DNA of 64,000 nt from Thermosynechococcus vestitus BP-1. Lineage in GTDB: Bacteria; Cyanobacteriota; Cyanobacteriia; Thermosynechococcales; Thermosynechococcaceae. Under the pieces are notes generated by a model. That model was not told the origin of the DNA. It did not search any database and saw only the letters and a program-made list of their open reading frames with translations. Below are positions 1 to 64,000 of this stretch, piece by piece. Made by a program: the position numbers and the translations under genes. Each line of letters opens with the position of its first letter. Position 1 is the first letter of the stretch. Location of the stretch: assembly GCF_000011345.1 (NCBI RefSeq), contig NC_004113.1, positions 2,399,501 through 2,463,500 on the forward strand. Direction: 5' to 3'.

Positions 1-818
1 AATTTGAGAATCGCTTCTACCCCGATGTGGATGATACAGCGGTGGTGGTGATGGCGCTCCATGCTGTGACCCTACCCAACGAAAACCTAAAACGGCGAGC
101 CATTGAGCGGGCAGTCGCTTGGATTGCCTCAATGCAGTGTCGGCCAGGGGGTTGGGCGGCCTTTGATGTGGACAACGACCAAGATTGGCTCAATGGGATT
201 CCCTACGGGGATCTCAAGGCAATGATTGACCCGAATACTGCTGATGTTACGGCACGAGTGCTGGAGATGGTGGGTCGCTGTCAGTTGGCCTTTGATAGGG
301 TTGCCCTCGATCGCGCCCTTGCTTACTTGCGCAATGAGCAGGAACCGGAAGGCTGTTGGTTTGGCCGTTGGGGGGTGAACTACCTCTATGGTACGAGCGG
401 GGTGCTGACTGCCCTCTCCCTTGTGGCTCCTCGCTACGATCGCTGGCGTATTCGCCGTGCTGCTGAGTGGTTGATGCAGTGTCAAAATGCCGATGGTGGC
501 TGGGGTGAAACCTGCTGGAGCTACCATGACCCTTCCCTTAAGGGCAAAGGGGATAGCACCGCTTCCCAAACCGCTTGGGCGATTATTGGCCTTTTGGCCG
601 CTGGCGATGCCACGGGGGACTACGCCACAGAGGCCATTGAAAGGGGAATTGCCTATCTTCTTGAGACGCAGCGCCCAGATGGCACATGGCACGAGGATTA
701 CTTCACGGGCACTGGCTTTCCCTGCCACTTTTACTTGAAGTACCACTACTACCAGCAGCACTTTCCGCTGACTGCCTTGGGCCGTTATGCCCGCTGGCGC
801 AATCTTTTAGCCACTTAG
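1..818 (+). CDS. shc: Squalene-hopene cyclase, 3' part (5' end outside window)
   Basis: This is the C-terminal part of a class II triterpene cyclase, which folds squalene into hopene or hopanol at the membrane. The reading frame is open from base 3, so the gene starts upstream of the window. The first visible residues include DVDDTA, the DXDD proton-donor motif of this family, at about visible residues 8-11. QW-type repeats follow (QNADGGWGE, QRPDGTW), as does the aromatic tail typical of the family (HFYLKYHYYQQHFPL). The stop TAG is at 816-818. It is convergent with the protease gene, whose stop lies six bases away. No frameshift is visible. Confidence 0.95.
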   Translation, partial: FENRFYPDVDDTAVVVMALHAVTLPNENLKRRAIERAVAWIASMQCRPGGWAAFDVDNDQDWLNGIPYGDLKAMIDPNTADVTARVLEMVGRCQLAFDRVALDRALAYLRNEQEPEGCWFGRWGVNYLYGTSGVLTALSLVAPRYDRWRIRRAAEWLMQCQNADGGWGETCWSYHDPSLKGKGDSTASQTAWAIIGLLAAGDATGDYATEAIERGIAYLLETQRPDGTWHEDYFTGTGFPCHFYLKYHYYQQHFPLTALGRYARWRNLLAT

Positions 819-824
819 GTGCGC

Positions 825-1664
825 TTAGAAGGAGCGCAGTTGTTGCTGATAGGCTAAGGTATCGGTGCCACAGAGGGGTTGGGGGCTAACCACGCATTCA
901 TTGCTGAGGCCAGAGCGGATTAAATTTTCGGCAATGAACTGGCGATCGCGGGGAGCAGGGTGCGTACTTAAAATCGTCGGCGGTGCCCCTCCCTCCCGTT
1001 GCAATTTTTGCAGAAATGTCACCATCGCCCGTGGATCGTAGTGGCTGCGAGCCAATAGCCGCAACCCATAGCGATCGGCCTCCAATTCCTGCTCCCGACT
1101 GCGGGGTCGCCGAAAAGCAAGTTCCATCGCCAGTTGGACCCCGCGATCGCGCTCCAAGCCAGCTGCGGTCATTAAGCCCTGGGCGATCGCCATTTGTTGC
1201 AGTTGACGAATCACATGGCGCTGATCGATATGGCCAATTTCGTGGGCAATGACACTGGCGAGTTCCGCCTCGTTTTCTGCCCGCAGCATGAGCCCTGTTG
1301 TGACATAGACAAAGCCCCCCATGGTCGCATAGGCATTGATGTCGCGGTCTTGAATGATGTGAAATTGATAGGGCAGCCCTCGACGTTCGCCGACACTGAC
1401 CAAGCGGGCACCAATGCTATTCACATAATTTTGAGCAGCGGGATTTCGAACAAGGCGCATCCCTTGCCGTAGCATCTGCTCATGGATCTGTTGCCCCAAA
1501 GCCACCTCTTGGCGGGGCGAGATATTGGAGAGTTGGATGACCTGAAGCCCCTGCAACAGCAACCGCTGCCAGAGATTTTGTGCCTGTACCGCAACAGGAT
1601 GGAGGGCGATCGCCACCCCACAGACCAGGCTGGCCAACAGGGGAAACCAACGTTGTTTTTTCAC
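825..1664 (-). CDS. M48 family zinc metalloprotease, exported
   Basis: This is a secreted or periplasmic M48 peptidase of the BepA/LoiP/YcaL type, probably in envelope protein quality control. It has the zinc site HEIGH (about residues 141-145 from the chosen start) and a downstream EADRYG segment that would give the third ligand. The N-terminus is a signal peptide with two Lys, a hydrophobic stretch and an AQA-type cleavage site. I chose the GTG at 1664, directly before Lys-Lys. An in-frame start nine codons upstream (1691) would put a polar extension before the signal peptide. At about 279 residues it has no C-terminal TPR block, unlike BepA. The substrate is unknown. Confidence 0.85.
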   Translation of the reverse strand: MKKQRWFPLLASLVCGVAIALHPVAVQAQNLWQRLLLQGLQVIQLSNISPRQEVALGQQIHEQMLRQGMRLVRNPAAQNYVNSIGARLVSVGERRGLPYQFHIIQDRDINAYATMGGFVYVTTGLMLRAENEAELASVIAHEIGHIDQRHVIRQLQQMAIAQGLMTAAGLERDRGVQLAMELAFRRPRSREQELEADRYGLRLLARSHYDPRAMVTFLQKLQREGGAPPTILSTHPAPRDRQFIAENLIRSGLSNECVVSPQPLCGTDTLAYQQQLRSF

Positions 1665-1752
1665 GGCTGATGCTTCGCGTAAAGTCCACACCCACGCCTA
1701 GCGGCTACTTGTCCCCTTCTGACCCCTCTATTTTAGACAGTGTTCCCAAGAC

Positions 1753-2742
1753 TTAACGTTTTTTAATCTCTGGCACCCGTAGCCCTTTACTGGCCAGCCA
1801 CTCTGGGTTAAAGAGCCGCGATTGATAGCGGGAACCCCCGTCGCACAGCACTGTGACAATTGTGTGGCCGGGGCCGAGTTCCTTGGCTAGGCGTACCGCT
1901 GCCCCGACATTAATGCCCACGGAGCCCCCCATGAAAAGGCCATCGTAGTGCAGCAGTTGATAAATGACGTCAAGGCACTCTTGATCCTCAATTTGAATCG
2001 CATCATCAATGGGAGCGCCTGCTAAATTGGCTGTAATGCGGCTATTGCCAATGCCTTCAGTGATTGAACTCCCTGTGCTACTGAGGGTACCCGTTTTTAC
2101 ATAGCTATAGATAGCGCTGCCCATCGGATCAGCAATCACGGTGCGAATGGCGGGATTTTTTTCCTTGAGGAACAGGGCTACACCTGCATAGGTACCCCCC
2201 GTGCCAGTGGCTGCTACCCACGCATCAATTCGGCCATCGGTCTGCTCCCAGATTTCAGGGCCAGTGGTTTCGTAGTGGGCCTGGCGATTGGCAAGGTTAT
2301 CGAACTGGTTCGCCCAGAGGGCATTCTCCATCTCAGCAGCAATACGGCCAGAGAGCTTCACATAGTTATTGGGGTCTTTGTAGGGCACGGCAGGAACGGG
2401 GCGCACCTCGGCACCTAGGGTACGCAACAGGTCAATTTTTTCTTGGGATTGGGTATTGGGAATCACAATCAAGCACCTGTAGCCCTTGGCATTGCAGATG
2501 TGGGCTAGGCCAATGCCGGTATTGCCCGCTGTACCCTCGACCACTGTACCGCCAGGTTTGAGAAGGCCTTTTCTTTCAGCATCTTCAATAATGTAGAGGG
2601 CCGCTCGATCCTTGACGGAGCCACCGGGGTTGAGGAACTCTGCTTTACCGAGAATTTCACAGCCCGTGAGGTCACTAAAGTAATTGAGGCGAATCAGCGG
2701 CGTCTGCCCGACGGTGCCGACAAAACCCTGTTTAATATTCAT
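1753..2742 (-). CDS. cysK: Cysteine synthase A (O-acetylserine sulfhydrylase)
   Basis: This PLP enzyme makes cysteine from O-acetylserine and sulfide in the cytoplasm. The PLP lysine lies in GSVKDRA near the N-terminus, the substrate loop is EGTAGNTG, and the PLP phosphate site is the glycine-rich GTGGT. From the ATG at 2742 the protein has 329 residues, the usual length for CysK. In-frame codons upstream to 2841 give a non-homologous extension running toward tRNA-Ser, so I rejected them. It is divergent from the tRNA. It belongs to sulfur metabolism, as does the APS kinase 500 bp away, but that neighbour is in the foreign island and the closeness may be chance. CysM-type enzymes are close relatives. 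Confidence 0.92.
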   Translation of the reverse strand: MNIKQGFVGTVGQTPLIRLNYFSDLTGCEILGKAEFLNPGGSVKDRAALYIIEDAERKGLLKPGGTVVEGTAGNTGIGLAHICNAKGYRCLIVIPNTQSQEKIDLLRTLGAEVRPVPAVPYKDPNNYVKLSGRIAAEMENALWANQFDNLANRQAHYETTGPEIWEQTDGRIDAWVAATGTGGTYAGVALFLKEKNPAIRTVIADPMGSAIYSYVKTGTLSSTGSSITEGIGNSRITANLAGAPIDDAIQIEDQECLDVIYQLLHYDGLFMGGSVGINVGAAVRLAKELGPGHTIVTVLCDGGSRYQSRLFNPEWLASKGLRVPEIKKR

Positions 2743-2851
2743 GCCGTCGTTGTTTGAAGTGAACTGAATACTTTTATGGTAAAAGGCTTTGCCGCCAGAA
2801 TTCCCTTCAGGGAGAGCGATCGCCCAGTGTGCCTTTGGCATTCACCTTTGC

Positions 2852-2857
2852 TATGAT
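2852..2857 (+). promoter_or_regulatory. Probable -10 box of tRNA-Ser
   Basis: TATGAT ends 11 bases before the mature tRNA-Ser 5' end, a good fit for a -10 hexamer. No convincing -35 box was found at 16-18 bp spacing. Confidence 0.45.
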
Positions 2858-2868
2858 TGGAGATCCGT

Positions 2869-2955
2869 GGAGAGGTGGCAGAGTGGTTGAATGCGCTTGA
2901 CTCGAAATCAAGTTTAGGGTAACACCTAACGGGGGTTCGAATCCCCCCCTCTCCG
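2869..2955 (+). tRNA. tRNA-Ser(CGA)
   Basis: The cloverleaf can be drawn by eye. The acceptor stem GGAGAGG pairs with CCTCTCC and the discriminator G is at 2955. The anticodon stem CTTGA/TCAAG closes the loop CTCGAAA (anticodon CGA). A long class II variable arm is followed by a T arm with GGTTCGAATCC. The length of 87 nt fits serine tRNA, and CCA is not encoded. The foreign island begins directly after it. tRNA 3' ends are common integration sites, but I found no copy of the tRNA 3' end at the far side of the island. Confidence 0.95.
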
Positions 2956-2981
2956 TCGATATCCCCGATCACAAGTGTCGA

Positions 2982-3178
2982 ACCTACAACTTGTCCCTTG
3001 CTCCCCTGGTAGACATCAGCATCGGCCCGGACTCGTCATCCGCGAACTGGCTGAATTGATACGGCTGGGGATATGATAAAAAGCCGAAGTCTTGTTTGAT
3101 TCCACAAAACCAGATGGAGCGGCAGAGAAGGTACTGGATATTTCGCGCTTTACGGCGAGGAGCCGACAAACAAATTAG
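2982..3178 (+). pseudogene. fcl: Decayed 3' end of GDP-L-fucose synthase
   Basis: Reading across at least two frame changes gives APLVDISIGPD, then VIRELAELI, then EVLFDSTKPDGAAEKVLDIS. These match in order the C-terminal NIG-x-G-x-D / I-R-E-L-A-E-L-I / F-D-x-x-K-P-D-G-x-x-x-K-L-L-D blocks of GDP-4-keto-6-deoxymannose epimerase-reductase (Fcl/WcaG). The NAD-binding N-terminal half is absent and the tRNA-Ser gene is directly upstream. In fucose-containing capsule clusters fcl makes GDP-fucose, the donor for the two fucosyltransferases downstream. This copy cannot be functional, so GDP-fucose must come from genes elsewhere. The call rests on motif recognition only. Confidence 0.6.
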
Positions 3179-3264
3179 GATTTGGGAGCCGCTCTTGTCA
3201 AGACTCATAGGCATCCGTAGTCATTGAAGCCCGTTCCATGAGCGCCAACTTTTTGATCCAGACC

Positions 3265-3870
3265 ATGAGTAATCCCCGTGAAAACATCATCTGGCACCAG
3301 GCCACGGTGACTCGTGCTCGCCGCGAACAACTGAACGGCCACAAATCCTGTGTCCTGTGGTTTACCGGTTTGTCCGGCGCCGGCAAATCGACACTCGCCC
3401 ATGCGGTGGAGGAACGATTACATCAGCTCGGCTACCGCACCTTCGTTCTGGATGGTGACAACGTCCGACACGGCCTTTGTTCCGATCTGGGTTTCACCGA
3501 ATCCGACCGCAAGGAAAATATCCGCCGTATCGGCGAAGTCGCTAAGTTGATGATGGAAGCGGGGTTGATTGTCATGACCGCTTTCATCAGCCCCTTTCGG
3601 GCCGACCGCGAGGCTGTCCGCAACCGGATGCCACACGGGGATTTTCTGGAAATCTATTGCCAGGCCAGCCTGGAAGTCTGCGAGGCGCGCGATGTCAAAG
3701 GCCTCTACAAAAGGGCCCGAGCCGGAGAAATCAAGAATTACACTGGCATCGATTCCCCCTATGAACCGCCGCTGAAACCCGAGCTGATTGTCAATACAGA
3801 ATGTCTGACGCTGGAAGAATCGGTAGGCGCCGTCCTGCGCATGCTCCAGGAGCGAGGGGTGGTGCAATGA
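3265..3870 (+). CDS. cysC: Adenylylsulfate (APS) kinase
   Basis: This enzyme phosphorylates APS at the 3' position with ATP to make PAPS, the sulfate donor. The P-loop GLSGAGKST is near residue 36. DGDNVRHGL and the family stretch [15 protein letters not shown] follow, with FISPFRADR after them. From the ATG at 3265 the protein has 201 residues, normal for a stand-alone CysC. An ATG at 3238 would add nine residues and neither start has a clear Shine-Dalgarno site. It is the first intact gene of the island. No sulfurylase gene is present, so APS must come from the host. With the sulfotransferase at 5733 it forms a PAPS supply-and-use pair. That suggests sulfation of a glycan rather than assimilation. 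Confidence 0.93.
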
Positions 3871-3974
3871 CCCGCGACATCAGAACAATACGAGCCCGCC
3901 TGTCTTACGACTATGGTTTCGAATTCTTGTTTGGCAATGGTTTACAATTGGCCTGTGATGCTTTCGAGAAATAA
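3867..3974 (+). CDS. Small ORF (35 aa) coupled to cysC, possible gene fragment
   Basis: An ATG overlaps the cysC stop codon as ATGA and opens a 35-codon frame ending in TAA at 3972-3974. The product starts [20 protein letters not shown] and has no recognisable domain. The start-stop coupling suggests it was once a translated downstream gene, of which only the 5' end may remain. It could equally be a meaningless frame in a short spacer. I do not assign a function. Confidence 0.3.
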
Positions 3975-3997
3975 CCATTGTAAAGTTCGCTGCTCGT

Positions 3998-4519
3998 GTG
4001 CCTGCCTTCCTCAGTGAATCGCTGATGCGTGTACGTATGGCGTTTCTCCGTCTTCGTTTGGGCTACCTTGGCCCTGGTGCACACATTTTTGGAAGATGCA
4101 GGCTGACTTATCCCTCTCACATCAGGATCGGTGCCGATACTTCGATTGGCGTGCACGTCTCACTGCATGCTTCATCCCAAGGCTTCATAGTTATTGGCGA
4201 GCGTTGCGCCATTGCTGCCTACACCCGGATCATCACACCCACCCACGACTCGTCTGTTCTTCCCATCACCGCTGTCGGCATCAACAAATTGGTGTCCATC
4301 GATGACCATGTCTGGATTGGAACTGGCGCGATCATACTTCCCGGTGTCAAAATCGGTAGCCGCAGCATCGTCGCTGCAGGAGCCGTGGTGAACAGGGATG
4401 TTCCCGAAGATGTTTTGGTGGCTGGAGTGCCGGCACGCATTGTGAAAAATCTTCCGCCAGCAGAGGTGCGTTTTGGGAACGGTCTGCGGGTAAAGGAAAG
4501 TAAAAGGGCAAGTTCATGA
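3998..4519 (+). CDS. Left-handed beta-helix O-acetyltransferase (hexapeptide repeat)
   Basis: This is probably an acyl-CoA-dependent O-acetyltransferase acting on a sugar in the cytoplasm, of the WbbJ/maltose acetyltransferase type. From about residue 40 it shows hexapeptide-style repeats (IRIGADTSIG, IVIGERCAIA, VWIGTGAIILPGVKIG, SIVAAGAVV). It has the catalytic-type TPTHD segment and the usual C-terminal VPARIVKN. The frame opens with GTG at 3998; ATG at 4025 would give a protein nine residues shorter. The last bases overlap the next gene as ATGA, showing translational coupling. The acceptor sugar cannot be read from the sequence. Confidence 0.85.
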   Translation: MPAFLSESLMRVRMAFLRLRLGYLGPGAHIFGRCRLTYPSHIRIGADTSIGVHVSLHASSQGFIVIGERCAIAAYTRIITPTHDSSVLPITAVGINKLVSIDDHVWIGTGAIILPGVKIGSRSIVAAGAVVNRDVPEDVLVAGVPARIVKNLPPAEVRFGNGLRVKESKRASS

Positions 4520-5055
4520 AACTCCATCTTGGTTGCGGCAAACGCTTCATCCCTGGGTTTGTCCATATCCATACGATCGGTTATCCGCACGTGGATCACG
4601 TCGCCACGATCGACAATCTTTCCTTCATTCCAGATGGATCGGTGGATCTGATCTACAACTGCCATGTGCTCGAGCATTTCAAACGCCGGGAAGTGCCGCG
4701 TGTGCTGAAGGAATGGCATCGGTTGCTGCGGCCAGGGGGCGTTCTGAGGATCTCTGTGCCGGGTTTCGCCCAGATTTGCGAAGTCTATAGGCGCTTCGGC
4801 AAGCTCGACCTCGTCATCGGCCCGCTGTTCGGCCGGCAGGATTACCTCTACAACATCCATTACAACGTCTTCGACTTCGATTCGCTTTTGCGCTACCTCA
4901 TCGAAGCAGGATTCGTCAACATCCGGCGTTATGACTGGCGGCAGACGGAGCACGCCCATGTGGACGACTTCTCCCAAGCCTACATCCCTCACATGGATAA
5001 AGAAAACGGGATTTTGATCAGCTTGAATGTCGAATGTGAGAAGCCTTTGCTATGA
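4516..5055 (+). CDS. SAM-dependent methyltransferase (COG4627-like)
   Basis: This is a class I methyltransferase of the short type common in O-antigen and exopolysaccharide clusters. Motif I (LHLGCGKRF) is at the N-terminus. DLIYNCHVLEHF and RLLRPGGVLRISVPGF then form the post-I and motif III strands. Its 179 residues are normal for the group. Both ends overlap neighbours by ATGA (4516-4519 and 5052-5055), so it is translated as part of a coupled chain with the acetyltransferase and the FkbM-type enzyme. The substrate is presumably a sugar or glycan terminus, which is inference from context. Confidence 0.8.
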   Translation: MKLHLGCGKRFIPGFVHIHTIGYPHVDHVATIDNLSFIPDGSVDLIYNCHVLEHFKRREVPRVLKEWHRLLRPGGVLRISVPGFAQICEVYRRFGKLDLVIGPLFGRQDYLYNIHYNVFDFDSLLRYLIEAGFVNIRRYDWRQTEHAHVDDFSQAYIPHMDKENGILISLNVECEKPLL

Positions 5056-5729
5056 GTTTCTTCGCCCGCCTCGCTAATCGTCTCGGCTACCTTTACAAGC
5101 TCCATATCTTTCGTGATCCCTTTCTTCGCGAGGTTCGCCGCTGGTTCAGGGACCGTGGAGACCAAACGCTGCGCCTCGACTATCCCTTGACCAGTGATAG
5201 CCTGGTGATTGATGTAGGGGCGTACCGTGGTGACTTTGCAAACGCGATTTACGAACAATTCGGCTGTAGGGTGCTGCTGTTCGAGCCAGTGGCTGAGTTC
5301 TATGCGTATTGTGTCGAGAGATTTAGAGCGATCCCGCGCATCGAGGTGTATGGATATGGTCTGGGCACAAACGATGCATTGCTGCCAATCGAAGTGAAGG
5401 GCGATGGTTCCTCCTTTATATCCTTCGTGCAGCCTCACACGCCACAACGTCAGGCTTGCATTAAGCGTGCAGACCGTGTTTTTGAAGAATTGGCACTCAA
5501 GCAAATCGACCTGATGAAAATAAACATCGAAGGCGGAGAATACGACCTTTTGGAGCTGCTGATTTCTTCCGGCTGGATCAGGCGTATCCGCTTTCTGCAG
5601 ATTCAGTTCCACAACTTTTTTCCTGAGGCTCCTGAGCGCCGGCAGGCCATCCGCGCCAAACTGGGAGCAAGCCACGAAGAAATGTGGAATTATGAATTTG
5701 TGTGGGAAAGTTGGGTATTGAGAAGCTAA
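5052..5729 (+). CDS. FkbM family methyltransferase
   Basis: This is an FkbM-type SAM methyltransferase, a family that mostly O-methylates sugars or polyketides. The SAM-binding strand is LVIDVGAYRGDFA (around residue 50), then VLLFEPVAEFY. The family signature IDLMKINIEGGEYDLLELL lies near residues 155-173. Its 225 residues are typical. The start overlaps the preceding stop (ATGA), and three bases separate its stop from the sulfotransferase start. A second methyltransferase in the same run suggests the glycan carries more than one methyl group or differently methylated residues. Confidence 0.85.
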   Translation: MSFFARLANRLGYLYKLHIFRDPFLREVRRWFRDRGDQTLRLDYPLTSDSLVIDVGAYRGDFANAIYEQFGCRVLLFEPVAEFYAYCVERFRAIPRIEVYGYGLGTNDALLPIEVKGDGSSFISFVQPHTPQRQACIKRADRVFEELALKQIDLMKINIEGGEYDLLELLISSGWIRRIRFLQIQFHNFFPEAPERRQAIRAKLGASHEEMWNYEFVWESWVLRS

Positions 5730-5732
5730 AAA

Positions 5733-6680
5733 ATGAAGATTGCGCATATCGGTCTTCCCAAGACTGCCAGTACGTTTTTGCAAAAGCATTACTTTTCGAA
5801 GCTTCCATTTTGTTTTTATTCGACGCAATCACCCTATACCTGGCCTATTGAATTCAGGTTCATTTGGGCCACTCACCTTTTTTGGTATGAAGATTTGCTT
5901 AACAAAAATGCTCTAAAACTCCGCGACGAAAGAATCCATCATTTCAGAGTCGCGGTGAGTAAAGAGGTGGAGGGGTGGAAGAAAGGGGTAAGGTGCTGGG
6001 CTCGAACGATTGAGTGTGAGTCCATATTGCTGAGCGCCGAAGGACTATGCGGCTTGTCAGCGGAGATGACTGACGTGCATATGGAACTCTTGCGCTGCGC
6101 AGGTGTGGAGAAAGCCATGTTTGTGATTCGCAGACAAGACAAGTATGCGCTCTCTTTGTGGCGGCAGTTCATTTTGCGCGAAGACCGATTCAGTCGTTTT
6201 GTGAATTTCGCCACGTTATTCGGGTGTAATAACGATAATCCCATCGTCGATCTTGATTGGTCTCGCTATATTGAGGCTCTCCACGCCGTATTCGGCCGGG
6301 AGAATGTGCTCGTTCTGCCCTACGAGATGATGATCGAGGCGCCTGATTTGTTTTTCTTCAGATTTGAATCTTTTGCCGAGCTTGAACATGGCCAGTCGCG
6401 ACCCGATATGGGGATAAGGGAGAACTTGTCATCTCGCGATGAGACCTATCGTGGTTATGTGATGGACGATTGGCTTGTTTTCGATCGGTTACCATTGTTG
6501 AGAAGGGCATGGCGCAGATTGGCGCGTAGCATCCCATTTATTAAAGATATGGGTAGCATAATTCATGAAACCAGGGTCTCTGATTCCATGCTCGAACTTT
6601 TGCTGACGCGTTATCGAGACTCTAATGCGCGGTTGCAAGAGAAAATCGACGTTGATCTAAGGGATTATGGCTATTTGTGA
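5733..6680 (+). CDS. PAPS-dependent sulfotransferase family protein
   Basis: The N-terminus IAHIGLPKTASTFLQKHYF matches the 5'-phosphosulfate loop of sulfotransferases (a G-x-P-K-x-x-x-T pattern). A segment around residue 190 (ENVLVLPYEMMIEAPDLFF) resembles the region after the 3'-phosphate site. Its 315 residues fit the bacterial carbohydrate sulfotransferase group. It lies in the same coupled run as APS kinase, which makes its co-substrate, and the following fucosyltransferase gene starts 14 bases before its stop. I infer O-sulfation of the island's glycan. The weak overall conservation leaves the acceptor open. Confidence 0.75.
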   Translation: MKIAHIGLPKTASTFLQKHYFSKLPFCFYSTQSPYTWPIEFRFIWATHLFWYEDLLNKNALKLRDERIHHFRVAVSKEVEGWKKGVRCWARTIECESILLSAEGLCGLSAEMTDVHMELLRCAGVEKAMFVIRRQDKYALSLWRQFILREDRFSRFVNFATLFGCNNDNPIVDLDWSRYIEALHAVFGRENVLVLPYEMMIEAPDLFFFRFESFAELEHGQSRPDMGIRENLSSRDETYRGYVMDDWLVFDRLPLLRRAWRRLARSIPFIKDMGSIIHETRVSDSMLELLLTRYRDSNARLQEKIDVDLRDYGYL

Positions 6681-7704
6681 GAGCGGGGCTTTACCCTCAC
6701 ACGTCGGTGCTCTCTCCTATAGTGGAGGGGCTGCATCTAGTTTTTTCGGGCGGCGTAACGCCGATGGTCTGAATGACAAGTGGTTAGCCTTGCGTGATGC
6801 TTTCCGAGCTGCCGGAGGTGACCTTTTAGCCATCGAGGATGCCAGAAGTGCGGCTCTCGACTTCGTCATCCATGTCAATGCTCATCGACTTCGGCACGAC
6901 GTGCCGGCGTTTGTGATTCTGGCGGAATCCGAGTTTATACATCCCCCTAATGTGGATTGGCGGATGCTGCAACAGTACAAGGGAATTTTTACTTGGATGC
7001 CTGATCTCGTCCGCCGGGGAATTGGAACCGAGATCTGCCTGGCCCACCCTCTGGGCGCGGGCGTGGTCGATGGCTATCAAGAGCGACCCCAGCTTCTGGT
7101 AATGATTGCCTCCAACAAGGCTTTGCCCGTTTGGCGTCCTGCGGTCGATCTCTATCGGGAACGCGTGCGAGCAATTCGCTGGTTTGAAAAGCACGCCCCC
7201 CAGGCTTTTGCGCTCTACGGACATGACTGGGATAAATCCCCACGTTTGCCGACACCCCTGGGCGGCATTGTCCATGGGGTCGAGTTTGTGCTCCCCTGGC
7301 GGCTGCAATGGTTTCCCTCGTGGAAAGGCGTGATCCCCAGCAAGCGGGAGGTTTTGCGGCACGCGCGTTTTTCCCTGTGTTATGAGAACGTTCGCGGCTT
7401 GCGCGGCTATATTACTGAAAAAATCTTCGACGCCTTTTGTGCTGGTAACGTGCCGGTTTACTGGGGTGCAGAGGATATTACCGACTATATACCAGCAGAC
7501 TGCTTCATCGACCGCAGGGCATTTGGCGATTACGCCGATCTTTACCGTTACCTCACGAGTATGCCGGAGACTCGCTATATCCAATACCAGCAGGCCATTT
7601 GCGATTTTCTGGTCTCTCCCGCAGCCAAACGCTTTTCCAGTGAAATCTTCGCCACCACCATTGTCGGTAAGGTGCTCGACACTTTGGGGCGCCGCGATGA
7701 GTAA
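6667..7704 (+). CDS. Glycosyltransferase family 10 (alpha-1,3/1,4-fucosyltransferase)
   Basis: This enzyme transfers fucose from GDP-fucose to a glycan. The diagnostic GT10 block lies at about residues 235-285. It consists of FSLCYENVRG, GYITEKIFDAF, GNVPVYWGA, then DYIPADCFIDRR. Upstream segments (DFVIHVNAH, AESEFI, HPLG) also fit. Its 345 residues are within the bacterial range. The ATG at 6667 lies inside the end of the sulfotransferase gene (14-base overlap) and the stop overlaps the next start. H. pylori FucT, a member of this family, builds Lewis antigens. Linkage and acceptor here are unknown. Confidence 0.88.
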   Translation: MAICESGALPSHVGALSYSGGAASSFFGRRNADGLNDKWLALRDAFRAAGGDLLAIEDARSAALDFVIHVNAHRLRHDVPAFVILAESEFIHPPNVDWRMLQQYKGIFTWMPDLVRRGIGTEICLAHPLGAGVVDGYQERPQLLVMIASNKALPVWRPAVDLYRERVRAIRWFEKHAPQAFALYGHDWDKSPRLPTPLGGIVHGVEFVLPWRLQWFPSWKGVIPSKREVLRHARFSLCYENVRGLRGYITEKIFDAFCAGNVPVYWGAEDITDYIPADCFIDRRAFGDYADLYRYLTSMPETRYIQYQQAICDFLVSPAAKRFSSEIFATTIVGKVLDTLGRRDE

Positions 7705-8125
7705 GCATTGGGATGCAACGACCCTGGGCCTGTTCCTTCTGTCCTTTAGCATTCCGGCGCGGATGACAGCTGTGATGGAAACTGTCGTTGTGCAATACAC
7801 CTATGCCTATTATTTTTATTTTCAGCGCATCGCAGGTAGTACGGACGTGAGCGTGCAAGCTGAAGCGACATCAAGTATAACCAACGCCCTCTTGCCACTC
7901 TATTGGGTTTGTGGCAGCTTTCTGTGTCTTGCGGCAGCCCAACAGACGATTTTGAGCATCTATCGGGCGCGAGGCATGCAGCCCACTTGCTTCTCCACGA
8001 AACGGGGTGTTTTTGCTGGGGCCGTCTTGCTTGGGGTCTTTTTCCTGTTATTCTTCCTCCGGGCAGGCCGTAGTGTCGCGAGCTCTTTGGCCATCATCTT
8101 GCTCACTGCAGGCCTAACAAAATAG
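7697..8125 (+). CDS. Small multi-pass membrane protein, unknown
   Basis: This 142-residue protein starts with an ATG at 7697, overlapping the GT10 stop by eight bases. It shows about four hydrophobic segments: near residues 8-40 (rich in Tyr and Phe at its end), 60-85, 100-120 and 125-140. No motif is recognised. The same frame is open further upstream, to 7382, but that part is the shadow of the GT10 gene. It could be a polymer export accessory, a small polymerase-like protein or a remnant of a larger membrane protein. Its place between two fucosyltransferases suggests a role in the same pathway. Confidence 0.55.
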   Translation: MSKHWDATTLGLFLLSFSIPARMTAVMETVVVQYTYAYYFYFQRIAGSTDVSVQAEATSSITNALLPLYWVCGSFLCLAAAQQTILSIYRARGMQPTCFSTKRGVFAGAVLLGVFFLLFFLRAGRSVASSLAIILLTAGLTK

Positions 8126-8194
8126 GTAGCCTTTCAGCATCTTCGTACTGCGGCGTTTTTCCACACCCTGCTTCGTCAGAAATTGAGCTGAGCC

Positions 8195-9076
8195 ATGATC
8201 ATCGTTCGTCTCTGTGGCGGTTTGGGCAATCAGATGTTTCAATATGCGGCAGGGCTGGCCGCTGCCCATCGCATCGGAAGTGAAGTCAAGTTCGATACTC
8301 ATTGGTTTGACGCCACGTGCTTGCACCAAGGCCTCGAGTTGCGGCGCGTCTTCGGGTTAGAACTGCCCGAGCCTTCAAGCAAAGACCTTCGAAAAGTGTT
8401 GGGAGCGTGTGTGCATCCTGCCGTAAGGCGTTTGTTGTCGCGCCGTTTGTTGCGCGCGCTGCGGCCAAAGTCGCTGGTCATCCAGCCCCATTTCCATTAC
8501 TGGACAGGTTTTGAGCATCTGACGGACAATGTGTATCTGGAGGGCTACTGGCAAAGCGAGCGATATTTTTCGAACATTGCTGACATCATTCGGCAACAGT
8601 TCCGTTTCGTTGAGCCCCTCGACCCCCACAATGCTGCGCTAATGGATGAAATGCAATCCGGCGTTAGCGTCTCACTGCACATCCGCCGGGGAGATTACTT
8701 CAACAATCCACAGATGAGGCGTGTCCATGGCGTAGACTTGTCCGAATATTACCCAGCTGCTGTTGCCACGATGATTGAAAAAACTAATGCTGAGCGCTTC
8801 TACGTGTTTTCCGACGATCCCCAATGGGTTCTGGAGCATCTTAAGTTGCCCGTTTCTTACACAGTGGTTGACCACAATCGTGGTGCGGCAAGTTATCGGG
8901 ATATGCAACTAATGAGTGCGTGTCGGCATCATATCATTGCCAACAGCACTTTCAGTTGGTGGGGGGCGTGGCTGAATCCGCGTCCAGACAAAGTCGTCAT
9001 TGCGCCCAGACACTGGTTCAATGTCGATGTCTTTGACACACGAGACCTGTATTGTCCTGAATGGATTGTGTTGTGA
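8195..9076 (+). CDS. Glycosyltransferase family 11 (alpha-1,2-fucosyltransferase)
   Basis: This enzyme transfers fucose from GDP-fucose in alpha-1,2 linkage, usually onto a galactose. It begins with the family signature GGLGNQMFQYAAG. The GDP-fucose binding motif HIRRGDY lies near residue 160, then FYVFSDDPQWV, and the C-terminal NSTFSWWGAWL completes the GT11 pattern. Its 293 residues are typical. It is the only island gene with a sizeable gap upstream (69 bp), in which I see no clear promoter. The following GT2 start overlaps it by 16 bases. Together with the GT10 enzyme it would give a doubly fucosylated, Lewis-like structure (inference). Confidence 0.92.
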   Translation: MIIVRLCGGLGNQMFQYAAGLAAAHRIGSEVKFDTHWFDATCLHQGLELRRVFGLELPEPSSKDLRKVLGACVHPAVRRLLSRRLLRALRPKSLVIQPHFHYWTGFEHLTDNVYLEGYWQSERYFSNIADIIRQQFRFVEPLDPHNAALMDEMQSGVSVSLHIRRGDYFNNPQMRRVHGVDLSEYYPAAVATMIEKTNAERFYVFSDDPQWVLEHLKLPVSYTVVDHNRGAASYRDMQLMSACRHHIIANSTFSWWGAWLNPRPDKVVIAPRHWFNVDVFDTRDLYCPEWIVL

Positions 9077-10131
9077 CTTGCAATCATCAAAGCAACAGGC
9101 CGCTGCTATCGGTGTTGATGCCGGTATTCAATGCCGAAGCCTATGTGGGGGAAGCGATCGAGTCGATTCTTGGGCAGAGCTTTCGGGATTTCGAATTCAT
9201 CATCATCGATGACGGTTCTACGGATAATAGCCTTTCCGTCCTGAAGCGTTATGCTGTGCAAGATGCTCGTATCCGCTTGATTAGCCGTGAAAACCGAGGG
9301 TTGGTTGCGACGCTCAATGAAGGGATCGCCCTTGCTCGCGGCGAGTGGATTGCCCGCATGGATGCGGATGACGTGGCTATGCCCAATCGTTTTATAGTAC
9401 AGCTTGCCGCGCTCGAACGTGAGAGAGTTGATTTTTGCGGTGGCGCTATCCAGTGTTTCGGCGCCTTGCGCAGCGTGTGCTTCTACCCGCTGACCCATGA
9501 AGCTTGCGAGGTTCACTTGCTGTTTGGTGTTCCCTTTGGCCACCCGACCGTTATAGGGCGGCATTCGGCGTTTGCTGAACTGGGTTACGATCCAGACTAT
9601 CCGTATGCAGAGGATTACGAACTGTGGCAGCGTGCCTGGGGGAGAGGCTACAAATTCGTCAATGTGCCCGAGGTCGTCTTGCGCTACCGCGTGCATGCAG
9701 GCCAGGTTTCAGCGCGAAAAAAGGCCGAGCAACAGAACACGGCGGATGCTGTGCGCAAGCGTCATTGGCGCGCACTCTTCCCTAGGATGGATGATAAGGA
9801 AATCGATTACATCATCAAAATGTTGCACGATGGTAAGGGTGAAACCTCGCGCCTACTGCCATGCCTTCTCAGTCTGGTGAGCCACTACTCTGGCGAGGCT
9901 CGGCAGGTGCTTTTGCTTGATAGCTATGGAGCTTTTCGTGAACTGGCAGGTTCCGACAGGTCTGCGTGGCGTAACTGGCTAACTCTCAAAAAGCAAGCTT
10001 GTAGCGATGCAGTTGAAGTCAAGGATGTTTTTCGTACAGCAGTTTTATGGGGATTTTCAATCTTTAATATAACAAAGGGTAGTATCAGATATCAACTTTT
10101 GCAAAAAATTAAATCTATTGTGTTGAAATGA
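9061..10131 (+). CDS. Glycosyltransferase family 2
   Basis: This is a GT-A inverting glycosyltransferase. The N-terminal domain has LSVLMPVFNAEAYV, IIIDDGSTDNS and ARMDADDVAMPNRF, where DAD is the metal-binding DXD-like motif. YAEDYELWQRA near residue 185 is the usual acceptor-site ED motif. The C-terminal hundred residues are unassigned. The ATG at 9061 is inside the end of the GT11 gene. A start a few codons later is also possible, since homology begins at about residue 14. Sugar donor and acceptor are unknown. It would build the backbone that the fucosyl-, sulfo- and methyltransferases decorate. Confidence 0.88.
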   Translation: MDCVVTCNHQSNRPLLSVLMPVFNAEAYVGEAIESILGQSFRDFEFIIIDDGSTDNSLSVLKRYAVQDARIRLISRENRGLVATLNEGIALARGEWIARMDADDVAMPNRFIVQLAALERERVDFCGGAIQCFGALRSVCFYPLTHEACEVHLLFGVPFGHPTVIGRHSAFAELGYDPDYPYAEDYELWQRAWGRGYKFVNVPEVVLRYRVHAGQVSARKKAEQQNTADAVRKRHWRALFPRMDDKEIDYIIKMLHDGKGETSRLLPCLLSLVSHYSGEARQVLLLDSYGAFRELAGSDRSAWRNWLTLKKQACSDAVEVKDVFRTAVLWGFSIFNITKGSIRYQLLQKIKSIVLK

Positions 10132-10139
10132 TCTAAAAT

Positions 10140-11075
10140 ATGATATCGGTAGTAATTCCTCTCTTCAACAAAGCGCCACATATTGTCAGAGCGGTGGAAA
10201 GTGTTCTGGAGCAAAGCAGTCCAGCGGATGAGATCATTGTGGTGGACGATGGATCGACTGACGGTGGTGGCGAGCTGTTGTTACCGTATGTTGCGAAACA
10301 TGGTGTTCGGCTGATTCGTCAGGAGAATGCTGGCGTCAGTGTTGCGCGTAATCATGGTGTTAATTTGGCGGCCAGTGATTACGTGGCTTTTCTCGATGCC
10401 GACGATTTCTGGTTACCTAATCACATTGCAACGCTTCGTAGGTTGATTGACAATTACCCTGAAGCGTCATTGTTTAGTACAGCGTTGATCATTGAGCGCG
10501 ATGGCAGGCAGTGGCGCAGCAAAAGTACTTATTCTGATGGTTGGGAAGGAGTGGTGCAAGATTTTTTTACTGAATATTTGAGGAGGTTTGCTCTGGTGAG
10601 CTCTACTACATCGTGTGTCCGAAAGAAAGATTTTTGCAGTATTGGTGGGTTTCCCGTGGGTGTAAAATATGGCGAGGATTTCATTTGCTGGATGAAGATG
10701 GCTTTGTTCTATCGAGTTGCCCATGCTGAGGTGGTAACGGCAGTTTACTGTCTAGACGCGGTAAATCGCACTGACCAGCTGCAGGAGACTGATGTACTCG
10801 CACCTTTGCAATTCATAGCTAAACTGTTACAAAGTAATGAGCTGGATAATGCACAAAGGGTGGGGCTGGCACAGTTGTTCGACCACATCAGCTTTTCTAC
10901 TGGAGCGAGGTTTCGCATCAATAGTAATTTGAATGGGGTTAATGCCATTCGAAATTTGTCATGGGAAATGGGACACTATAGAGTCAGCTTGCTAATGTCT
11001 GCCTTACGTTTTACACCTAGCCTGCTGTTGCAGGCTGCAAAGAGATTTAGATATCGACAGGTGTCTGTCGTTTGA
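10140..11075 (+). CDS. Glycosyltransferase family 2
   Basis: This is a second GT-A glycosyltransferase: MISVVIPLFNKAPHI at the start, IIVVDDGSTDGG, NAGVSVARNHG, then FLDADDFW, with KYGEDFICWMKMA as the acceptor-site motif. Its 311 residues are normal. It starts eight bases after the previous gene and is the last intact gene of the island. By eye its second half is more A+T-rich than the first island genes, so the island may be mosaic. Its stop is followed within 25 bases by the decayed asparagine synthetase fragment. Confidence 0.88.
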   Translation: MISVVIPLFNKAPHIVRAVESVLEQSSPADEIIVVDDGSTDGGGELLLPYVAKHGVRLIRQENAGVSVARNHGVNLAASDYVAFLDADDFWLPNHIATLRRLIDNYPEASLFSTALIIERDGRQWRSKSTYSDGWEGVVQDFFTEYLRRFALVSSTTSCVRKKDFCSIGGFPVGVKYGEDFICWMKMALFYRVAHAEVVTAVYCLDAVNRTDQLQETDVLAPLQFIAKLLQSNELDNAQRVGLAQLFDHISFSTGARFRINSNLNGVNAIRNLSWEMGHYRVSLLMSALRFTPSLLLQAAKRFRYRQVSVV

Positions 11076-11096
11076 CGAAAAGAGAATTTGATCTAT

Positions 11097-11274
11097 TGCA
11101 GCGTGACGAGTTTTTGGGAGTTTTGCAGTTCCCCTGTGGATGAGGCAAATGCCACTGTGCGGCGCATGGCCGACACACTCGTCCACTGCGGTCCGGATGA
11201 TGCCAGGCTGTGGGTGGATGCGGAATCAGTCGTTGCGTTGGGGGCACCGTGGGCTGGCTACTCTTGATCTATAG
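11097..11274 (+). pseudogene. asnB: Decayed 5' end of glutamine-hydrolysing asparagine synthetase
   Basis: One frame gives SPVDEANATVRRMADTLVH, then CGPDDARLWVDAESVVALG. With one base removed from a run of G near 11241 the next residues become HRGLATLDL before TAG at 11272-11274. This follows the AsnB glutamine amidotransferase N-terminus block by block: RRM-x-D, HRGPDD-x-G-W-x-D, and ALGHRRL-x-I-x-D-L. The codon in the initiator position reads TAT, but the Cys2 codon (TGC at 11097-11099) is still there. Everything after about 60 codons is missing. AsnB homologues are common in capsule clusters, so this marks the right edge of the captured fragment. Confidence 0.65.
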
Positions 11275-11504
11275 CTATTTCGAAAGGGAGTGACATATTC
11301 AGGATCAAACAGTTGCTCGGAGGTATAAGGGCAATTCTTGGGCAAGTCTGAATAATCTAAAGGGGTTTTCTTCACCACCAAATCTAGTCCAGCTTCATAG
11401 GCATTGGCGATCGCCTCTGTGAGATAGGGCTTTAGACTGGGTCTTTCCTTCAGGAGTTGCAAAATTTCTCGCCGCTGCTCACGAATGGTTAAGAGGGTTT
11501 CCAT
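11226..11504 (-). pseudogene. DUF29 family protein, truncated at both ends
   Basis: The frame starts at ATG 11504, overlapping the pyrR stop, and reads [19 protein letters not shown], then KPYLTEAIANAYEAG and CPYTSEQLFDPEY. This is the C-terminal half of cyanobacterial DUF29 proteins, which are normally about 140-150 residues. The first 70 or so residues are missing. The last 20-25 codons run past the island junction into the asnB remnant and have no family similarity. DUF29 function is unknown. Whether this 92-codon frame is still translated is unclear. Confidence 0.6.
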
Positions 11505-12031
11505 AGCTCTACTCCATCTCGCTGATCAATCCCCTGCAGGAGGACCTTGACCACTTCATCGCGAGCTGTGGGCAGCGCTTTACCGGTAAAGTCAGGGTGA
11601 ATCGGCAATTCTCGGTGCCCGCGATCGATGAGTGCCAATAACCAAATGGCATTGGGGCGACCGTAATCATGGACAGCATTGAGGGCAGAGCGAATCGTGC
11701 GACCACTAAAGATAACATCATCCACCAAGACCACAATTCGCCCAGAGAGATCGACTGGAATCAGGGTCTGACGGGGGGTACGCGGTCCAATGCGATCCAA
11801 GTCATCGCGATAAAACGTGATATCCAACTCACCAATGGGCAGGCTCGCGCCTTCCAGTTGTTCAACTTGTTGTCCTAGGAGCTTGGCAAGGGGAACCCCA
11901 CGGGTATGAATCCCCAGCAACACTAATTTGTCGAGGGCATCGCGAGCCTTTTCCACCACTTGAGAGGCTAAGCGGGTTAGAGTGCGCCGTAGATCATCGG
12001 CACTTAAAATTTCAACGACTTCACCAGCCAT
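11489..12031 (-). CDS. pyrR: PyrR bifunctional protein: pyrimidine operon regulator / uracil phosphoribosyltransferase
   Basis: PyrR converts uracil and PRPP to UMP and in many bacteria binds pyr mRNA to promote attenuation. The PRPP motif [18 protein letters not shown] is present, as are the N-terminal [15 protein letters not shown] and [11 protein letters not shown] chose ATG 12031 (180 residues, usual length). Frames extending to 12181 add 50 non-homologous residues across a hairpin. No pyr biosynthesis gene is adjacent, although carB lies elsewhere in the window. A terminator-like hairpin sits 45-75 bases upstream of the start (see separate entry). Confidence 0.92.
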
Positions 12032-12075
12032 GGCCGTCACGGTAGGGAATTCCAAGATTCTAGCGAAATTCCCGC

Positions 12076-12105
12076 AAAAAGAGACCCTACGCCAAGCGGG
12101 TAGGG
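12076..12105 (-). promoter_or_regulatory. Terminator-like hairpin in the pyrR leader (possible attenuator)
   Basis: Read on the minus strand, CCCTAC (12105-12100) pairs with GTAGGG (12090-12085) around a GC-rich loop, and TCTCTTTTT follows. This is the form of an intrinsic terminator, placed 45-75 bases before the pyrR start codon. It could be an attenuator or the terminator of an upstream transcript. No PyrR-binding loop consensus was verified. Confidence 0.45.
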
Positions 12106-12306
12106 CCAAAGACGCAGTTAGGAGGTATCTTGCTTTCCTACAATACTGCCGATATTTTGAGGTGGCCAAAGCTTTTACCAATTCTTTAGATTTAGCGTAA
12201 TTAACTGTTACAATTCACAAGAAATTGTTATTTAGAATACCAAATTTTACGGTTGCTTTCTAAAATGGGTGAGGACGTGGTTTTGACCAATGAAATGGGA
12301 TACAAG

Positions 12307-12326
12307 CCCCGTCCTTTTAGGACGGC
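12307..12326. repeat. Left-end hairpin of the IS element
   Basis: CCGTCCT (12309-12315) and AGGACGG (12319-12325) form a seven-base stem with a three-base loop. Such subterminal hairpins are what TnpA recognises in this family. The tnpA stop codon lies in the loop and first stem base. The same hairpin occurs in inverse orientation at 31349-31365. Confidence 0.75.
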
Positions 12327-12715
12327 TTTTTTTGATTTCTAATGTATTCCTTAAGCACCTCTAACGGTGCTCCTCCAACAGATGCCGCAAAATAACTAGG
12401 GCTCCAAAGTGATTCTTCATGGGGTTTTGGTAGTGCAGCTTTTCCATATCGACGACTAGATACGCCTTTAAGCGGATTTACAATCTGCGAAACAGAAAGT
12501 TTAGGAGGGTACTCGATTAGCGCATGGACATGGTCTTCTTCGCCGTTAAATTCAAGAACCTGGAAATCCATCTTCATGGCAACTTCTCGAAACGATTTCT
12601 CGATCAGCTCTAATCCCTCAGCGCTAAGGACCGGCCGGCGACACTTAGTCACGCATACCAAATGAATCTTTAGGTCCGTAACACTGTGTCTCCCTTTACG
12701 AAGATGACTTGACAT
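12317..12715 (-). CDS. tnpA: IS200/IS605 transposase TnpA (Y1 HUH)
   Basis: This single-strand DNA transposase cuts and joins the IS ends at subterminal hairpins. The HUH metal motif is HVH (His62, His64, in DHVHALI) and the catalytic tyrosine is Tyr124 in LKEYIRNQ. Its 132 residues match the usual size. It is divergent from tnpB with a 51-bp space that must hold both promoters. The product ends inside the left-end hairpin, which links translation of the last codons to the recognition structure. No frameshift is seen, so it is probably active. Confidence 0.93.
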   Translation of the reverse strand: MSSHLRKGRHSVTDLKIHLVCVTKCRRPVLSAEGLELIEKSFREVAMKMDFQVLEFNGEEDHVHALIEYPPKLSVSQIVNPLKGVSSRRYGKAALPKPHEESLWSPSYFAASVGGAPLEVLKEYIRNQKKPS

Positions 12716-12766
12716 TGCCTGTAGACCAACCTATAATCTAGCTACAGACCAATTATAGCACAACCA

Positions 12767-13945
12767 ATGAAAGCTAGATATAGATATCGTTTCTATCTCA
12801 CAGACCAACAACGACAACGCCTAGCTCAGTTGTTTGGCTGTGTCCGTGTGGTATGGAACGACGCACTGGCAATTTGTAAACAATCTGATTCATTGCCAAA
12901 AACTAGTGAATTGCAAAAGCTAGTAATTACCCAAGCAAAGAAAACACCAGAGCGGCAATGGCTGTCTGATGTTTCTAATGTCCCCTTACAGCAGTCTGTT
13001 GCCGATTTAGGAGTTGCCTATAAAAACTTCTTCGATTCAATTAAAGGTAGGCGAAAAGGCAAGAAGATCAACCCTCCTAGATTTAAAAAGAAGACAGAAA
13101 GACAATCAGCCAGATTTACCACCTATGGATTTTCAATTAAAGGCGAAGAAGTTTATCTGGCGAAGATTGGTAACATCAGACCAATTTGGTCAAGACAGCT
13201 TCCTTCTGAACCAAGCTCAGTTACGGTGATTAAAGATGCTGCAAATCGATACTTTCTCAGTTTTGTGGTCGAGATCAACCCAGTTGATCAACCTGCAAGT
13301 AATCCTTCTATCGGCATTGATTTGGGAATTAAAGCGTTTGCTACTTTAAGTACGGGCGAAAAGATTGATGGCCCTGATTATTCGAAGCTAGACAAAAAGA
13401 TCAGGCGAAAACAACGCAAAGTGGCCCGTCAAGTTAAAGGAAGCAAACGACGCGAGAAAACAAGACTGCAAATCGCTAAGCTTCATAGTCGGATTTCAGA
13501 TATTCGCAGGGATTTCTTGCATAAATTGTCTACCCGCGTGGTTATCGAGAGCCAAGTGATCACGCTGGAAGACTTGAATGTCTCTGGAATGGTGAAGAAC
13601 CGCAAACTCGCTAGAGCAATTAGCTTGCAAGGTTGGCGAGAATTCAGGGTTTTAGTTGAGGCTAAGTGCAAAAAACTAAACCGTGAGTTCATTGTCATTG
13701 ATCGATGGGAGCCAACCAGTCAGACTTGCTCAAAATGCGGTTTTAAATGGGGCAAAATCGATCTATCCGTTCGCTCTGTTGTATGCATAAACTGCGGCGC
13801 AGAGCATGATAGAGACGAAAATGCCGCAAGAAACATAGAGAAAGTCGGGATAGGGCATTGCCACGACTATAAATGGACGCAGAGGGGGAGTAAGACTACT
13901 TCGGTAGCATCACCCGATGAAGCGTCAAGAATCATCGCACTTTAG
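12767..13945 (+). CDS. tnpB: RNA-guided nuclease TnpB of the IS605 element
   Basis: TnpB is the RuvC nuclease that IS605 elements use, with an omega-RNA from their right end, to cut donor DNA and so keep the element (established for ISDra2). An OrfB N-terminal helix-turn-helix opens with YRYRFYLTDQQRQRLAQLFG. RuvC Asp is in GIDLGIKAF (about 185), Glu in TLEDLNVSG (about 268), and the last Asp in HDRDENAARN (about 350). A four-cysteine zinc ribbon lies between (CSKC and CINC). With 392 residues and all three acidic residues present, it should be active. The 3' part of the gene overlaps the expected omega-RNA region. Confidence 0.93.
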   Translation: MKARYRYRFYLTDQQRQRLAQLFGCVRVVWNDALAICKQSDSLPKTSELQKLVITQAKKTPERQWLSDVSNVPLQQSVADLGVAYKNFFDSIKGRRKGKKINPPRFKKKTERQSARFTTYGFSIKGEEVYLAKIGNIRPIWSRQLPSEPSSVTVIKDAANRYFLSFVVEINPVDQPASNPSIGIDLGIKAFATLSTGEKIDGPDYSKLDKKIRRKQRKVARQVKGSKRREKTRLQIAKLHSRISDIRRDFLHKLSTRVVIESQVITLEDLNVSGMVKNRKLARAISLQGWREFRVLVEAKCKKLNREFIVIDRWEPTSQTCSKCGFKWGKIDLSVRSVVCINCGAEHDRDENAARNIEKVGIGHCHDYKWTQRGSKTTSVASPDEASRIIAL

Positions 13946-13953
13946 GGCGGTGA
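13932..13953. repeat. Right-end hairpin of the IS element
   Basis: TCATCGC (13932-13938) pairs with GCGGTGA (13947-13953), including one G-T pair, eight bases before the TCAA right end. It overlaps the tnpB stop region and would be part of the omega-RNA scaffold next to the guide. The equivalent position in the short copy holds a different stem with a similar layout. Confidence 0.55.
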
Positions 13954-13962
13954 GTATGTCAA

Positions 13963-14233
13963 TATCGCCAGATTCCAACCTTTGCGGAATATCTGCTCAT
14001 TAGCCAGGAGTGCCCCTGTGTCGAGCAATAGGGGCGGCAAGCTGAAAATCAATAGTTGCCGACGGTTTGGCAAGGAATTTCCCAGGAACAACCGCTGCCC
14101 TCCCTAGATACTCCTAGAATAAAGTGTTCTCTATGCTGGCGTTGAGTCATTGTGGAATTGTTGATCAGGGGGGTTCTCGGTCAATATCTGAATAGCCCCT
14201 TACTATCCCCATCAAAGTCTCCATCAAAGGCCC
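13963..14233. other. Spacer between IS element and DUF3685 gene
   Basis: This 271-bp stretch follows the IS right end. Its first bases, starting TATCGCCAGATTCC, would be the guide of the TnpB omega-RNA if the right-end rule of ISDra2 applies. I see no gene, tRNA or convincing promoter box in the rest. Confidence 0.4.
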
Positions 14234-15910
14234 ATGACTCCTACCACTGCTGATGCCTCGCCGCCTTTTGGCCTGATGATTGTCGAGGGAGAAGATGTTA
14301 TCCGCCTTGGCCTCTGGACGGGCATTCGACAGCAGTTGGGGATTGAGCCGCTGGTCTTTCACGATGGCCACGGCCTGATCACGTATCTGGAAAACACGCC
14401 CCTGGATGAAGAACACACGCCTTGGATTGTCCTCTGTGATGCCCAACTCACGGTCAATGATGCCACGACCCCTTGGCTCTGGCAGTGGTTGAAGCAGCAC
14501 TATCCTGCCCTGCGGATTATTCTCACCGTCCGACCTGCTGCCCTTGAGTTAGTCTCCCTGGCTCAACAGGCGGCTGTGGAAGGCATTTACCATCGCAATA
14601 CGGCGCTGAGTGATCTGTTGGCGGGAATTCTAGCTATTGCCCAAGGGGAAATCGTTTACACAGTAACGCCCCCGCAGCCGCCCTTGAGTATGCTGTTTCC
14701 CAATCCGTGGGATCGTTGGCGGTACCAGGTTCTGCAGCAGGGACTGGGGGAAATGGATGCATGGTTGCAGGCTTTGGATCAGCATCTGGGTCGGGCGACG
14801 CTGTCGCCCCTTGAACGGCTTGTGTGTGAAGGTCGCCATCGAGAAATTCGTGCTGCCCGCTGGTTGGTGTCCCGTTTCCTGCCACAGCCGAGTCAAACAC
14901 CCCCTAGGCCGGTGGTGTCCCCCGTGCGTCCGCAGATTGAAATCATTTCCCAACTGGTGGATCGCTGCTTACAACGGATGCAGTCGGATCTGTTGAACCT
15001 AACGTCGCAGCCCCTGGAGCTAGAGGTGCTCATCCTCCCACAGCGGCGGGAACTGCTCTACACTATTTTGCGGCAGTGGGATCTGCTGGTGCGCACTTTA
15101 CAAGCGACACCCCCTAGTATTGAATTTCTGCACCAGCGGGGCAACCCCCTACTACAGGACCTGTGGGAGCAGAGCCTGCGGGAGTTTTTTCGTCCCTATC
15201 GTTTTGCCCTCGGCAGTGACGCCGACCTCATTGAGGAATTGCTCACAGAAAGGGAAACCGTAGTCAGCGTGTATCTAAAGCGAATCCCCTTCGTAGCGGA
15301 GATGCTGGCTCATTTACTGGTGCAACAGCCCCTCACCCTCCATCAGCAAACCTATCGCTATGGCACCGCTGCGGCCTTGGAGATCCTCGATGCCCTGCTG
15401 GATCACTGGTTGCTCACTGTTGCCAATGGCATCGTCTACCCACTCCTGAATCGGTGTTGCTATAGCGCGGTGATTCAGCAGACATTTTTCCAGCCGCAAT
15501 ACATCTCAACGCGGGAAATAGAACGCTTTCGCAACGCTCTCTCGTGGCATTACCGCTGGCAATGTTGGGTTAAGGAACCGCAAAACATCTTTGAAAGTCG
15601 CTTGGTTTTACTGCGGCTAACGGAGCGAGGGATTCAGGAACTGGCGCTGACTGTCCCCCGTCAAAGGGAACTGATGCAACTGGAGGGAATTCCCTACGCT
15701 CTGACCTTGGCTCTTGAGGCTCGCGATGCTTTGGCTCCCCCGGTACGGGCGGTGGTGGCTTGGGTCGGCAAGGGGGTAGTGTATCTGCTGACGCAGGTGA
15801 TTGGTCGCGGTTTGGGGCTGATTGGCCGAGGCATTTTGCAGGGGATTGGTCAATCCGTTGGCAGTGGCTGGAGTCGCGCTGAGGCCCCAAAAAACTCATC
15901 TAAATTTTAG
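14234..15910 (+). CDS. DUF3685 domain-containing protein with receiver-like N-terminus
   Basis: This large cyanobacterial protein of unknown function has 558 residues. The first 130 resemble a response-regulator receiver fold: LMIVEGEDVIRLGLW corresponds to the acidic start of such domains, IVLCDAQL contains an aspartate at the phosphoryl position, and ILTVRP follows. The rest, from about 160, fits DUF3685, a helical region with many Leu/Gln/Arg. It ends in a hydrophobic Gly-rich stretch (VIGRGLGLIGRGILQGIGQ) that could touch a membrane. Whether the receiver is phosphorylated cannot be judged. ATG 14234 opens the frame and no clear Shine-Dalgarno site precedes it. Confidence 0.7.
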   Translation: MTPTTADASPPFGLMIVEGEDVIRLGLWTGIRQQLGIEPLVFHDGHGLITYLENTPLDEEHTPWIVLCDAQLTVNDATTPWLWQWLKQHYPALRIILTVRPAALELVSLAQQAAVEGIYHRNTALSDLLAGILAIAQGEIVYTVTPPQPPLSMLFPNPWDRWRYQVLQQGLGEMDAWLQALDQHLGRATLSPLERLVCEGRHREIRAARWLVSRFLPQPSQTPPRPVVSPVRPQIEIISQLVDRCLQRMQSDLLNLTSQPLELEVLILPQRRELLYTILRQWDLLVRTLQATPPSIEFLHQRGNPLLQDLWEQSLREFFRPYRFALGSDADLIEELLTERETVVSVYLKRIPFVAEMLAHLLVQQPLTLHQQTYRYGTAAALEILDALLDHWLLTVANGIVYPLLNRCCYSAVIQQTFFQPQYISTREIERFRNALSWHYRWQCWVKEPQNIFESRLVLLRLTERGIQELALTVPRQRELMQLEGIPYALTLALEARDALAPPVRAVVAWVGKGVVYLLTQVIGRGLGLIGRGILQGIGQSVGSGWSRAEAPKNSSKF

Positions 15911-16000
15911 AGCTAGCTTATTCTTAAACGACTCCTAACCTTGAGATAACCTCGAGCCAACAAACACGGTGTTAGAATTTAGCAGGTCATTAGACTATTT

Positions 16001-16018
16001 CTATCCCTTAGGGGATAG
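16001..16018. promoter_or_regulatory. Inverted repeat upstream of the porin gene
   Basis: CTATCCC (16001-16007) and GGGATAG (16012-16018) form a perfect seven-base dyad, about 140 bases before the porin start. It may be a protein operator or a 5' UTR hairpin. It is not followed by a T run, so it is not a terminator. Confidence 0.4.
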
Positions 16019-16159
16019 TTTCTATGGGATGTGCTAAAGCCTCTGTGAGCAAGTCTGATAGCTCAGCCTACTAGCAGATGAATAACTTTAGCGATCATCT
16101 CAGTTAGTGATGAACACAGTTTGTCTTAGGGTTATTGAGGAGTGAAGGAGTACAGTGGT

Positions 16160-17938
16160 ATGTCCCGTATTTTTCGAGGTCTAGCTTTGGCCTCGCCTGC
16201 TTTAGTGGTAGGAACCTTTGCAGGGTCGGCTACGGCAGCCGATGCTGTTTTGGCTACTTCTAGCGATGCACAGTTATCAGCTCCAACTGCAGCGGCTGAA
16301 TCTTTAGCTCCACTACCCCAAAGCACGACGTTAATTGCCCAGAACCACGGTAACAAGCTGCCTCTACCCTCGGTGGCGGATTTGGAGGTAGGCCGTGCTG
16401 CCACACCCAGCATGGGGCAAGTGACTTCTGTGTCCCAGCTTTCGGATGTGCGCCCCACCGATTGGGCCTACCAAGCCTTGGCCTCCCTGGTAGAAAAGTA
16501 TGGCTGCATTGCTGGTTACCCTGATGGTACCTTCCGGGGGAATCGGGCAGCTACCCGCTATGAAATGGCTGCGGCACTGAATGCTTGCTTGGATGTGATT
16601 AGCGATCGCTTTGCCACCAAGGAAGAGCTCGCCACCTTGCAGCGCCTGATGGATGAATTCAAGGCTGAACTAGCTACCCTGCGGGGTCGGGTGGATAAGC
16701 TGGAGGCTCGCACTGCTCAGTTGGAAGCACAGCAATTCACCACCCTCACTAAGCTGAATGCGAGCGTTATCTTCAACATTTCAGATGTTTTAACGAACAC
16801 TCAGGCACTGGCCCCTGGTCTGCCTGGGCCACCGCCAGTTCTTAATACCAACCCCGTTGCTAACACTCGGGTACGGTTAAACTTTGACACTAGCTTCTAT
16901 GGCAAAGACCGCCTGCGGTTGCGCTTACAAGCATCTAATATCGTCAACTATGCTACCGCAGCGCCCACTGGCACTAACATGGGGCGCCTTGGCTATGACG
17001 GCTTCCCTACTCCCCCCGGCTCCGGCGCATTTGAACTGCAGAAAGCGTTCTACAGCTTCCCTGTCAGCCGTCGTGGTCAACTGATCCTCGACTTTAAGGG
17101 TGGTGAGTTCAACGATAACTTCAACAACTTCAACCCCTTCCTGCAGTCAAGTGACACAGGAGCGCTCTCTCGCTTTGGTCGCTTTAACCCCATCTACCGC
17201 GCAGGAAATGCTCCTAACGCTGCGGGCGTCAGCTTTAAGTATGACATCGTGCAGAATGAAGAGCGCGGTACAGGCGTTACCCTCAATGTGGGTTATTTAG
17301 CTCCTGCCGCCAATGCCCCTACCGGTGTCGCTGGCTTTTTTGACGGTGCCTATGCTGCCCTGGCCCAGGTTGATGTTCGTCCTGTGAAAAACCTTGCCCT
17401 GGGGGTTACCTACACCCACTCCTTTGGGCTGGATCCCTTTGGTGCGACGGGTAGTAGTGGTCCACGCTCTGCAGCAAACCCCCTTAGTAGTGTACTTGCT
17501 ACCAACAATGTGCCTAACCAAGCTGCAGATGCTGTGGGCTTCCAGTTCACCTACCGTCCCATTAAGCAGTTCAATGTGGCGGGCTGGGCTAGCTATGCCA
17601 ATGTTTATGGTGTTAAACCGCCTGCTTTCACTCCCCCCGCACTACGTCATGAAGCGGAGATCGTCAACTGGGCGATTACCTTTGCCTCGCCAGACCTCTG
17701 GCGCAAGGGTGATTTGGCAGGCCTAGTCTTTGGTCAGCCGCCTCAGTTGATTAGTACAAACGTTCCAGGTCCACCTGTTACTGCTTTCAATTCCTATCAC
17801 CTAGAGGCCTTCTACCGCTTTGCAGTCTCCAAGAATATCTCGGTGACGCCGGGGGTCATTGCCATCTTTAACCCCAACAGCAACTCAGCTAACGATACCC
17901 TTGTGGTGGGTGCTATCCGCACGACGTTTAGCTTCTAG
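16160..17938 (+). CDS. SLH-domain outer-membrane porin (iron-uptake porin / SomA type)
   Basis: This cyanobacterial major outer-membrane porin attaches to cell-wall polysaccharide through an SLH domain. The signal peptide comprises the first 26 residues or so, ending near ATAA. The SLH motif (DVRPTDWAYQALASLVEKYG, then GYPDGTFRGNRAATRYEMA) lies near residues 95-140. A short coiled coil follows (EELATLQRLMDEFKAELATL), and the rest is an OprB-like beta-barrel ending in Phe (TTFSF), as outer-membrane proteins do. I chose ATG 16160 because AAGGAG lies about ten bases upstream. GTG 16142 would add six residues. A terminator follows directly. Confidence 0.9.
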   Translation: MSRIFRGLALASPALVVGTFAGSATAADAVLATSSDAQLSAPTAAAESLAPLPQSTTLIAQNHGNKLPLPSVADLEVGRAATPSMGQVTSVSQLSDVRPTDWAYQALASLVEKYGCIAGYPDGTFRGNRAATRYEMAAALNACLDVISDRFATKEELATLQRLMDEFKAELATLRGRVDKLEARTAQLEAQQFTTLTKLNASVIFNISDVLTNTQALAPGLPGPPPVLNTNPVANTRVRLNFDTSFYGKDRLRLRLQASNIVNYATAAPTGTNMGRLGYDGFPTPPGSGAFELQKAFYSFPVSRRGQLILDFKGGEFNDNFNNFNPFLQSSDTGALSRFGRFNPIYRAGNAPNAAGVSFKYDIVQNEERGTGVTLNVGYLAPAANAPTGVAGFFDGAYAALAQVDVRPVKNLALGVTYTHSFGLDPFGATGSSGPRSAANPLSSVLATNNVPNQAADAVGFQFTYRPIKQFNVAGWASYANVYGVKPPAFTPPALRHEAEIVNWAITFASPDLWRKGDLAGLVFGQPPQLISTNVPGPPVTAFNSYHLEAFYRFAVSKNISVTPGVIAIFNPNSNSANDTLVVGAIRTTFSF

Positions 17939-17951
17939 TGCTCTCCCCTTT

Positions 17952-17979
17952 CCCCCTCCCCGTGAGGGGGATTTTTTTA
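17952..17979 (+). terminator. Intrinsic terminator after the porin gene
   Basis: CCCCCT (17952-17957) pairs with AGGGGG (17965-17970) and seven T follow. It lies 14 bases after the porin stop codon. Confidence 0.85.
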
Positions 17980-18027
17980 TGGGGGGACGATAGAATAGGG
18001 GCAAGGTGTTTTGAATGGCTTTGTCGG

Positions 18028-19263
18028 GTGAAACACTGGGCAATTCTTGGAGTTGGTGTTGCGCTTTTGGGGATGCCGCCAGCAGTGGGGGGCACCAGTA
18101 CCCTCAAGGATGCTCCCAAGGCCCTGGTGGATGAGGCCTGGCAAATTATCTACAAAAGCTATTTGGATCGCAGCTTTAATCGTCTTGACTGGCAGGCCAT
18201 TCGTCGGGAGCTGCTCTCCCAACCCTATCGCGATCGCGAGGCTGCCTATCGGGTGATTCAGCAAACCCTTGTCCGCCTCAACGATCCCTATACTCGCTTT
18301 CTGCCGCCCCATGAGTACCGTCAGCTACTCCTGCAAACCCAAGGGCAGCAGGTGGATGTGGGTCTCACTTTAGTGGAGGCGGGGGAACTCTTTCGCATTC
18401 AGGCGATCCAACCCGGCTCTGTGGCGGCTAAGGCCGATCTGAAAGTGGGCGATGAAATTCTGGCCATCAATGGTCGAGGGAGCGATCGCCTCACCTTGGA
18501 GCGCGCCACGTTGGCTCTGCGAGGGCCAGCGGGGACTAAATTGCGCCTACTGGTGCGCCGTGAGGGTAAACCCCAGCCTTTTAGTGTCGAACTCACCCGT
18601 GCTGGCGAGATTCCCCGTACGGTGAATTTTCAAATTCTCAACTCTCCCCGGGTGGGCTACATCCGTCTCAGTGGCTTCAACAGCCGCTCCCAACAACAGA
18701 TGCAGGAGGCGATCGAAATCCTGCAACGGGAAAAGGTGCAAGGCTTTATCTTGGATTTGCGCCACAATCCGGGGGGACTTCTAGAAGCAGGGATTGAAAT
18801 TAGCCGCCAATGGCTGGATTCTGGGGTCATCGTGCGCATTCAACAAAACCAGCGGGAAGAGACGATTCGTGCCCGCCAAGGCGCCTTGAGTCAGTTGCCC
18901 CTTGTGGTCTTAGTGAATCAGGCCTCTGCCAGTGCCAGTGAAATTTTGGCGGCGGCTTTGCAGGATCAGGGGCGAGCGATCGTTGTCGGCACGCCAACGT
19001 TTGGTAAGGTGCGCGTCCAAGCGGTTCATGAACTGGCGGATGGCTCTGCCCTTGTGGTGACGGTGGCTCGCTATTTGACGCCCAAGGGTCGCGATATTGC
19101 CGCGGGGGGCATTAGCCCCGATGTGCTGGTGACGGTGGATGCCAGTACGGATCTCGAATTGCGCCTCAATCCTAACTTGGTGGCACGCCCCACCGATCCA
19201 ATGGTGGCCAAGGCCTTAGAATTATTGAGCACCAAAATTAGTAATGCTCGCCATGTCCAGTGA
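18028..19263 (+). CDS. ctp: Carboxyl-terminal processing protease (S41A family)
   Basis: This exported serine protease trims C-terminal tails. Cyanobacterial CtpA matures the D1 protein of photosystem II; which paralogue this is (CtpA, B or C) cannot be decided here. A PDZ domain lies near residues 100-185 (GSVAAKADLKVGDEILAING). The catalytic Ser is in NQASASASEIL and the general-base Lys in GTPTFGKVRVQ. I chose GTG 18028, directly before a signal peptide (KHWAILGVGVALLGMPP). An open frame from 17938 would run through the porin terminator and was rejected. The 3' end overlaps purN by 20 bases. Confidence 0.9.
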   Translation: MKHWAILGVGVALLGMPPAVGGTSTLKDAPKALVDEAWQIIYKSYLDRSFNRLDWQAIRRELLSQPYRDREAAYRVIQQTLVRLNDPYTRFLPPHEYRQLLLQTQGQQVDVGLTLVEAGELFRIQAIQPGSVAAKADLKVGDEILAINGRGSDRLTLERATLALRGPAGTKLRLLVRREGKPQPFSVELTRAGEIPRTVNFQILNSPRVGYIRLSGFNSRSQQQMQEAIEILQREKVQGFILDLRHNPGGLLEAGIEISRQWLDSGVIVRIQQNQREETIRARQGALSQLPLVVLVNQASASASEILAAALQDQGRAIVVGTPTFGKVRVQAVHELADGSALVVTVARYLTPKGRDIAAGGISPDVLVTVDASTDLELRLNPNLVARPTDPMVAKALELLSTKISNARHVQ

Positions 19264-19891
19264 GGCTCTTGTTGTGCCCTCGGCACCTGAGAATACCCCT
19301 ACCTGCCGCCCCCTGCGATTGGGGGTGTTGGCCTCTGGGAGTGGCTCCAATTTTGCTGCCCTTGCGGAGGCGATCGCTGCCGGTGAACTAGCCGCCCAAA
19401 TTCAAGTTCTGATCTACAACAATCCCGATGCCTTTGTGGCAGAGCGGGCAAAACAGTGGCAGATCCCCAGTGTCCTCCTCAACCATCGCCACTATCCCAA
19501 CCGTGAAAGCCTTGATGCAGCCATTGTCGAAACCCTGAAGGCGCATGAAGTAGAGTGGGTGGTTATGGCCGGTTGGATGCGCATTGTCACCCCCGTACTC
19601 CTCAACGCCTATCCCCAGCGGGTCATTAACTTGCACCCCAGTTTGCTCCCCAGTTTTCGGGGACTCCGTGCCGTTGAGCAAGCCCTTGCTGCCGGCGTCA
19701 AAATTACGGGCTGTACGGTGCATTTGGTGGAGGAGGAAGTGGATAGTGGCCCAATTTTAGTGCAAGCAGCGGTGCCTGTTCTCCCTGATGATACACCGCA
19801 AACCCTCCATGCCCGCATTCAAGTCCAGGAACATCGCATTCTCAAGCAGGCGATCGCCGACATTGCCGCACGGCAAGCCCAACGTTCTTAG
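19244..19891 (+). CDS. purN: Phosphoribosylglycinamide formyltransferase
   Basis: PurN transfers formyl from 10-formyltetrahydrofolate to GAR in purine synthesis. It shows LGVLASGSGSNFAAL at the start of the core, IYNNPDAF, the catalytic NLHPSLLPSFRG (Asn, His) and VDSGPILVQAAV with the third catalytic residue, Asp. Its 215 residues include about 24 before the core. A second ATG lies at 19253. It overlaps the protease gene by 20 bases and is convergent with the PLP enzyme gene with a 4-base overlap. Confidence 0.93.
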   Translation: MLAMSSEALVVPSAPENTPTCRPLRLGVLASGSGSNFAALAEAIAAGELAAQIQVLIYNNPDAFVAERAKQWQIPSVLLNHRHYPNRESLDAAIVETLKAHEVEWVVMAGWMRIVTPVLLNAYPQRVINLHPSLLPSFRGLRAVEQALAAGVKITGCTVHLVEEEVDSGPILVQAAVPVLPDDTPQTLHARIQVQEHRILKQAIADIAARQAQRS

Positions 19892-21054
19892 GCATGATCC
19901 TGTAGCCACTGTTTTAGGGCAGCAACAAAGCGATCGCCCTCCTGCGGCAGCGTAAAGTAATGGACACAGGCACGCACCGACGGAGGATAGAGCAATTCCC
20001 GCACCAAGATATTCTCTGCCTCAAGGTCTTGCACCAATTGGCGATGTTGACCATTGGCCAACTGAAAGGCCACTAAGCCCGACGGTGGCGGCACGGGACT
20101 CAGACAGGTCAAACCCGCCATGCCCTGTAACTGTTGCCAGAGGTGATGGCTCAGCTCACAAATGCGCTCATATCGCCCTTGGGCGGTCCCCCATTGATCA
20201 TGCACCCGTAGGGCAGTAGTGAGCCCCGCAACCAAGGAAAAGGCAGTTGTGGCCACCTCAAAGCGACTGGCATCCTCCTTCCAGCCCGCCGGTTGGGCAT
20301 CACGGGTCTGGTGAATGCCACGCCAGCCAATAAAGGTGGGTTCCAATGTGGCCAGGCGATCGCGCCGAATATAGAGTCCTCCTAGTCCCGCTGGGCCACA
20401 GCACCACTTGTGTCCCGTAAAGGCATAGTAATCGACGCCCAAGGCTGGTAAGTTTAGGGGTACCATGCCGACACTTTGGGCGCCATCTGCCAAGACTTGG
20501 ATGCCGCGCCGGTGGCAAACGTCAACAATCTTTTCCAACGGCAAAAGTTTGCCGGTATTCCACAGCAAATGACTGAGGACGACCAAGCGGGTGCGGGGGT
20601 GGAGTTGGGCTTCAATGGCGGCCACCTCATCGTCACACCACGGCCAAAAGGCCACCCGATCAACAACCACCCCTAATCGCCGCGCCAATTGCTCGGTAAT
20701 TGCCACTACCCCCGGATGCTCACAGTTGGAAATCAGCAGGCGATCGCCCGCTTGCCAGTTGATGCCCCAGAGAACAATGTTGCAGCCAGTGGTCACCGAA
20801 TCCGTGAGGGCAATGGTTTCGGGCGTTGTTCCCAGAAGCTGTGCCAGTGCAGCGCGCAGGGTGTGCAGTTGTTGACTCAGCCACGGAAAGACGCGATTGG
20901 CAAAGGGACCCTGTTGTTGGAGGTGGCGATCGCTCTGGATAATGGCCTGCCAAGCCTCTTGGTGCAACGGCCCTTGACCCCCATAGTTCAGGTAGATCTT
21001 ATTTAGCAGGGCAGGGTAGGTGTCGTGATAGGCGCGCAGTGTCTCTAGGTTCAT
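19888..21054 (-). CDS. Class V aminotransferase-fold PLP enzyme, probable cysteine/cystine C-S lyase
   Basis: This NifS-fold PLP enzyme resembles the Synechocystis L-cysteine/cystine lyase C-DES and isopenicillin-epimerase-like proteins. The PLP lysine is in FTGHKWCCGPAG. The aspartate and glutamine contacting the ring are in LADGAQSVG. The N-terminal region reads YLNYGGQGPLH. C-DES lacks the active-site cysteine of true desulfurases, and I see no canonical Cys loop here, so a lyase role in sulfide release or Fe-S supply is likelier than IscS activity. I chose ATG 21054 (388 residues). An upstream open frame to 21150 is not homologous. Confidence 0.75.
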   Translation of the reverse strand: MNLETLRAYHDTYPALLNKIYLNYGGQGPLHQEAWQAIIQSDRHLQQQGPFANRVFPWLSQQLHTLRAALAQLLGTTPETIALTDSVTTGCNIVLWGINWQAGDRLLISNCEHPGVVAITEQLARRLGVVVDRVAFWPWCDDEVAAIEAQLHPRTRLVVLSHLLWNTGKLLPLEKIVDVCHRRGIQVLADGAQSVGMVPLNLPALGVDYYAFTGHKWCCGPAGLGGLYIRRDRLATLEPTFIGWRGIHQTRDAQPAGWKEDASRFEVATTAFSLVAGLTTALRVHDQWGTAQGRYERICELSHHLWQQLQGMAGLTCLSPVPPPSGLVAFQLANGQHRQLVQDLEAENILVRELLYPPSVRACVHYFTLPQEGDRFVAALKQWLQDHA

Positions 21055-21150
21055 TGACAGTGATTTCAAAGGAAAGTGATAGATAGATGCTACCGCAAAG
21101 GATTTAAGATAAAGGTGATGTAGCCAGTACCCCTTTGCTCCCCCACTCAA

Positions 21151-21864
21151 GTGGCGGAGCTGCCAAGCAAGGCTCAGTCAATTAATCCCGTCCATCAAGC
21201 AATGACAAAGGCACACACCCCTGAAGATGTTTGGCGCTTATTAGGGGAGCTATTAGAAGCTCAAAAGGAAACCGAACGCCGCTTTCAAGAAACGGAACGT
21301 CGCTTTCAAGAAACGGAGCGCCGCTTTCAAGAAACGGATCGGCGATTTCAAGAAACGGATCGGCGATTTCAGGAGACTGACCGCCGTTTCCAACAAACGG
21401 AGCGATTGCTGCGGGAAGAGGCTCGTCAACTCAACCAGCAACTGGGGAAACTGGGCAATCGCCTTGGAGAATTTGTAGAGTGGCAGGTACGACCGGCGGT
21501 ACTGCGTTTATTTCAAAGTCGAGGGATTGCCGTCTCTCAACTTTACAGCGATGTCATTCTCCAAGATGGCAACGAGAGTTTAGAAGTTGATCTGCTGGTG
21601 GTCAATACAGATGAAGCGGTTCTCGTCGAGGTAAAAACGAAACTGGGCCAAGGAGATGTGGATGAGCATCTGGAGCGCATTGCCAAATTTCGTCGTTTGG
21701 CTCACCAGTACCGTGGCACTAAACTCTTGGGAGCGGTGGCGGGGATGATTGTGCCGCCTGAGGTGGCTCGCTATGCCTATCGGCAAGGCTTGTTTGTGCT
21801 GGCGCAGTCGGGGGATGGGGTGACGATTCTCAACGACCCGCAGTTTCAGCCCCGTGCATGGTAG
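21151..21864 (+). CDS. Coiled-coil protein with PD-(D/E)XK nuclease-like domain
   Basis: The N-terminal third is an uninterrupted coiled coil made of near-identical heptads (consensus ETERRFQ, six exact-length copies at residues 40-81). The C-terminal domain has LYSDVILQDG, LEVDLLVVN and VLVEVKTKL, a D...E-x-K pattern of PD-(D/E)XK nucleases, as in DUF3782-like cyanobacterial families. A GTG at 21151 opens the frame; ATG 21202 is an alternative 17 codons in. Such proteins are abundant in cyanobacteria and their role is unknown. It is not next to any methylase. The repeat tract could change length by slippage without breaking the frame. Confidence 0.65.
   Translation: MAELPSKAQSINPVHQAMTKAHTPEDVWRLLGELLEAQKETERRFQETERRFQETERRFQETDRRFQETDRRFQETDRRFQQTERLLREEARQLNQQLGKLGNRLGEFVEWQVRPAVLRLFQSRGIAVSQLYSDVILQDGNESLEVDLLVVNTDEAVLVEVKTKLGQGDVDEHLERIAKFRRLAHQYRGTKLLGAVAGMIVPPEVARYAYRQGLFVLAQSGDGVTILNDPQFQPRAW
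21268..21393 (+). repeat. Six tandem 21-bp coding repeats
   Basis: There are six consecutive 21-bp units with consensus GAAACGGAACGCCGCTTTCAA, each encoding one heptad. The units differ mainly at third positions, with two forms (ETERRFQ and ETDRRFQ). A partial seventh unit follows. Confidence 0.9.
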
Positions 21865-21911
21865 CTGATGTGTGGATCGCGCCCAATCATTTGGGGATAG
21901 ACAAGCGTCAG

Positions 21912-22367
21912 TTATAGCTGCGGGTCACCGGCTGCCAGTGTTGCTTTTGCAGTTTGAGAGCGGGCATCAAGCCACTGTTGCAAAATCAAGGCAGCCGCAA
22001 TTTGATCCACTAAATCCTTGTGGTGACGGGGCGATCGCCGGCGTTGTTTAAGGATTTCCTCCGCTTGAAAGGAGGTAAGCCGCTCATCGATATATTCTAC
22101 AGGCAAGTTCAAGGCCGCGCCAATTTTTTCTGCCAAATGTTGCACCTGGCGCGCCTGGGAACCCAATTGGCCATCAAGGGTGTAGGGCAAGCCCACAATC
22201 AACTTTTCCACCCCGCGCTCTTGACAAATCCGCCGCAGCTGCGCCACATCACTGGCAAAATTGCGGCGATAAATTGTTGTAATCCCTGTGGCCAACTGTC
22301 CCAAGCGATCGCACCCAGCCACACCAATACGCTTGCGCCCCAGATCCAAACCTAGAACGGAAATCAT
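21912..22367 (-). CDS. ruvX: Putative pre-16S rRNA nuclease / Holliday junction resolvase YqgF
   Basis: This RNase H-fold protein of the YqgF/RuvX family is linked in E. coli to 16S rRNA 5' maturation. The first catalytic Asp is in VLGLDLGRKRIGVA, the Glu in PVEYIDERLTS, and the last Asp in HKDLVDQIAAAL. Its 151 residues are normal. It is divergent from ileS with about 90 bp between the chosen starts. Confidence 0.9.
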   Translation of the reverse strand: MISVLGLDLGRKRIGVAGCDRLGQLATGITTIYRRNFASDVAQLRRICQERGVEKLIVGLPYTLDGQLGSQARQVQHLAEKIGAALNLPVEYIDERLTSFQAEEILKQRRRSPRHHKDLVDQIAAALILQQWLDARSQTAKATLAAGDPQL

Positions 22368-22457
22368 CCTTGAGTGAATCAGAACAGTTCCCCTACAATT
22401 GAATCCATTGCCCAGTTTTGCTTACCCTTAAACGATCATACCCCGCTGTACCCACCC

Positions 22458-25319
22458 ATGACTGATGCAACCCCCGACTACAAAGACACTGTTAACTTGC
22501 CGCAAACCACGTTTGAAATGCGGGCAAATGCAGCAACACGGGAACCCCAATTGCAGGCCTTTTGGGCACAGCACAAAATCTATGAAACCCTGCAGCAAAC
22601 CAATCCGGGGGAAGTCTTTATCCTCCACGATGGCCCCCCCTACGCCAATGGCGCTCTCCACATTGGCCATGCCCTCAATAAAATTCTCAAGGACATCATC
22701 AACAAGTACCAACTCCTACGGGGACGCAAAGTTCACTACCGCCCCGGCTGGGACTGCCATGGCCTACCCATTGAACTCAAGGTGCTGCAAAACCTGAAAC
22801 CGGAACAGCGGGCTCAGCTAACGCCCCTCACTCTCCGCCAACAGGCCAAGGAATTTGCCCTTAAAACCGTCGCCGAGCAAAAGCAGAGCTTCCAGCGCTA
22901 TGGGGTTTGGGGCGACTGGGCGCACCCCTATCTGACACTGACCCCCGACTATGAGGCCGCCCAAATCGGTGTCTTTGGTGAAATGGTGCTGCGGGGCTAT
23001 ATCTACCGCGGCCTGAAACCGGTGCACTGGAGTCCCAGCTCCAAAACTGCCCTCGCCGAAGCCGAGTTGGAATATCCCGAAGGTCACACCTCCCGCAGTC
23101 TCTACGCTGCCTTTGAGGTGATTGAGCTGCCCCAGGGGCTAGCCAAGGCTTGGTACAATGCCCTAGGGAAATTGGGGGTGGCTATCTGGACAACGACTCC
23201 TTGGACGATTCCCGCCAACTTGGCCGTGAGTGTCAACCCGGATCTCACCTATGCCCTTGTCGAGGTTCAGCCGAGTGAGCGCTATAAGCATTTAATTGTT
23301 GCCAAGGATCTTGTAGAGCGGCTGAGTGATACCCTGGGTCGCACCCTAAAGGTGGTGGCAACGGCCAAAGGGGCTGATTTAGAACATAGCCGCTATCGCC
23401 ATCCCCTCTTTGAACGCGAGGGCAAAATTCTCATTGGTGGTGATTATGTGACAACTGAATCGGGAACGGGTCTGGTGCACACTGCTCCTGGCCATGGTTT
23501 AGAAGACTATGGCGTGGGTCAGCGCTATGGTTTGCCGATCCTATCGCCGGTGGATGAGAATGGTTGCTTTACGGCGGAAGCGGGGCCATTTGCCGGTCTC
23601 AATGTCCTCCAGGAAGGCAATGCAGCGGTCATTGCGGCTTTGCAGGAGTGTGGGGCGCTCCTGAAGGAGGAACCCTATGTGCACAAGTATCCCTATGACT
23701 GGCGGACAAAGAAACCCACTATCTTCCGCGCCACGGAGCAGTGGTTTGCTTCCGTTGAGGGCTTTCGCGATGCGGCACTCAGAGCGATCGCTGAGGTGAA
23801 GTGGATTCCTGCCCAAGGGGAAAATCGCATTACGGCAATGGTGGCAGAGCGTTCCGATTGGTGTATTTCGCGTCAGCGCAGTTGGGGCGTGCCCATCCCT
23901 GTCTTTTATGACAAAGAAACGGGGGAACCCCTGCTAACTGCAGAAACCATTGCCCATGTGCAAGCCATTATTCGCGATCGCGGGTCCGATGCTTGGTGGG
24001 AACTCTCCGTTGCTGAATTGCTTCCCGAATCCCTGCGAGATCAAGCGGATCGCTACGAAAAGGGAACGGACACCATGGATGTCTGGTTTGACTCCGGATC
24101 CTCTTGGGCAGCGGTTCTCGGCGATCAGCAGGCAGATCTCTACCTTGAAGGCTCTGATCAGCACCGCGGCTGGTTCCAATCCTCATTGCTGACACGGGTT
24201 GCCGTTAAAGGTCAAGCTCCCTACAAGGCCGTCCTGACCCACGGCTTTGTCCTCGATGAGCAGGGGCGAAAAATGAGCAAGTCCCTCGGCAATGTCACGG
24301 ATCCCCGCGAAGTGATTGAGGGGGGCAAAAACCAAAAGCAAGACCCGCCCTACGGAGCCGATGTGCTCCGCCTGTGGGTTTCCTCCGTGGACTATGCCAA
24401 CGATGTGCCCATTGGTAAAAATATTCTCAGGCAGTTGGCGGACGTCTATCGCAAGATTCGCAATACGGCTCGCTTTCTCCTAGGGAATCTTCACGACTTT
24501 GAGCCCGAACAGGATATGATTCCCTATGCCCAACTGCCCGCGTTGGATCGCTATATGCTGCATCGACTCCACGAAGTCTTCAGTGAAGTGACTGCGGCTT
24601 TTGATAGCTTTCAGTTCTATCGCTTTTTCCAAACCATTCAAAATCTTTGTGTTGTTGATCTTTCGAACTTTTATCTCGATATTGCCAAGGATCGGCTGTA
24701 CATCAGTGCCGCCACGGGCGATCGCCGCCGCAGTTGTCAAACCGTTCTTGCCATTGCCCTGCAAAACCTTGCCCGTGCTATTGCCCCCGTACTTCCCCAT
24801 CTGGCTGAGGATATTTGGCAGCATCTGCCCTTCAAAACCCCCTATCTTTCAGTGTTTCAAAGTGGTTGGGTACAGCTTTCAGCCCAGTGGCAAGATAATG
24901 CCCTCGCCGCTGAGTGGCAACGCCTGCGGCAATTGCGTCTTGAAGTGAACAAGGTACTCGAAAAAGCCCGCGCCGAAAAGCTGATTGGCTCTTCCCTGGA
25001 GGCAAAAGTGTGGCTCTACGTTGCCGATTCTGAATGGCGCGATCGCCTGGCGCAGATGAATCCCAGGGATGCCCTCAGCGGTAATGGCGTGGATGAACTG
25101 CGCTATCTCTTCTTGGTGTCCCAGGTGGAGCTGATGCCGCAACCGCAGGCGGTGGACGTGCCCTATGTCCTTGAAGCGGAGGGGCTATGGATCGGCGTTG
25201 GTCATGCCCAAGGCGAAAAATGCGTCCGCTGCTGGAATTATTCTGAAAGTGTGGGTCAATCGGCGCTGCATCCCCAGTTGTGCGATCGCTGTCAAGCGGC
25301 TCTGCAAGGAGAGTTTTAG
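22458..25319 (+). CDS. ileS: Isoleucyl-tRNA synthetase
   Basis: This class I synthetase charges tRNA-Ile. The HIGH motif is HIGHALN (about residue 70) and the KMSKS loop is KMSKSLGN (about 605). The editing (CP1) domain lies between, and a C-terminal zinc site CVRCWNYSE with LCDRCQAAL is present, as in bacterial type 1 IleRS. ATG 22458 gives 953 residues, as expected. The frame is open to 22374 but the added residues are not conserved. No T-box leader is visible in the short ruvX-ileS interval. Confidence 0.96.
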   Translation: MTDATPDYKDTVNLPQTTFEMRANAATREPQLQAFWAQHKIYETLQQTNPGEVFILHDGPPYANGALHIGHALNKILKDIINKYQLLRGRKVHYRPGWDCHGLPIELKVLQNLKPEQRAQLTPLTLRQQAKEFALKTVAEQKQSFQRYGVWGDWAHPYLTLTPDYEAAQIGVFGEMVLRGYIYRGLKPVHWSPSSKTALAEAELEYPEGHTSRSLYAAFEVIELPQGLAKAWYNALGKLGVAIWTTTPWTIPANLAVSVNPDLTYALVEVQPSERYKHLIVAKDLVERLSDTLGRTLKVVATAKGADLEHSRYRHPLFEREGKILIGGDYVTTESGTGLVHTAPGHGLEDYGVGQRYGLPILSPVDENGCFTAEAGPFAGLNVLQEGNAAVIAALQECGALLKEEPYVHKYPYDWRTKKPTIFRATEQWFASVEGFRDAALRAIAEVKWIPAQGENRITAMVAERSDWCISRQRSWGVPIPVFYDKETGEPLLTAETIAHVQAIIRDRGSDAWWELSVAELLPESLRDQADRYEKGTDTMDVWFDSGSSWAAVLGDQQADLYLEGSDQHRGWFQSSLLTRVAVKGQAPYKAVLTHGFVLDEQGRKMSKSLGNVTDPREVIEGGKNQKQDPPYGADVLRLWVSSVDYANDVPIGKNILRQLADVYRKIRNTARFLLGNLHDFEPEQDMIPYAQLPALDRYMLHRLHEVFSEVTAAFDSFQFYRFFQTIQNLCVVDLSNFYLDIAKDRLYISAATGDRRRSCQTVLAIALQNLARAIAPVLPHLAEDIWQHLPFKTPYLSVFQSGWVQLSAQWQDNALAAEWQRLRQLRLEVNKVLEKARAEKLIGSSLEAKVWLYVADSEWRDRLAQMNPRDALSGNGVDELRYLFLVSQVELMPQPQAVDVPYVLEAEGLWIGVGHAQGEKCVRCWNYSESVGQSALHPQLCDRCQAALQGEF

Positions 25320-25627
25320 ATCAATTCTTGGGAAACTATCCTAGAGATTGATGATCGCTACTGAACTGACCCATTCGCTCCTTTGCCGCAGATTGACAAC
25401 GCCACTACTGATCTAAAATTACTGCTAGTTATTTGCAATGATCCCTATGGTGGAATCAACAACCCTTGGGAGGGAATCTTTCCCATGGAAGTGCTGATGG
25501 GCTTGCTGAGGGTAACCATCAGCTCGATGAAAGTCGGAGTCGCATTTTAGCGTTGTTGGAATAGCTTGAGATTGGCAATTCTTTTATCCTGTTCAACAGG
25601 CGGAGTTTTCATTCTTTGACACGGCGG
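25320..25627. other. Gap between convergent ileS and the RemA-like gene
   Basis: These 308 bp hold no RNA gene or terminator that I can defend. Short open stretches (for example GLAEGNHQLDESRSRILALL around 25500-25560, interrupted by stops) look like a worn coding fragment, but I could not match them to any family. Confidence 0.3.
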
Positions 25628-25861
25628 TTAGGGGGGTGGACTGAGGCGGGCCACTAATGTTTCAGGGTGTAAGGCTGAAAGGACGATTATCTCACCATCC
25701 AACACCAGTACGGCACGAGTGCGTCGTCCGTGGGTGGCATCAATGAGATGATGGTGCTCCCGGGCTTCAAGAATCAGGCGTTTGATCGGGGCAGAGTCGG
25801 GGCTCACGATCGCCAGCAGGCGCTGCGGTGAGATGTAATTGCCAAAACCAATGTTTAGCAT
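25628..25861 (-). CDS. DUF370 / RemA-like DNA-binding regulator
   Basis: This 77-residue protein follows the RemA family closely: [20 protein letters not shown], then [31 protein letters not shown] and [15 protein letters not shown]-like ends. In Bacillus RemA is a DNA-binding activator of matrix genes. In cyanobacteria the family is widespread with little-studied targets. It starts seven bases before the carB stop, so it is probably co-translated with carB and shares its promoter. A role in surface or matrix control would suit the polysaccharide genes here, but that is speculation. Confidence 0.85.
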
Positions 25862-28800
25862 TCTACCCGATGGTAGTCTTGAAGTGCCCGTACCCCTAGA
25901 GTGGAGGTTTGCAGGGTTTTAATGGCGGCAGCGGTCGCCTTCGCACCGGCGATCGTTGTCACAATTGGAATTTTGTAGGCAAGGGCAGTGCGACGAATCA
26001 ATTGGGCATCGGTACGGGCTTCCTGACCGGAGGGTGTATTCAGAATTAAGTGAATTTGCCCATTTTTAATGGCATCAAGAACATGGGGACGCCCTTCATG
26101 GAGCTTGAGGATGAGTTCTATATTGCTCAGCCCTGCCTCAAGCAAGGCATTGCGGGTTCCTTCGGTGGCAATCATCCGAAAGCCAAGAGACTGCAACTCC
26201 TGCACCACGGGCACAATCGCCGCCTTGTCGCGATCGCTCATCGACACAAAAACGGTTCCCTTCAAAGGTAACCTTTGATTGGCCGCCAGTTGGGACTTGG
26301 CATAGGCAGCCCCAAAGGTCATATCAATCCCCATTGCCTCACCTGTGGAACGCATCTCTGGCCCAAGCACCGTATCGGTACCGGCAAATTTTTCGAAGGG
26401 GAGGACAGCTTCCTTGACGGCGACATGGTTGGGAATCTTCTCATTGAGGAAATTGAGTTCCGCGAGGGTTTTCCCTGACATCAGCCGAGCAGCAACTTTA
26501 GCAAGGGGAATGCCGATCGCCTTCGAGACAAAGGGCACCGTACGGGATGCACGCGGGTTGGCCTCCAAAATATAGACCTGATCTCCTTGTACTGCCAGTT
26601 GTAGGTTCATCAGCCCCACCACTTTGAGGGCCTGAGCAAGGGCAATACTCCAGGTGCGAATGGTCTGCAAAACGGCGGGAGACAGAGATTGGGTGGGCAA
26701 GCTACAGGCAGAATCCCCGGAGTGAATCCCGGCTTGCTCGATGTGTTCCATGATCCCACCAATCACAACGGTGCCCGTGGCATCAGCAATGGCATCCACA
26801 TCCACTTCAATTGCGTTTTCCAGATACTTATCAATGAGGATGGGTCGCCCTGGCTCCACCTGCACGGCTGCATTCATATAGCGTTCCAGTTCCCCATTGG
26901 AATAGACAATTTCCATTGCCCGACCACCGAGCACATAACTGGGGCGCACCACCACTGGATAGCCAATCCGCTCGGCAATGCTCAGGGCTTCAGCATAACT
27001 GCGAGCAGTGCCGTTGGGGGGTTGGGGGATGTTGAGCTCCCGCAAAATTTTCTCGAAACGTTCGCGGTCTTCAGCAATATCAATGGAGTCAGGTGAGGTG
27101 CCCCAGATTTGGGTTCCGAGGCGATCGCCCTGCTGTTGAAGGTACCGTTGCAAGGGTAACGCCAGTTTGAGGGGGGTTTGACCACCAAACTGAATAATGA
27201 TGCCGACGGGGCGCTCCACTTCAATAATGTTGAGGACATCTTCCTTGGTCAGGGGTTCAAAGTAGAGGCGATCGCTGGTGTCGTAGTCAGTAGAAACCGT
27301 TTCAGGGTTGGAGTTGACCATGATGGTTTCATAGTCATCGGCCCGCAGCGCGTAGGCAGCATGGCAGCAGCAGTAATCAAATTCAATCCCTTGGCCAATG
27401 CGGTTCGGCCCTGAGCCAAGAATCATCACCCGAGGCTTGCGGGGGGGCAGCACTTCCGATTCGGGAGGCAGCAATTCAACATCGCCGCTATCGGGGTTAA
27501 TTTGCTCCAGGGGTCGCTCGTAGGTGGAGTAGTAGTAGGGGGTATATGCCTCAAACTCGGCAGCACAGGTATCCACGGTTTTATAGACGGGAACCACACC
27601 AAGGGATTGGCGATAGGCTCGCACCTGATCGTCGGTGGTTTTGGTGGCGTAGGCAATTTGGGCATCACTAAAGCCCTGTTGCTTGATCCGCCAGAGATCA
27701 TCGGCAGTGAGTTGTTCCAGTTTGCTGCGCTTAAGAAATTTCTCTGTTTCTAGGAGTCCCTGCATCTGCCGCAAAAACCAGGGATCAATGGCTGTTAGTT
27801 CGTAGATCTCCTCAACGGTCATCCCCAAGAGGAAGGCGTGGCGAATGGCAAAGATACGCTCTGGATTTGGCGTGCGCAGTTTCCCCCGCAGTTGCTCAAG
27901 GCTAGGGAGTTTTTCGGGGCGATCGCACCCCCAGCCGGCTCGCCCAGTTTCCAGCGATCGCAGGGCTTTTTGCAGGGACTCTTGGAAGGTGCGGCCAATG
28001 GCCATGGCTTCACCCACAGACTTCATTTGGGTAGTGAGGACGGGCGGGGAGCCGGGAAACTTTTCAAAGGCAAAGCGGGGAATTTTGGTAACCACATAGT
28101 CAATCGTGGGTTCAAAGCTGGCGGGGGTTTTTTGGGTAATGTCATTGGGGATTTCCGGCAGCGTATAGCCCACAGCCAATTTAGCTGCGATTTTGGCAAT
28201 GGGAAAGCCCGTCGCCTTTGAGGCCAGTGCCGAAGACCGGGAGACGCGGGGATTCATTTCAATGACGATCACTTCGCCGGTTTCCGGATTCACAGCAAAC
28301 TGGATGTTTGATCCACCGGTTTCAACGCCAATTTCACGAATAATCTTAATGGCAGCATCCCGCAGCCGCTGGTATTCTTTATCCGTCAGGGTTTGCGCCG
28401 GAGCAACGGTGATGGAGTCACCGGTATGGATGCCCATGGGGTCAATGTTTTCAATGGAGCAGATAATGACCACGTTATCGGCCATGTCCCGCATGACTTC
28501 TAGCTCGTATTCTTTCCAGCCAATGAGGGACTGCTCAATGAGAATTTGGGAGACGGGGCTTGCCTCAAGACCGGCAGTCGCGATCGCCTCAAATTCCTCT
28601 TGGTTGTAGGCAATGCCGCCACCGGTGCCCCCTAGGGTAAAGGCCGGTCGAATAATCAGGGGATAAACCCCAATCTCTTGGGCGATCGCCCGCGCCTCTT
28701 CCAGGGTATTCGCCAAGCCCGACGGACACACCGCCACACCAATGCGCTGCATGGCTTCCTTAAAGAGCTTGCGATCCTCAGCCATCTCAATAGCGGGCAA

Positions 28801-29157
28801 TTTGGCACCAATCAACTCCACCCCATAGCGATCAAGGACACCGGATTTGGCCAGGGCGACCGCTAAGTTCAGCGCCGTTTGTCCGCCCATTGTCGGCAGT
28901 AGGGCATCGGGGCGTTCGGCGGCAATGACCTTTTCCACCATCTCCGGAGTGAGGGGCTCAATGTAGGTGCGATCGGCGATCTCAGGATCCGTCATGATGG
29001 TGGCGGGATTCGAGTTAATGAGGATCACCTCGTACCCTTCCTCGCGCAATGCCTTACAGGCCTGGGTACCCGAATAGTCAAATTCACAGGCTTGACCAAT
29101 GACAATGGGACCCGAACCGATAATCAAAATTCTCGAAATATCAGTACGACGCGGCAT
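25855..29157 (-). CDS. carB: Carbamoyl-phosphate synthase large subunit
   Basis: CarB makes carbamoyl phosphate for arginine and pyrimidine synthesis from bicarbonate, ATP and glutamine-derived ammonia, with CarA (not in the window). The two homologous halves each carry an ATP-grasp domain. The halves open with [20 protein letters not shown] and [20 protein letters not shown]. The C-terminal MGS-like allosteric domain ([19 protein letters not shown] and on) follows from about residue 965. Its 1100 residues are normal. The last bases overlap the RemA-like gene. pyrR is present in the window but 14 kb away. Confidence 0.97.
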
Positions 29158-29261
29158 AGGAACAATGCAGCCAACGGCTTTGAATGACGCTTTCCCTATC
29201 CTACACTCCCGCTTGCGATCGCGCCTGTTTTATACCTCGCCTCAAGCCCCAAGGATTCCTC

Positions 29262-29909
29262 CTAGGGGATGGGGGTAGCGGATCCGGATCGCACCGCTGC
29301 AACGGTTTCCGCTTGGTAAACCACACCCGTTGACTCCACCAAAGCCGCAATGCACAGCTTCACGTTGCGGTTATGCTGCACAAAAACGCGAAATCCACCC
29401 TTTTCGGTGCCACTATCAATTGCACCCGGCAAGTTATTGGTGCAGGTGGGGCTGCTGTTGGCAATGCCATCAATCAGCGCATTGGGGGTAGAGTCACCTA
29501 CTTTTTGGCGATAGAGAATCCTTGGGCCTCGCCACACCACACTACTCGTTTTGGGACGGGTGTAATAGGCAACACGGGTTGTCGTGGCCAACTGGCCGTT
29601 TTCCTGCTCCTCGAGGTTATCCGCTGGTTTCTCGACAAACATCACCAACTGGTAGCCACCACTGGGAATCTTCCAATCTGGGGGAGCGGTTGTTGAAATG
29701 CGAATGGCGGAGCGGATGTCATCGGAGATAAAGTCGAGGGCGCGGCTCAGGTTCATGCGGGTAATTGCCTGCTGTTCAACACGGCGATTGTTTTGCAAAA
29801 TGGCCACCATTGCCCAACCACTCATGGCCACCACAATACCGCCAACGGCAGCCGCCACCAGTAACTCCGTCAGTGTAAAGCCGCGATCGCCGCTGCGCCA
29901 ACCTTGCAT
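29262..29909 (-). CDS. Pseudopilin with class III signal, HpsC-like
   Basis: This is a type IV pilin-like protein. A short leader ends in Gly before FTLTELLVAAAVGGIVV, the prepilin peptidase site and N-terminal helix with Glu5. The rest, about 190 residues, is PilW-like with RALDFISDDIRSAI and a late cysteine pair. It is the last gene of a four-gene minus-strand operon (33131 to 29262). Gene order and protein type resemble the hpsA-hpsB-hpsC genes of filamentous cyanobacteria that serve polysaccharide secretion. The HpsC name is inferred from position. Confidence 0.7.
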   Translation of the reverse strand: MQGWRSGDRGFTLTELLVAAAVGGIVVAMSGWAMVAILQNNRRVEQQAITRMNLSRALDFISDDIRSAIRISTTAPPDWKIPSGGYQLVMFVEKPADNLEEQENGQLATTTRVAYYTRPKTSSVVWRGPRILYRQKVGDSTPNALIDGIANSSPTCTNNLPGAIDSGTEKGGFRVFVQHNRNVKLCIAALVESTGVVYQAETVAAVRSGSATPIP

Positions 29910-29920
29910 CTTTCTGCTCC

Positions 29921-30427
29921 TTAATTGCGGGCTTGACAGTTATCGGCAGTTGCGCCTGTGGTATCCGTCTCCAGGTAGTTGCCCGTGCGCAGGAGGCCTA
30001 GTCCTAGGGAAACCACCAAACAGCGTTGCAGCGTCGGATAATTGGTGGAAGCAATCACAATGGTACCGGTACTACTGGTGCGCCCCTGAAAGCCAAACCG
30101 CACTGAGGCAGTTCCCGCATTGCGACGCAGGGTCACCTGTTGCAGTTGGCGGGGACCATTGGGCAGGCATTGGGGCGGATCGCCGACGATGGTGGGGTTG
30201 GTGCCTGTGTTAATGGTTACGCGGCAGGTCTGGTTGCGCCGCATCGCTTCCCGCTGCGCTTCCCGCAGTGCCCCCTCCAAGCTTTCAAGGGCTTGATTGA
30301 CCCGCTGCGTTTCCAGCCAATAAAGAAAGCTAGGGGTGACAGCCAGGGCCAAAATAACGGCCACCGTCACCACAATCAGGATTTCAATCAGGGTCATGCC
30401 CTGCTTATGGACAGCGGAAAAATGCAT
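29921..30427 (-). CDS. Pseudopilin, GspH/FimT-like
   Basis: This minor pilin-like protein has leader MHFSAVHKQG followed by MTLIEILIVVTVAVILALAV, the helix with Glu5 after prepilin cleavage. The body has NQALESLEGALREAQREAMR, the usual start of GspH/FimT domains, and a C-terminal disulfide candidate. I chose ATG 30427 because it gives a normal ten-residue leader. Open frame to 30523 would place a second hydrophobic stretch before the leader. Its start overlaps the previous gene by 23 bases and its stop is 11 bases before the next start. Confidence 0.8.
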   Translation of the reverse strand: MHFSAVHKQGMTLIEILIVVTVAVILALAVTPSFLYWLETQRVNQALESLEGALREAQREAMRRNQTCRVTINTGTNPTIVGDPPQCLPNGPRQLQQVTLRRNAGTASVRFGFQGRTSSTGTIVIASTNYPTLQRCLVVSLGLGLLRTGNYLETDTTGATADNCQARN

Positions 30428-31391
30428 TGGGCACCACCTCGGTTGATAGTTGAGCAACAATGCGGTTGCTACTATTGCGCACAAAATAGGCCAGCTCCAA
30501 AGTCTGGAAGGGTGCTTGGGCACGGGTGGTTGGTATGCGCGTCATTGTAAACGTCTCATTGACAATGGGGCGACTATTATTGCTGCTATTCATCGGTGGA
30601 ATCAAGGTTTGCAGGTAGGCGCCAAAGCCACCATCAATGCCCTTGGTTTCATTGGGCTGAATCCGACAGCGGGCATAGACACGAGTCCCCACCCCCCGAT
30701 AGCCCCCTACTGGCGAGTCCAAGGTAATGGTGTTGTCTGATTCTGATATGGAGACAATGCGGCGGGTGCCCGAGTCCGAACCAATGAGAACGCGATCGCC
30801 CACTCGCAACCCATCCGTGGCTGCCGTAACCGGACAGGCACCCCCGGGCCGATACTCTGGGGGCATGGCTTGATCGTAATCGCTTTCACCCGGGGCAATG
30901 AGTGCCAGGGTTAAGGTAGTGGCGTTCGCTGGAGCAGATGCTGCTAGCTTGCGTTGGGCATACTTGGTTTGGCAGAGGTCATAGGCAACGATTTTAATAT
31001 TTTCCAGATCCTCTTGGATCCAGTGGCTAGCCTCGGCAAATTTACGGGCATCGGCTTGGAAAAAAGCAGCGACAACAATGGCCTGCATCGCCGCTAGGGT
31101 AAATAGGCCAATCACCAAAATAGAAGCCAAGACCTCCGCCAGGGTAAAGCCGTGCGCTCGCTGCTGCACCAGCCAGTGGAAATAAAATTTAGGATGATTG
31201 ACATACCTGCTCGTCCCAAAGGAGCGAGGATTCCCTGACGCTTCACAGAAACCTGCTACCGAGGTAGTCTTACAGTCTCTCCACGTCCATTTAAAGTCTC
31301 CCAATGTCCTATGGCGACCTCCCCATTCTAGCACAAATATCACAAAAGCCGTCCTACAAGGACGGGGCTTGTATCCCATTTCATTGGTCAT
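30405..31391 (-). CDS. Pseudopilin, HpsB-like, with its 5' end rewritten by a mobile element
   Basis: The mature part is a pilin-like protein: RAHG before FTLAEVLASILVIGLFTLA, then a globular domain of about 220 residues with several Cys. A 190-bp IS605-derived element (31198-31390) sits directly at the start codon. The frame now begins at ATG 31391, eight bases after a GGAGG site. It reads through the whole element without a stop and joins the pilin leader, adding about 70 foreign residues. Alternatively translation starts at the internal GTG 31169, which gives a tidy six-residue leader, but no Shine-Dalgarno site precedes it. Function of the long form is uncertain because prepilin leaders are normally short. 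Confidence 0.7.
   Translation of the reverse strand: MTNEMGYKPRPCRTAFVIFVLEWGGRHRTLGDFKWTWRDCKTTSVAGFCEASGNPRSFGTSRYVNHPKFYFHWLVQQRAHGFTLAEVLASILVIGLFTLAAMQAIVVAAFFQADARKFAEASHWIQEDLENIKIVAYDLCQTKYAQRKLAASAPANATTLTLALIAPGESDYDQAMPPEYRPGGACPVTAATDGLRVGDRVLIGSDSGTRRIVSISESDNTITLDSPVGGYRGVGTRVYARCRIQPNETKGIDGGFGAYLQTLIPPMNSSNNSRPIVNETFTMTRIPTTRAQAPFQTLELAYFVRNSSNRIVAQLSTEVVPNAFFRCP
31198..31390 (-). mobile_element. Non-autonomous IS605-derived element (MITE-like), no transposase
   Basis: Read on the minus strand, this segment begins with the same 20 bases as the IS at 12284, TGACCAATGAAATGGGATAC. It has the same hairpin CCGTCCT/AGGACGG (31365-31349). It continues with a version of the tnpB 3' end (AAGACTACCTCGGTAGCA against AAGACTACTTCGGTAGCA in the IS), and closes in GGTATGTCAA like the IS right end. 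All of tnpA and nearly all of tnpB are missing. It could be mobilised by the TnpA at 12.3-12.7 kb. The retained right end could encode an orphan omega-RNA. Confidence 0.85.
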
Positions 31392-31409
31392 CAACACTGC
31401 CTCCAAAGA

Positions 31410-33131
31410 TTAGTACTGTGCTAAGCGATACCAGTTGCTAGCTTCTGTCGTTCGTGCCACAACAATTGAGGCATTGGCATACTCACCACCCAAGGCTTCC
31501 GGCAGGCGATCGGGCACCCGAATTTCAGCGTTGTTGGAACTTGAGCCATTCCATTCCTTGGCCCACACAGCTCCAAAAATATCGGGATCGCTACTGCCGC
31601 CGTTAATCCCCACTTTGGCATCCGGAGCATAGACAAAGAGACTGCCTGCCGTGGCGCCGCCACTGAGGGTAAATGCCTGATCCGTCCTAGCATTGCTGGG
31701 ATCTGGGGGATTGCCATAAATCCGTAGGCGATCCGGTGTGCCTATCTGACTGGGAAGACCCATATTGGCATCAGTGCCACAGGTGGAACTATCGGAGTCA
31801 CAGATATTTTGAATCCCTGCTTGACCGCTGAGGGTGATATTACCGCTGACATAGAGACGAATTGGATAGTTAGTGGTATTGAACTGCAGGGTTTCACTTC
31901 CCTGAAGGTCGATATCATCAATGCGATAGGCATAATAGACCTTTTCAGGGTTCACGATTTTTCCCCCGGGTTGTAGGGGATCGGGGATGAAGAAGGGAAT
32001 ACTGGAGTTAGGATCGACGTAGGGATAATCACCCGGCCGCGGAAAGCTGGGGGTCATTGTATTACCGTTAATATCTGGACTGTCTTGAGGGCCTTGCTTG
32101 CCTTGACCTCGAGTGGGAAAGTTGTTGTAGGCGCCTTGACTGTAGTACCCCCCCGCCTTTCCCAGGGCTGCCTGAAAGTCATTGAGTTGATCAAGGGGTA
32201 ACCAAGGCGGAGGCGAACTCAAGGGAACATTACCAAGTACGGAGGAGCCATTCACTGGAGCAGGAGGAGTAGGCAAGGGCGGTAGGTCAATTTTATTGAT
32301 AGCGATCGTTCCCTCAATAATTGAGTTATTGAGCGCTCCCACGGCCCTACGCAGTCCCTCTAGGGTCGGCTGGCCATTGCTACACTCCGTTGGAGGGACA
32401 ATACACTTTGCAGGATTGGTGCAGATCACATTGCCACTCACCGTGCCAAAGACATCATTATTGCCGAGGTCAATACTTTCTGCCAAGAGTCCAGGGAAGT
32501 TGGCAGGGACGCTGCGATCCGTAATCATCATCTTTTGCAAGATGAAGGCATTGGCGGGTGAGTCATTGGCCAAGCGGCCTTCAATCAACAGGTGCCCTGT
32601 TTGCGTTGGCGCGTCGTAGAGATAGGAAAGAATGCGGTAATTGCCCTGCACAGGGGTGCCAATTGTGCCGCTGAGGACCAGCGTATTCAGATTGTCAAGG
32701 GTAAAGCAAGGGGGGGCATCGGAACCTAGGCTTTGCGCTGTCCATGCATTGACAGAGGGAACAGCTAGACCGCTGGTATTGGGCTGACCAATTTTCGTCG
32801 CATCTGTTGAACGATCGATGAGGTAGGGTCTGGGGGGGTTAAAGTTGAGGTTGGTGGCGGGGTTGTAGGTACGGCGCAGCAGAACCTGATAGTTGCCATT
32901 GAGTAAGCCAAGGGTACGTGCCATGCCCCCTTCGGCTACGGCAAAGGCCTGCTGGGTTTGTTTTTGCAGGCTAGCAGTGCTGACATCGAGTTGCGATCGC
33001 GACAGGAGTGTCAGGGCAACCACGATCATGATCAGCCCCATACCCAAGACCAAGGGCAGTGTAAATCCCCGCTGCCAATGCCCCAGGGGGGGATAGCGAC
33101 GTTTTGGTGAGCGTATCCGTTTCTTCATCAT
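31410..33131 (-). CDS. HpsA-like large pilin-related protein
   Basis: The N-terminus RGFTLPLVLGMGLIMIVVALTLLSRSQ is the PilX/HpsA-type class III signal with Pro instead of Glu5. This is typical of HpsA, which is needed for hormogonium polysaccharide and motility in Nostoc. The body of about 540 residues is rich in Asn, Gly, Ser and Pro, with a late NITLSGQAGIQNICD beta-type region. I chose ATG 33131 because AGAGGA precedes it. The frame is open to 33155. It is the first gene of the pseudopilin operon, with a long upstream region carrying direct repeats. Confidence 0.7.
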   Translation of the reverse strand: MMKKRIRSPKRRYPPLGHWQRGFTLPLVLGMGLIMIVVALTLLSRSQLDVSTASLQKQTQQAFAVAEGGMARTLGLLNGNYQVLLRRTYNPATNLNFNPPRPYLIDRSTDATKIGQPNTSGLAVPSVNAWTAQSLGSDAPPCFTLDNLNTLVLSGTIGTPVQGNYRILSYLYDAPTQTGHLLIEGRLANDSPANAFILQKMMITDRSVPANFPGLLAESIDLGNNDVFGTVSGNVICTNPAKCIVPPTECSNGQPTLEGLRRAVGALNNSIIEGTIAINKIDLPPLPTPPAPVNGSSVLGNVPLSSPPPWLPLDQLNDFQAALGKAGGYYSQGAYNNFPTRGQGKQGPQDSPDINGNTMTPSFPRPGDYPYVDPNSSIPFFIPDPLQPGGKIVNPEKVYYAYRIDDIDLQGSETLQFNTTNYPIRLYVSGNITLSGQAGIQNICDSDSSTCGTDANMGLPSQIGTPDRLRIYGNPPDPSNARTDQAFTLSGGATAGSLFVYAPDAKVGINGGSSDPDIFGAVWAKEWNGSSSNNAEIRVPDRLPEALGGEYANASIVVARTTEASNWYRLAQY

Positions 33132-33520
33132 TGGCTTGTTTCCTCTTGCTCCCACCTTTGCTGTATCAATACTCTATCAATATATGTTGACTAACATTAC
33201 CAGAACTCTGTTGACTACCAAAACTGAGTTGCTGCTGATGCTAGGTTGACTAGCCCTCCATTTCTTGGGTTTTATATACAGTTGATATAATTATAATTGC
33301 AGACTTGACAAAAGCGATCTTCTCTTGGTCACATCTATCTTCTATTCCTTATTACACTTTCCCCCAGAAAGCCAGATTTCAAGAGTCTTGGAGTACGAAG
33401 TGGCGAATCTCTCGCTGAGGGGCAAGTCCACGCCTTATCCAGTTGATCCACACTTGCCTTCAGTGTAAACAAACTTACTTAAATATATCTTGAATATATC
33501 TTGCATAAAGGAGCAATCTC
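33132..33520. promoter_or_regulatory. Divergent promoter region between the pseudopilin operon and the NCS2 permease gene
   Basis: This 389-bp A+T-rich interval has no gene. It holds three direct copies of GTTGACTA at 33186, 33210 and 33245. It also holds two direct copies of ATATATCTTG at 33483 and 33494, 11 bp apart, just before the permease gene. An A+T-rich block (GATATAATTATAATT near 33284-33298) is a possible promoter core. The repeats may be regulator sites. Confidence 0.5.
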
Positions 33521-34867
33521 TTGAGGGGACGCTGGTACTCACGGTTTAGGGCTTGGTTCAATTTGCAGCTGGCACACACTTCCCTCTTTAGCGAGGCACT
33601 GGCGGCTCTAACCACATTTCTAACGATGGCCTACATCTTGCCTGTCAATGCGCAAATTCTTTCCAATGCAATTTTTCTCGAGCAACCCCAGGATTTGCAG
33701 GCGGAGTTGGTGATTGCAACGGCAATATCCGCGGCAGTGGGCAGTATCCTCATGGGGATTTGGGCGAATTACCCGATTGCCTTAGCTCCCGGCATGGGCA
33801 TCAATGCTTTTTTTGCTTTTGCGGTGGTGGGGCAGATGGGGTTGCCTTGGCCAGTGGCGTTGAGTGCTGTACTCCTGGAGGGCATTGTGTTTGTGCTCCT
33901 GACCCTCACGGGGGTGCGATCGCTGATTGTGAGGATGATTCCTCTGTCTTTAAAGGTGGCGATCGCTGCCGGGGTCGGGCTATTTATCGCCTACATTGGC
34001 CTTGGCAATGCTGGCATTATCATTGCGGATGCAGCTACAAAAACAAAACTCACCACCTTTCACACATGGCCCCCCATCCTCGCTGCCCTTGGGATTCTTT
34101 TGACGGCCTTTCTCTGTGCCAAGGAGGTGCGGGGGGCAATTTTTTGGGGGGTGATGATCACTGCCTTCGCTGCATGGCTAGTGGGGGCTGCCCCTTGGCC
34201 AACGGGTTTCCTCCAATGGCCCCAATGGCCCTCTCATCTCTTTGGTCAAGCCTTAGTGGGCTTTCGAGAATTGCAACCGCAGCAGGTGGGGTCTTTTCTC
34301 TTGGTGACGCTGGTTCTGCTTTTTACCGATATATTCGACACCGTAGGCACCCTTTCAGCGGTGGGGGTACAGGCGGGGCTTCTCAATCAGCAAGGGCATT
34401 TTCCCCGCGCCTTGGGAGCTTTTATGGCGGATGCAGTGGGGACAATTGTTGGCGCCCTCTTTGGCACTTCCACGGTGGTCACCTATATTGAATCGGCAGC
34501 GGGCATTGCTGTGGGTGGACGGACGGGTCTAACGGCCCTGATGGTGGGGGGCTTGTTCTTGCTCTCACTACTGTTTTTGCCGATTACGACGGCTATTCCC
34601 AGTTTTGCCACGGCACCGGCGTTGGTCCTGGTGGGTGTTTTTATGGCGCGATCGCTCCCCGAGATTCCTTGGTCTGATCTGACGGAGGCGATCCCCGCCT
34701 TTTTGGTGATGTTAGTGATGCCCCTGAGCTACTCCATCAGTGAGGGGCTAGGGGTGGGATTTATTAGCTATCCAATCGTCAAACTGGCGGCAGGGAAAGG
34801 CAGAGAAGTTCACCCTGCCCTCTGGGGATTGGCGGTGATCTTTGTTGCCCACTACTTTTGGCGTTAG
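33521..34867 (+). CDS. NCS2 family purine permease (guanine/hypoxanthine, AzgA/PbuG type)
   Basis: This proton-coupled nucleobase transporter in the cytoplasmic membrane has 448 residues and about 12-14 hydrophobic segments. Family motifs are LTTFLTMAYILPVNAQIL near the N-terminus, ALAPGMGINAFFAF, and DIFDTVGTL with FGTSTVVTYIESAAGIAVGG in the second half. It starts with TTG 33521, supported by AAGGAG at 33508-33513, seven bases upstream. It is 50 bp upstream of apt on the same strand, so uptake and salvage of purines are probably co-expressed. Confidence 0.9.
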   Translation: MRGRWYSRFRAWFNLQLAHTSLFSEALAALTTFLTMAYILPVNAQILSNAIFLEQPQDLQAELVIATAISAAVGSILMGIWANYPIALAPGMGINAFFAFAVVGQMGLPWPVALSAVLLEGIVFVLLTLTGVRSLIVRMIPLSLKVAIAAGVGLFIAYIGLGNAGIIIADAATKTKLTTFHTWPPILAALGILLTAFLCAKEVRGAIFWGVMITAFAAWLVGAAPWPTGFLQWPQWPSHLFGQALVGFRELQPQQVGSFLLVTLVLLFTDIFDTVGTLSAVGVQAGLLNQQGHFPRALGAFMADAVGTIVGALFGTSTVVTYIESAAGIAVGGRTGLTALMVGGLFLLSLLFLPITTAIPSFATAPALVLVGVFMARSLPEIPWSDLTEAIPAFLVMLVMPLSYSISEGLGVGFISYPIVKLAAGKGREVHPALWGLAVIFVAHYFWR

Positions 34868-34916
34868 ACAGGATCTGAGATAGGATGCTTCTGAACTGAT
34901 TGGAAATACATTACCT

Positions 34917-35429
34917 ATGGATCTCAAATCCCTGATTCGCGATGTCCCAGACTTCCCTAAGCCGGGCATTCTGTTTCGGGATTTAACAACACTGCTGCAA
35001 AATCAGGCGGGGCTGCGCTACGTCATTGATCAACTGGTAGAGAAACACGCCAATGCTGGCATTGACTATGTGGCTGGCATTGAGTCCCGCGGCTTTATTT
35101 TTGGCGCTCCCTTGGCCTACCGTCTGGGAGCAGGCTTCATCCCTCTGCGCAAACCCGGTAAGCTCTGTGCTCCTGTCTATGCGGTGGAGTATGAACTTGA
35201 ATATGGGCGCGATCGCTTGGAAATGCACCAGGATGCCATTGAACCGGGGCGGCGAGTGCTCATTGTCGATGACTTAATTGCCACAGGGGGCACAGCGGCA
35301 GCGGCGGCGGGCCTGATTCAAAAAGCGCAAGCTGAACTCTATGGCTTTGCTTTTATTGTCGAGCTGACGGACTTGGCGGGCCGGCAAAAGCTTCCCGACG
35401 TGCCGATTACCACTCTTGTCACTTATTAA
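34917..35429 (+). CDS. apt: Adenine phosphoribosyltransferase
   Basis: Apt joins adenine to PRPP to give AMP. The family N-terminus [33 protein letters not shown] and the PRPP loop [14 protein letters not shown] are all present. Its 170 residues are standard. It follows the NCS2 permease by 49 bp on the same strand, giving a compact purine uptake/salvage pair. Confidence 0.96.
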
Positions 35430-35451
35430 GTATGACTTAAAGTGTGACTTA
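35428..35451 (+). repeat. Two tandem 12-mers after apt
   Basis: AAGTATGACTTA (35428-35439) is followed directly by AAGTGTGACTTA (35440-35451), with a partial third copy after that. The tract starts at the apt stop codon and lies in the convergent gap before the phospholipase D-like gene. No function is apparent. Confidence 0.6.
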
Positions 35452-35489
35452 GGTAAGTGTGCTTTGTTCAGCGTGATTTATTGAGGCCG

Positions 35490-37187
35490 TTACCACGTCA
35501 CGCGATCGCGCAAGCGTTCCAGGAGCTTCGGCCCAACACCAGGGACAGCATCTAAATCTGCCAAGGATTGAAAGGGCTTGTGCTCGCGGGCACGGATAAT
35601 TTCAGCCGCTAGTTTTGATCCGACGCCCGGTAGGGTCTCCAGTTCAGCAGCAGTCGCTGTGTTCAAATTGACCCGTGAGGTAGGCGTGGGGGCACGATTT
35701 GCGGAAGCGGGGGCAACTCGGGTGGCAATAGGACCGCCACAGGTGGTCAGCTGTTGCTGGATGCGATCGCGAACGTATTGCGGCAGACCTAAACGACTAT
35801 TGCTATAGAGCCGCTCAAACTCCCGTTCGTAGTGGGCTGCTACCGTGGGATGCTCAATCACCAGCAAAAATTCATCGTTACCGCGATTGGCCGCCTCTGA
35901 CCAGTTGTGGGAACCCACAATCACCGTGCGATCGTCAACAACGCCGTACTTATGGTGCAGCTTATCCCCCTCTGGGAGTAGGGGAGTCCCCACCGTTTGC
36001 AAGGGGTTTGGCCACGGGCGGTTAGCGGCTTCGTAGTAACAGTTACCTTGACGGGCTTGGGTGGTATTGGCCATCGCCACTCCCATCATATCGAGGGCTT
36101 CGCTAAAGTCACGGTAGATAAATCCCCGATCAATGAGGGCACGAATTTTCACCCCTTGGTTATGGCGTTCCTCTAAAACGTTGGACAGTTCCTGATCCGA
36201 GAAGACAAAGAGCGCCATATCAATTTTTTGGCGAGCCTGGCCGAGTATTTGACCAATTAACCCATTCGTGGAGGTCACCCAGGGTTGCGATCGCGGGGTC
36301 GGCGAAAAGCGCACCGTGACCATGGCATCGCCCACAGCCACCCGTTGGGGGGGACGCACTGGCTTTTTGACCCCAAAGCGACTGTTGGGCTGACCACCGG
36401 GACCATCCCCCCACATCATATTAAATTCCTCGGTAAATAGGCGTGCCACGGCGGGGCTATCAATCACGACAAGGGAGTTGGCATTGCCACGGGTATCCGG
36501 TCGTCCCAAGTCACCGTGGACATCACTGAGGGTAAAGTTTGCCGTCGTTGCAATCACTTGGCGATTGTCAATCACAATAAACTTGTGGTGCATGAGCATG
36601 CTGCCCTTGGAGCCATCGGCAGTGTCATCAATCCAAGGAATCTTCGCCTCGTTGAGAATTGTCTGCACATCGCGATCGCTGAGCTCAGCAGCACTGAGTT
36701 GGCCATCGCCGTTGGTATCCACAAGCGCTTTCCAGTCGTTATAGCGCTCTCGCATCCTTGGATCCATGGCTCTGACTTGAGCTGCAGTGTATTTTGCCCA
36801 AGGGGCAGTGTAGGTATTCTCCATGACCAGCCGTACCCGTACGCCTGCCTGCTGCCGTGTTGCCAGAGCCTTGGCTAGATTCGGAAGGCGAAACTCCTGC
36901 ACCGCCACATCAATGCTCTTTTGTGCCTTGGCAATCTGCTCAATCATAATTGCCTCAAGGTCTTCCCCTTCACGGGTATAGGGGCGATAGGGTTCTTGGT
37001 AACTGTGGGCTGGGGAGTGATTCATGTGTACCTTAATCTGCGGATGTTGAGGCAGCGGCTTTAGGGAAGGGCGGATAATCGGGTGCGATCGCAATTGGGT
37101 AAACACCACTGCGGCAATTAACAGCCCCAGGACAAACAACAGTAGATACACACCATGTCGCCGCCATTTCAGCTTTTGCCAAAACAT
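35490..37187 (-). CDS. Membrane-anchored phospholipase D-like nuclease with EF-hand loop and ComEA-type HhH domain
   Basis: The order of parts is as follows. A single N-terminal membrane helix (about 12-31) is followed by a PLD half with HHKFIVIDN (HKD, about 200). Before that HKD lies the sequence DTNGDGQLSAAE, a canonical EF-hand calcium loop. The second PLD half has LHHKYGVVDD (about 410) and NWSEAANRGNDE. The last 70 residues are a ComEA-like helix-hairpin-helix (NLNTATAAELETLPGVGS, VPGVGPKLLERL). Two HKD motifs make one active site, so a phosphodiesterase is likely. The HhH suggests DNA as substrate or ligand and the anchor a periplasmic location. A role in DNA uptake or nutrient scavenging is inference. 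Confidence 0.85.
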   Translation of the reverse strand: MFWQKLKWRRHGVYLLLFVLGLLIAAVVFTQLRSHPIIRPSLKPLPQHPQIKVHMNHSPAHSYQEPYRPYTREGEDLEAIMIEQIAKAQKSIDVAVQEFRLPNLAKALATRQQAGVRVRLVMENTYTAPWAKYTAAQVRAMDPRMRERYNDWKALVDTNGDGQLSAAELSDRDVQTILNEAKIPWIDDTADGSKGSMLMHHKFIVIDNRQVIATTANFTLSDVHGDLGRPDTRGNANSLVVIDSPAVARLFTEEFNMMWGDGPGGQPNSRFGVKKPVRPPQRVAVGDAMVTVRFSPTPRSQPWVTSTNGLIGQILGQARQKIDMALFVFSDQELSNVLEERHNQGVKIRALIDRGFIYRDFSEALDMMGVAMANTTQARQGNCYYEAANRPWPNPLQTVGTPLLPEGDKLHHKYGVVDDRTVIVGSHNWSEAANRGNDEFLLVIEHPTVAAHYEREFERLYSNSRLGLPQYVRDRIQQQLTTCGGPIATRVAPASANRAPTPTSRVNLNTATAAELETLPGVGSKLAAEIIRAREHKPFQSLADLDAVPGVGPKLLERLRDRVTW

Positions 37188-37306
37188 GCTAACTTCCCCA
37201 ATCCCTGTCCCAATTCTAGGGCCCTGTTTTTCGCCTCAAGGTGTTCTGCGCTGCATCGGCCAAAGGCGCTTGGGTAGGATAGAGGCGATGCGTTGACTGG
37301 CCTGCC

Positions 37307-38554
37307 ATGATCACGGTGCTGGTGTTAAATGCTGGCTCTAGTAGCCTCAAAGCCTCTTTGTATCGGTTAGCACCTGAAATAGGGGCAACAGCTGTTCGGC
37401 CCCCTGCTCCCCTTTGGCAAGGCCTCCTCGATTGGGGACAAAACCCGACGGTGGCCCGTCTTAAGGTAACAACTGCCAACCAGCACTACGAAGCCAACTT
37501 AACTCACCCAGAGGGGGGGATCGCAGGCCTACGGGACTGGCTCAAAAGCCTCCTAGACACCCTCACCAGTGGCCAGACAAAACTCCTAGAAAACCTTGCA
37601 GAAATTACGATCATCGGTCACCGCGTTGTCCATGGCGGCAGCCGTTACCAAGCACCGGTGCGAGTGGACGCGCAGGTGAAAGCAGCGATTAGCGAATTGA
37701 GTGAATATGCGCCGCTCCATAATCCAGCCAACCTGCTGGGGATGGAATTAATGGCTGACATTTGTCCTCAAACGCCCCAAGTAGCCGTGTTTGATACCGC
37801 TTTCCATGCCCAACTGCCAGCAGTGGCACGCACCTACGCCATTCCCTATGAACTAACAACGGCTGGTATTCAACGCTATGGCTTCCACGGCATTAGTCAT
37901 CAATACGTCAGTGAGCGGGCCGCGACCCTGTTGCAGCGTCCCCTAGCCGAGTTGCACCTGATCACCTGCCATCTCGGCAATGGGTGTTCCCTGACTGCAG
38001 TCAAAGGGGGAGTTTCCGTGGAAACCACCATGGGCTTTACCCCTACAGCGGGAGTGATGATGGGGACGCGCTGTGGTGACATTGATCCGGGAATTTTGCT
38101 CTATCTGCTGCGGCGTGGTTGGACGGTTGCAGAACTGGATCGGCTGGTGAATCGGCAATCCGGACTGTTGGGCGTCTCTGGCGTGAGTAATGATTTGCGG
38201 CAGATTTTGGCCGCCATTGACCAAGGAAATCCCCAAGCCCAGTTGGCCTATGACTGTTTTATCTATTCCCTACAGCGGGGCATTGCCAGTCTCTTGCCAG
38301 CTCTTGGGCGTCTCGATGGGTTGGTCTTCACGGCAGGAATTGGTGAAAATGCCCCAGGTGTGCGCCGCGATATTTGCCGAGGGCTCGGTTGGCTGGGAAT
38401 TGAGTTAGATAGCACAGCTAACGAAAAGGGTCAAGGAGATCGTAACATTGCGCTGCCTACTGCTCCCGTGTCAGTTCTCGTGGTTCAGACCCAAGAGGAT
38501 TGGGCGATCGCCCGCGCCTGTGGGCAACTTTTATCGCTTCCCATCAGCAGCTAG
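37307..38554 (+). CDS. ackA: Acetate kinase
   Basis: AckA interconverts acetyl phosphate plus ADP with acetate plus ATP. It has VLVLNAGSSSLKASLY at the N-terminus, GHRVVHGGSRY, DTAFHAQLP, YGFHGISHQYVS, and FTAGIGENAPGVR near the C-terminus, all conserved in the family. Its 415 residues are slightly longer than average owing to an insertion near residues 30-45. No pta is adjacent. Confidence 0.95.
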   Translation: MITVLVLNAGSSSLKASLYRLAPEIGATAVRPPAPLWQGLLDWGQNPTVARLKVTTANQHYEANLTHPEGGIAGLRDWLKSLLDTLTSGQTKLLENLAEITIIGHRVVHGGSRYQAPVRVDAQVKAAISELSEYAPLHNPANLLGMELMADICPQTPQVAVFDTAFHAQLPAVARTYAIPYELTTAGIQRYGFHGISHQYVSERAATLLQRPLAELHLITCHLGNGCSLTAVKGGVSVETTMGFTPTAGVMMGTRCGDIDPGILLYLLRRGWTVAELDRLVNRQSGLLGVSGVSNDLRQILAAIDQGNPQAQLAYDCFIYSLQRGIASLLPALGRLDGLVFTAGIGENAPGVRRDICRGLGWLGIELDSTANEKGQGDRNIALPTAPVSVLVVQTQEDWAIARACGQLLSLPISS

Positions 38555-38822
38555 CGTTTTTTCTGAGCATTTTTGTCTTTCCTAGTAGGCAATAGGGATC
38601 TTGCAGATTCCCACAGGTTTGCCCTTTACTTTTTTATACTTTTGGATGAAGACACTTTGCAAACCATACCAACCCATTGAAAAGACGCGATCCCCATTGG
38701 TTATGATCGCCTTAGCAACAGCGGCACTTGCATAACCCCCTCGGGTGCAGCGCTGCTCTGTTGTGAAACCCTTATCCTTGACTCTTCACGTCATTTCGTT
38801 CATGGACACTTGACCATTACGG
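38555..38822. promoter_or_regulatory. Region upstream of pilMNOQ
   Basis: This 268-bp region has no gene. TTGAAA (38677-38682) and TATGAT (38702-38707) are 19 bp apart, a possible but wide-spaced sigma-70 promoter. No other structure is seen. Confidence 0.35.
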
Positions 38823-39914
38823 GTGGGTGATCTTGTGCTGGGAAACCTATTTGCAAAACCAAAGCAAGGCTTGGGGATTGAACTCACCCCAGAGCGGGTC
38901 AATATCGTACAGATTCAGCGACAAAAGCAGGGCCTGAAAATGACGGCCATGGCCTCCGTACCCTTGGCTGAAGGCGCCATTGAAGAAGGCCGCATCATTG
39001 ACACCACCGCCGTTGCCGATGCCATCCGTCAAGGGATTGAGGATAAGCGCATTAAACAAAAAGAGGTGATCAGTGCCATTCCCATGAATGAAGCCGTGAT
39101 TCGCCTGATTCGCCTGCCTGCTGAACTACCGGACTACGAATTGCGGGAAGTGGTTCTCATGCAGGAAGCCCCCCTCTACCTTCCCTTTCCCCGCGAAGAA
39201 GCCGACGTCGATTATCAAAAGCTGGGAACCTCCGTTGATGAGGATGGCATTGAGCGAGTGGAAATCCTGCTGGTGGGTACCCCCCGCGAGGTAACCGACG
39301 CCTACGTCAATGCCTTTACCCAAGCTGGTTTACAACTGACCGCCCTTGAAGTCACTAACTTTGCCCTCATGCGTACGCTGCGGGATTCGCTACAGCAGTT
39401 TGTGGGGGAAGCAGCAGCAATTATTGATATTGGCGATGAAGGCACAGAAATTAGCATCGTCAAGGATGGCATTCCCCAGTTCAACCGCAAAGTGCCCATT
39501 GGTAAAGAACGGATGCAAGAAGCGATTAGCCGCGCCATGAACTTGCCGCCTTCGATGGGCGTTGACCTCATTGAGAATCTGACTGTTCCCCTAGAGCCAA
39601 TGGATGTAACGGGGGCACTCAACCCCAGTGGTGCCGCTATTTTGCGCGTGCTCTCCGATCTCGCGGATGAAATCCGCCGTTCCATTGACTTTTACCTGAA
39701 CCAGGGGGAGAGTTTAGAGGTCTCACAGTTGCTGCTTGCAGGTCCGGGTGCTAGTCTTGGTCAAGTGGATGAGTTTTTTAGTCAGCGGCTCAACTATGCC
39801 ACCACGTTAGTTGACCCCATTAGTTTGCTGGGACTGCAAACCCCTGAAGAGATTCCCCTCGAAAAACGCCCTGCCCTCGGCACGGTGATTGGTCTTGGTC
39901 TGCGTGGCGCTTAG
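38823..39914 (+). CDS. pilM: Type IV pilus inner-membrane platform protein PilM
   Basis: PilM is an actin-like cytoplasmic protein that binds the PilN N-terminus. It has the ASKHA-type nucleotide site (GIELTPERVNIVQI at the N-terminus, AAIIDIGDEGTEISIV in the middle) and the family segment RLIRLPAEL. Its 363 residues are normal. The frame opens with GTG 38823; GTG 38835 is an alternative. It is followed after 11 bases by pilN. Confidence 0.93.
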   Translation: MGDLVLGNLFAKPKQGLGIELTPERVNIVQIQRQKQGLKMTAMASVPLAEGAIEEGRIIDTTAVADAIRQGIEDKRIKQKEVISAIPMNEAVIRLIRLPAELPDYELREVVLMQEAPLYLPFPREEADVDYQKLGTSVDEDGIERVEILLVGTPREVTDAYVNAFTQAGLQLTALEVTNFALMRTLRDSLQQFVGEAAAIIDIGDEGTEISIVKDGIPQFNRKVPIGKERMQEAISRAMNLPPSMGVDLIENLTVPLEPMDVTGALNPSGAAILRVLSDLADEIRRSIDFYLNQGESLEVSQLLLAGPGASLGQVDEFFSQRLNYATTLVDPISLLGLQTPEEIPLEKRPALGTVIGLGLRGA

Positions 39915-39925
39915 GAGCATGCCCT

Positions 39926-40627
39926 ATGTACTCAATTGAGATTAACCTCCTTAAAGAACGTCCCGAAGTGGGGGGGATGGCTGCTACGACAACCACAGCG
40001 GCAGGAATGAGTAATGTGCCGATAATTATTGGTGGTATCGCTGCCCTCTTCTTTGTGGGTCTAGCTCTCCTTGGCTCGGTGGGTGCCAACCTCTGGCTGC
40101 AGGAACTGGCGAATAAGCAAAAAACCATTCAAGATCGCCTTGCTGCAATTTCGCCGGATTTGCAACGTTTGGATCAAATTAAAAAAGAGCAAGAGCAAAT
40201 TACGGCCGAAACCAAAGCCCTTGCCACCGTCTTTAATCAGATCAAACCTTGGTCAGCGGTGATGCGCAGTATGGCCACTCAAACACCAGTAGGGGTACAA
40301 ATTCGCAAAATTACCCAAGGGGGAGCCACCTCGCCAGAGTTAACGATTGAGGGCACAGCTACTTCCTTTGATGCGGTGAATGATTTTATACTACTGCTGC
40401 AAAATCGCTCTACCTTCTTTGATGGCAAAGCGACTCGATTGATCAAGGCTGAGCGCTCCACGGCAGACAACAAAGAAGAGAACATAACAACTGTTTCCTT
40501 TAGTGTTAAGACCGCGATCGCCAGCCTGCCGGCGTCGGAACTCCTTGAGCAACTTGCCGCCAATGGTGTTCAAGGACTGGTGGCGCGCATTCAATTTCTC
40601 AAAGCAACAGGAGTGGTACAGCAATGA
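39926..40627 (+). CDS. pilN: Type IV pilus assembly protein PilN
   Basis: This bitopic membrane protein has a conserved cytoplasmic N-terminus (SIEINLLKERPE, the PilM-binding INLL motif). A membrane helix lies near residues 32-55, followed by a periplasmic coiled coil and ferredoxin-like domain. It ends with a four-base ATGA overlap with pilO. The cyanobacterial version carries a Thr/Ala-rich linker before the membrane helix. Confidence 0.93.
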   Translation: MYSIEINLLKERPEVGGMAATTTTAAGMSNVPIIIGGIAALFFVGLALLGSVGANLWLQELANKQKTIQDRLAAISPDLQRLDQIKKEQEQITAETKALATVFNQIKPWSAVMRSMATQTPVGVQIRKITQGGATSPELTIEGTATSFDAVNDFILLLQNRSTFFDGKATRLIKAERSTADNKEENITTVSFSVKTAIASLPASELLEQLAANGVQGLVARIQFLKATGVVQQ

Positions 40628-41361
40628 CTCTCACTGGCGATTTTGGCGGCCCCCCGTTTGAGGAACCGGCACCAAATTATCCGACGGTCTTTGGCATCAC
40701 CCTAACACCCGTGGTGAGTGGGGTATTGATTGCCCTTGTCGGCTTGGGAGCCGCCGTCTATCTGGGCAGTTTGCTCATTGCCCCCAAGCTCGAGGAAGCC
40801 GCTAAGCTACAGCAAGAAATCGCCCAACAGGAAAATGACCTCGCCCAGCGGGAAGTGCTCCTGAAGCAACTCAATGATGCGATCGCGGGGTTAGAGCGCG
40901 CCAAGCAGGAAAATCGGGATGTGCGATCGCTCTTTGCCTCCCAGAAAGCTCTTGACACCCTCCTCCTTGACCTTAACCGCCTGATCGTAGCCAGCGGCGC
41001 CCAACTCAATACCTTTGAACCCGATAGTGCAGCTTCAGGAATTGTCCAAGATGGCTCCCTGGGCCCAGAACTCAATGCCAAACTAAAACAACAGGTAACC
41101 AACGTTACGATTCGAGGGCCATTTCCCAGCATTTTGCAGGTCATGGAAAAAATTGATCAGCAGCAGAACTTCCTCGTTATTAACAACCTGACGATGGAAC
41201 TCGTTGCGGATCAGCCTGGCGAAGTGATTACCACATTTAAGCTGATGGCCTATGTACCCCTAACCCCTGAGGAAATTGCCGCTCTGGCACCACCACCCCA
41301 GGAGGGGCAGCCCCAAGGAGGTGAGCAGCAAGGACAAGGGCAGCAACCACAACAGCAATAG
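40624..41361 (+). CDS. pilO: Type IV pilus assembly protein PilO
   Basis: PilO pairs with PilN in the pilus alignment complex. It has a membrane helix near residues 30-55, a periplasmic coiled coil (LEEAAKLQQEIAQQENDLAQ) and a PilO fold (VTIRGPFPSILQVMEKIDQQ). The tail of about 25 residues is almost only Gln, Gly and Pro and is probably disordered. ATGA overlap with pilN. No pilP follows, as usual in cyanobacteria. Confidence 0.92.
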   Translation: MTLTGDFGGPPFEEPAPNYPTVFGITLTPVVSGVLIALVGLGAAVYLGSLLIAPKLEEAAKLQQEIAQQENDLAQREVLLKQLNDAIAGLERAKQENRDVRSLFASQKALDTLLLDLNRLIVASGAQLNTFEPDSAASGIVQDGSLGPELNAKLKQQVTNVTIRGPFPSILQVMEKIDQQQNFLVINNLTMELVADQPGEVITTFKLMAYVPLTPEEIAALAPPPQEGQPQGGEQQGQGQQPQQQ

Positions 41362-41455
41362 CGCATGGCAATCAAAGCAGCAGCGTAGATTGTTTTAGAA
41401 CTGAGGAGCATTCTCTTTTCGTAGGTTGGGTAGCATTTGTGAGGAGTCAAGCATC

Positions 41456-43615
41456 GTGAGTCAGCTTTTACATCGTCTCGGTTTCGGGGTGGCCACAACG
41501 GCCCTCATTGCAGCAAGTCAAACGCCCACTTGGGCCGCAGCTACAGAAATTACCGACATTCGCCTTGTGACCGCTGCTAACGGTATCCAACTCTTTTTTA
41601 ACGTGCAAGGGAATCTACGGCCAGCGGTTTTTACGGTCAATCGTGGCAATGCTTCCATCGCCGACATTGCCAATAGCCAACTGCGCCTACCCCGAGGGGG
41701 TGCCTTCCGCCAAGATAACCCCGCTCCCGGGATCTCCTCCGTCGAGGTGGTGCAACTCGATGCGAAAACCATCCGCGTCACCGTGAATGGCATTAGTGCT
41801 GCCCCCATTGGTGAAGTCATCCGCGAAGGACGCAACGGACTGCAAATCAACTTCACGACGGCTCAAGGCCCGGCTGGTCCTCAAGTTGCCCCCACTGGCC
41901 AACCCATGGCCACGTTCCCAGGCCCTAGCGCAGTACCGCCTTTTCTGCCGCGCCCAGTACCGCCACCCGTTGGCGATATGCTCATTAGTCCTCTCAATGC
42001 TGATCCCGATGTGATTCAACTGGGCACCAATGAACGGATTCCCCGCCTACTGTTGCGGGAGGCTCCTGTGCGGGAGGTTCTTTCCCTACTGGCTCGTGCC
42101 GCCAATATGAACGTTGTGTTTCCTGAAGGGGGCACGACTGGCGGACCCACTATCTCCCTTGACATTGAAAACGAATCGGTCCAGGACGTGTTCAATTATG
42201 TGCTGCGGGTCACCAACCTCAAAGCCAACCGTCAGGGCCGCACCCTCTTTATCGGTCAAGTGTTACCTCCCGATGCCCAAAACCGTATTGTTCGCACCAT
42301 TCGTTTGAATCAACTGCGAGTCTTTGGTGCGGGCGCAATCACGCGGGAAATTAGCTCCCTTGCTCAAACGGGGGGGACCATTGGTACTGCCGGCGGGCAG
42401 GGTGGCCAAGCCGCGACAATCGCTCAAACAGGTCTTAACCGTGAAACTCGAACTCGTGAGGGTGACTTACAGCTGGGTGCTGTGCAGCTTTTGGAGATGT
42501 ATGGTGCCAACCTGCCTGATACAGGACAGGCGCAAGCACCAGCGGGCTGTGAGCAGTTGCAAGTGCCACCTGCGGCCGGCGGCGTTGTCAGTCAAATTTG
42601 CCGTAGTACACTCCTAAAAGGCTTAGAGGTCGTTGGCGATCCTCGTACAAACACGATTACCCTCATTGGCACACCCCGCAAGGTGGAAATTGCCACCCAA
42701 CTCATTCAGCAGTTTGACATCCGCAAGCGGCAGGTCATGGTGAATGTCAAGTTTATTGACGTTAATCTATCGCGGACCCGGACAGCAAATGCAGACTTAA
42801 TCACTAACTTTGGCAGTGGTCTTTGGGGAGCTATCTTCAGCAGTGAGGGACTTAGCGTTATCCGGGGTACCACACCCAATGTTGGTAGTTTGACCCCTCA
42901 GCCCCTACCCCCTTTTCCTGGCACACCAGTGGGTAGTTTACTCAGTAACTTTTTTGCCCAGATTCAATTAGCTATCGACACAGGAAATGCGACAATTCTC
43001 ACTAACCCAACCCTTGTGATTCAAGAGGGCAGCGCTGCCCAAGTCAATTTAACTCAAGAGATTTTCTCAGGGATTCAGTCTACGGTGAGTTCTCAGGCAA
43101 CGGGTAGTGGGGCAGCTATAACATCTCAGCAGATTACTCCTATTATTCGGCCAGCAGGAGTCATTTTTAATGTCACAGTGGATCAAATTGACGACAATGG
43201 CTTTATTACACTGCAACTCTCTCCTGAAGTGAGTGCCCCTACTGACACCTATGACGTGGTCTTTCCGGGGGTAGATAACCCCTCGATCGGAACGCTGCTG
43301 GCACAACGGCGGATGGAGTCCGGGCGGATTCGCCTGCGCGATGGCCAGACATTGATGTTGGCGGGGATCATCCAAGATCAGGATCGTTCAACGGTTACGA
43401 AAGTTCCCATCTTGGGGGATATTCCCCTCCTGGGGCGACTCTTCCGCCGGGAAAGCAACAGCCGTCAGCGCAATGAACTGGTGGTGATGGTGACACCAAA
43501 GATTATTGATGATACCCAGAATGCCGGGTTTGGCTACCAGTACTCGCCAACACCGGGTAGTATGCCACCCAATATCGAAAATCAAATTTTACAACCGCCC
43601 CAACAGCGCTTCTAA
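41456..43615 (+). CDS. pilQ: Type IV pilus secretin PilQ
   Basis: PilQ forms the outer-membrane pilus channel and also serves DNA uptake. An N-terminal signal peptide ends near TWAA, followed by an AMIN domain (residues about 28-125) that binds peptidoglycan. A Pro-rich linker, an STN/N0 domain (LLLREAPVREVLSLLARAA) and N1-type domains follow. The secretin core from about 430 ends in VPILGDIPLLGRLFR and ELVVMVTPKII. GTG 41456 was chosen because GAGGAG lies nine bases upstream. An intrinsic terminator follows. Confidence 0.94.
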   Translation: MSQLLHRLGFGVATTALIAASQTPTWAAATEITDIRLVTAANGIQLFFNVQGNLRPAVFTVNRGNASIADIANSQLRLPRGGAFRQDNPAPGISSVEVVQLDAKTIRVTVNGISAAPIGEVIREGRNGLQINFTTAQGPAGPQVAPTGQPMATFPGPSAVPPFLPRPVPPPVGDMLISPLNADPDVIQLGTNERIPRLLLREAPVREVLSLLARAANMNVVFPEGGTTGGPTISLDIENESVQDVFNYVLRVTNLKANRQGRTLFIGQVLPPDAQNRIVRTIRLNQLRVFGAGAITREISSLAQTGGTIGTAGGQGGQAATIAQTGLNRETRTREGDLQLGAVQLLEMYGANLPDTGQAQAPAGCEQLQVPPAAGGVVSQICRSTLLKGLEVVGDPRTNTITLIGTPRKVEIATQLIQQFDIRKRQVMVNVKFIDVNLSRTRTANADLITNFGSGLWGAIFSSEGLSVIRGTTPNVGSLTPQPLPPFPGTPVGSLLSNFFAQIQLAIDTGNATILTNPTLVIQEGSAAQVNLTQEIFSGIQSTVSSQATGSGAAITSQQITPIIRPAGVIFNVTVDQIDDNGFITLQLSPEVSAPTDTYDVVFPGVDNPSIGTLLAQRRMESGRIRLRDGQTLMLAGIIQDQDRSTVTKVPILGDIPLLGRLFRRESNSRQRNELVVMVTPKIIDDTQNAGFGYQYSPTPGSMPPNIENQILQPPQQRF

Positions 43616-43628
43616 GGGTGGCTGCTTG

Positions 43629-43662
43629 CCCCCTCTTGATCCCCTTAGGGGGGTTCTTTTTC
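43629..43662. terminator. Intrinsic terminator after pilQ
   Basis: CCCCCT (43629-43634) pairs with AGGGGG (43647-43652), or the inner CCCC-TTA-GGGG stem forms, and TTCTTTTT follows. It lies between convergent pilQ and chlN and reads best on the + strand for pilQ. Confidence 0.75.
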
Positions 43663-45069
<1,407 letters not shown>

Positions 45070-45078
45070 CTATTGCAA

Positions 45079-45459
45079 CTAGGTTTGATGACGTTGAGCG
45101 GCCTCCTCACTGTGTTCTTCAGCCCGATTACTGACAAAGGGCTTCGGGGGTAGTAAGCGAGGTTCTGGGGGCAGTTGCGCAGGATGATCGCGATTGGCTA
45201 GTTCTTCGTCAGGGTTGAAGTTCAAACCAAGGGCAGAAACGATGCGATCGGGATCGTTGGTGAGTTCAACAATGACAGGTAGAGCATCCAGTAGGCGGGG
45301 CTCTAGGGTCGTGAGCACTGCCAAAATAAAACTCGAGGAGGGGCGCCGTTGACCGCGATAGGTACTCCAAATGGCCAAGCGAACAATCCAATGGCGGTTT
45401 TCTTGGTAGTAGGCCAACCACTTACTGCGTGCGCTTTGCCGTAGTTGTTCAGGGTTCAT
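45079..45459 (-). CDS. DUF5331 protein between chlL and chlN
   Basis: This small soluble protein of unknown function has 126 residues. The N-terminal 80 are conserved-looking (QLRQSARSKWLAYYQENRHW, RLAIWSTYRG, RPSSSFILAVLTTLEPRL). The tail is acidic and Pro-rich and probably disordered. Its constant position between chlL and chlN in many cyanobacteria (from memory) suggests a link to dark chlorophyll synthesis. ATG 45459 was chosen for GGAG six bases upstream. GTG 45465 is an alternative. Confidence 0.75.
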   Translation of the reverse strand: MNPEQLRQSARSKWLAYYQENRHWIVRLAIWSTYRGQRRPSSSFILAVLTTLEPRLLDALPVIVELTNDPDRIVSALGLNFNPDEELANRDHPAQLPPEPRLLPPKPFVSNRAEEHSEEAAQRHQT

Positions 45460-45502
45460 ACTCACTCCAGCGAGGGGTTCCGTGGAGTATTCTAGGGGAG
45501 TT

Positions 45503-46348
45503 TTAGACAGCGGCGAGTGAACGTTCTGATCCCTGTGGATTCAAGTAGAAGTCAGATAGCAGGGCAAAGAGGTCGCGATCGGGGACATCCTTAGGCACGA
45601 CACCCTCGGGCCGCGCCAAAATTTGATCGGCAATGTTCAAGTAGTAGTCACAAACATCGTTGAGACTAGGATCACTTTCGGCCATCTCAAAGAGGGTTTT
45701 GCCCTTAACCCGTGACACGCGAATATCCTCAATCAGCGGTAGCACCTCAAGAATGGGCATGGGAACTGCTTCCACATACTTTTCAATGAGATCCCGCTTA
45801 TTGGTGCGATTACCAATGAGGCCCGCAAGGCGCAGAGGGTGGGTGCGAGCTTTTTCGCGGACAGAAGCGGCAATGCGATTGGCGGCAAAGAGGGCATCAA
45901 AGCCGTTATCAGTGACAATCAGACAATAATCAGCATAGTTGAGGGGGGCGGCAAAGCCACCACAGACCACATCCCCAAGAACGTCAAAGAGAATGACATC
46001 GTATTCATCAAAGGCATTGAGTTCCTTGAGGAGCTTGACGGTTTCACCGACGACATAGCCACCACACCCTGCGCCGGCTGGGGGACCACCCGCTTCAACA
46101 CAATCGACGCCGCCATAACCTTTGTAGATCACATCCTCTGGCCAGACATCCTCGTAGTGATAGTCCTTGGCTTGGAGGGTGTCGATGATGGTGGGAATCA
46201 GAAAGCCCGTGAGGGTAAATGTGCTGTCGTGCTTGGGGTCACAGCCAATTTGCAGGACTTTTTTGCCCCGCCGCGCCAGCGCCACGGAGATGTTGCAACT
46301 GGTGGTGGATTTGCCAATTCCGCCTTTACCGTACACTGCGAGTTTCAC
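45503..46348 (-). CDS. chlL: Light-independent protochlorophyllide reductase ATP-binding subunit L
   Basis: ChlL is the NifH-like Fe protein that feeds electrons to ChlNB using ATP. The P-loop is [12 protein letters not shown] at residues 6-17. The cluster cysteines are in [14 protein letters not shown] and [13 protein letters not shown] chose GTG 46348, which places the P-loop at the proper distance, giving 281 residues. An open frame to 46381 adds 11 non-conserved residues. It is the first gene of the chlL-DUF5331-chlN operon. The enzyme is oxygen-sensitive. Confidence 0.96.
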
Positions 46349-46971
46349 GTTGACCTTGCCTCCTCGGTAATGGAGCGACACGATGACCTAACTGCTATTG
46401 TCCGCCAGCGATCGCCAGAAGCGGCAGCGGTCAAGAAAATTATTTTTGTGTAATAAAATTTCAGCCTCCTTGAAAATCAGTAAAAAATTTTTCAAGCTCT
46501 CTCAGCCTGTCAGGACAGAAGTAGTTCTTTAAGAAATTAATTTTCATTTTTTTGTTGTTAGTTTTTTAGTTAAATTAAACAAAAATACAAAAGTTTCCCC
46601 TCCCCAAGTCATCCCCTGAGCGACTGAACCCAAAGCTAAAGTTTGTCTGCCTCGCGATCGCACCAACGGAAATCTGCAATAAGAAGCTGTTCTTCTAGGG
46701 GGCGATCGCCTGATCTGTTGTAAAGAATCATTAAAAATCTCGAAAGTAAATTATTTGTTACATTTAAGCGGTTGCATGCCCTCGAGCGCCACTTTCTCTC
46801 GTTTTCCCTAGGAAGTCGCTAGAATTTGAGGGAAGGCGATCGCGTTGCGGTTTTTTCCCTGCCATCCATCTCAACGAGCAAGATTAGCTCCTTGGAAAGG
46901 CAGGGCATCCTGAGGAAAAAGCTGTAGGCTAGCCTTCAGTCCGCCGTTGATATTGCCCGTAAGAATGGCCA
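46349..46971. promoter_or_regulatory. Divergent intergenic region between chlL and the CPP1-like gene
   Basis: This 623-bp region has no gene. The chlL-proximal half is strongly A+T-rich (about 46440-46610), with a T-rich tract and an imperfect dyad GTTTTTTAGTTAAATTAAAC. The far half has two HIP1-like sites. It probably holds the chlL promoter and regulator sites. No promoter could be fixed. Confidence 0.4.
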
Positions 46972-47604
46972 ATGAGCAAAGATCAATTTGCCATGAGTGA
47001 CAACCCCTACGAAAAGCTGCAAGTGCCAGAAGATGCTTCTTTCGAGCAGATTAAGGAAGCACGGGATGCACTATTAGCGGCTCATTCGGGGGATGAACGG
47101 CAGCGTACCGAAATTGAAGCAGCCTACGATGCAATTTTGATGGATCGGCTGCGGCAACGCCAAGAGGGCAAAATCAAAGTGCCCGAGCGCATTCGCTACG
47201 CCGAGGAACTCAAGGAACCGGCGCCAGCTAAGCTAAATCGCATTGCAAATCATCCTGCCCTTCAGTGGTGGCAGCAGCAGTTAGACACCCCCAACCTGCG
47301 GGGCATTGCCATTACCTCAACCATCTATGCCGTTCTGATGGCAATCGGGCTGGCTCAGGCCAATCCCGACACCTTGGCACTGGTACTGTCCCTGGGGGTT
47401 GGCTTTAACCTTGTGTGGCTGCAACGCAAGGAACAACGCCTTGGCCGTGCCTTTTTAATCACCCTCCTTGCCCTGATCTTGGGATCAGTGATGGCCGTGG
47501 GTCTCTATCAGCTTGGTCTGCCGGGGGTCTTCCTTACTGTGGATCAACTGGTGGGCATTGGTGTTTTTGTGACCTTTTGGCTCACCAGCAACTTCCTGCG
47601 CTAA
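46972..47604 (+). CDS. CPP1-like protein (chaperone-like protein of POR)
   Basis: This J-like-domain membrane protein has a divergent J domain at residues 8-60 (NPYEKLQVPEDASFEQIKEA), without the HPD motif. Three or four membrane helices follow from about residue 110. Plant CPP1 stabilises the light-dependent protochlorophyllide reductase. Here the gene is divergent from chlL, the light-independent enzyme, so a tetrapyrrole link by context is attractive. The start ATG 46972 has an in-frame alternative at 46993. It is convergent with dnaN, with a 4-base overlap of the stop regions. Confidence 0.8.
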   Translation: MSKDQFAMSDNPYEKLQVPEDASFEQIKEARDALLAAHSGDERQRTEIEAAYDAILMDRLRQRQEGKIKVPERIRYAEELKEPAPAKLNRIANHPALQWWQQQLDTPNLRGIAITSTIYAVLMAIGLAQANPDTLALVLSLGVGFNLVWLQRKEQRLGRAFLITLLALILGSVMAVGLYQLGLPGVFLTVDQLVGIGVFVTFWLTSNFLR

Positions 47605-48713
47605 CTGCGAATTTGAATGGGCATCACCAAGTATTTCATCTGGGCTTCCCCAAGGGGAAGGAGGATCGCAGGCTGAGTTTCGCCATTGAGTTGCAGTTGC
47701 ACATCAGCACTATTCATGACCTTCAGCCCCTCTAGAAGGTATTTGACATTGAAGGCCACCACCATCGACTCCCCTGAAATTTGAGCTGGTAGATTCTCTT
47801 CACCACTGCCCAATTGCGGAGCCTCGGCGGAGAGTTTCAATTCTTGAGCCTCAGTATCAATGTTGATTTTGACAACGTTATTCTTTTGCGCCGCAAGAAT
47901 CGCCACCCGCTCTAGGGCATCTGCCAGGGCCGATCGCTCAACCGTTACTTGGCGAGCAAAGGTCTTGGGAATGAGTTGGCGGTAATTGGGGTACTGGCCC
48001 TCCAGCAGACGGCTGGTAATCCGGGCATCATTGCCAATGTCAAACACCACTTGGGTGGGGTCACAGCGAAGTGCGACCATCCCATCTTGTTTCGCCATCA
48101 GCCGCTCTAGATCCTTGAGGGATTTTGCTGGAATGGTAATTGGCGAGAGGGGTTCTGCAGGAACAGGCTGTTCAGTAACGGTAACAGCAAGGCGGTGGCC
48201 ATCGGTCGCCGCAAACTCAAGGCGATCGCGCTCAAAGGTCACGTGCAACCCGCTGAGAATTTGCTTGTTTTCATCAGTGCTGGCCGCAAACAAACTCCCC
48301 TGAAGTCCCCGCCGTAATGCCTCTGCGGTTAACGTAATCGGCGTCACATCCTCTAAGGTCGGCAACGCCGGAAATTCCTCAGCACTCATCCCCTGAATCT
48401 CAAAGAAACCGCTGCCATAATCAAGGATCACCCGCGTATCTTCCGCCGTAATCTCAATATCGCGATTGGGCATCCGCGACACCATCTCACTAAAGAGCTT
48501 GGCGGAAACGGTAATCGCCCCCGGCACCTTCACCGCTGCATCGAGCCAGATTTGCATTCCCAGACTAAGATCAAAGACGGAGAGGCCAAGGCGGCCACCC
48601 TCAGCTTGCAGAAGAATATTCGCCAAAATCGGGTGCGACGGATTGCTAGGGGCAACGCGACTCAGGGGGGCGAGCTTACTACTGAGAACCGATTGTGAAC
48701 AAACAACTTTCAT
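47601..48713 (-). CDS. dnaN: DNA polymerase III sliding clamp (beta subunit)
   Basis: This ring-shaped dimer tethers the replicative polymerase. The three-domain clamp sequence is present, with MKVVCSQSVLSSKL at the start, HPILANILLQ, FAATDGHRLA, and the C-terminal YLVMPIQIR that packs the last domain. ATG 48713 gives 370 residues, as usual. No dnaA or DnaA-box cluster is visible next to it, so this is not evidence for the origin being here. Confidence 0.96.
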   Translation of the reverse strand: MKVVCSQSVLSSKLAPLSRVAPSNPSHPILANILLQAEGGRLGLSVFDLSLGMQIWLDAAVKVPGAITVSAKLFSEMVSRMPNRDIEITAEDTRVILDYGSGFFEIQGMSAEEFPALPTLEDVTPITLTAEALRRGLQGSLFAASTDENKQILSGLHVTFERDRLEFAATDGHRLAVTVTEQPVPAEPLSPITIPAKSLKDLERLMAKQDGMVALRCDPTQVVFDIGNDARITSRLLEGQYPNYRQLIPKTFARQVTVERSALADALERVAILAAQKNNVVKINIDTEAQELKLSAEAPQLGSGEENLPAQISGESMVVAFNVKYLLEGLKVMNSADVQLQLNGETQPAILLPLGEAQMKYLVMPIQIRS

Positions 48714-48792
48714 GGCGCACTCCAAAGCAGAGGCAGATGGGATGAAGCACGGCTCGTCATTGGCCGGTTTACTAGCATACTACGGCAATCGA

Positions 48793-50358
48793 TTACTGGT
48801 ATCGCTTAGGCAAAAATCGCCGTACTTTGCTCAGAAAAAACTCCACCTCTGGCAGATTTAGGGGTGAGATGATCGCTGCAAAAACGATCAGGTTGACACT
48901 GCCGGCGATCGCCAGTTGCAACAGTTGCACCCCCAAGCCTTCCCGCCCCCAGAGTAATTCCAGTCCTTTGAGGGCACCCCAACCTGCCCCACCAGCGAGA
49001 ACACTGGCTAGGGCAATTCCTGCCAAAGGCACAATAAGCTGCCCCCAAGGCAGCCCCCCCAAACGACGGTGCAAAATCCAAGTAAGGGCAATAAACGATA
49101 CCGTATTCACGCCAACAGTGGCCATTGCCAAACCGACAGCGCCAAAGACTTGGGTAAAGAAAAAGCAAAACAGGGCATTAAATCCCAATCCCCAGAGGGT
49201 GATATACAGTGGTGTGCGGCCATCCTCTAGGGCATAAAAGACACGGACAATCACATCGCGGGCAAGGTAGAAAAACATACCAATGGCATAGACCAGCAGC
49301 AGCGCCGCCACCAGTTGGGAGGCCTGAAAATCAAAGGCACGCCGCTCATAGACCACCCGCACTGCCGGTAAGGCCAAGGCCGCCATCAGGCCACCGAGGG
49401 GCATCATACTCAAGGCAGTGAGGACCAAGCTCTGGCGAATGCGTTCCTTAAGATGCGGCCAGTGTTCTGGCTGTGCCAACTTGGAAAAAATGGGCATATA
49501 GGGCACAAGGATTACATTGGAGAGAATCCCCAAGGGCGTCAGAAATAGGAGTTGGGAGTAACTCAAGGCCGACGCAGCACCCACCGGCAACTGGGAGGCA
49601 AAGAAGAGACTGATATAAACGCTGATCAGGAGCATTCCCGAGGATAGGGTGGCAGGCCCCATGAGTTGAATTAACTCCCGCACCTCAGGACGATTGAAAT
49701 CAAAACGTAATCGCAATGTACCCATGCCCGCTTGCCATTGGGCAGGAATTTGTACGAGCCATTGCAGTATTCCTCCCACTAGGGTTCCCCAAGCAAGTAC
49801 CACTGGGCCAAACTCATCAGCAAAGAACCAAATCCCAATGATCACCGCCAAGCTGGACAGCAGGGGACTAATGGAGGGCAGCCAATACTGATCGGCAGCA
49901 TTGAGGGTGCCAAAGCCAATCCCAATCAAACCCGAGAGCACCGCCAAGGGCGCCATAATCCGAAACTGCTCTGCGGCTAAGGCTTGAATCTCTGGACTTG
50001 CGCCGGGGGCAATGAGTTGAATTAAGGGTTCCGCCAGCACCATCAAAATGGCGGTGAGCACCAGCAGGAGGACGCCCACAACGGTGGTAATGGTTTCCAC
50101 GAGGGGCGCGGCTTTTTCTGGGGGTTGCTTGAGAACCACACTGATGATGGAACTGTGGAAAGGGCCATTGATCCCCCCCAAGAGCACAAAGAGAAACCCC
50201 GGAATCACATAGGCGTAACTGTAGGCATCCACTGCGGCGCCAACACCAAATTCGGCGGCGATCGCCTGCTGGCGAACCAGTCCCGCGACTTTACTCAACA
50301 GCGTAGCAACGGCAACAATGGTGGCAATGTGGGCAAGCGAACGCGACTTCTTTTGCAC
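48793..50358 (-). CDS. murJ: Lipid II flippase MurJ
   Basis: This MOP-superfamily flippase moves lipid II across the cytoplasmic membrane. Its 521 residues have about 14 membrane helices. The early VATLLSKVAGLVRQQAIAAEFG carries the conserved Arg, and the middle region IPFFSKLAQPE-like and VIVRVFYALEDGRTPL are MurJ signatures. It starts at GTG 50358. Its promoter may lie in the 66 bp after the histidine kinase gene. Confidence 0.93.
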   Translation of the reverse strand: MQKKSRSLAHIATIVAVATLLSKVAGLVRQQAIAAEFGVGAAVDAYSYAYVIPGFLFVLLGGINGPFHSSIISVVLKQPPEKAAPLVETITTVVGVLLLVLTAILMVLAEPLIQLIAPGASPEIQALAAEQFRIMAPLAVLSGLIGIGFGTLNAADQYWLPSISPLLSSLAVIIGIWFFADEFGPVVLAWGTLVGGILQWLVQIPAQWQAGMGTLRLRFDFNRPEVRELIQLMGPATLSSGMLLISVYISLFFASQLPVGAASALSYSQLLFLTPLGILSNVILVPYMPIFSKLAQPEHWPHLKERIRQSLVLTALSMMPLGGLMAALALPAVRVVYERRAFDFQASQLVAALLLVYAIGMFFYLARDVIVRVFYALEDGRTPLYITLWGLGFNALFCFFFTQVFGAVGLAMATVGVNTVSFIALTWILHRRLGGLPWGQLIVPLAGIALASVLAGGAGWGALKGLELLWGREGLGVQLLQLAIAGSVNLIVFAAIISPLNLPEVEFFLSKVRRFLPKRYQ

Positions 50359-50424
50359 AGGGGTGGCAATCCTAATGAAATTGGCTGATTTGGGGATGAC
50401 TCTGGCGATGATCGTACCAGCGAT

Positions 50425-51702
50425 CTAGATCTCTTTTATTTCTGTTGGCAGCAGAATCGTAAAGCAGGTACCTTGACCGACTTCACTCGTCACCTGAATC
50501 TGACCTCGATGGGCCTGAACAATGGACTGGGCGATCGCCAGCCCTAAACCTGTTCCCTCGGATTTTGTGCCCTGAAGGCGATAAAAGCGATCAAAAAGGC
50601 GGGGCAGTTCACTGGCAGGAATCCCCGGTCCATTATCGGCAATCACCAGACGGTAGAATTTGCCCTGCTGATCTAACCTCACTTGAATCTGACCGCCCGC
50701 AGGGGTATATTGCACGGCATTACTGAGGATATTGCTTAGGAGGCGGCTGAGATGATCGGGGTTGCCCCAAAGGCGATAGGCGGCTGCTTCTGAGGTCTGG
50801 GGATCTGCGAGCTCCAACGCCAGTTGCAGGTGCTTTTGTTCAATCAGGGGCATCTGCTCCTCAATCACCCCCAAAAGAATCGCATCGAGGTGGCAGGGTT
50901 GGGCCTGCAGGGGAATCATGCCGCTATCTTGGCGAGCCAGAAACAGCAAATCATCCACCAAACGGCTGAGGCGACGACTGAGGCGTTCAATGACCAGAAG
51001 TTGCTGGCGTTGGGTTTGCGGATCCGCAGTGGCTAGGGCAACTTGGACATTGGTTTGAATCAGGGCCACCGGATTGCGCAGTTCATGGGAGGCATCGGCG
51101 GTAAATTGCTTCAAATAGGCATAGGACTGCTGCAAGGGGGCGATCGCCAGCCGTGACAGGAACCAGCCACTAATACTCACCAGTGTCAGCGTGATGGTAA
51201 TACCGACTAAGAGATCCCAGAGGAGGGCTTGACTGGGTTGGGTCACCTCGAACCAAGGATGGCTAACCCGCAAATAGCCTAGCAGGCGATCGCCCACGAC
51301 TAAAGCCACCGTCATCTGCCGTAGCCAGCGATCCTTTGCCACCTGTACCGTTTCCGCTGTCCGACTCAGATGCAAGGGCAGATCCAGGGGTTCTGAAAAC
51401 GTGCTCCAAGCCAACTGCTGATCTGGGGTAAACCCCTCAAGGTCAATGTGATCTTCCTCTAGCCCAGCAAGGGGGCTACTGCCTAAACTAGTTTGCCAAT
51501 CAATGACTTCCGCAGTGCCCGTGTCAATAATCAGGGAGCGACTCACCACCTCAACAACGTGGCTAAGGGTGTCATCAACGCGCTCAATCAGCGTTCCCCG
51601 CACATAGAAAAAGAACCCTGTCCCAAAAATGAGGAGCAGAAGTGCCGTTACTCCGACGTACCACAGGGCCAGACGGTATTGAATCGCACGAACCATCGTC
51701 AT
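50425..51702 (-). CDS. Sensor histidine kinase, RppB/NrsS-like
   Basis: This membrane sensor kinase has an N-terminal helix (WYVGVTALLLLIFGTGFFFYV), a periplasmic domain of about 140 residues, and a second helix near 170-190. HisKA has ASHELRNPVALIQ (phospho-His), and the HATPase has SNAVQYTPAGG, ADNGPGIP and GTGLGLAIAQS. The N-terminus strongly resembles Synechocystis RppB/NrsS, which respond to redox or nickel. ATG 51702 overlaps the stop of the upstream CHAT protease gene as ATGA. No response regulator gene is adjacent, unlike the rppAB arrangement, so the partner is unknown. Confidence 0.9.
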   Translation of the reverse strand: MTMVRAIQYRLALWYVGVTALLLLIFGTGFFFYVRGTLIERVDDTLSHVVEVVSRSLIIDTGTAEVIDWQTSLGSSPLAGLEEDHIDLEGFTPDQQLAWSTFSEPLDLPLHLSRTAETVQVAKDRWLRQMTVALVVGDRLLGYLRVSHPWFEVTQPSQALLWDLLVGITITLTLVSISGWFLSRLAIAPLQQSYAYLKQFTADASHELRNPVALIQTNVQVALATADPQTQRQQLLVIERLSRRLSRLVDDLLFLARQDSGMIPLQAQPCHLDAILLGVIEEQMPLIEQKHLQLALELADPQTSEAAAYRLWGNPDHLSRLLSNILSNAVQYTPAGGQIQVRLDQQGKFYRLVIADNGPGIPASELPRLFDRFYRLQGTKSEGTGLGLAIAQSIVQAHRGQIQVTSEVGQGTCFTILLPTEIKEI

Positions 51703-54230
51703 CGGGGCAATGCTAAGGGAGACCAATCACCACTGGACACAAAGGCTGCCCAATAGTAGGGAGATTCATCCTTGAGTCGCTGAAGCTGGACTTGCCGCAG
51801 GGCTTCTGTTCGCCCCATCCCTCGCTGCAGGTTTTGGTAAAAGGCGATCATGATATCGCGGGTTACTCGATCATCCACTTTCCACAGGGTACTCACCTGC
51901 GATCGCGCCCCAGCCAATGTAAAGGCTCGCCGCAACCCATAGACCCCCTCGCCATTGACCACCTCCCCTCGCCCCGTATCACAGGCGGATAACACGACTA
52001 ATTCTGTGTCCCTAAGATTCATGCCGGTGACTTCTAAGGCAGTCAGGAGGCCATCATCACCCTCTGAGCCACGCTGGCGTTCGTTAGATGCTGCCAAGAC
52101 CAACCCCGATCGCAGGAGGGGGTTTTCAAGGATGTCTTTGTTCCCGGAAGCAGCTAAAAAGAAACCGTGAGTAGCCAAGTGGAGAATTTTAGGAGAATTG
52201 GCGGCTTTAACTGCGGTTTCGGTGGCTGCAGCTTGCAGTAACACTTGGGCTTGGGGAACGAGCGCCCTGAGTGCTTGCGCTTCCTCCGCCGTTCCCGGTA
52301 GGGGAGTAAAAGTCAAACCCCGCCCATCAAGGGCGTGCATCGTTGATGAGCGATCGAAACTCGGGTCAGCAATAATCAACGGGGGATTCGCAGTTACAGG
52401 TCGGGATAGGATGCGCAGGAGTTCCCGCCCAGAGGTTAGCAATGTAATCCAATAGGATTCCACCAGATAGCGCCCTTGGGCATCCACAAGAGCCTGAAAG
52501 GGAATGGTATTCAACTCCCCATCCGGCGCAATGAGCAAATGAGTTGCATTGCCAAGCCACGGACGAATGGGGGTAATCACCTGCTCAGTCAGAGCTTGAG
52601 CTGCCCGTTGAACTTCAACCTTCGGTAAACGCCGGTCAGCCAAACGGAAACGGGTCTGGCGTACTTGGGCATCTATTTCAGCAGCAGGGCCCAGATCTTT
52701 TCCTAGGGGTTGACCTCTAGCAGGCAACACATAGACGCCATAGCGCGGCTCACCAAACCTCTGGGTGCGCAAGTCGTAGGGGCGATAGCGAATAAACTCG
52801 ATCAAAGCAGCATTGGCTGGAATCAACCGTTGAACCGCAGCAATGGTTACGGGTTGAGTCAGCTCGCGAAAGCTAGCACTGCGCAAACTTAGTTCGGCTT
52901 CCAGTTGACTGGCTTGGGTTTGCAGCTGCTGCACTTGGGAGAAAGCTGCTGGCTCTGCCGAAGCAAAAACGAGTTTGGCGATGGCTGTGCGCAGTTTGGT
53001 GAGCTGTTCAAGCTTCGCTTGATCTGGAGCCGCCAGTTGCCGTTGCAGTCGTGCTTGGTTTTGGCTGAAAAAATCGAGTAACCGCCCCTTGCGGCGCAGG
53101 ATGGTTGTCAGAGCAAGGGCAGTGGCCTCAGGGTGCCGGGGCAGACTCTGGAGATGCAAGCTGAGAATGGCATTGGTGCTGTCTTGAAATGTCGCCAAAT
53201 AATTGCGCTTGTAATCCTCGGAACCCACGATCAAATTTTCACTGAGGTTCTTTTCCTCAATCTCCTGTACGTTTTGCAGTAGGGCAAGGGTTTGGGTAAG
53301 ATTGCCCTGTTGCCAATAGACAGCAGCAAGGTTACTCAGGGCAAGGGCAGTATTGGGATGGTTGTGCCCTAGGCGAGATTGGGCGATCGCCAGTGTGCGT
53401 TGATAAAGAGGCAGTGCTGCTGCATAGTTGCGCTGATCAAAATAGAGCGTGGCTAAATTATTCAAGCTATTAGCAATATCGGGGTGACCTGCGGGCAACG
53501 TTTGTTCGCGAATCTGAAGGGCACGTTGGTACAAGGGCAAGGCGGCGGTGGCATTCTTTTGTCGTCGATACAGGTTTGCAAGGTTGTTCAGCGTTGTTGC
53601 CACATAGGGACTTTTCTCCCCAAGGGTTTGCTCAAAGATCCTGAGGGCGCGTTGATACAAGGGCAGAGCGGCAGCGGTCTTTTTTTGCTCAGTGTAGAGG
53701 AGCGCCATGTTATTGAGCGTGATCGCCACCTCAGGATGATTTAACCCTCGGGTCTTTTCGGCGATCGCCAATGACCGCTGAAGCACTGGCAGCGCAGCAT
53801 CATAGTTCCCTTGGGCACGGTAGAGGTTGGCCAAGTTATTGAGTATTGCAGCCACCGATGGTTGATCTGACCCTCCAGCCCGCTCATAGATAGCCAATGC
53901 CCGTTGATAGAGGGGGAGGGCTGCTGCATAATTTCCCTGCTCAACATGGAGCTGTGCCAACTCGTTGAGAGTCGCTGCCAAAAGGGGATGGTTGGGGCCT
54001 AGGATCTTTTCCACAAGGGTCACAAAGCGCTCTGCTAGGGGGATAGCAGCCTGTATATTCCCTTGTTCTCGCAGTTGATCAATTTGATTGGCAAGTCCCT
54101 GAAATTGTTGTTGATAAATTTCATTGGCAATTTCCTGAAATTGCAGGGCTAGAGTTGGAAAACACAGACCCAAAATTAGACAACTTCCAAGGGCGATCGC
54201 GCCCGAGACAAGGTAGCCCCTGGTATTCAT
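51699..54230 (-). CDS. Exported TPR-CHAT protein (caspase-like protease)
   Basis: This 843-residue protein has an N-terminal signal sequence (SGAIALGSCLILGLCFPTLA). Six kinesin-light-chain-type TPRs of 42 residues follow (about 80-335, for example NNLANLYRAQGNYDAALPV), then a helical linker and a C-terminal CHAT domain. The catalytic dyad is His688 (LHLATHGFFL) and Cys750 (VVLSACDTGRG). CHAT proteins are clan CD cysteine proteases. Partners and substrates are unknown for most cyanobacterial ones. It is translationally coupled (ATGA) to the histidine kinase downstream. The signal sequence implies action outside the cytoplasm, unlike cytoplasmic CHAT effectors of type III-E CRISPR. Confidence 0.87.
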   Translation of the reverse strand: MNTRGYLVSGAIALGSCLILGLCFPTLALQFQEIANEIYQQQFQGLANQIDQLREQGNIQAAIPLAERFVTLVEKILGPNHPLLAATLNELAQLHVEQGNYAAALPLYQRALAIYERAGGSDQPSVAAILNNLANLYRAQGNYDAALPVLQRSLAIAEKTRGLNHPEVAITLNNMALLYTEQKKTAAALPLYQRALRIFEQTLGEKSPYVATTLNNLANLYRRQKNATAALPLYQRALQIREQTLPAGHPDIANSLNNLATLYFDQRNYAAALPLYQRTLAIAQSRLGHNHPNTALALSNLAAVYWQQGNLTQTLALLQNVQEIEEKNLSENLIVGSEDYKRNYLATFQDSTNAILSLHLQSLPRHPEATALALTTILRRKGRLLDFFSQNQARLQRQLAAPDQAKLEQLTKLRTAIAKLVFASAEPAAFSQVQQLQTQASQLEAELSLRSASFRELTQPVTIAAVQRLIPANAALIEFIRYRPYDLRTQRFGEPRYGVYVLPARGQPLGKDLGPAAEIDAQVRQTRFRLADRRLPKVEVQRAAQALTEQVITPIRPWLGNATHLLIAPDGELNTIPFQALVDAQGRYLVESYWITLLTSGRELLRILSRPVTANPPLIIADPSFDRSSTMHALDGRGLTFTPLPGTAEEAQALRALVPQAQVLLQAAATETAVKAANSPKILHLATHGFFLAASGNKDILENPLLRSGLVLAASNERQRGSEGDDGLLTALEVTGMNLRDTELVVLSACDTGRGEVVNGEGVYGLRRAFTLAGARSQVSTLWKVDDRVTRDIMIAFYQNLQRGMGRTEALRQVQLQRLKDESPYYWAAFVSSGDWSPLALPR

Positions 54231-54276
54231 TTTTTCCTCGCGAGTTCCTCAACAGCCCCCGTCACCATCAAGAATA

Positions 54277-55278
54277 CTAATGGGAAACGCTGACCCCCAG
54301 TTCCTGCCAAACAGCCTCTAAGAGAGGCTCTAACCCCTGACGAGCTACCGCCGAGATAGCAAAAACCCGTTGACCCACGTAGGCAGCGAGGGTCTCTTGA
54401 AGAGTCGTGATTTGCGAGGCATCGAGGGCATCAATTTTATTCAAAGCGACGATTTGGGGGCGATCGCCCAAGCCGTGGCCGTAGGCCACTAACTCATCGC
54501 GAATCGTTTGGTAGGCAGCCACCACATCCTCAGCCGTGGCATCAATCAAATGCAGCAGCAGCCGGGTGCGCTCAATATGGCGGAGAAACTCATGCCCCAA
54601 CCCCAGCCCGGTATGGGCACCAGCAATCAGACCCGGAATATCGGCAAATACCGTTCCATCGCCATTGGGTTGGCGGACCACTCCCAAATTGGGCACCAAG
54701 GTTGTAAAGGGATAATCCGCAATTTTGGGTCGCGCTGCTGACAGTACTGAAATCAGTGTGGACTTGCCCGCGTTAGGCAGGCCAATAATGCCCACTTCGG
54801 CCAGTAGCTTCAATTCTAGCCGTAGATGCCGTTCTTCTCCCTCCAAGCCCGGTAGGGCATAGTCCGGTGCCCGCTGATGATTGCTGAGGAAGTGCTTATT
54901 CCCTAACCCCCCTTTGCCTCCCTTAGCCACAAGCAGCGTTTGACCGGGGGTCGTAAGGTCTCCCAGCAATTCCCCGGTTTCCGCATCCCAGACCATTGTG
55001 CCGCAGGGCACCTCAATCACTAAATCCGCACCACAGGCACCGGTACGGTTATTCGGCCCGCCCCGTTGGCCATTTTCTGCCTTGAAAACATGGGCATAGC
55101 GAAAGTCCAGCAGCGTTTGTAAATTCGAGACTGCCTTGAGAATCACCGAGCCGCCATTGCCACCATTGCCCCCCGATGGCCCCCCTGCAGGCACATACTT
55201 TTCACGGCGAAAGGCAATAATGCCGTCACCCCCTTTGCCGGCTTTGACGTGAATTTCTGCAAGGTCAATAAATTGCAT
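54277..55278 (-). CDS. obgE: GTPase ObgE
   Basis: This essential ribosome-associated GTPase has an N-terminal glycine-rich Obg domain ([18 protein letters not shown]-type start). The G domain has G1 [16 protein letters not shown]3 DIPGLI and G4 NKIDAL. I chose ATG 55278 (333 residues), which begins with [19 protein letters not shown]. Open frame to 55344 is not conserved. The C-terminal Obg extension is absent. Confidence 0.95.
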
Positions 55279-55480
55279 GTTGGCCGCAATTGGTTCCTGA
55301 TGGGTTGGATATTTGAGTGATATTTGAGTATTGTATCCTGCCAACTTGTTGACCGTTCTTTTGATGGGAAGGACATAGAGGCCAACGGGTGAAACTCCCT
55401 ATCGAAGACCCTTGATGGATGTCCTAGGAGAAAAGAGCTATATGGTAGGCTTAAGGGAATTTTAGTGTGGCGAGGCAACA

Positions 55481-56848
55481 GTGTTGATTCGATGGCAACG
55501 CCGACGACAACCGGCTCCGCCTGAAGAAGAGGTCTTATTTTGGCGACTGGTGTTGTGGCTAGGGGTTGCCCTGATCTCCGGCAGCCTAGGGGCACTCTGG
55601 GGGCTACTGAGTCAGAGTACACCGCTCATGCAGCGATCGCTCAGCCCTCAGGAGTGGCAGGTGTTTCAACGGGGCGATCGCTGGACAGGGGCAAGGCTGC
55701 ATCAGCCCCTAAATTTATTGCTCATTGGCTCTAAGGTCTTAACCTCCGACTTAGATCACCCCCCCGACCCCAACCTTACCTACCATGCCCTCGTTAATTC
55801 CGTTGAGGGACTATCGGACTCGCTTCTATTGGTGCGCTTTGATCCAGTGCAGCAACGTTTAGTGATACTCTCAATTCCCCGCGATACCCTGACCTTTATT
55901 CCCGGCCGCGGGGATGCCAAAATCAACGAAGCCAATGCCCTTGGGGGGCCAGCGTTGGCAGCAGCGACGGTCAGTGAGCTGTTGGGAAATGTGCCCATTG
56001 ATCGCTATTTGCGCATTAATGTTCAGGGAATCGAGAAACTCATTGATGCCCTTGGGGGTGTGACCCTCGATGTGCCCATAGCCATGCGCTATCGCGATGA
56101 GAGTCAGCACCTCTATATTGATTTGCAAGCCGGACGACACCACCTGAATGGCCAGCAAGCCCTGCAATTTCTGCGCTTTCGCTACGATGCCCTTGGGGAT
56201 ATTGGCCGTGTGCAGCGACAACAGATGTTCTTGCGGACATTGATGGAGCAAACGGCTCGGCCGGAAACCCTTGCCCGTACTCCCCACATTCTCAGTATTA
56301 TTCGCGAAAACTTGGATACGAATTTAACGGTTGAAGAATTGATGAGCTTGGGCCAATTCCTGACCAGGTTGCCGCGATCGCGGGTGCAGTTTCTGCTGCT
56401 GCCGGGGAACTTTAATGGCACCACTGAGGAAGTGGCAGTGAGCTATTGGTTGCCCAATTACCAACGGATTGCTTGGCTAACGGATCAGTATTTCCGTGAT
56501 ACCCCTACGGCTGATCCACGGGAGACGGGTTTGCCCTCCCCTGCCCAAGTGCGGATTGCCATTCAAAATACCAACCTGCCCCAATCATTGGTGATGCGTC
56601 TGAGTGAGCAACTGGCAACCGCCGGTTACCCCCATCCCCTGGTGGCGGAGCCATTGCCCCAACCGATCCCGATTACGCGGATCATTGCCCAGCAGGGGGA
56701 CTTGGCGGCAGCGCGTCAGGTGCAGTTACTGTTGGGATTTGGAGAAGTGCGGGTGGAGAGTACGGGTGTGCTAGCATCGGATGTAACGATTCAACTGGGC
56801 GACGATGCCCGCGATCGCCTGCAATTGAGACGAACAACATCTCTGTGA
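55481..56848 (+). CDS. LytR-CpsA-Psr family protein with LytR_C domain
   Basis: LCP proteins attach polysaccharides to peptidoglycan or to other carriers outside the membrane. One N-terminal membrane helix lies at residues 22-45. The LCP core has LLLIGSK, SDSLLLVRFDP, LSIPRDT, INEANALGGP and a late FLRFRYD-x-x-GD-x-x-R motif, where the arginines bind pyrophosphate. The C-terminal 100 residues are a LytR_C domain (VRIAIQNTNLP). The start is GTG 55481. Its last bases overlap the ROK gene start (GTGA). It may anchor one of the surface polysaccharides made by the cell. Confidence 0.9.
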   Translation: MLIRWQRRRQPAPPEEEVLFWRLVLWLGVALISGSLGALWGLLSQSTPLMQRSLSPQEWQVFQRGDRWTGARLHQPLNLLLIGSKVLTSDLDHPPDPNLTYHALVNSVEGLSDSLLLVRFDPVQQRLVILSIPRDTLTFIPGRGDAKINEANALGGPALAAATVSELLGNVPIDRYLRINVQGIEKLIDALGGVTLDVPIAMRYRDESQHLYIDLQAGRHHLNGQQALQFLRFRYDALGDIGRVQRQQMFLRTLMEQTARPETLARTPHILSIIRENLDTNLTVEELMSLGQFLTRLPRSRVQFLLLPGNFNGTTEEVAVSYWLPNYQRIAWLTDQYFRDTPTADPRETGLPSPAQVRIAIQNTNLPQSLVMRLSEQLATAGYPHPLVAEPLPQPIPITRIIAQQGDLAAARQVQLLLGFGEVRVESTGVLASDVTIQLGDDARDRLQLRRTTSL

Positions 56849-57741
56849 GTGAACCCTACGTTATTGGCGTTGATCTCGGTGGCACGGCCATCAAAATGGG
56901 GCGCTTTAGTCCCAAGGGGGACTGCCTCAATGCCCTGACGTTGCCGACTCCTCAGCCCCCTTTTCCAGAACGGGTGATCAAAGCAATTTTGCAGGGGATT
57001 CAAGACCTGGATGGTGAGGATCAGGCATTGGCGATTGGTATGGGCATACCGGGGCCTGTGGATGCCAGCGGTCGCATTGCCCGCCGTGCCATTAACCTTG
57101 ACTGGTACGAAGTGCCGATTAGCGATAGCCTGGAACACCTGACGGGCAAACCCACAGTGATTGGTAACGATGCCAACTGCGCCGGCCTCGGAGAAGCATG
57201 GCTAGGAGCAGGGAATCAGTTCAAAGACTTAATTTTGCTCACATTGGGGACGGGGGTAGGGGGTGCCATTATCCTCAATGGGGAGTTGTTCGTTGGTCGA
57301 GATGGCACCGCCGGCGAGTTGGGGCTGATTACCCTCGACTACAACGGGCCTCCCTGCAACAGTGGCAATCGCGGTTCCCTGGAGCAACACGTTTCCGCCC
57401 AAGCCCTGCGGCGGCGTTGGGGCTGTGAACCCCATGAGATGGCAGAGCGGGCCAAAAATGGCGATCCTGAGGCGATCGCCCTCTGGCAAACCTATGGCCG
57501 CGAATTAGCCGCTGGCATTGCTAGCCTTGTGTATGTGCTCACCCCGGAAGCAGTGATTATTGGCGGGGGGATAAGTGCCGCCAGTGATCTCTTCTTTCCC
57601 TCGATGATTGCTGAATTGGAGGAGCGGGTGCTGCCCACCTCCCGTCATCACCTCCAGTGTTTGCGAGCAACCCTTGGGAATTCCGCAGGCATCGTCGGTG
57701 CAGCCAAACTGGCATGGCAACATGTGAAAGAGCATCTCTAA
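56845..57741 (+). CDS. ROK family sugar kinase (glucokinase-like)
   Basis: This is a ROK-fold kinase: the nucleotide loop VIGVDLGGTAIKMGRF at the start, GIPGPVDASG, NDANCAGLGEAW with the catalytic Asp, and LGTGVGGAIILNG. The zinc motif of classic ROK proteins (G-x-C-x-C-G-x-x-G-C-x-E) is replaced by GPPCNSGNRGSLEQH, keeping one Cys and the Glu, so zinc binding is probably lost. Its 298 residues are normal. Glucose is the most likely substrate. It starts inside the stop codon of the LCP gene and is therefore co-translated. Confidence 0.88.
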   Translation: MSEPYVIGVDLGGTAIKMGRFSPKGDCLNALTLPTPQPPFPERVIKAILQGIQDLDGEDQALAIGMGIPGPVDASGRIARRAINLDWYEVPISDSLEHLTGKPTVIGNDANCAGLGEAWLGAGNQFKDLILLTLGTGVGGAIILNGELFVGRDGTAGELGLITLDYNGPPCNSGNRGSLEQHVSAQALRRRWGCEPHEMAERAKNGDPEAIALWQTYGRELAAGIASLVYVLTPEAVIIGGGISAASDLFFPSMIAELEERVLPTSRHHLQCLRATLGNSAGIVGAAKLAWQHVKEHL

Positions 57742-58346
57742 GGGGCCTGAGCGAGTTACACCATTACACCATTTGGGCAAGGGGCATGACTCCTCCCACC
57801 CCTGTGGATAGCTCGCCGCTGCTGCCCAATGTCCACAATGCACCGGTGCTTTGATCAACGCTGCCGCATCCTCCTGAGCTGCCTCTACAATTGAGCAAAC
57901 CGGAGAATTCATGATCATGCCACCAACAGAGGGCAAAGGGGTACCCACAATTTTGAGCTGATTGGGAGGTGGGGCTTTGGCGCCGGCAAACGCCAGTGGA
58001 GCGTGCCTTTGATACCTTGACGGGCTATTTACAGCTTTGGGGAGCGGCCAACTTTCCCCAGACATCTCTTGGATGGCTGACTCCCCCCTAGAGGATATTG
58101 ATCTGACGGGCTTTATCCCAATCGTGCCGGATTTCGTTACTGAGTTGCGATCGCCCTCGGATCCTATTGACCGCTTAGGCGCCAACATGCAGGCGTATCA
58201 GCCACTGGGGGTGTCCTTGGGACTGCTGCGCTGATCAATACCCAAGACCGCCAAGTAGAACTCTAGCGTCCCCAAGAGGAAGTGGTTATTTTAGACTCCT
58301 AGACTCCCCTGAGGGGGTTGCTGCTAGCGATGGGGCAGTTGGGGAC
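57742..58346. other. Gap with a degraded gene between the ROK kinase and aspC
   Basis: This 605-bp interval has no intact gene. From about 57960 it carries the Uma2 pseudogene described separately. In 57742-57960 I see no RNA gene, no promoter and no terminator of quality. Confidence 0.6.
57985..58311 (+). pseudogene. Degraded Uma2 family (DUF820) nuclease-like gene
   Basis: Reading across frames gives FDTLTGY, LSPDISWM, PIVPDFVTELRSPSDP, MQAYQPLGVSLGLL, then in another frame LINTQDRQVEL, stop, RPQEEVVILDS, stop. These are in order the core blocks of Uma2 proteins (SPD-x-S-W, PDFV-x-ELRSPSD, MQEY-x-x-x-G-V-x-L-G-x-LI, VE-x-Y-R). At least two frameshifts and two stops interrupt it and the N-terminal third is lost. 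Uma2 genes are multicopy PD-(D/E)XK genes of cyanobacteria with unknown role, so loss of a copy is unremarkable. Confidence 0.75.
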
Positions 58347-59510
58347 TTAGAGCCGCTGGACAAATTTCGCTAGTCGCGTCAGGCCTTTTTCAATCGTGGC
58401 TAGATCCGTGGCGTAGGAGAGGCGAATGTGATCATCCATGCCAAAGGCTTTACCGGGGACGGCGGCCACTTTTTCCTCCTCCAGCAGGCGATCGCAAAAT
58501 TCCACGGACCCTATACCCGTGTCGCCAATATCCACAAACAAATAAAATGCCCCCTTGGGTTTGAGACAGCGCAGCCGCGGAATCTCACAAATCCCGGCAT
58601 ACATATAGGCACGGCGCTCGCGAAATGCTGCCACCATCTCAGCCACACAGTCTTGACTTCCTTCTAAGGCAGCAAGGGCGCCATACTGGGCAAATGTACA
58701 CACATTTGAGGTGCTGTGGCTCTGAATTTTGGTTGCCACTTTAACAATCTCCGTTGTCCCTGCTAGGTAGCCCACTCGCCAGCCGGTCATGGCATAGGCC
58801 TTGGCAAACCCACTGCAAACAATGGTGCGCTCAAAGGCAGCCCCACTGACTGCGCCAATGCTCAGGTGTTCGGCACCGTCGTAGAGTATTTTTTCGTAAA
58901 TTTCATCAGAAACGACCCACAGTTGATGCCGCACAATCACTGCCGCCAGCTCACGAATTTCCTCAGGTGTATAGACCATGCCCGTGGGGTTACTGGGGGA
59001 ATTGAGGACAACCAGCCGTGTCTTCGGTGTAATCGCATCCTCCAGTTGCGCAGGGGTAATTCGATAGCCCGTTTCCGGCGTGGTTGCCACAATCACTGGC
59101 GTGCCACTGGCTAGATGCACCATTTCTGGATAACTCACCCAGTAGGGGGCAGGAATAATCACCTCATCGCCGGGGTTGATCAGGGCCAGCATCAGGTTAA
59201 AGAGGGCCTGCTTGCCGCCATTGGTGACGAGGATATTTTCCGCACGATAGGGCAGGTGGTTGTCGCGGTTGAGCTTGGTGGCGATCGCCTGCCGCAGAGC
59301 CGGTTCCCCTGCCGCCGGACCATAGCGAGTTTTACCTTGATCGAGAGCTGTTTTCACAGCTTCACGAATGTGGGCAGGGGTGTCAAAGTCGGGTTCGCCT
59401 GCACTGAAGCTACAGACATCTTCTCCAGCCGCCCGCATTGCCTTGGCTTTGGCATCAATCGCCAGCGTTACCGACGGCGTGACCCGCATCACCCGCGTTG
59501 CCCAATCCAT
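58347..59510 (-). CDS. aspC: Aspartate aminotransferase (class I PLP)
   Basis: This transfers amino groups between aspartate and 2-oxoglutarate. Its 387 residues belong to the Ib subgroup (Thermus type). The PLP lysine is in [17 protein letters not shown], the phosphate-binding Tyr is in the [13 protein letters not shown]-like loop (here [12 protein letters not shown]), and the ring-contacting [11 protein letters not shown] and VSDEIYEKI are present. The C-terminal Arg is in HIRLSYA. Prephenate aminotransferase activity is known in this subgroup and cannot be excluded. Confidence 0.9.
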
Positions 59511-59605
59511 CCTTTGTCTCCTGCACTACTTTCCGTATTGTGGCACTTTAGCAGGGGAGCGGTGAATCAACTATCCACCGTTCGTGTGAGGTTGCCGGTG
59601 TAGGA

Positions 59606-59678
59606 TACCCCCAGGGGAATTCGAATCCCCGTCGCCTCCGTGAAAGGGAGGTGTCCTAGGCCACTAGACGATGGGGGC
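59606..59678 (-). tRNA. tRNA-Glu(UUC)
   Basis: Read on the minus strand the acceptor GCCCCCA pairs with TGGGGGT (G-U at the first pair), with discriminator A. The anticodon stem CCTCC/GGAGG closes the loop CTTTCAC (anticodon TTC), and the T loop is TTCGAAT. Its 73 nt and CCA-less 3' end fit cyanobacterial and plastid tRNA-Glu. Besides translation this tRNA supplies glutamate for 5-aminolevulinate, the first tetrapyrrole precursor. Confidence 0.96.
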
Positions 59679-59796
59679 AAGACTCAGCATTAGTTAATGT
59701 AGCGAATACCCTGAGCGTTTGTCAACACCTCGGGCAATTTTTGCATCGAAGCCCCTCCTAGGGAGAAAATGAGGGCGAGTGACGGAGGGACTTGCT

Positions 59797-60627
59797 GTGG
59801 AACTTGCTGGCCTGCGTTCCTTCTCGATTGTGATGCCCGCCTACAATGTGGTAACCCAGCGGGGAGAAAGGATCTTTCGCGAAACCCTTGAGAGCATTGC
59901 TGCCAGTTGCCGCTACCTCCAACAGCACTTCCCCTACACCCCTGAGGGGGAATTGATCCTGATTAGCGATGGTTCAACGGATCGCACCTGCGATGTGGCG
60001 ATGGCAGGATGGCCGAATGCTGTCCCTCTGCAATTGGTGGGCCTGCCGACGAACGTTGGGATTGCAGCAGCGCGAAACATTGGGGTGCGCTTAGCCAAAG
60101 GTGAGGTGATTTTTTTCTGTGATGCCGATGATCTATACCGCCCTGAGCACCTGTTTTTAGCCCTATCGGTGTTGAATCAGCCCTTACCGGAACCCTATGC
60201 CCCGGCCTATTTTGGGGCGGTGCGCACGGGGGTCTATTGTCGCGATCGCCTGCATCCCTACTGGCACAAGAGCCTCGAGCAAACCTTGGTGCTGAACCTG
60301 GCTGTGCGCCGCGAAGTCCACGAGTTTATTGGCGGCTTTCCAGAGGATGAGGTGTTTCGCCAATTTCGCTATGGGGCTGAGGATGTGGCCTATGCCTATT
60401 GGTTGCACCAGTTTTGCCACACCGCCCGCCTCGAGCAGCGGACCGTTGAGTACCGCCGCTTTCCCAATAGTGTCTTTGACCGTCAACTCAAGAAATTCCA
60501 AGCCGCTCCCGGCACGGTGGCCGACGACCTTGATGAGGGCGATCGCCAGCAGGAGGCGCAGATACGGCAGATTATGGCCACACGACTTCAGGAATTGCAG
60601 GCCAAGGCAGCTCAAGGCGTGGCCTAG
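59797..60627 (+). CDS. Glycosyltransferase family 2
   Basis: This is a GT-A glycosyltransferase: SFSIVMPAYNVV at the start, LILISDGSTDRT, GLPTNVGIAAARNIGVRLAK, FFCDADDLYRPEH with the DXD-type motif, and RYGAEDVAYAYWLHQ at the acceptor site. I chose GTG 59797 because GGAGG lies eight bases upstream. GTG 59779 would add six residues. Codon style and HIP1 sites (for example near 60241) look host-like, unlike the island GT2 genes. Donor and acceptor are unknown. It is convergent with the EF-G-like gene with a 4-base overlap. Confidence 0.85.
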   Translation: MELAGLRSFSIVMPAYNVVTQRGERIFRETLESIAASCRYLQQHFPYTPEGELILISDGSTDRTCDVAMAGWPNAVPLQLVGLPTNVGIAAARNIGVRLAKGEVIFFCDADDLYRPEHLFLALSVLNQPLPEPYAPAYFGAVRTGVYCRDRLHPYWHKSLEQTLVLNLAVRREVHEFIGGFPEDEVFRQFRYGAEDVAYAYWLHQFCHTARLEQRTVEYRRFPNSVFDRQLKKFQAAPGTVADDLDEGDRQQEAQIRQIMATRLQELQAKAAQGVA

Positions 60628-62618
60628 GGGTTTTTGTGGCGCTGGACAATCACTGCGGCCAGTTTCTCCGGTACTTCCTGAAGATGGTCAAATTGCCAAT
60701 GGAAGCCACCCGTGCCCATGGTCAGCGATCGCAACTCCACGACAAAGTCATGCATTTCCGCTTGGGGTAAATACGCCTCAATCTGTTCCCAGCCGGGCCA
60801 ACCCTCCTTACAGCTGTAGCCCAAAACCTGACCGCGCCGCCCCGTCAAAGCCTGCATCACCTTAGCAGTAAAGGTTTGGGGCATCCACACCTGCACCGCC
60901 ATGATGGGTTCTAGGAGTTGCGGTTCACACTGGGGAATTCCCGCTTGCATCGCGAGGCGGGCGGCTTGGCGAAAGGCTTGCTCAGAGCTATCCACAGAGT
61001 GGTAAGAGCCATTGGTGAGGGTAACAGCCACATCCACAATCGGAAACCCCAAGGGACCTTGGTTTAGGAATTCGCGCACCCCCTGCTCAACACCAGGGAT
61101 ATATTGCTTGGGAACAACGCCGCCGACAATGGTTTCACTAAATTGGAAGCCGCTGCCGCGCTCTAGGGGAGCGATATCGAGGTATACATCCCCAAATTGG
61201 CCGTGGCCACCGGTTTGATGTTTATAGCGGCCATGGCTGTTTTTGATACTCCGGCGAATGGTTTCCCGGTAGGGGACTTGGGGTAGATGGGTTTGCATCG
61301 GTAGGTTATATTTGCGCCGCAGGCGATCGAGGGCAATCTGCAAGTGAATGTCGCCCTGTCCCCAGAGAATAATTTCATGGGTATCACCATGCTGTTCCCA
61401 ACGCAGCGCCGGGTCTTCCTCAAGGAGTTTTTGCAGCGCGCCAGTGAGCTTCACCTCGTCACTCCGTTTACTGGGAGTAATGGCTAGGGCATAGACCGGT
61501 TCCAGTTGCGGTGCACAGGGCAAAGGCGGTACCTGACCACTGCCACTGAGGGTCTCACCGGTACGAATGCCCTCCAGCCGTGCCAATAGGACCACCTCAC
61601 CCGCCGTTGCTTGCCCCAAGGATTCTAATTGCGTGCCCTGGGCACGGTAGATGCCACCCACGCGCACTCCATTCAAGCTCATGCCATCGGTCAAGGTGCC
61701 CTGCCAGACCCGCACAAGGGAGAGTTTGCCACCTCCTTGGGGGATATAGAACGTCTTGAGCACTTGGGCGAGAGGCTCCTCACCGTTGATCTGGCGATGG
61801 GCAGCGGTTGCTGTGGCATCGGGTGCTTCGCGATCGAGGGCGGCCAAGAGGGGGCGCACACCATAATCCGTTTGGGCACTGCCAAAAAAGACGGGCACAA
61901 TTAAGTCGGCTCCCAACTCCCAGCGCAAATCGGCCATAATTTCACTTTCCGGTGGCGCGATATCCTCCAGGAGTTCTTCCAGGAGGTGATCATCGTAGTT
62001 GGCCAGAGCCTCCAGTAGCTCTGCCCGCGCCGCCTGTTCAACGGCTTGCAATTCCGAAGGAAAGGGGACTAAGTCCGCCGCTGCTCCCGCATGGTAGTGA
62101 TAGGCCTGCTCCGTCACTAAGTCAATGTAGCCCAAGAGGTCATCCCCCTGCCAAATGGGGTACTGGTGGGGCACAAGGGGGCGGCTGGAGGCTTGGCGAT
62201 AGGCGGCTAGAATCTCCCTGTAGGGATCATGGGCACGCTCCATCTTGTTGAGAAAAAGGATATGGGGAATTTGCCAGTCATCGAGGAATTTGAATAGGGG
62301 GGTTAGGGTAAAGGCGCGATCGCTCAGGGGTTCACAGACAACGATCGCCATGTCCACACCCACAAGGGCATTGAGGGTTTCTTGGAGCAATTCCACGGAG
62401 CCGGGACAGTCGAGAAGGGTGAGGTCTAGCTCCCCATACTGGGTATGGACAACATTCAGTTCCACGCCCATCTGGCGATCGCGCGCCTCAGGACTGGTAT
62501 CCAGAAGACCAATGGCTTTCCCCTTGGTGGCATGGGTAAGGCGCAAAATACTTTCTGCAAGGGTCGTTTTGCCACTGTTGTAGTTGCCCACAAGGGCAAT
62601 ATTGCATCGTCTCGCCAT
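60624..62618 (-). CDS. EF-G-like translational GTPase (EF-G2 group)
   Basis: This 664-residue protein has the EF-G domain order. The G domain has GNYNSGKTTL (G1), DCPGS (G3) and NKME in place of NKMD (G4). Domain II is followed by domains III-V with YRETIRRSIKNSHGRYKHQT, GHGQFGDVYLDIAP and the C-terminal LEPIMAVQVWMP. Switch I is altered: RDRQMGVEL stands where canonical EF-G has RGITI, so the magnesium-contacting Thr is absent. This is typical of the EF-G2 paralogue group and suggests weak or different GTPase coupling. It is probably not the main translocase. Confidence 0.85.
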   Translation of the reverse strand: MARRCNIALVGNYNSGKTTLAESILRLTHATKGKAIGLLDTSPEARDRQMGVELNVVHTQYGELDLTLLDCPGSVELLQETLNALVGVDMAIVVCEPLSDRAFTLTPLFKFLDDWQIPHILFLNKMERAHDPYREILAAYRQASSRPLVPHQYPIWQGDDLLGYIDLVTEQAYHYHAGAAADLVPFPSELQAVEQAARAELLEALANYDDHLLEELLEDIAPPESEIMADLRWELGADLIVPVFFGSAQTDYGVRPLLAALDREAPDATATAAHRQINGEEPLAQVLKTFYIPQGGGKLSLVRVWQGTLTDGMSLNGVRVGGIYRAQGTQLESLGQATAGEVVLLARLEGIRTGETLSGSGQVPPLPCAPQLEPVYALAITPSKRSDEVKLTGALQKLLEEDPALRWEQHGDTHEIILWGQGDIHLQIALDRLRRKYNLPMQTHLPQVPYRETIRRSIKNSHGRYKHQTGGHGQFGDVYLDIAPLERGSGFQFSETIVGGVVPKQYIPGVEQGVREFLNQGPLGFPIVDVAVTLTNGSYHSVDSSEQAFRQAARLAMQAGIPQCEPQLLEPIMAVQVWMPQTFTAKVMQALTGRRGQVLGYSCKEGWPGWEQIEAYLPQAEMHDFVVELRSLTMGTGGFHWQFDHLQEVPEKLAAVIVQRHKNP

Positions 62619-62810
62619 CGGACACCTACCTTATTAATTTCGCCTGATTTGCCATGGGGGTCAAAATTGTCCAGAATAGACCCTGAGTTTGCTTTAACTA
62701 GATCTCTTAACCCTTGGCGATCGCCCTTGGGGGAATTTGCAGTATCTCTTAAGGGAGCTGTAAACAACCGTTAAGTTAGGGTTAACGTTTGCGAGGAGGA
62801 CTCACTCACA

Positions 62811-63863
62811 ATGCGCATCAATTCCCTTTTGTGGGCTAGTATTGCCAGTCTTGGCCTTTGGATGGCATCGCCAGTCCACGCCAATAGCCCAGTGAGCCGG
62901 CTGATGCAGGAAGGGCAGCGGCTAGTGGAAGGAGGAAACTATGCCCAAGCCTTGGCCATTTATCAGCAACTCCTCGAGAGTGAGAGCCGTAATCCCCGCG
63001 TCCATTCTGCCATTGGCTACATCTATGCCCAGCAGGGACAATTTGGCGAAGCGGCCCGTGCTTACCAACGGGCGATTGAGCTCGATCAACAAAACGCCGA
63101 TTTTTACTATGCCCTAGGCTACAGTCTGGGGATGATGGGGGAAAACCAGGGGGCGGCTGCCGCCTACCGCCAAGCCATCCGGCTGAATCACCGTAACGCT
63201 CAAGCCTATGAAGGACTGGCGGTGATTCTCGCCCGCCTGGGAGATCCCCAAGGTGCCATAGAGGCCTACCGCTCCGCCCTCCGTCTTGCCCCCGGCAATT
63301 GGGCAGCTCAAAAGGGATTAGGGGTTCTGCTGCTCCAACAAGGCAATATTCCTGAAGCCCTCAGCCGTTTGCAACAGGCGGCAGCCCTTGCCCCTGGCAG
63401 TGCCTCAATTCAAATCAATTTAGGCATGGCACTTCTTGCCGCCGGCGATCCTAGCAATGGCTGGCAGGCCATTGATCGCGCCGCTCACTTGGGTCAGCGG
63501 GATGCGGATCTCCTACAGCAGGTGGCCGAACTGGCTGCGGCTGCGAATCAGCCAGAGCGAGCGATTCAAGCCTACCGCCGCCTGATCACCCTGCAACCCG
63601 AACGGGTCGCCACTTACTTTAGCTTAGGTGAGCTGTTAATGCAGCAAAATCATCCCCTGGAAGCGGCGGCGATTTATCGTCAAGCCACGCAGATCAACCC
63701 CCAGGATCCGGAAGGATTTTACCGCTTGGGGAAAGCCTTGGCAGCCCAAGGACGGCGGCAGGAGGCCCGCAATGCCTATCAAGTCGCTTTAAAGCTCTAC
63801 CGTGAGCAAAACAACCCCACGGGGGAAACCAAAGTGCGAAATGCAATGCGGCAGCGCAATTAG
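62811..63863 (+). CDS. Exported TPR repeat protein
   Basis: The signal peptide is LLWASIASLGLWMASPVHA, cleaved near residue 24. About eight TPR units follow through to the C-terminus (for example GNYAQALAIYQQLLESESRN, GQFGEAARAYQRAIELDQQN, GRRQEARNAYQVALKLYREQ). No enzymatic domain. Such proteins act as assembly scaffolds in the periplasm or at the thylakoid; the partner cannot be named. Its stop is three bases from the convergent partial gene. Confidence 0.85.
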   Translation: MRINSLLWASIASLGLWMASPVHANSPVSRLMQEGQRLVEGGNYAQALAIYQQLLESESRNPRVHSAIGYIYAQQGQFGEAARAYQRAIELDQQNADFYYALGYSLGMMGENQGAAAAYRQAIRLNHRNAQAYEGLAVILARLGDPQGAIEAYRSALRLAPGNWAAQKGLGVLLLQQGNIPEALSRLQQAAALAPGSASIQINLGMALLAAGDPSNGWQAIDRAAHLGQRDADLLQQVAELAAAANQPERAIQAYRRLITLQPERVATYFSLGELLMQQNHPLEAAAIYRQATQINPQDPEGFYRLGKALAAQGRRQEARNAYQVALKLYREQNNPTGETKVRNAMRQRN

Positions 63864-63866
63864 GGG

Positions 63867-64000
63867 CTAAGCCCCCTGCCCCAAATTCATAACCACCTGC
63901 TGCAACTCAGAAATGAGGGCACTGGGGCGGCCATTGAGGATATTTTGGTTGAGTCCCTCTAAGCTTTGGCGCAGGTGATTGAGGCGATCTTGAACGGGTT
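63867..64000 (-). CDS. 3' end of an unknown gene, cut by the window
   Basis: A minus-strand frame is open from the window edge to TAG at 63869-63867. It gives about 43 residues ending RPSALISELQQVVMNLGQGA, helical and coiled-coil-like (VQDRLNHLRQSLEGLNQNIL). It is tail-to-tail with the TPR gene, as expected for a real gene. No family could be recognised from this fragment. Confidence 0.5.
   Translation of the reverse strand, partial: PVQDRLNHLRQSLEGLNQNILNGRPSALISELQQVVMNLGQGA

Follow-up and report, generated by a model that had tools for sequence, protein, structure and literature searches.

Two adjacent genes of Thermosynechococcus vestitus BP-1, encoding a GT10 and a GT11 fucosyltransferase, probably decorate a surface sugar chain with fucose, following a blood-group-like pattern of the Lewis b type. 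We give a probability of about 0.6 to the whole explanation, in which both are capping enzymes of a glycan operon and form a Lewis b-type branch. The enzyme families are already known; the history of the cassette is the new part.

Genomic context

The window is the whole stretch of DNA analysed (64,000 nucleotides; contig NC_004113.1, positions 2,399,501 to 2,463,500). Its positions 3238 to 11075 hold a probable glycan operon of nine intact genes and a flippase remnant, all on the plus strand. Besides the two fucosyltransferases, the operon encodes two GT2 glycosyltransferases, two methyltransferases, an acetyltransferase, an APS kinase, and a probable sulfotransferase.

3238 to 3870, +, cysC-type adenylylsulfate (APS) kinase, PAPS supply (PF01583, E 1e-68; TIGR00455 above cut-off)
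3998 to 4519, +, left-handed beta-helix (hexapeptide) acetyltransferase (PF00132, E 5.6e-12; best NCBIfam match a WcaF-family model, below cut-off)
4516 to 5055, +, class I SAM methyltransferase (PF08241, E 2.6e-10)
5052 to 5729, +, FkbM-family methyltransferase (PF05050, E 3e-11; TIGR01444 above cut-off)
5733 to 6680, +, probable sulfotransferase (PKTASTFLQ stretch close to the N terminus)
6667 to 7704, +, GT10 fucosyltransferase (PF00852, alignments, AlphaFold2 model)
7697 to 8125, +, Wzx-type flippase gene remnant, middle part only (Wzx profile; 33% identity)
8195 to 9076, +, GT11 alpha-1,2-fucosyltransferase, one of two genome copies (PF01531; 97% identical second copy)
9061 to 10131, +, GT2a, GT2 glycosyltransferase, possible beta-1,3-hexosyltransferase (PF00535, E 1.2e-33)
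10140 to 11075, +, GT2b, GT2 glycosyltransferase (PF00535, E 2e-32)
8195 to 9377, +, duplicated segment, whole GT11 and first 317 bases of GT2a (corresponds to L009:11327-12509, 98.6% over 1183 bases)

The G+C content of the operon is 51.6%, against 54.2% for window positions 16001 to 64000, a gap too small to argue transfer from base composition.

The two fucosyltransferases

The GT10 reading frame is intact and encodes 345 residues. It matches PF00852 with 45.6 bits (cut-off 23.9; E 8.1e-12), covering only positions 52 to 136 of the 182 in the profile, and the Y-x-T-E-K block in its C-terminal GDP-binding domain places it in the GT10 family. In the Helicobacter pylori enzyme FucT, Y246, T248, E249, and K250 have a role in GDP-fucose binding and E95 is the catalytic base. 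The stretch YEN..GLRGYITEKI, aligned to FucT, keeps the four binding residues, and E87, R166, E240, N241, Y248, T250, E251, and K252 of the GT10 are invariant across 39 sequences, namely the alignment for folding, built from 38 of the 80 clade loci and the window. E87 is a candidate counterpart of the FucT base E95.

The AlphaFold2 model (mean pLDDT 93.6) shows a GT-B fold over the whole chain. The two top solved entries by Z score are H. pylori FucT (2nzw; 17.4 over 264 residues) and human FUT9 (17.3); other GT-B enzymes follow within at most 1 Z unit, so the structural match is a tie. In sequence, the GT10 resembles FucT over the C-terminal part only, and a profile of 39 GT10s still aligns to the solved enzymes only there. 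The linkage it forms is not readable from the sequence.

The GT11 reading frame is likewise intact, with 293 residues, and PF01531 assigns it to the GT11 family with 115 bits (cut-off 23.9; E 4.2e-33), while the PDB search gives no match at E 0.1. All eight genus sequences aligned retain the HxRRGD and NSxFSWWxAWL blocks. At E 0.001 the genome holds one GT10 and two GT11s, the other GT11 copy (L009:11628-12509) being 97% identical. A preliminary description had placed both genes side by side at 6667 to 9076 with all signature blocks; the coordinates are right, and the blocks named above are present.

Proposed Lewis b-type branch

According to the accessible part of PMC12723683, the alpha1,2-fucosyltransferase of Thermosynechococcus elongatus BP-1, Te2FT, favours Gal-beta1,3 acceptors, and a table there lists Lewis a as not used. 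The T. elongatus enzyme is also employed for 2'-fucosyllactose, which requires a beta1,4 acceptor (excerpts of PMC8381501 and PMC11199141), so that the beta1,3 linkage can be no more than a preference. One of the two GT11s of the genome must be Te2FT, and the window GT11 is therefore either Te2FT or its 97% identical sister. In the accessible literature passages, Te2FT appears as a biocatalyst on human-type acceptors, with no mention of the native glycan or a GT10 partner. A literature search on tll0994 found no paper.

In the first proposed step, GT2a would put a beta1,3-linked galactose (or a related hexose) on GlcNAc or GalNAc. Of all proteins in the genome, GT2a best matches the Escherichia coli O55 glycosyltransferase encoded next to wzx, which we take, by gene order, to be WbgO. 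The DxDD motif, described as a marker of beta1,3 Gal/Glc transferases (PMC4202792, in part), is present in GT2a, GT2b, and both O55 glycosyltransferases and does not discriminate. GT11 would then add L-fucose alpha1,2 to the galactose, a reaction published for the species' enzyme (PMC12723683, accessible part) and predicted for the window copy, and GT10, as a member of the alpha1,3/4-fucosyltransferase family, would add a second fucose to the adjacent HexNAc, expectedly at O3 or O4. Since Te2FT is tabled without use of Lewis a, GT11 should act before GT10, and the preference for Gal-beta1,3 suggests Lewis b rather than Lewis Y. The preliminary description had pointed to the Lewis Y/B-type structures that this pair makes in Helicobacter: double fucosylation is plausible here, given credible GDP-deoxyhexose transferases, a GDP-L-fucose route, and joint inheritance, whereas the Y form loses ground to b. 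The Lewis b topology taken on its own is tentative, at slightly below even odds.

The neighbouring acetyl-, methyl-, and sulfotransferases might modify the branch further. The sulfotransferase assignment is probable, based on distant homology and a low-confidence model. The protein yields no Pfam match at E 0.1 and no PDB match at E 1, and is 36% identical to a homologue in locus L042, which matches PF00685 at E 6e-4, below Pfam's cut-off, and has four weak PDB matches, which include a sulfotransferase (E 0.59). The best Foldseek matches of the window protein's model (pLDDT 55.7) are sulfotransferases (best E 1.5e-3), and an APS kinase is encoded in the same operon as this candidate PAPS-dependent enzyme. 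Homologues of the FkbM-family methyltransferase adjoin GT10 in loci L030, L032, and L035.

Distribution and inheritance of the gene pair

The GT10 gene lies directly 5' of GT11 in all seven GT10-bearing genomes among the 11 genus genomes searched, with one GT10 (L034) split over frames. Within the GT10 clade, 31 of the 80 loci examined, mostly from Proteobacteria, have a GT11 of at least 60 bits within 6 kb of GT10, counting two contigs of one strain and the genus itself; a Wzx flippase lies between the two genes in 12 of the 31. Across 35 loci, the distances of GT10 and those of GT11 are correlated (r 0.68, shared species history not removed), and none of 5000 permutations reached this value. 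The test omits the duplicates L049 and L040 and loci with a GT10 or GT11 below 100 bits, such as L088, and the tree omits L049, L040, and L044. The two genes thus tend to be inherited together. Of the 291 genomes sampled from the phylum, 20 contain both families, so that surprise at finding them in one phototroph was overstated, and the recurring order and pairing do not fit an oddity of a single organism.

Surface variation against phages, with fucose caps altering a cyanophage receptor, is compatible with the biochemical reading, though we rate it as rather unlikely. Lipopolysaccharide is a receptor of some cyanophages (review PMC4390846, accessible part). Not every genome has the loci, and at one of them the sequence has been replaced by that of the other, but nothing in this analysis ties the genes to phages. 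A one-protein pattern scan, which finds close kin only, returned no GT10 relative in viral contigs; this is also a weak argument against a viral origin of GT10.

It is unlikely that GT10 and GT11 serve different glycans, their adjacency being the history of one transferred cluster. This reading draws on genus loci with a single gene (GT11 without GT10 in L009 and L037, GT10 without GT11 in L036) and on the 49 of 80 clade loci, the majority outside the genus, where no GT11 was found in the DNA examined around GT10; these include L038 and L039, the nearest kin outside the genus. The adjacency in every GT10-bearing genus genome and the correlated divergence argue against it, and we consider it likely that both enzymes act on one glycan.

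Flippase remnant and state of the operon

Against a profile built from the Wzx proteins of 15 relatives' loci, the segment 7697 to 8125 scores E 1.2e-12 when searched among a small set of segments; at genome scale the match has E 1.1e-5, with 33% identity over 80 residues. The segment sits where relatives carry Wzx. No intact Wzx was found in the window operon, which in this respect departs from a Wzx/Wzy-dependent cluster. With the flippase a remnant, export would have to use another system. The ancestor of the operon was probably an O-antigen or capsule cluster of the proteobacterial Wzx/Wzy type.

Wzx is also broken into pieces in L034 and L035, which, with the split GT10 of L034, would fit a decaying cluster whose GT10 and GT11 make little or nothing. 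Such a relic is quite improbable, given that the other nine genes of the operon have open reading frames, that a GT11 from T. elongatus is active (PMC12723683, accessible part), and that selection on GT10 and GT11 is purifying where measurable (NG86). The dN/dS values are 0.19 to 0.22 for three GT10 pairs of locus A and 0.10 to 0.13 for three GT11 pairs. The two near-identical GT11 copies give 0.51 to 0.66, the GT11 pair of the window and L035 has a dS of 3.1, and synonymous sites between the window GT10 and its nearest kin are saturated, yielding no ratio.

Sugar donor

The donor is very probably GDP-fucose. The genome encodes gmd (566 bits, cut-off 415), and the best solved matches of the adjacent protein are GDP-L-fucose synthases (E 6e-67), so that by homology GDP-L-fucose would be available from genes outside the operon.

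Many relatives of the operon seem to run on GDP-colitose (3-deoxy-fucose). ColD matches of at least 500 bits occur in 13 of the 31 paired loci, although nine of the 13 were among the 11 sequences used to build the ColD profile. The ColD of one of these 13 loci matches solved ColD along the entire chain (E 3e-190), and O55 ColD is 63 to 71% identical to the ColD of three relatives. The window operon contains no ColD, an enzyme marked by a His in place of the PLP lysine, and in this respect departs from a GDP-colitose operon. The three matches in the genome are 31 to 34% identical to the L042 ColD, none at ColD level, and all 11 genus genomes have DegT-family matches at 27 to 36% identity, none near that level.

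Another GDP-6-deoxy- or L-hexose, such as colitose or L-galactose, is a very unlikely native donor. The frequent colitose operons of the GT10 clade and the related GT11 WbgN, which takes GDP-Col, GDP-Fuc, and GDP-L-Gal (PMC11987014, accessible part), would favour it; the missing ColD and the presence of gmd and fucose synthase speak for GDP-fucose.

Our best reading is a transferred O-antigen or capsule cassette, now fed by GDP-fucose. A broader and doubtful proposal is that bacteria widely co-inherit GT10-(Wzx)-GT11-GT2 as a cassette for Lewis b-type double caps, switched between colitose and fucose by the host's GDP-sugar genes, and that Thermosynechococcus lost the colitose genes and the flippase, leaving fucose caps sulfated by the neighbouring sulfotransferase. 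Literature searches on cyanobacterial fucosyltransferases and on colitose with GT10/GT11 found no title or abstract start on such a cassette. The question of why a hot-spring cyanobacterium carries Lewis enzymes would turn into one open to testing, namely whether an O-antigen cassette took on a new sugar donor once it had been transferred. For an enzyme already in use for milk-sugar synthesis, the locus provides the native setting and a partner GT10, and about thirty paired loci in other bacteria are candidates for assays.

Comparison with known systems

The H. pylori Lewis system (GT10 FucT and GT11 FutC) uses the same two families and GDP-fucose as the donor. It differs in that the GT10 likeness is C-terminal only, a type 1 acceptor is expected in the window system, as opposed to the type 2 chain and host association of the Helicobacter type, and no host is known there. 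Molecular mimicry of animal Lewis antigens, raised in the preliminary description, has in its favour the shared families and a few host-linked GT10 relatives (Spirobacillus, a parasite of Daphnia; a Bathymodiolus symbiont; a Gastranaerophilales bacterium), but is extremely unlikely in a thermophilic, free-living genus whose GT10 relatives are, by record titles, mostly environmental bacteria, a good part of them in colitose operons. The two genes have the look of an old set common to environmental bacteria and not of a sign of mimicry.

The E. coli O55 O-antigen cluster (WbgN, a GT11 colitosyltransferase; ColC; ColD) has a GT11 33% identical to that of the window and glycosyltransferases like GT2a (37%) and GT2b (42% over 107 residues). 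WbgN uses a type 1 acceptor (PMC11987014, accessible part). In contrast to the window, no GT10 is annotated in the O55 stretch examined, and ColC and ColD are encoded there, whereas no ColD was found in the window genome.

Vibrio cholerae O139 and Aeromonas trota are likened by their glycan. In their common tetrasaccharide, the colitoses sit on Gal and GlcNAc, making it the 3-deoxy analogue of the proposed window product, with colitose instead of fucose. Its composition is Gal, GlcNAc, and two terminal colitoses (PMC3210612, accessible part).

The synechan (xss) cluster of Synechocystis resembles the window operon, with its probable sulfotransferase, as a cyanobacterial glycan cluster that encodes sulfotransferases. 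It differs in having genes for Wzx, Wzy, and PCP, and its product is described as a sulfated polysaccharide of rhamnose, mannose, galactose, and glucose (PMC8205485, accessible part).

Family assignment of the two fucosyltransferases

The two open reading frames belong to the families GT10 and GT11. The GT10 protein reaches 45.6 bits with its Pfam model (cut-off 23.9), the match being confined to the C-terminal part, and in a phmmer alignment its residues 223 to 297 match the H. pylori FucT (E value 1.4e-10), with the FucT residues Y246, T248, E249, and K250 conserved. The residues E87, R166, E240, N241, Y248, T250, E251, and K252 are invariant in an alignment of 39 GT10 sequences. GT11 scores 115 bits with Pfam, and its signature residues are conserved in all eight genus sequences aligned. 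The GT10 structure is predicted with confidence, and the top Foldseek match of the model is the H. pylori FucT (E value 1.1e-9). In VIA-align, H. pylori FucT and FUT9 rank first; since other GT-B enzymes reach nearly the same Z score, the predicted fold supports the family without proving it.

Gene organization and flippase remnant

The window spans positions 2399501 to 2463500 of a single-contig genome of 2593857 bases, and its ORF listing places GT10 (6667-7704) and GT11 (8195-9076) exactly where they had been described. Both lie in one run of genes:

3238-11075, plus strand, nine intact genes and one remnant

The order is APS kinase, hexapeptide acetyltransferase, methyltransferase, FkbM methyltransferase, a protein with a sulfotransferase-like N-terminus, GT10, flippase remnant, GT11, and two GT2 genes (GT2a and GT2b). 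The sulfotransferase and GT10 ORFs overlap by 14 bases and the GT11 and GT2a ORFs by 16 bases, and these overlaps between neighbors suggest a single operon. The sulfotransferase call (5733-6680) is the weakest of the set; homologues occur in 4 of 386 phylum genomes including BP-1, the other three with E values from 4e-8 to 9e-6. Directly downstream of the glycan genes, a transposase pair resembling IS200/IS605 tnpA and tnpB was seen by eye (12317-13945). Elsewhere in the window, also by eye, a protein shows about seven near-identical short RRFQETE-like repeats followed by a nuclease-like C-terminal part (21151-21864).

The small ORF between GT10 and GT11 (7697-8125) matches the middle part of the Wzx flippase, which in relatives has about 483 residues where it was read out. 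Two other genus loci retain traces, as pieces in several frames (L034) or as one short piece (L035). A single-protein Wzx query of the 11 genus genomes matched only the remnants, in G000 and G003; as Wzx proteins diverge fast, other flippases may have escaped this query. Another flippase must be assumed for export.

Conservation in the genus and a second GT11 copy

GT10 is found in 7 and GT11 in 8 of the 11 genus genomes, and all seven GT10-bearing genomes have a locus in which GT11 lies immediately 3' of GT10 or is separated from it by a Wzx remnant; in G003, GT10 is split over reading frames (L034:10818-11856). The genus loci are of two types, A and B, the window being of type B. Locus A is flanked by a membrane-protein pair on one side and by genes we read as dus and pflB on the other. 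Two loci carry GT11 only (L009 and L037) and one GT10 only (L036). An IS4-family transposase lies inside locus A of G002 (L031:8158-9141).

L009, another stretch of the BP-1 genome, contains:

L009:11628-12509, second GT11, 97% identical to the window GT11
L009:10735-11652, chimeric GT2 gene adjoining the second GT11

The two GT11 loci have 1183 bases of DNA in common (98.6%, 17 differences); the match begins precisely with the GT11 start codon and stops within GT2a. Residues 4 to 109 of the chimeric GT2 are 99% like the window GT2a, whereas the remainder is only 38% like it and 73 to 76% like the same-locus GT2 of four other genus loci (49% in two more). The protein is apparently a recombination product of two glycan loci of one genome, and its make-up suggests that the copying went from the window locus (B) into locus A. 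Of the 17 differences, six are packed into 20 bases (window 8438-8457) and change GT11 residues 82 to 85, 87, and 88; this patch could stem from a third source. By eye, a transposase-like gene seems to interrupt a reverse-transcriptase/maturase-like gene close to the second GT11 locus (L009:16074-18606).

Te2FT from T. elongatus BP-1 is a characterized alpha1,2-fucosyltransferase said to use beta1,3 galactosides only, and Lewis a is tabled as a non-substrate (PMC12723683). Elsewhere, 2'-fucosyllactose was made with a T. elongatus alpha1,2-fucosyltransferase (PMC8381501, PMC11199141). Te2FT would be one or the other of the two GT11 copies.

A probable inherited cassette

Among 291 sampled phylum genomes, PF00852 occurs in 56 and PF01531 in 44, some of the GT11 matches being weak or in very long ORFs. 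Both families occur in 20 genomes against 8.5 expected (one-sided Fisher test, 1.2e-5), and in 17 of 288 after removal of three genus genomes (1.5e-4), the genomes being non-independent in both cases. By hand count from coordinates, the two genes lie at most 7 kb apart in 12 of the 20, nine of them outside the genus.

Named genomes were scanned with the genus GT10s, and the best 80 of 380 loci were kept, with up to 6 kb of DNA on each side and less at contig ends. GT11 (at least 60 bits) lies near GT10 in 31 of these 80 loci, same-type Wzx (30 bits) occurs in 29, and matches to the ColD profile (150 bits) in 36; both the Wzx and the ColD profile were built from the loci counted here. Of the 31 loci with GT11, 13 have a strong ColD match (500 bits) and 12 have Wzx placed between the two transferase genes. 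The preliminary description was right in observing the pair; the side-by-side arrangement is an inherited cassette rather than an oddity peculiar to a phototroph. The enzyme families are ordinary; what is new is the history of the cassette.

The eight genus rows form one group in the tree (support 96/65); its successive neighbors are Spirobacillus (97/49), Pelagibacteraceae (100/100), and Mariprofundus (L042; 99/89), all within a 35-row clade otherwise mostly of Pseudomonadota. GT11 is nearby in 26 of these 35 rows compared with 10 of the 50 others. GT10 and GT11 distances correlate (r 0.68, 35 loci, none of 5000 permutations as high; r 0.69 with 29 loci when the other genus loci are left out), shared species history being included in both values. 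As in the window, a sulfotransferase homologue (36% identity) directly precedes GT10 in L042, the only such locus among the best 80 of 380.

A frequent gene order in relatives is gmd, colC, colD, acetyl- or methyltransferase, GT10, Wzx, GT11, epimerase, GT2, and a Wzy-like gene, ColC and ColD being GDP-colitose enzymes. The L042 ColD matches a solved ColD with an E value of 3e-190. An SHH motif is present in the ColD of three relatives inspected and of E. coli O55, at a position where aminotransferases have a lysine. Identity to O55 ColC is 54 to 59% for the "fucose synthases" of four relatives and 32% for that of BP-1. In the strain of L048/L049, gmd is accompanied by a fucose-synthase-like gene (37.5% to ColC), and a profile search of its fetched DNA found no ColD; its cluster appears to be a fucose-based variant of the colitose type. 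Since the O55 GT11 WbgN is described as accepting GDP-Col, GDP-Fuc, and GDP-L-Gal (PMC11987014), the donor could change without any new enzyme.

For the fucose donor, a further stretch of the BP-1 genome encodes:

L010:8395-9474, GDP-mannose 4,6-dehydratase (566 bits, cut-off 415)
L010:7451-8392, putative GDP-L-fucose synthase, adjoining gmd

The synthase scores 296 bits with the NCBIfam model, below the cut-off of 500, and its identity therefore rests on its best solved matches, which are GDP-L-fucose synthases (E value 6e-67).

Proposed product and known systems

The O55 glycosyltransferase encoded beside wzx, which by gene order would be WbgO, matches GT2a first in the genome (38%, E value 8e-32), followed by the chimeric GT2 sister (34%, 2e-28) and GT2b (27%, 6e-13). 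WbgO is described as the beta1,3-galactosyltransferase of O55 (PMC12552311). If the O55 gene is WbgO, GT2a would make Gal-beta1,3-GlcNAc, the acceptor favored by Te2FT; the final step to a Lewis b-type unit would fall to GT10. A type 1 acceptor is more likely, and the mimicry raised in the preliminary description is unlikely.

Colitose is 3-deoxy-fucose, and its linkages in the polysaccharides of V. cholerae O139 and A. trota are presumably those of a Lewis b-type unit. In both polymers, Gal and GlcNAc are described as each bearing a terminal colitose (PMC3210612). Their double-colitose unit would be the 3-deoxy twin of the Lewis b-type product proposed here.
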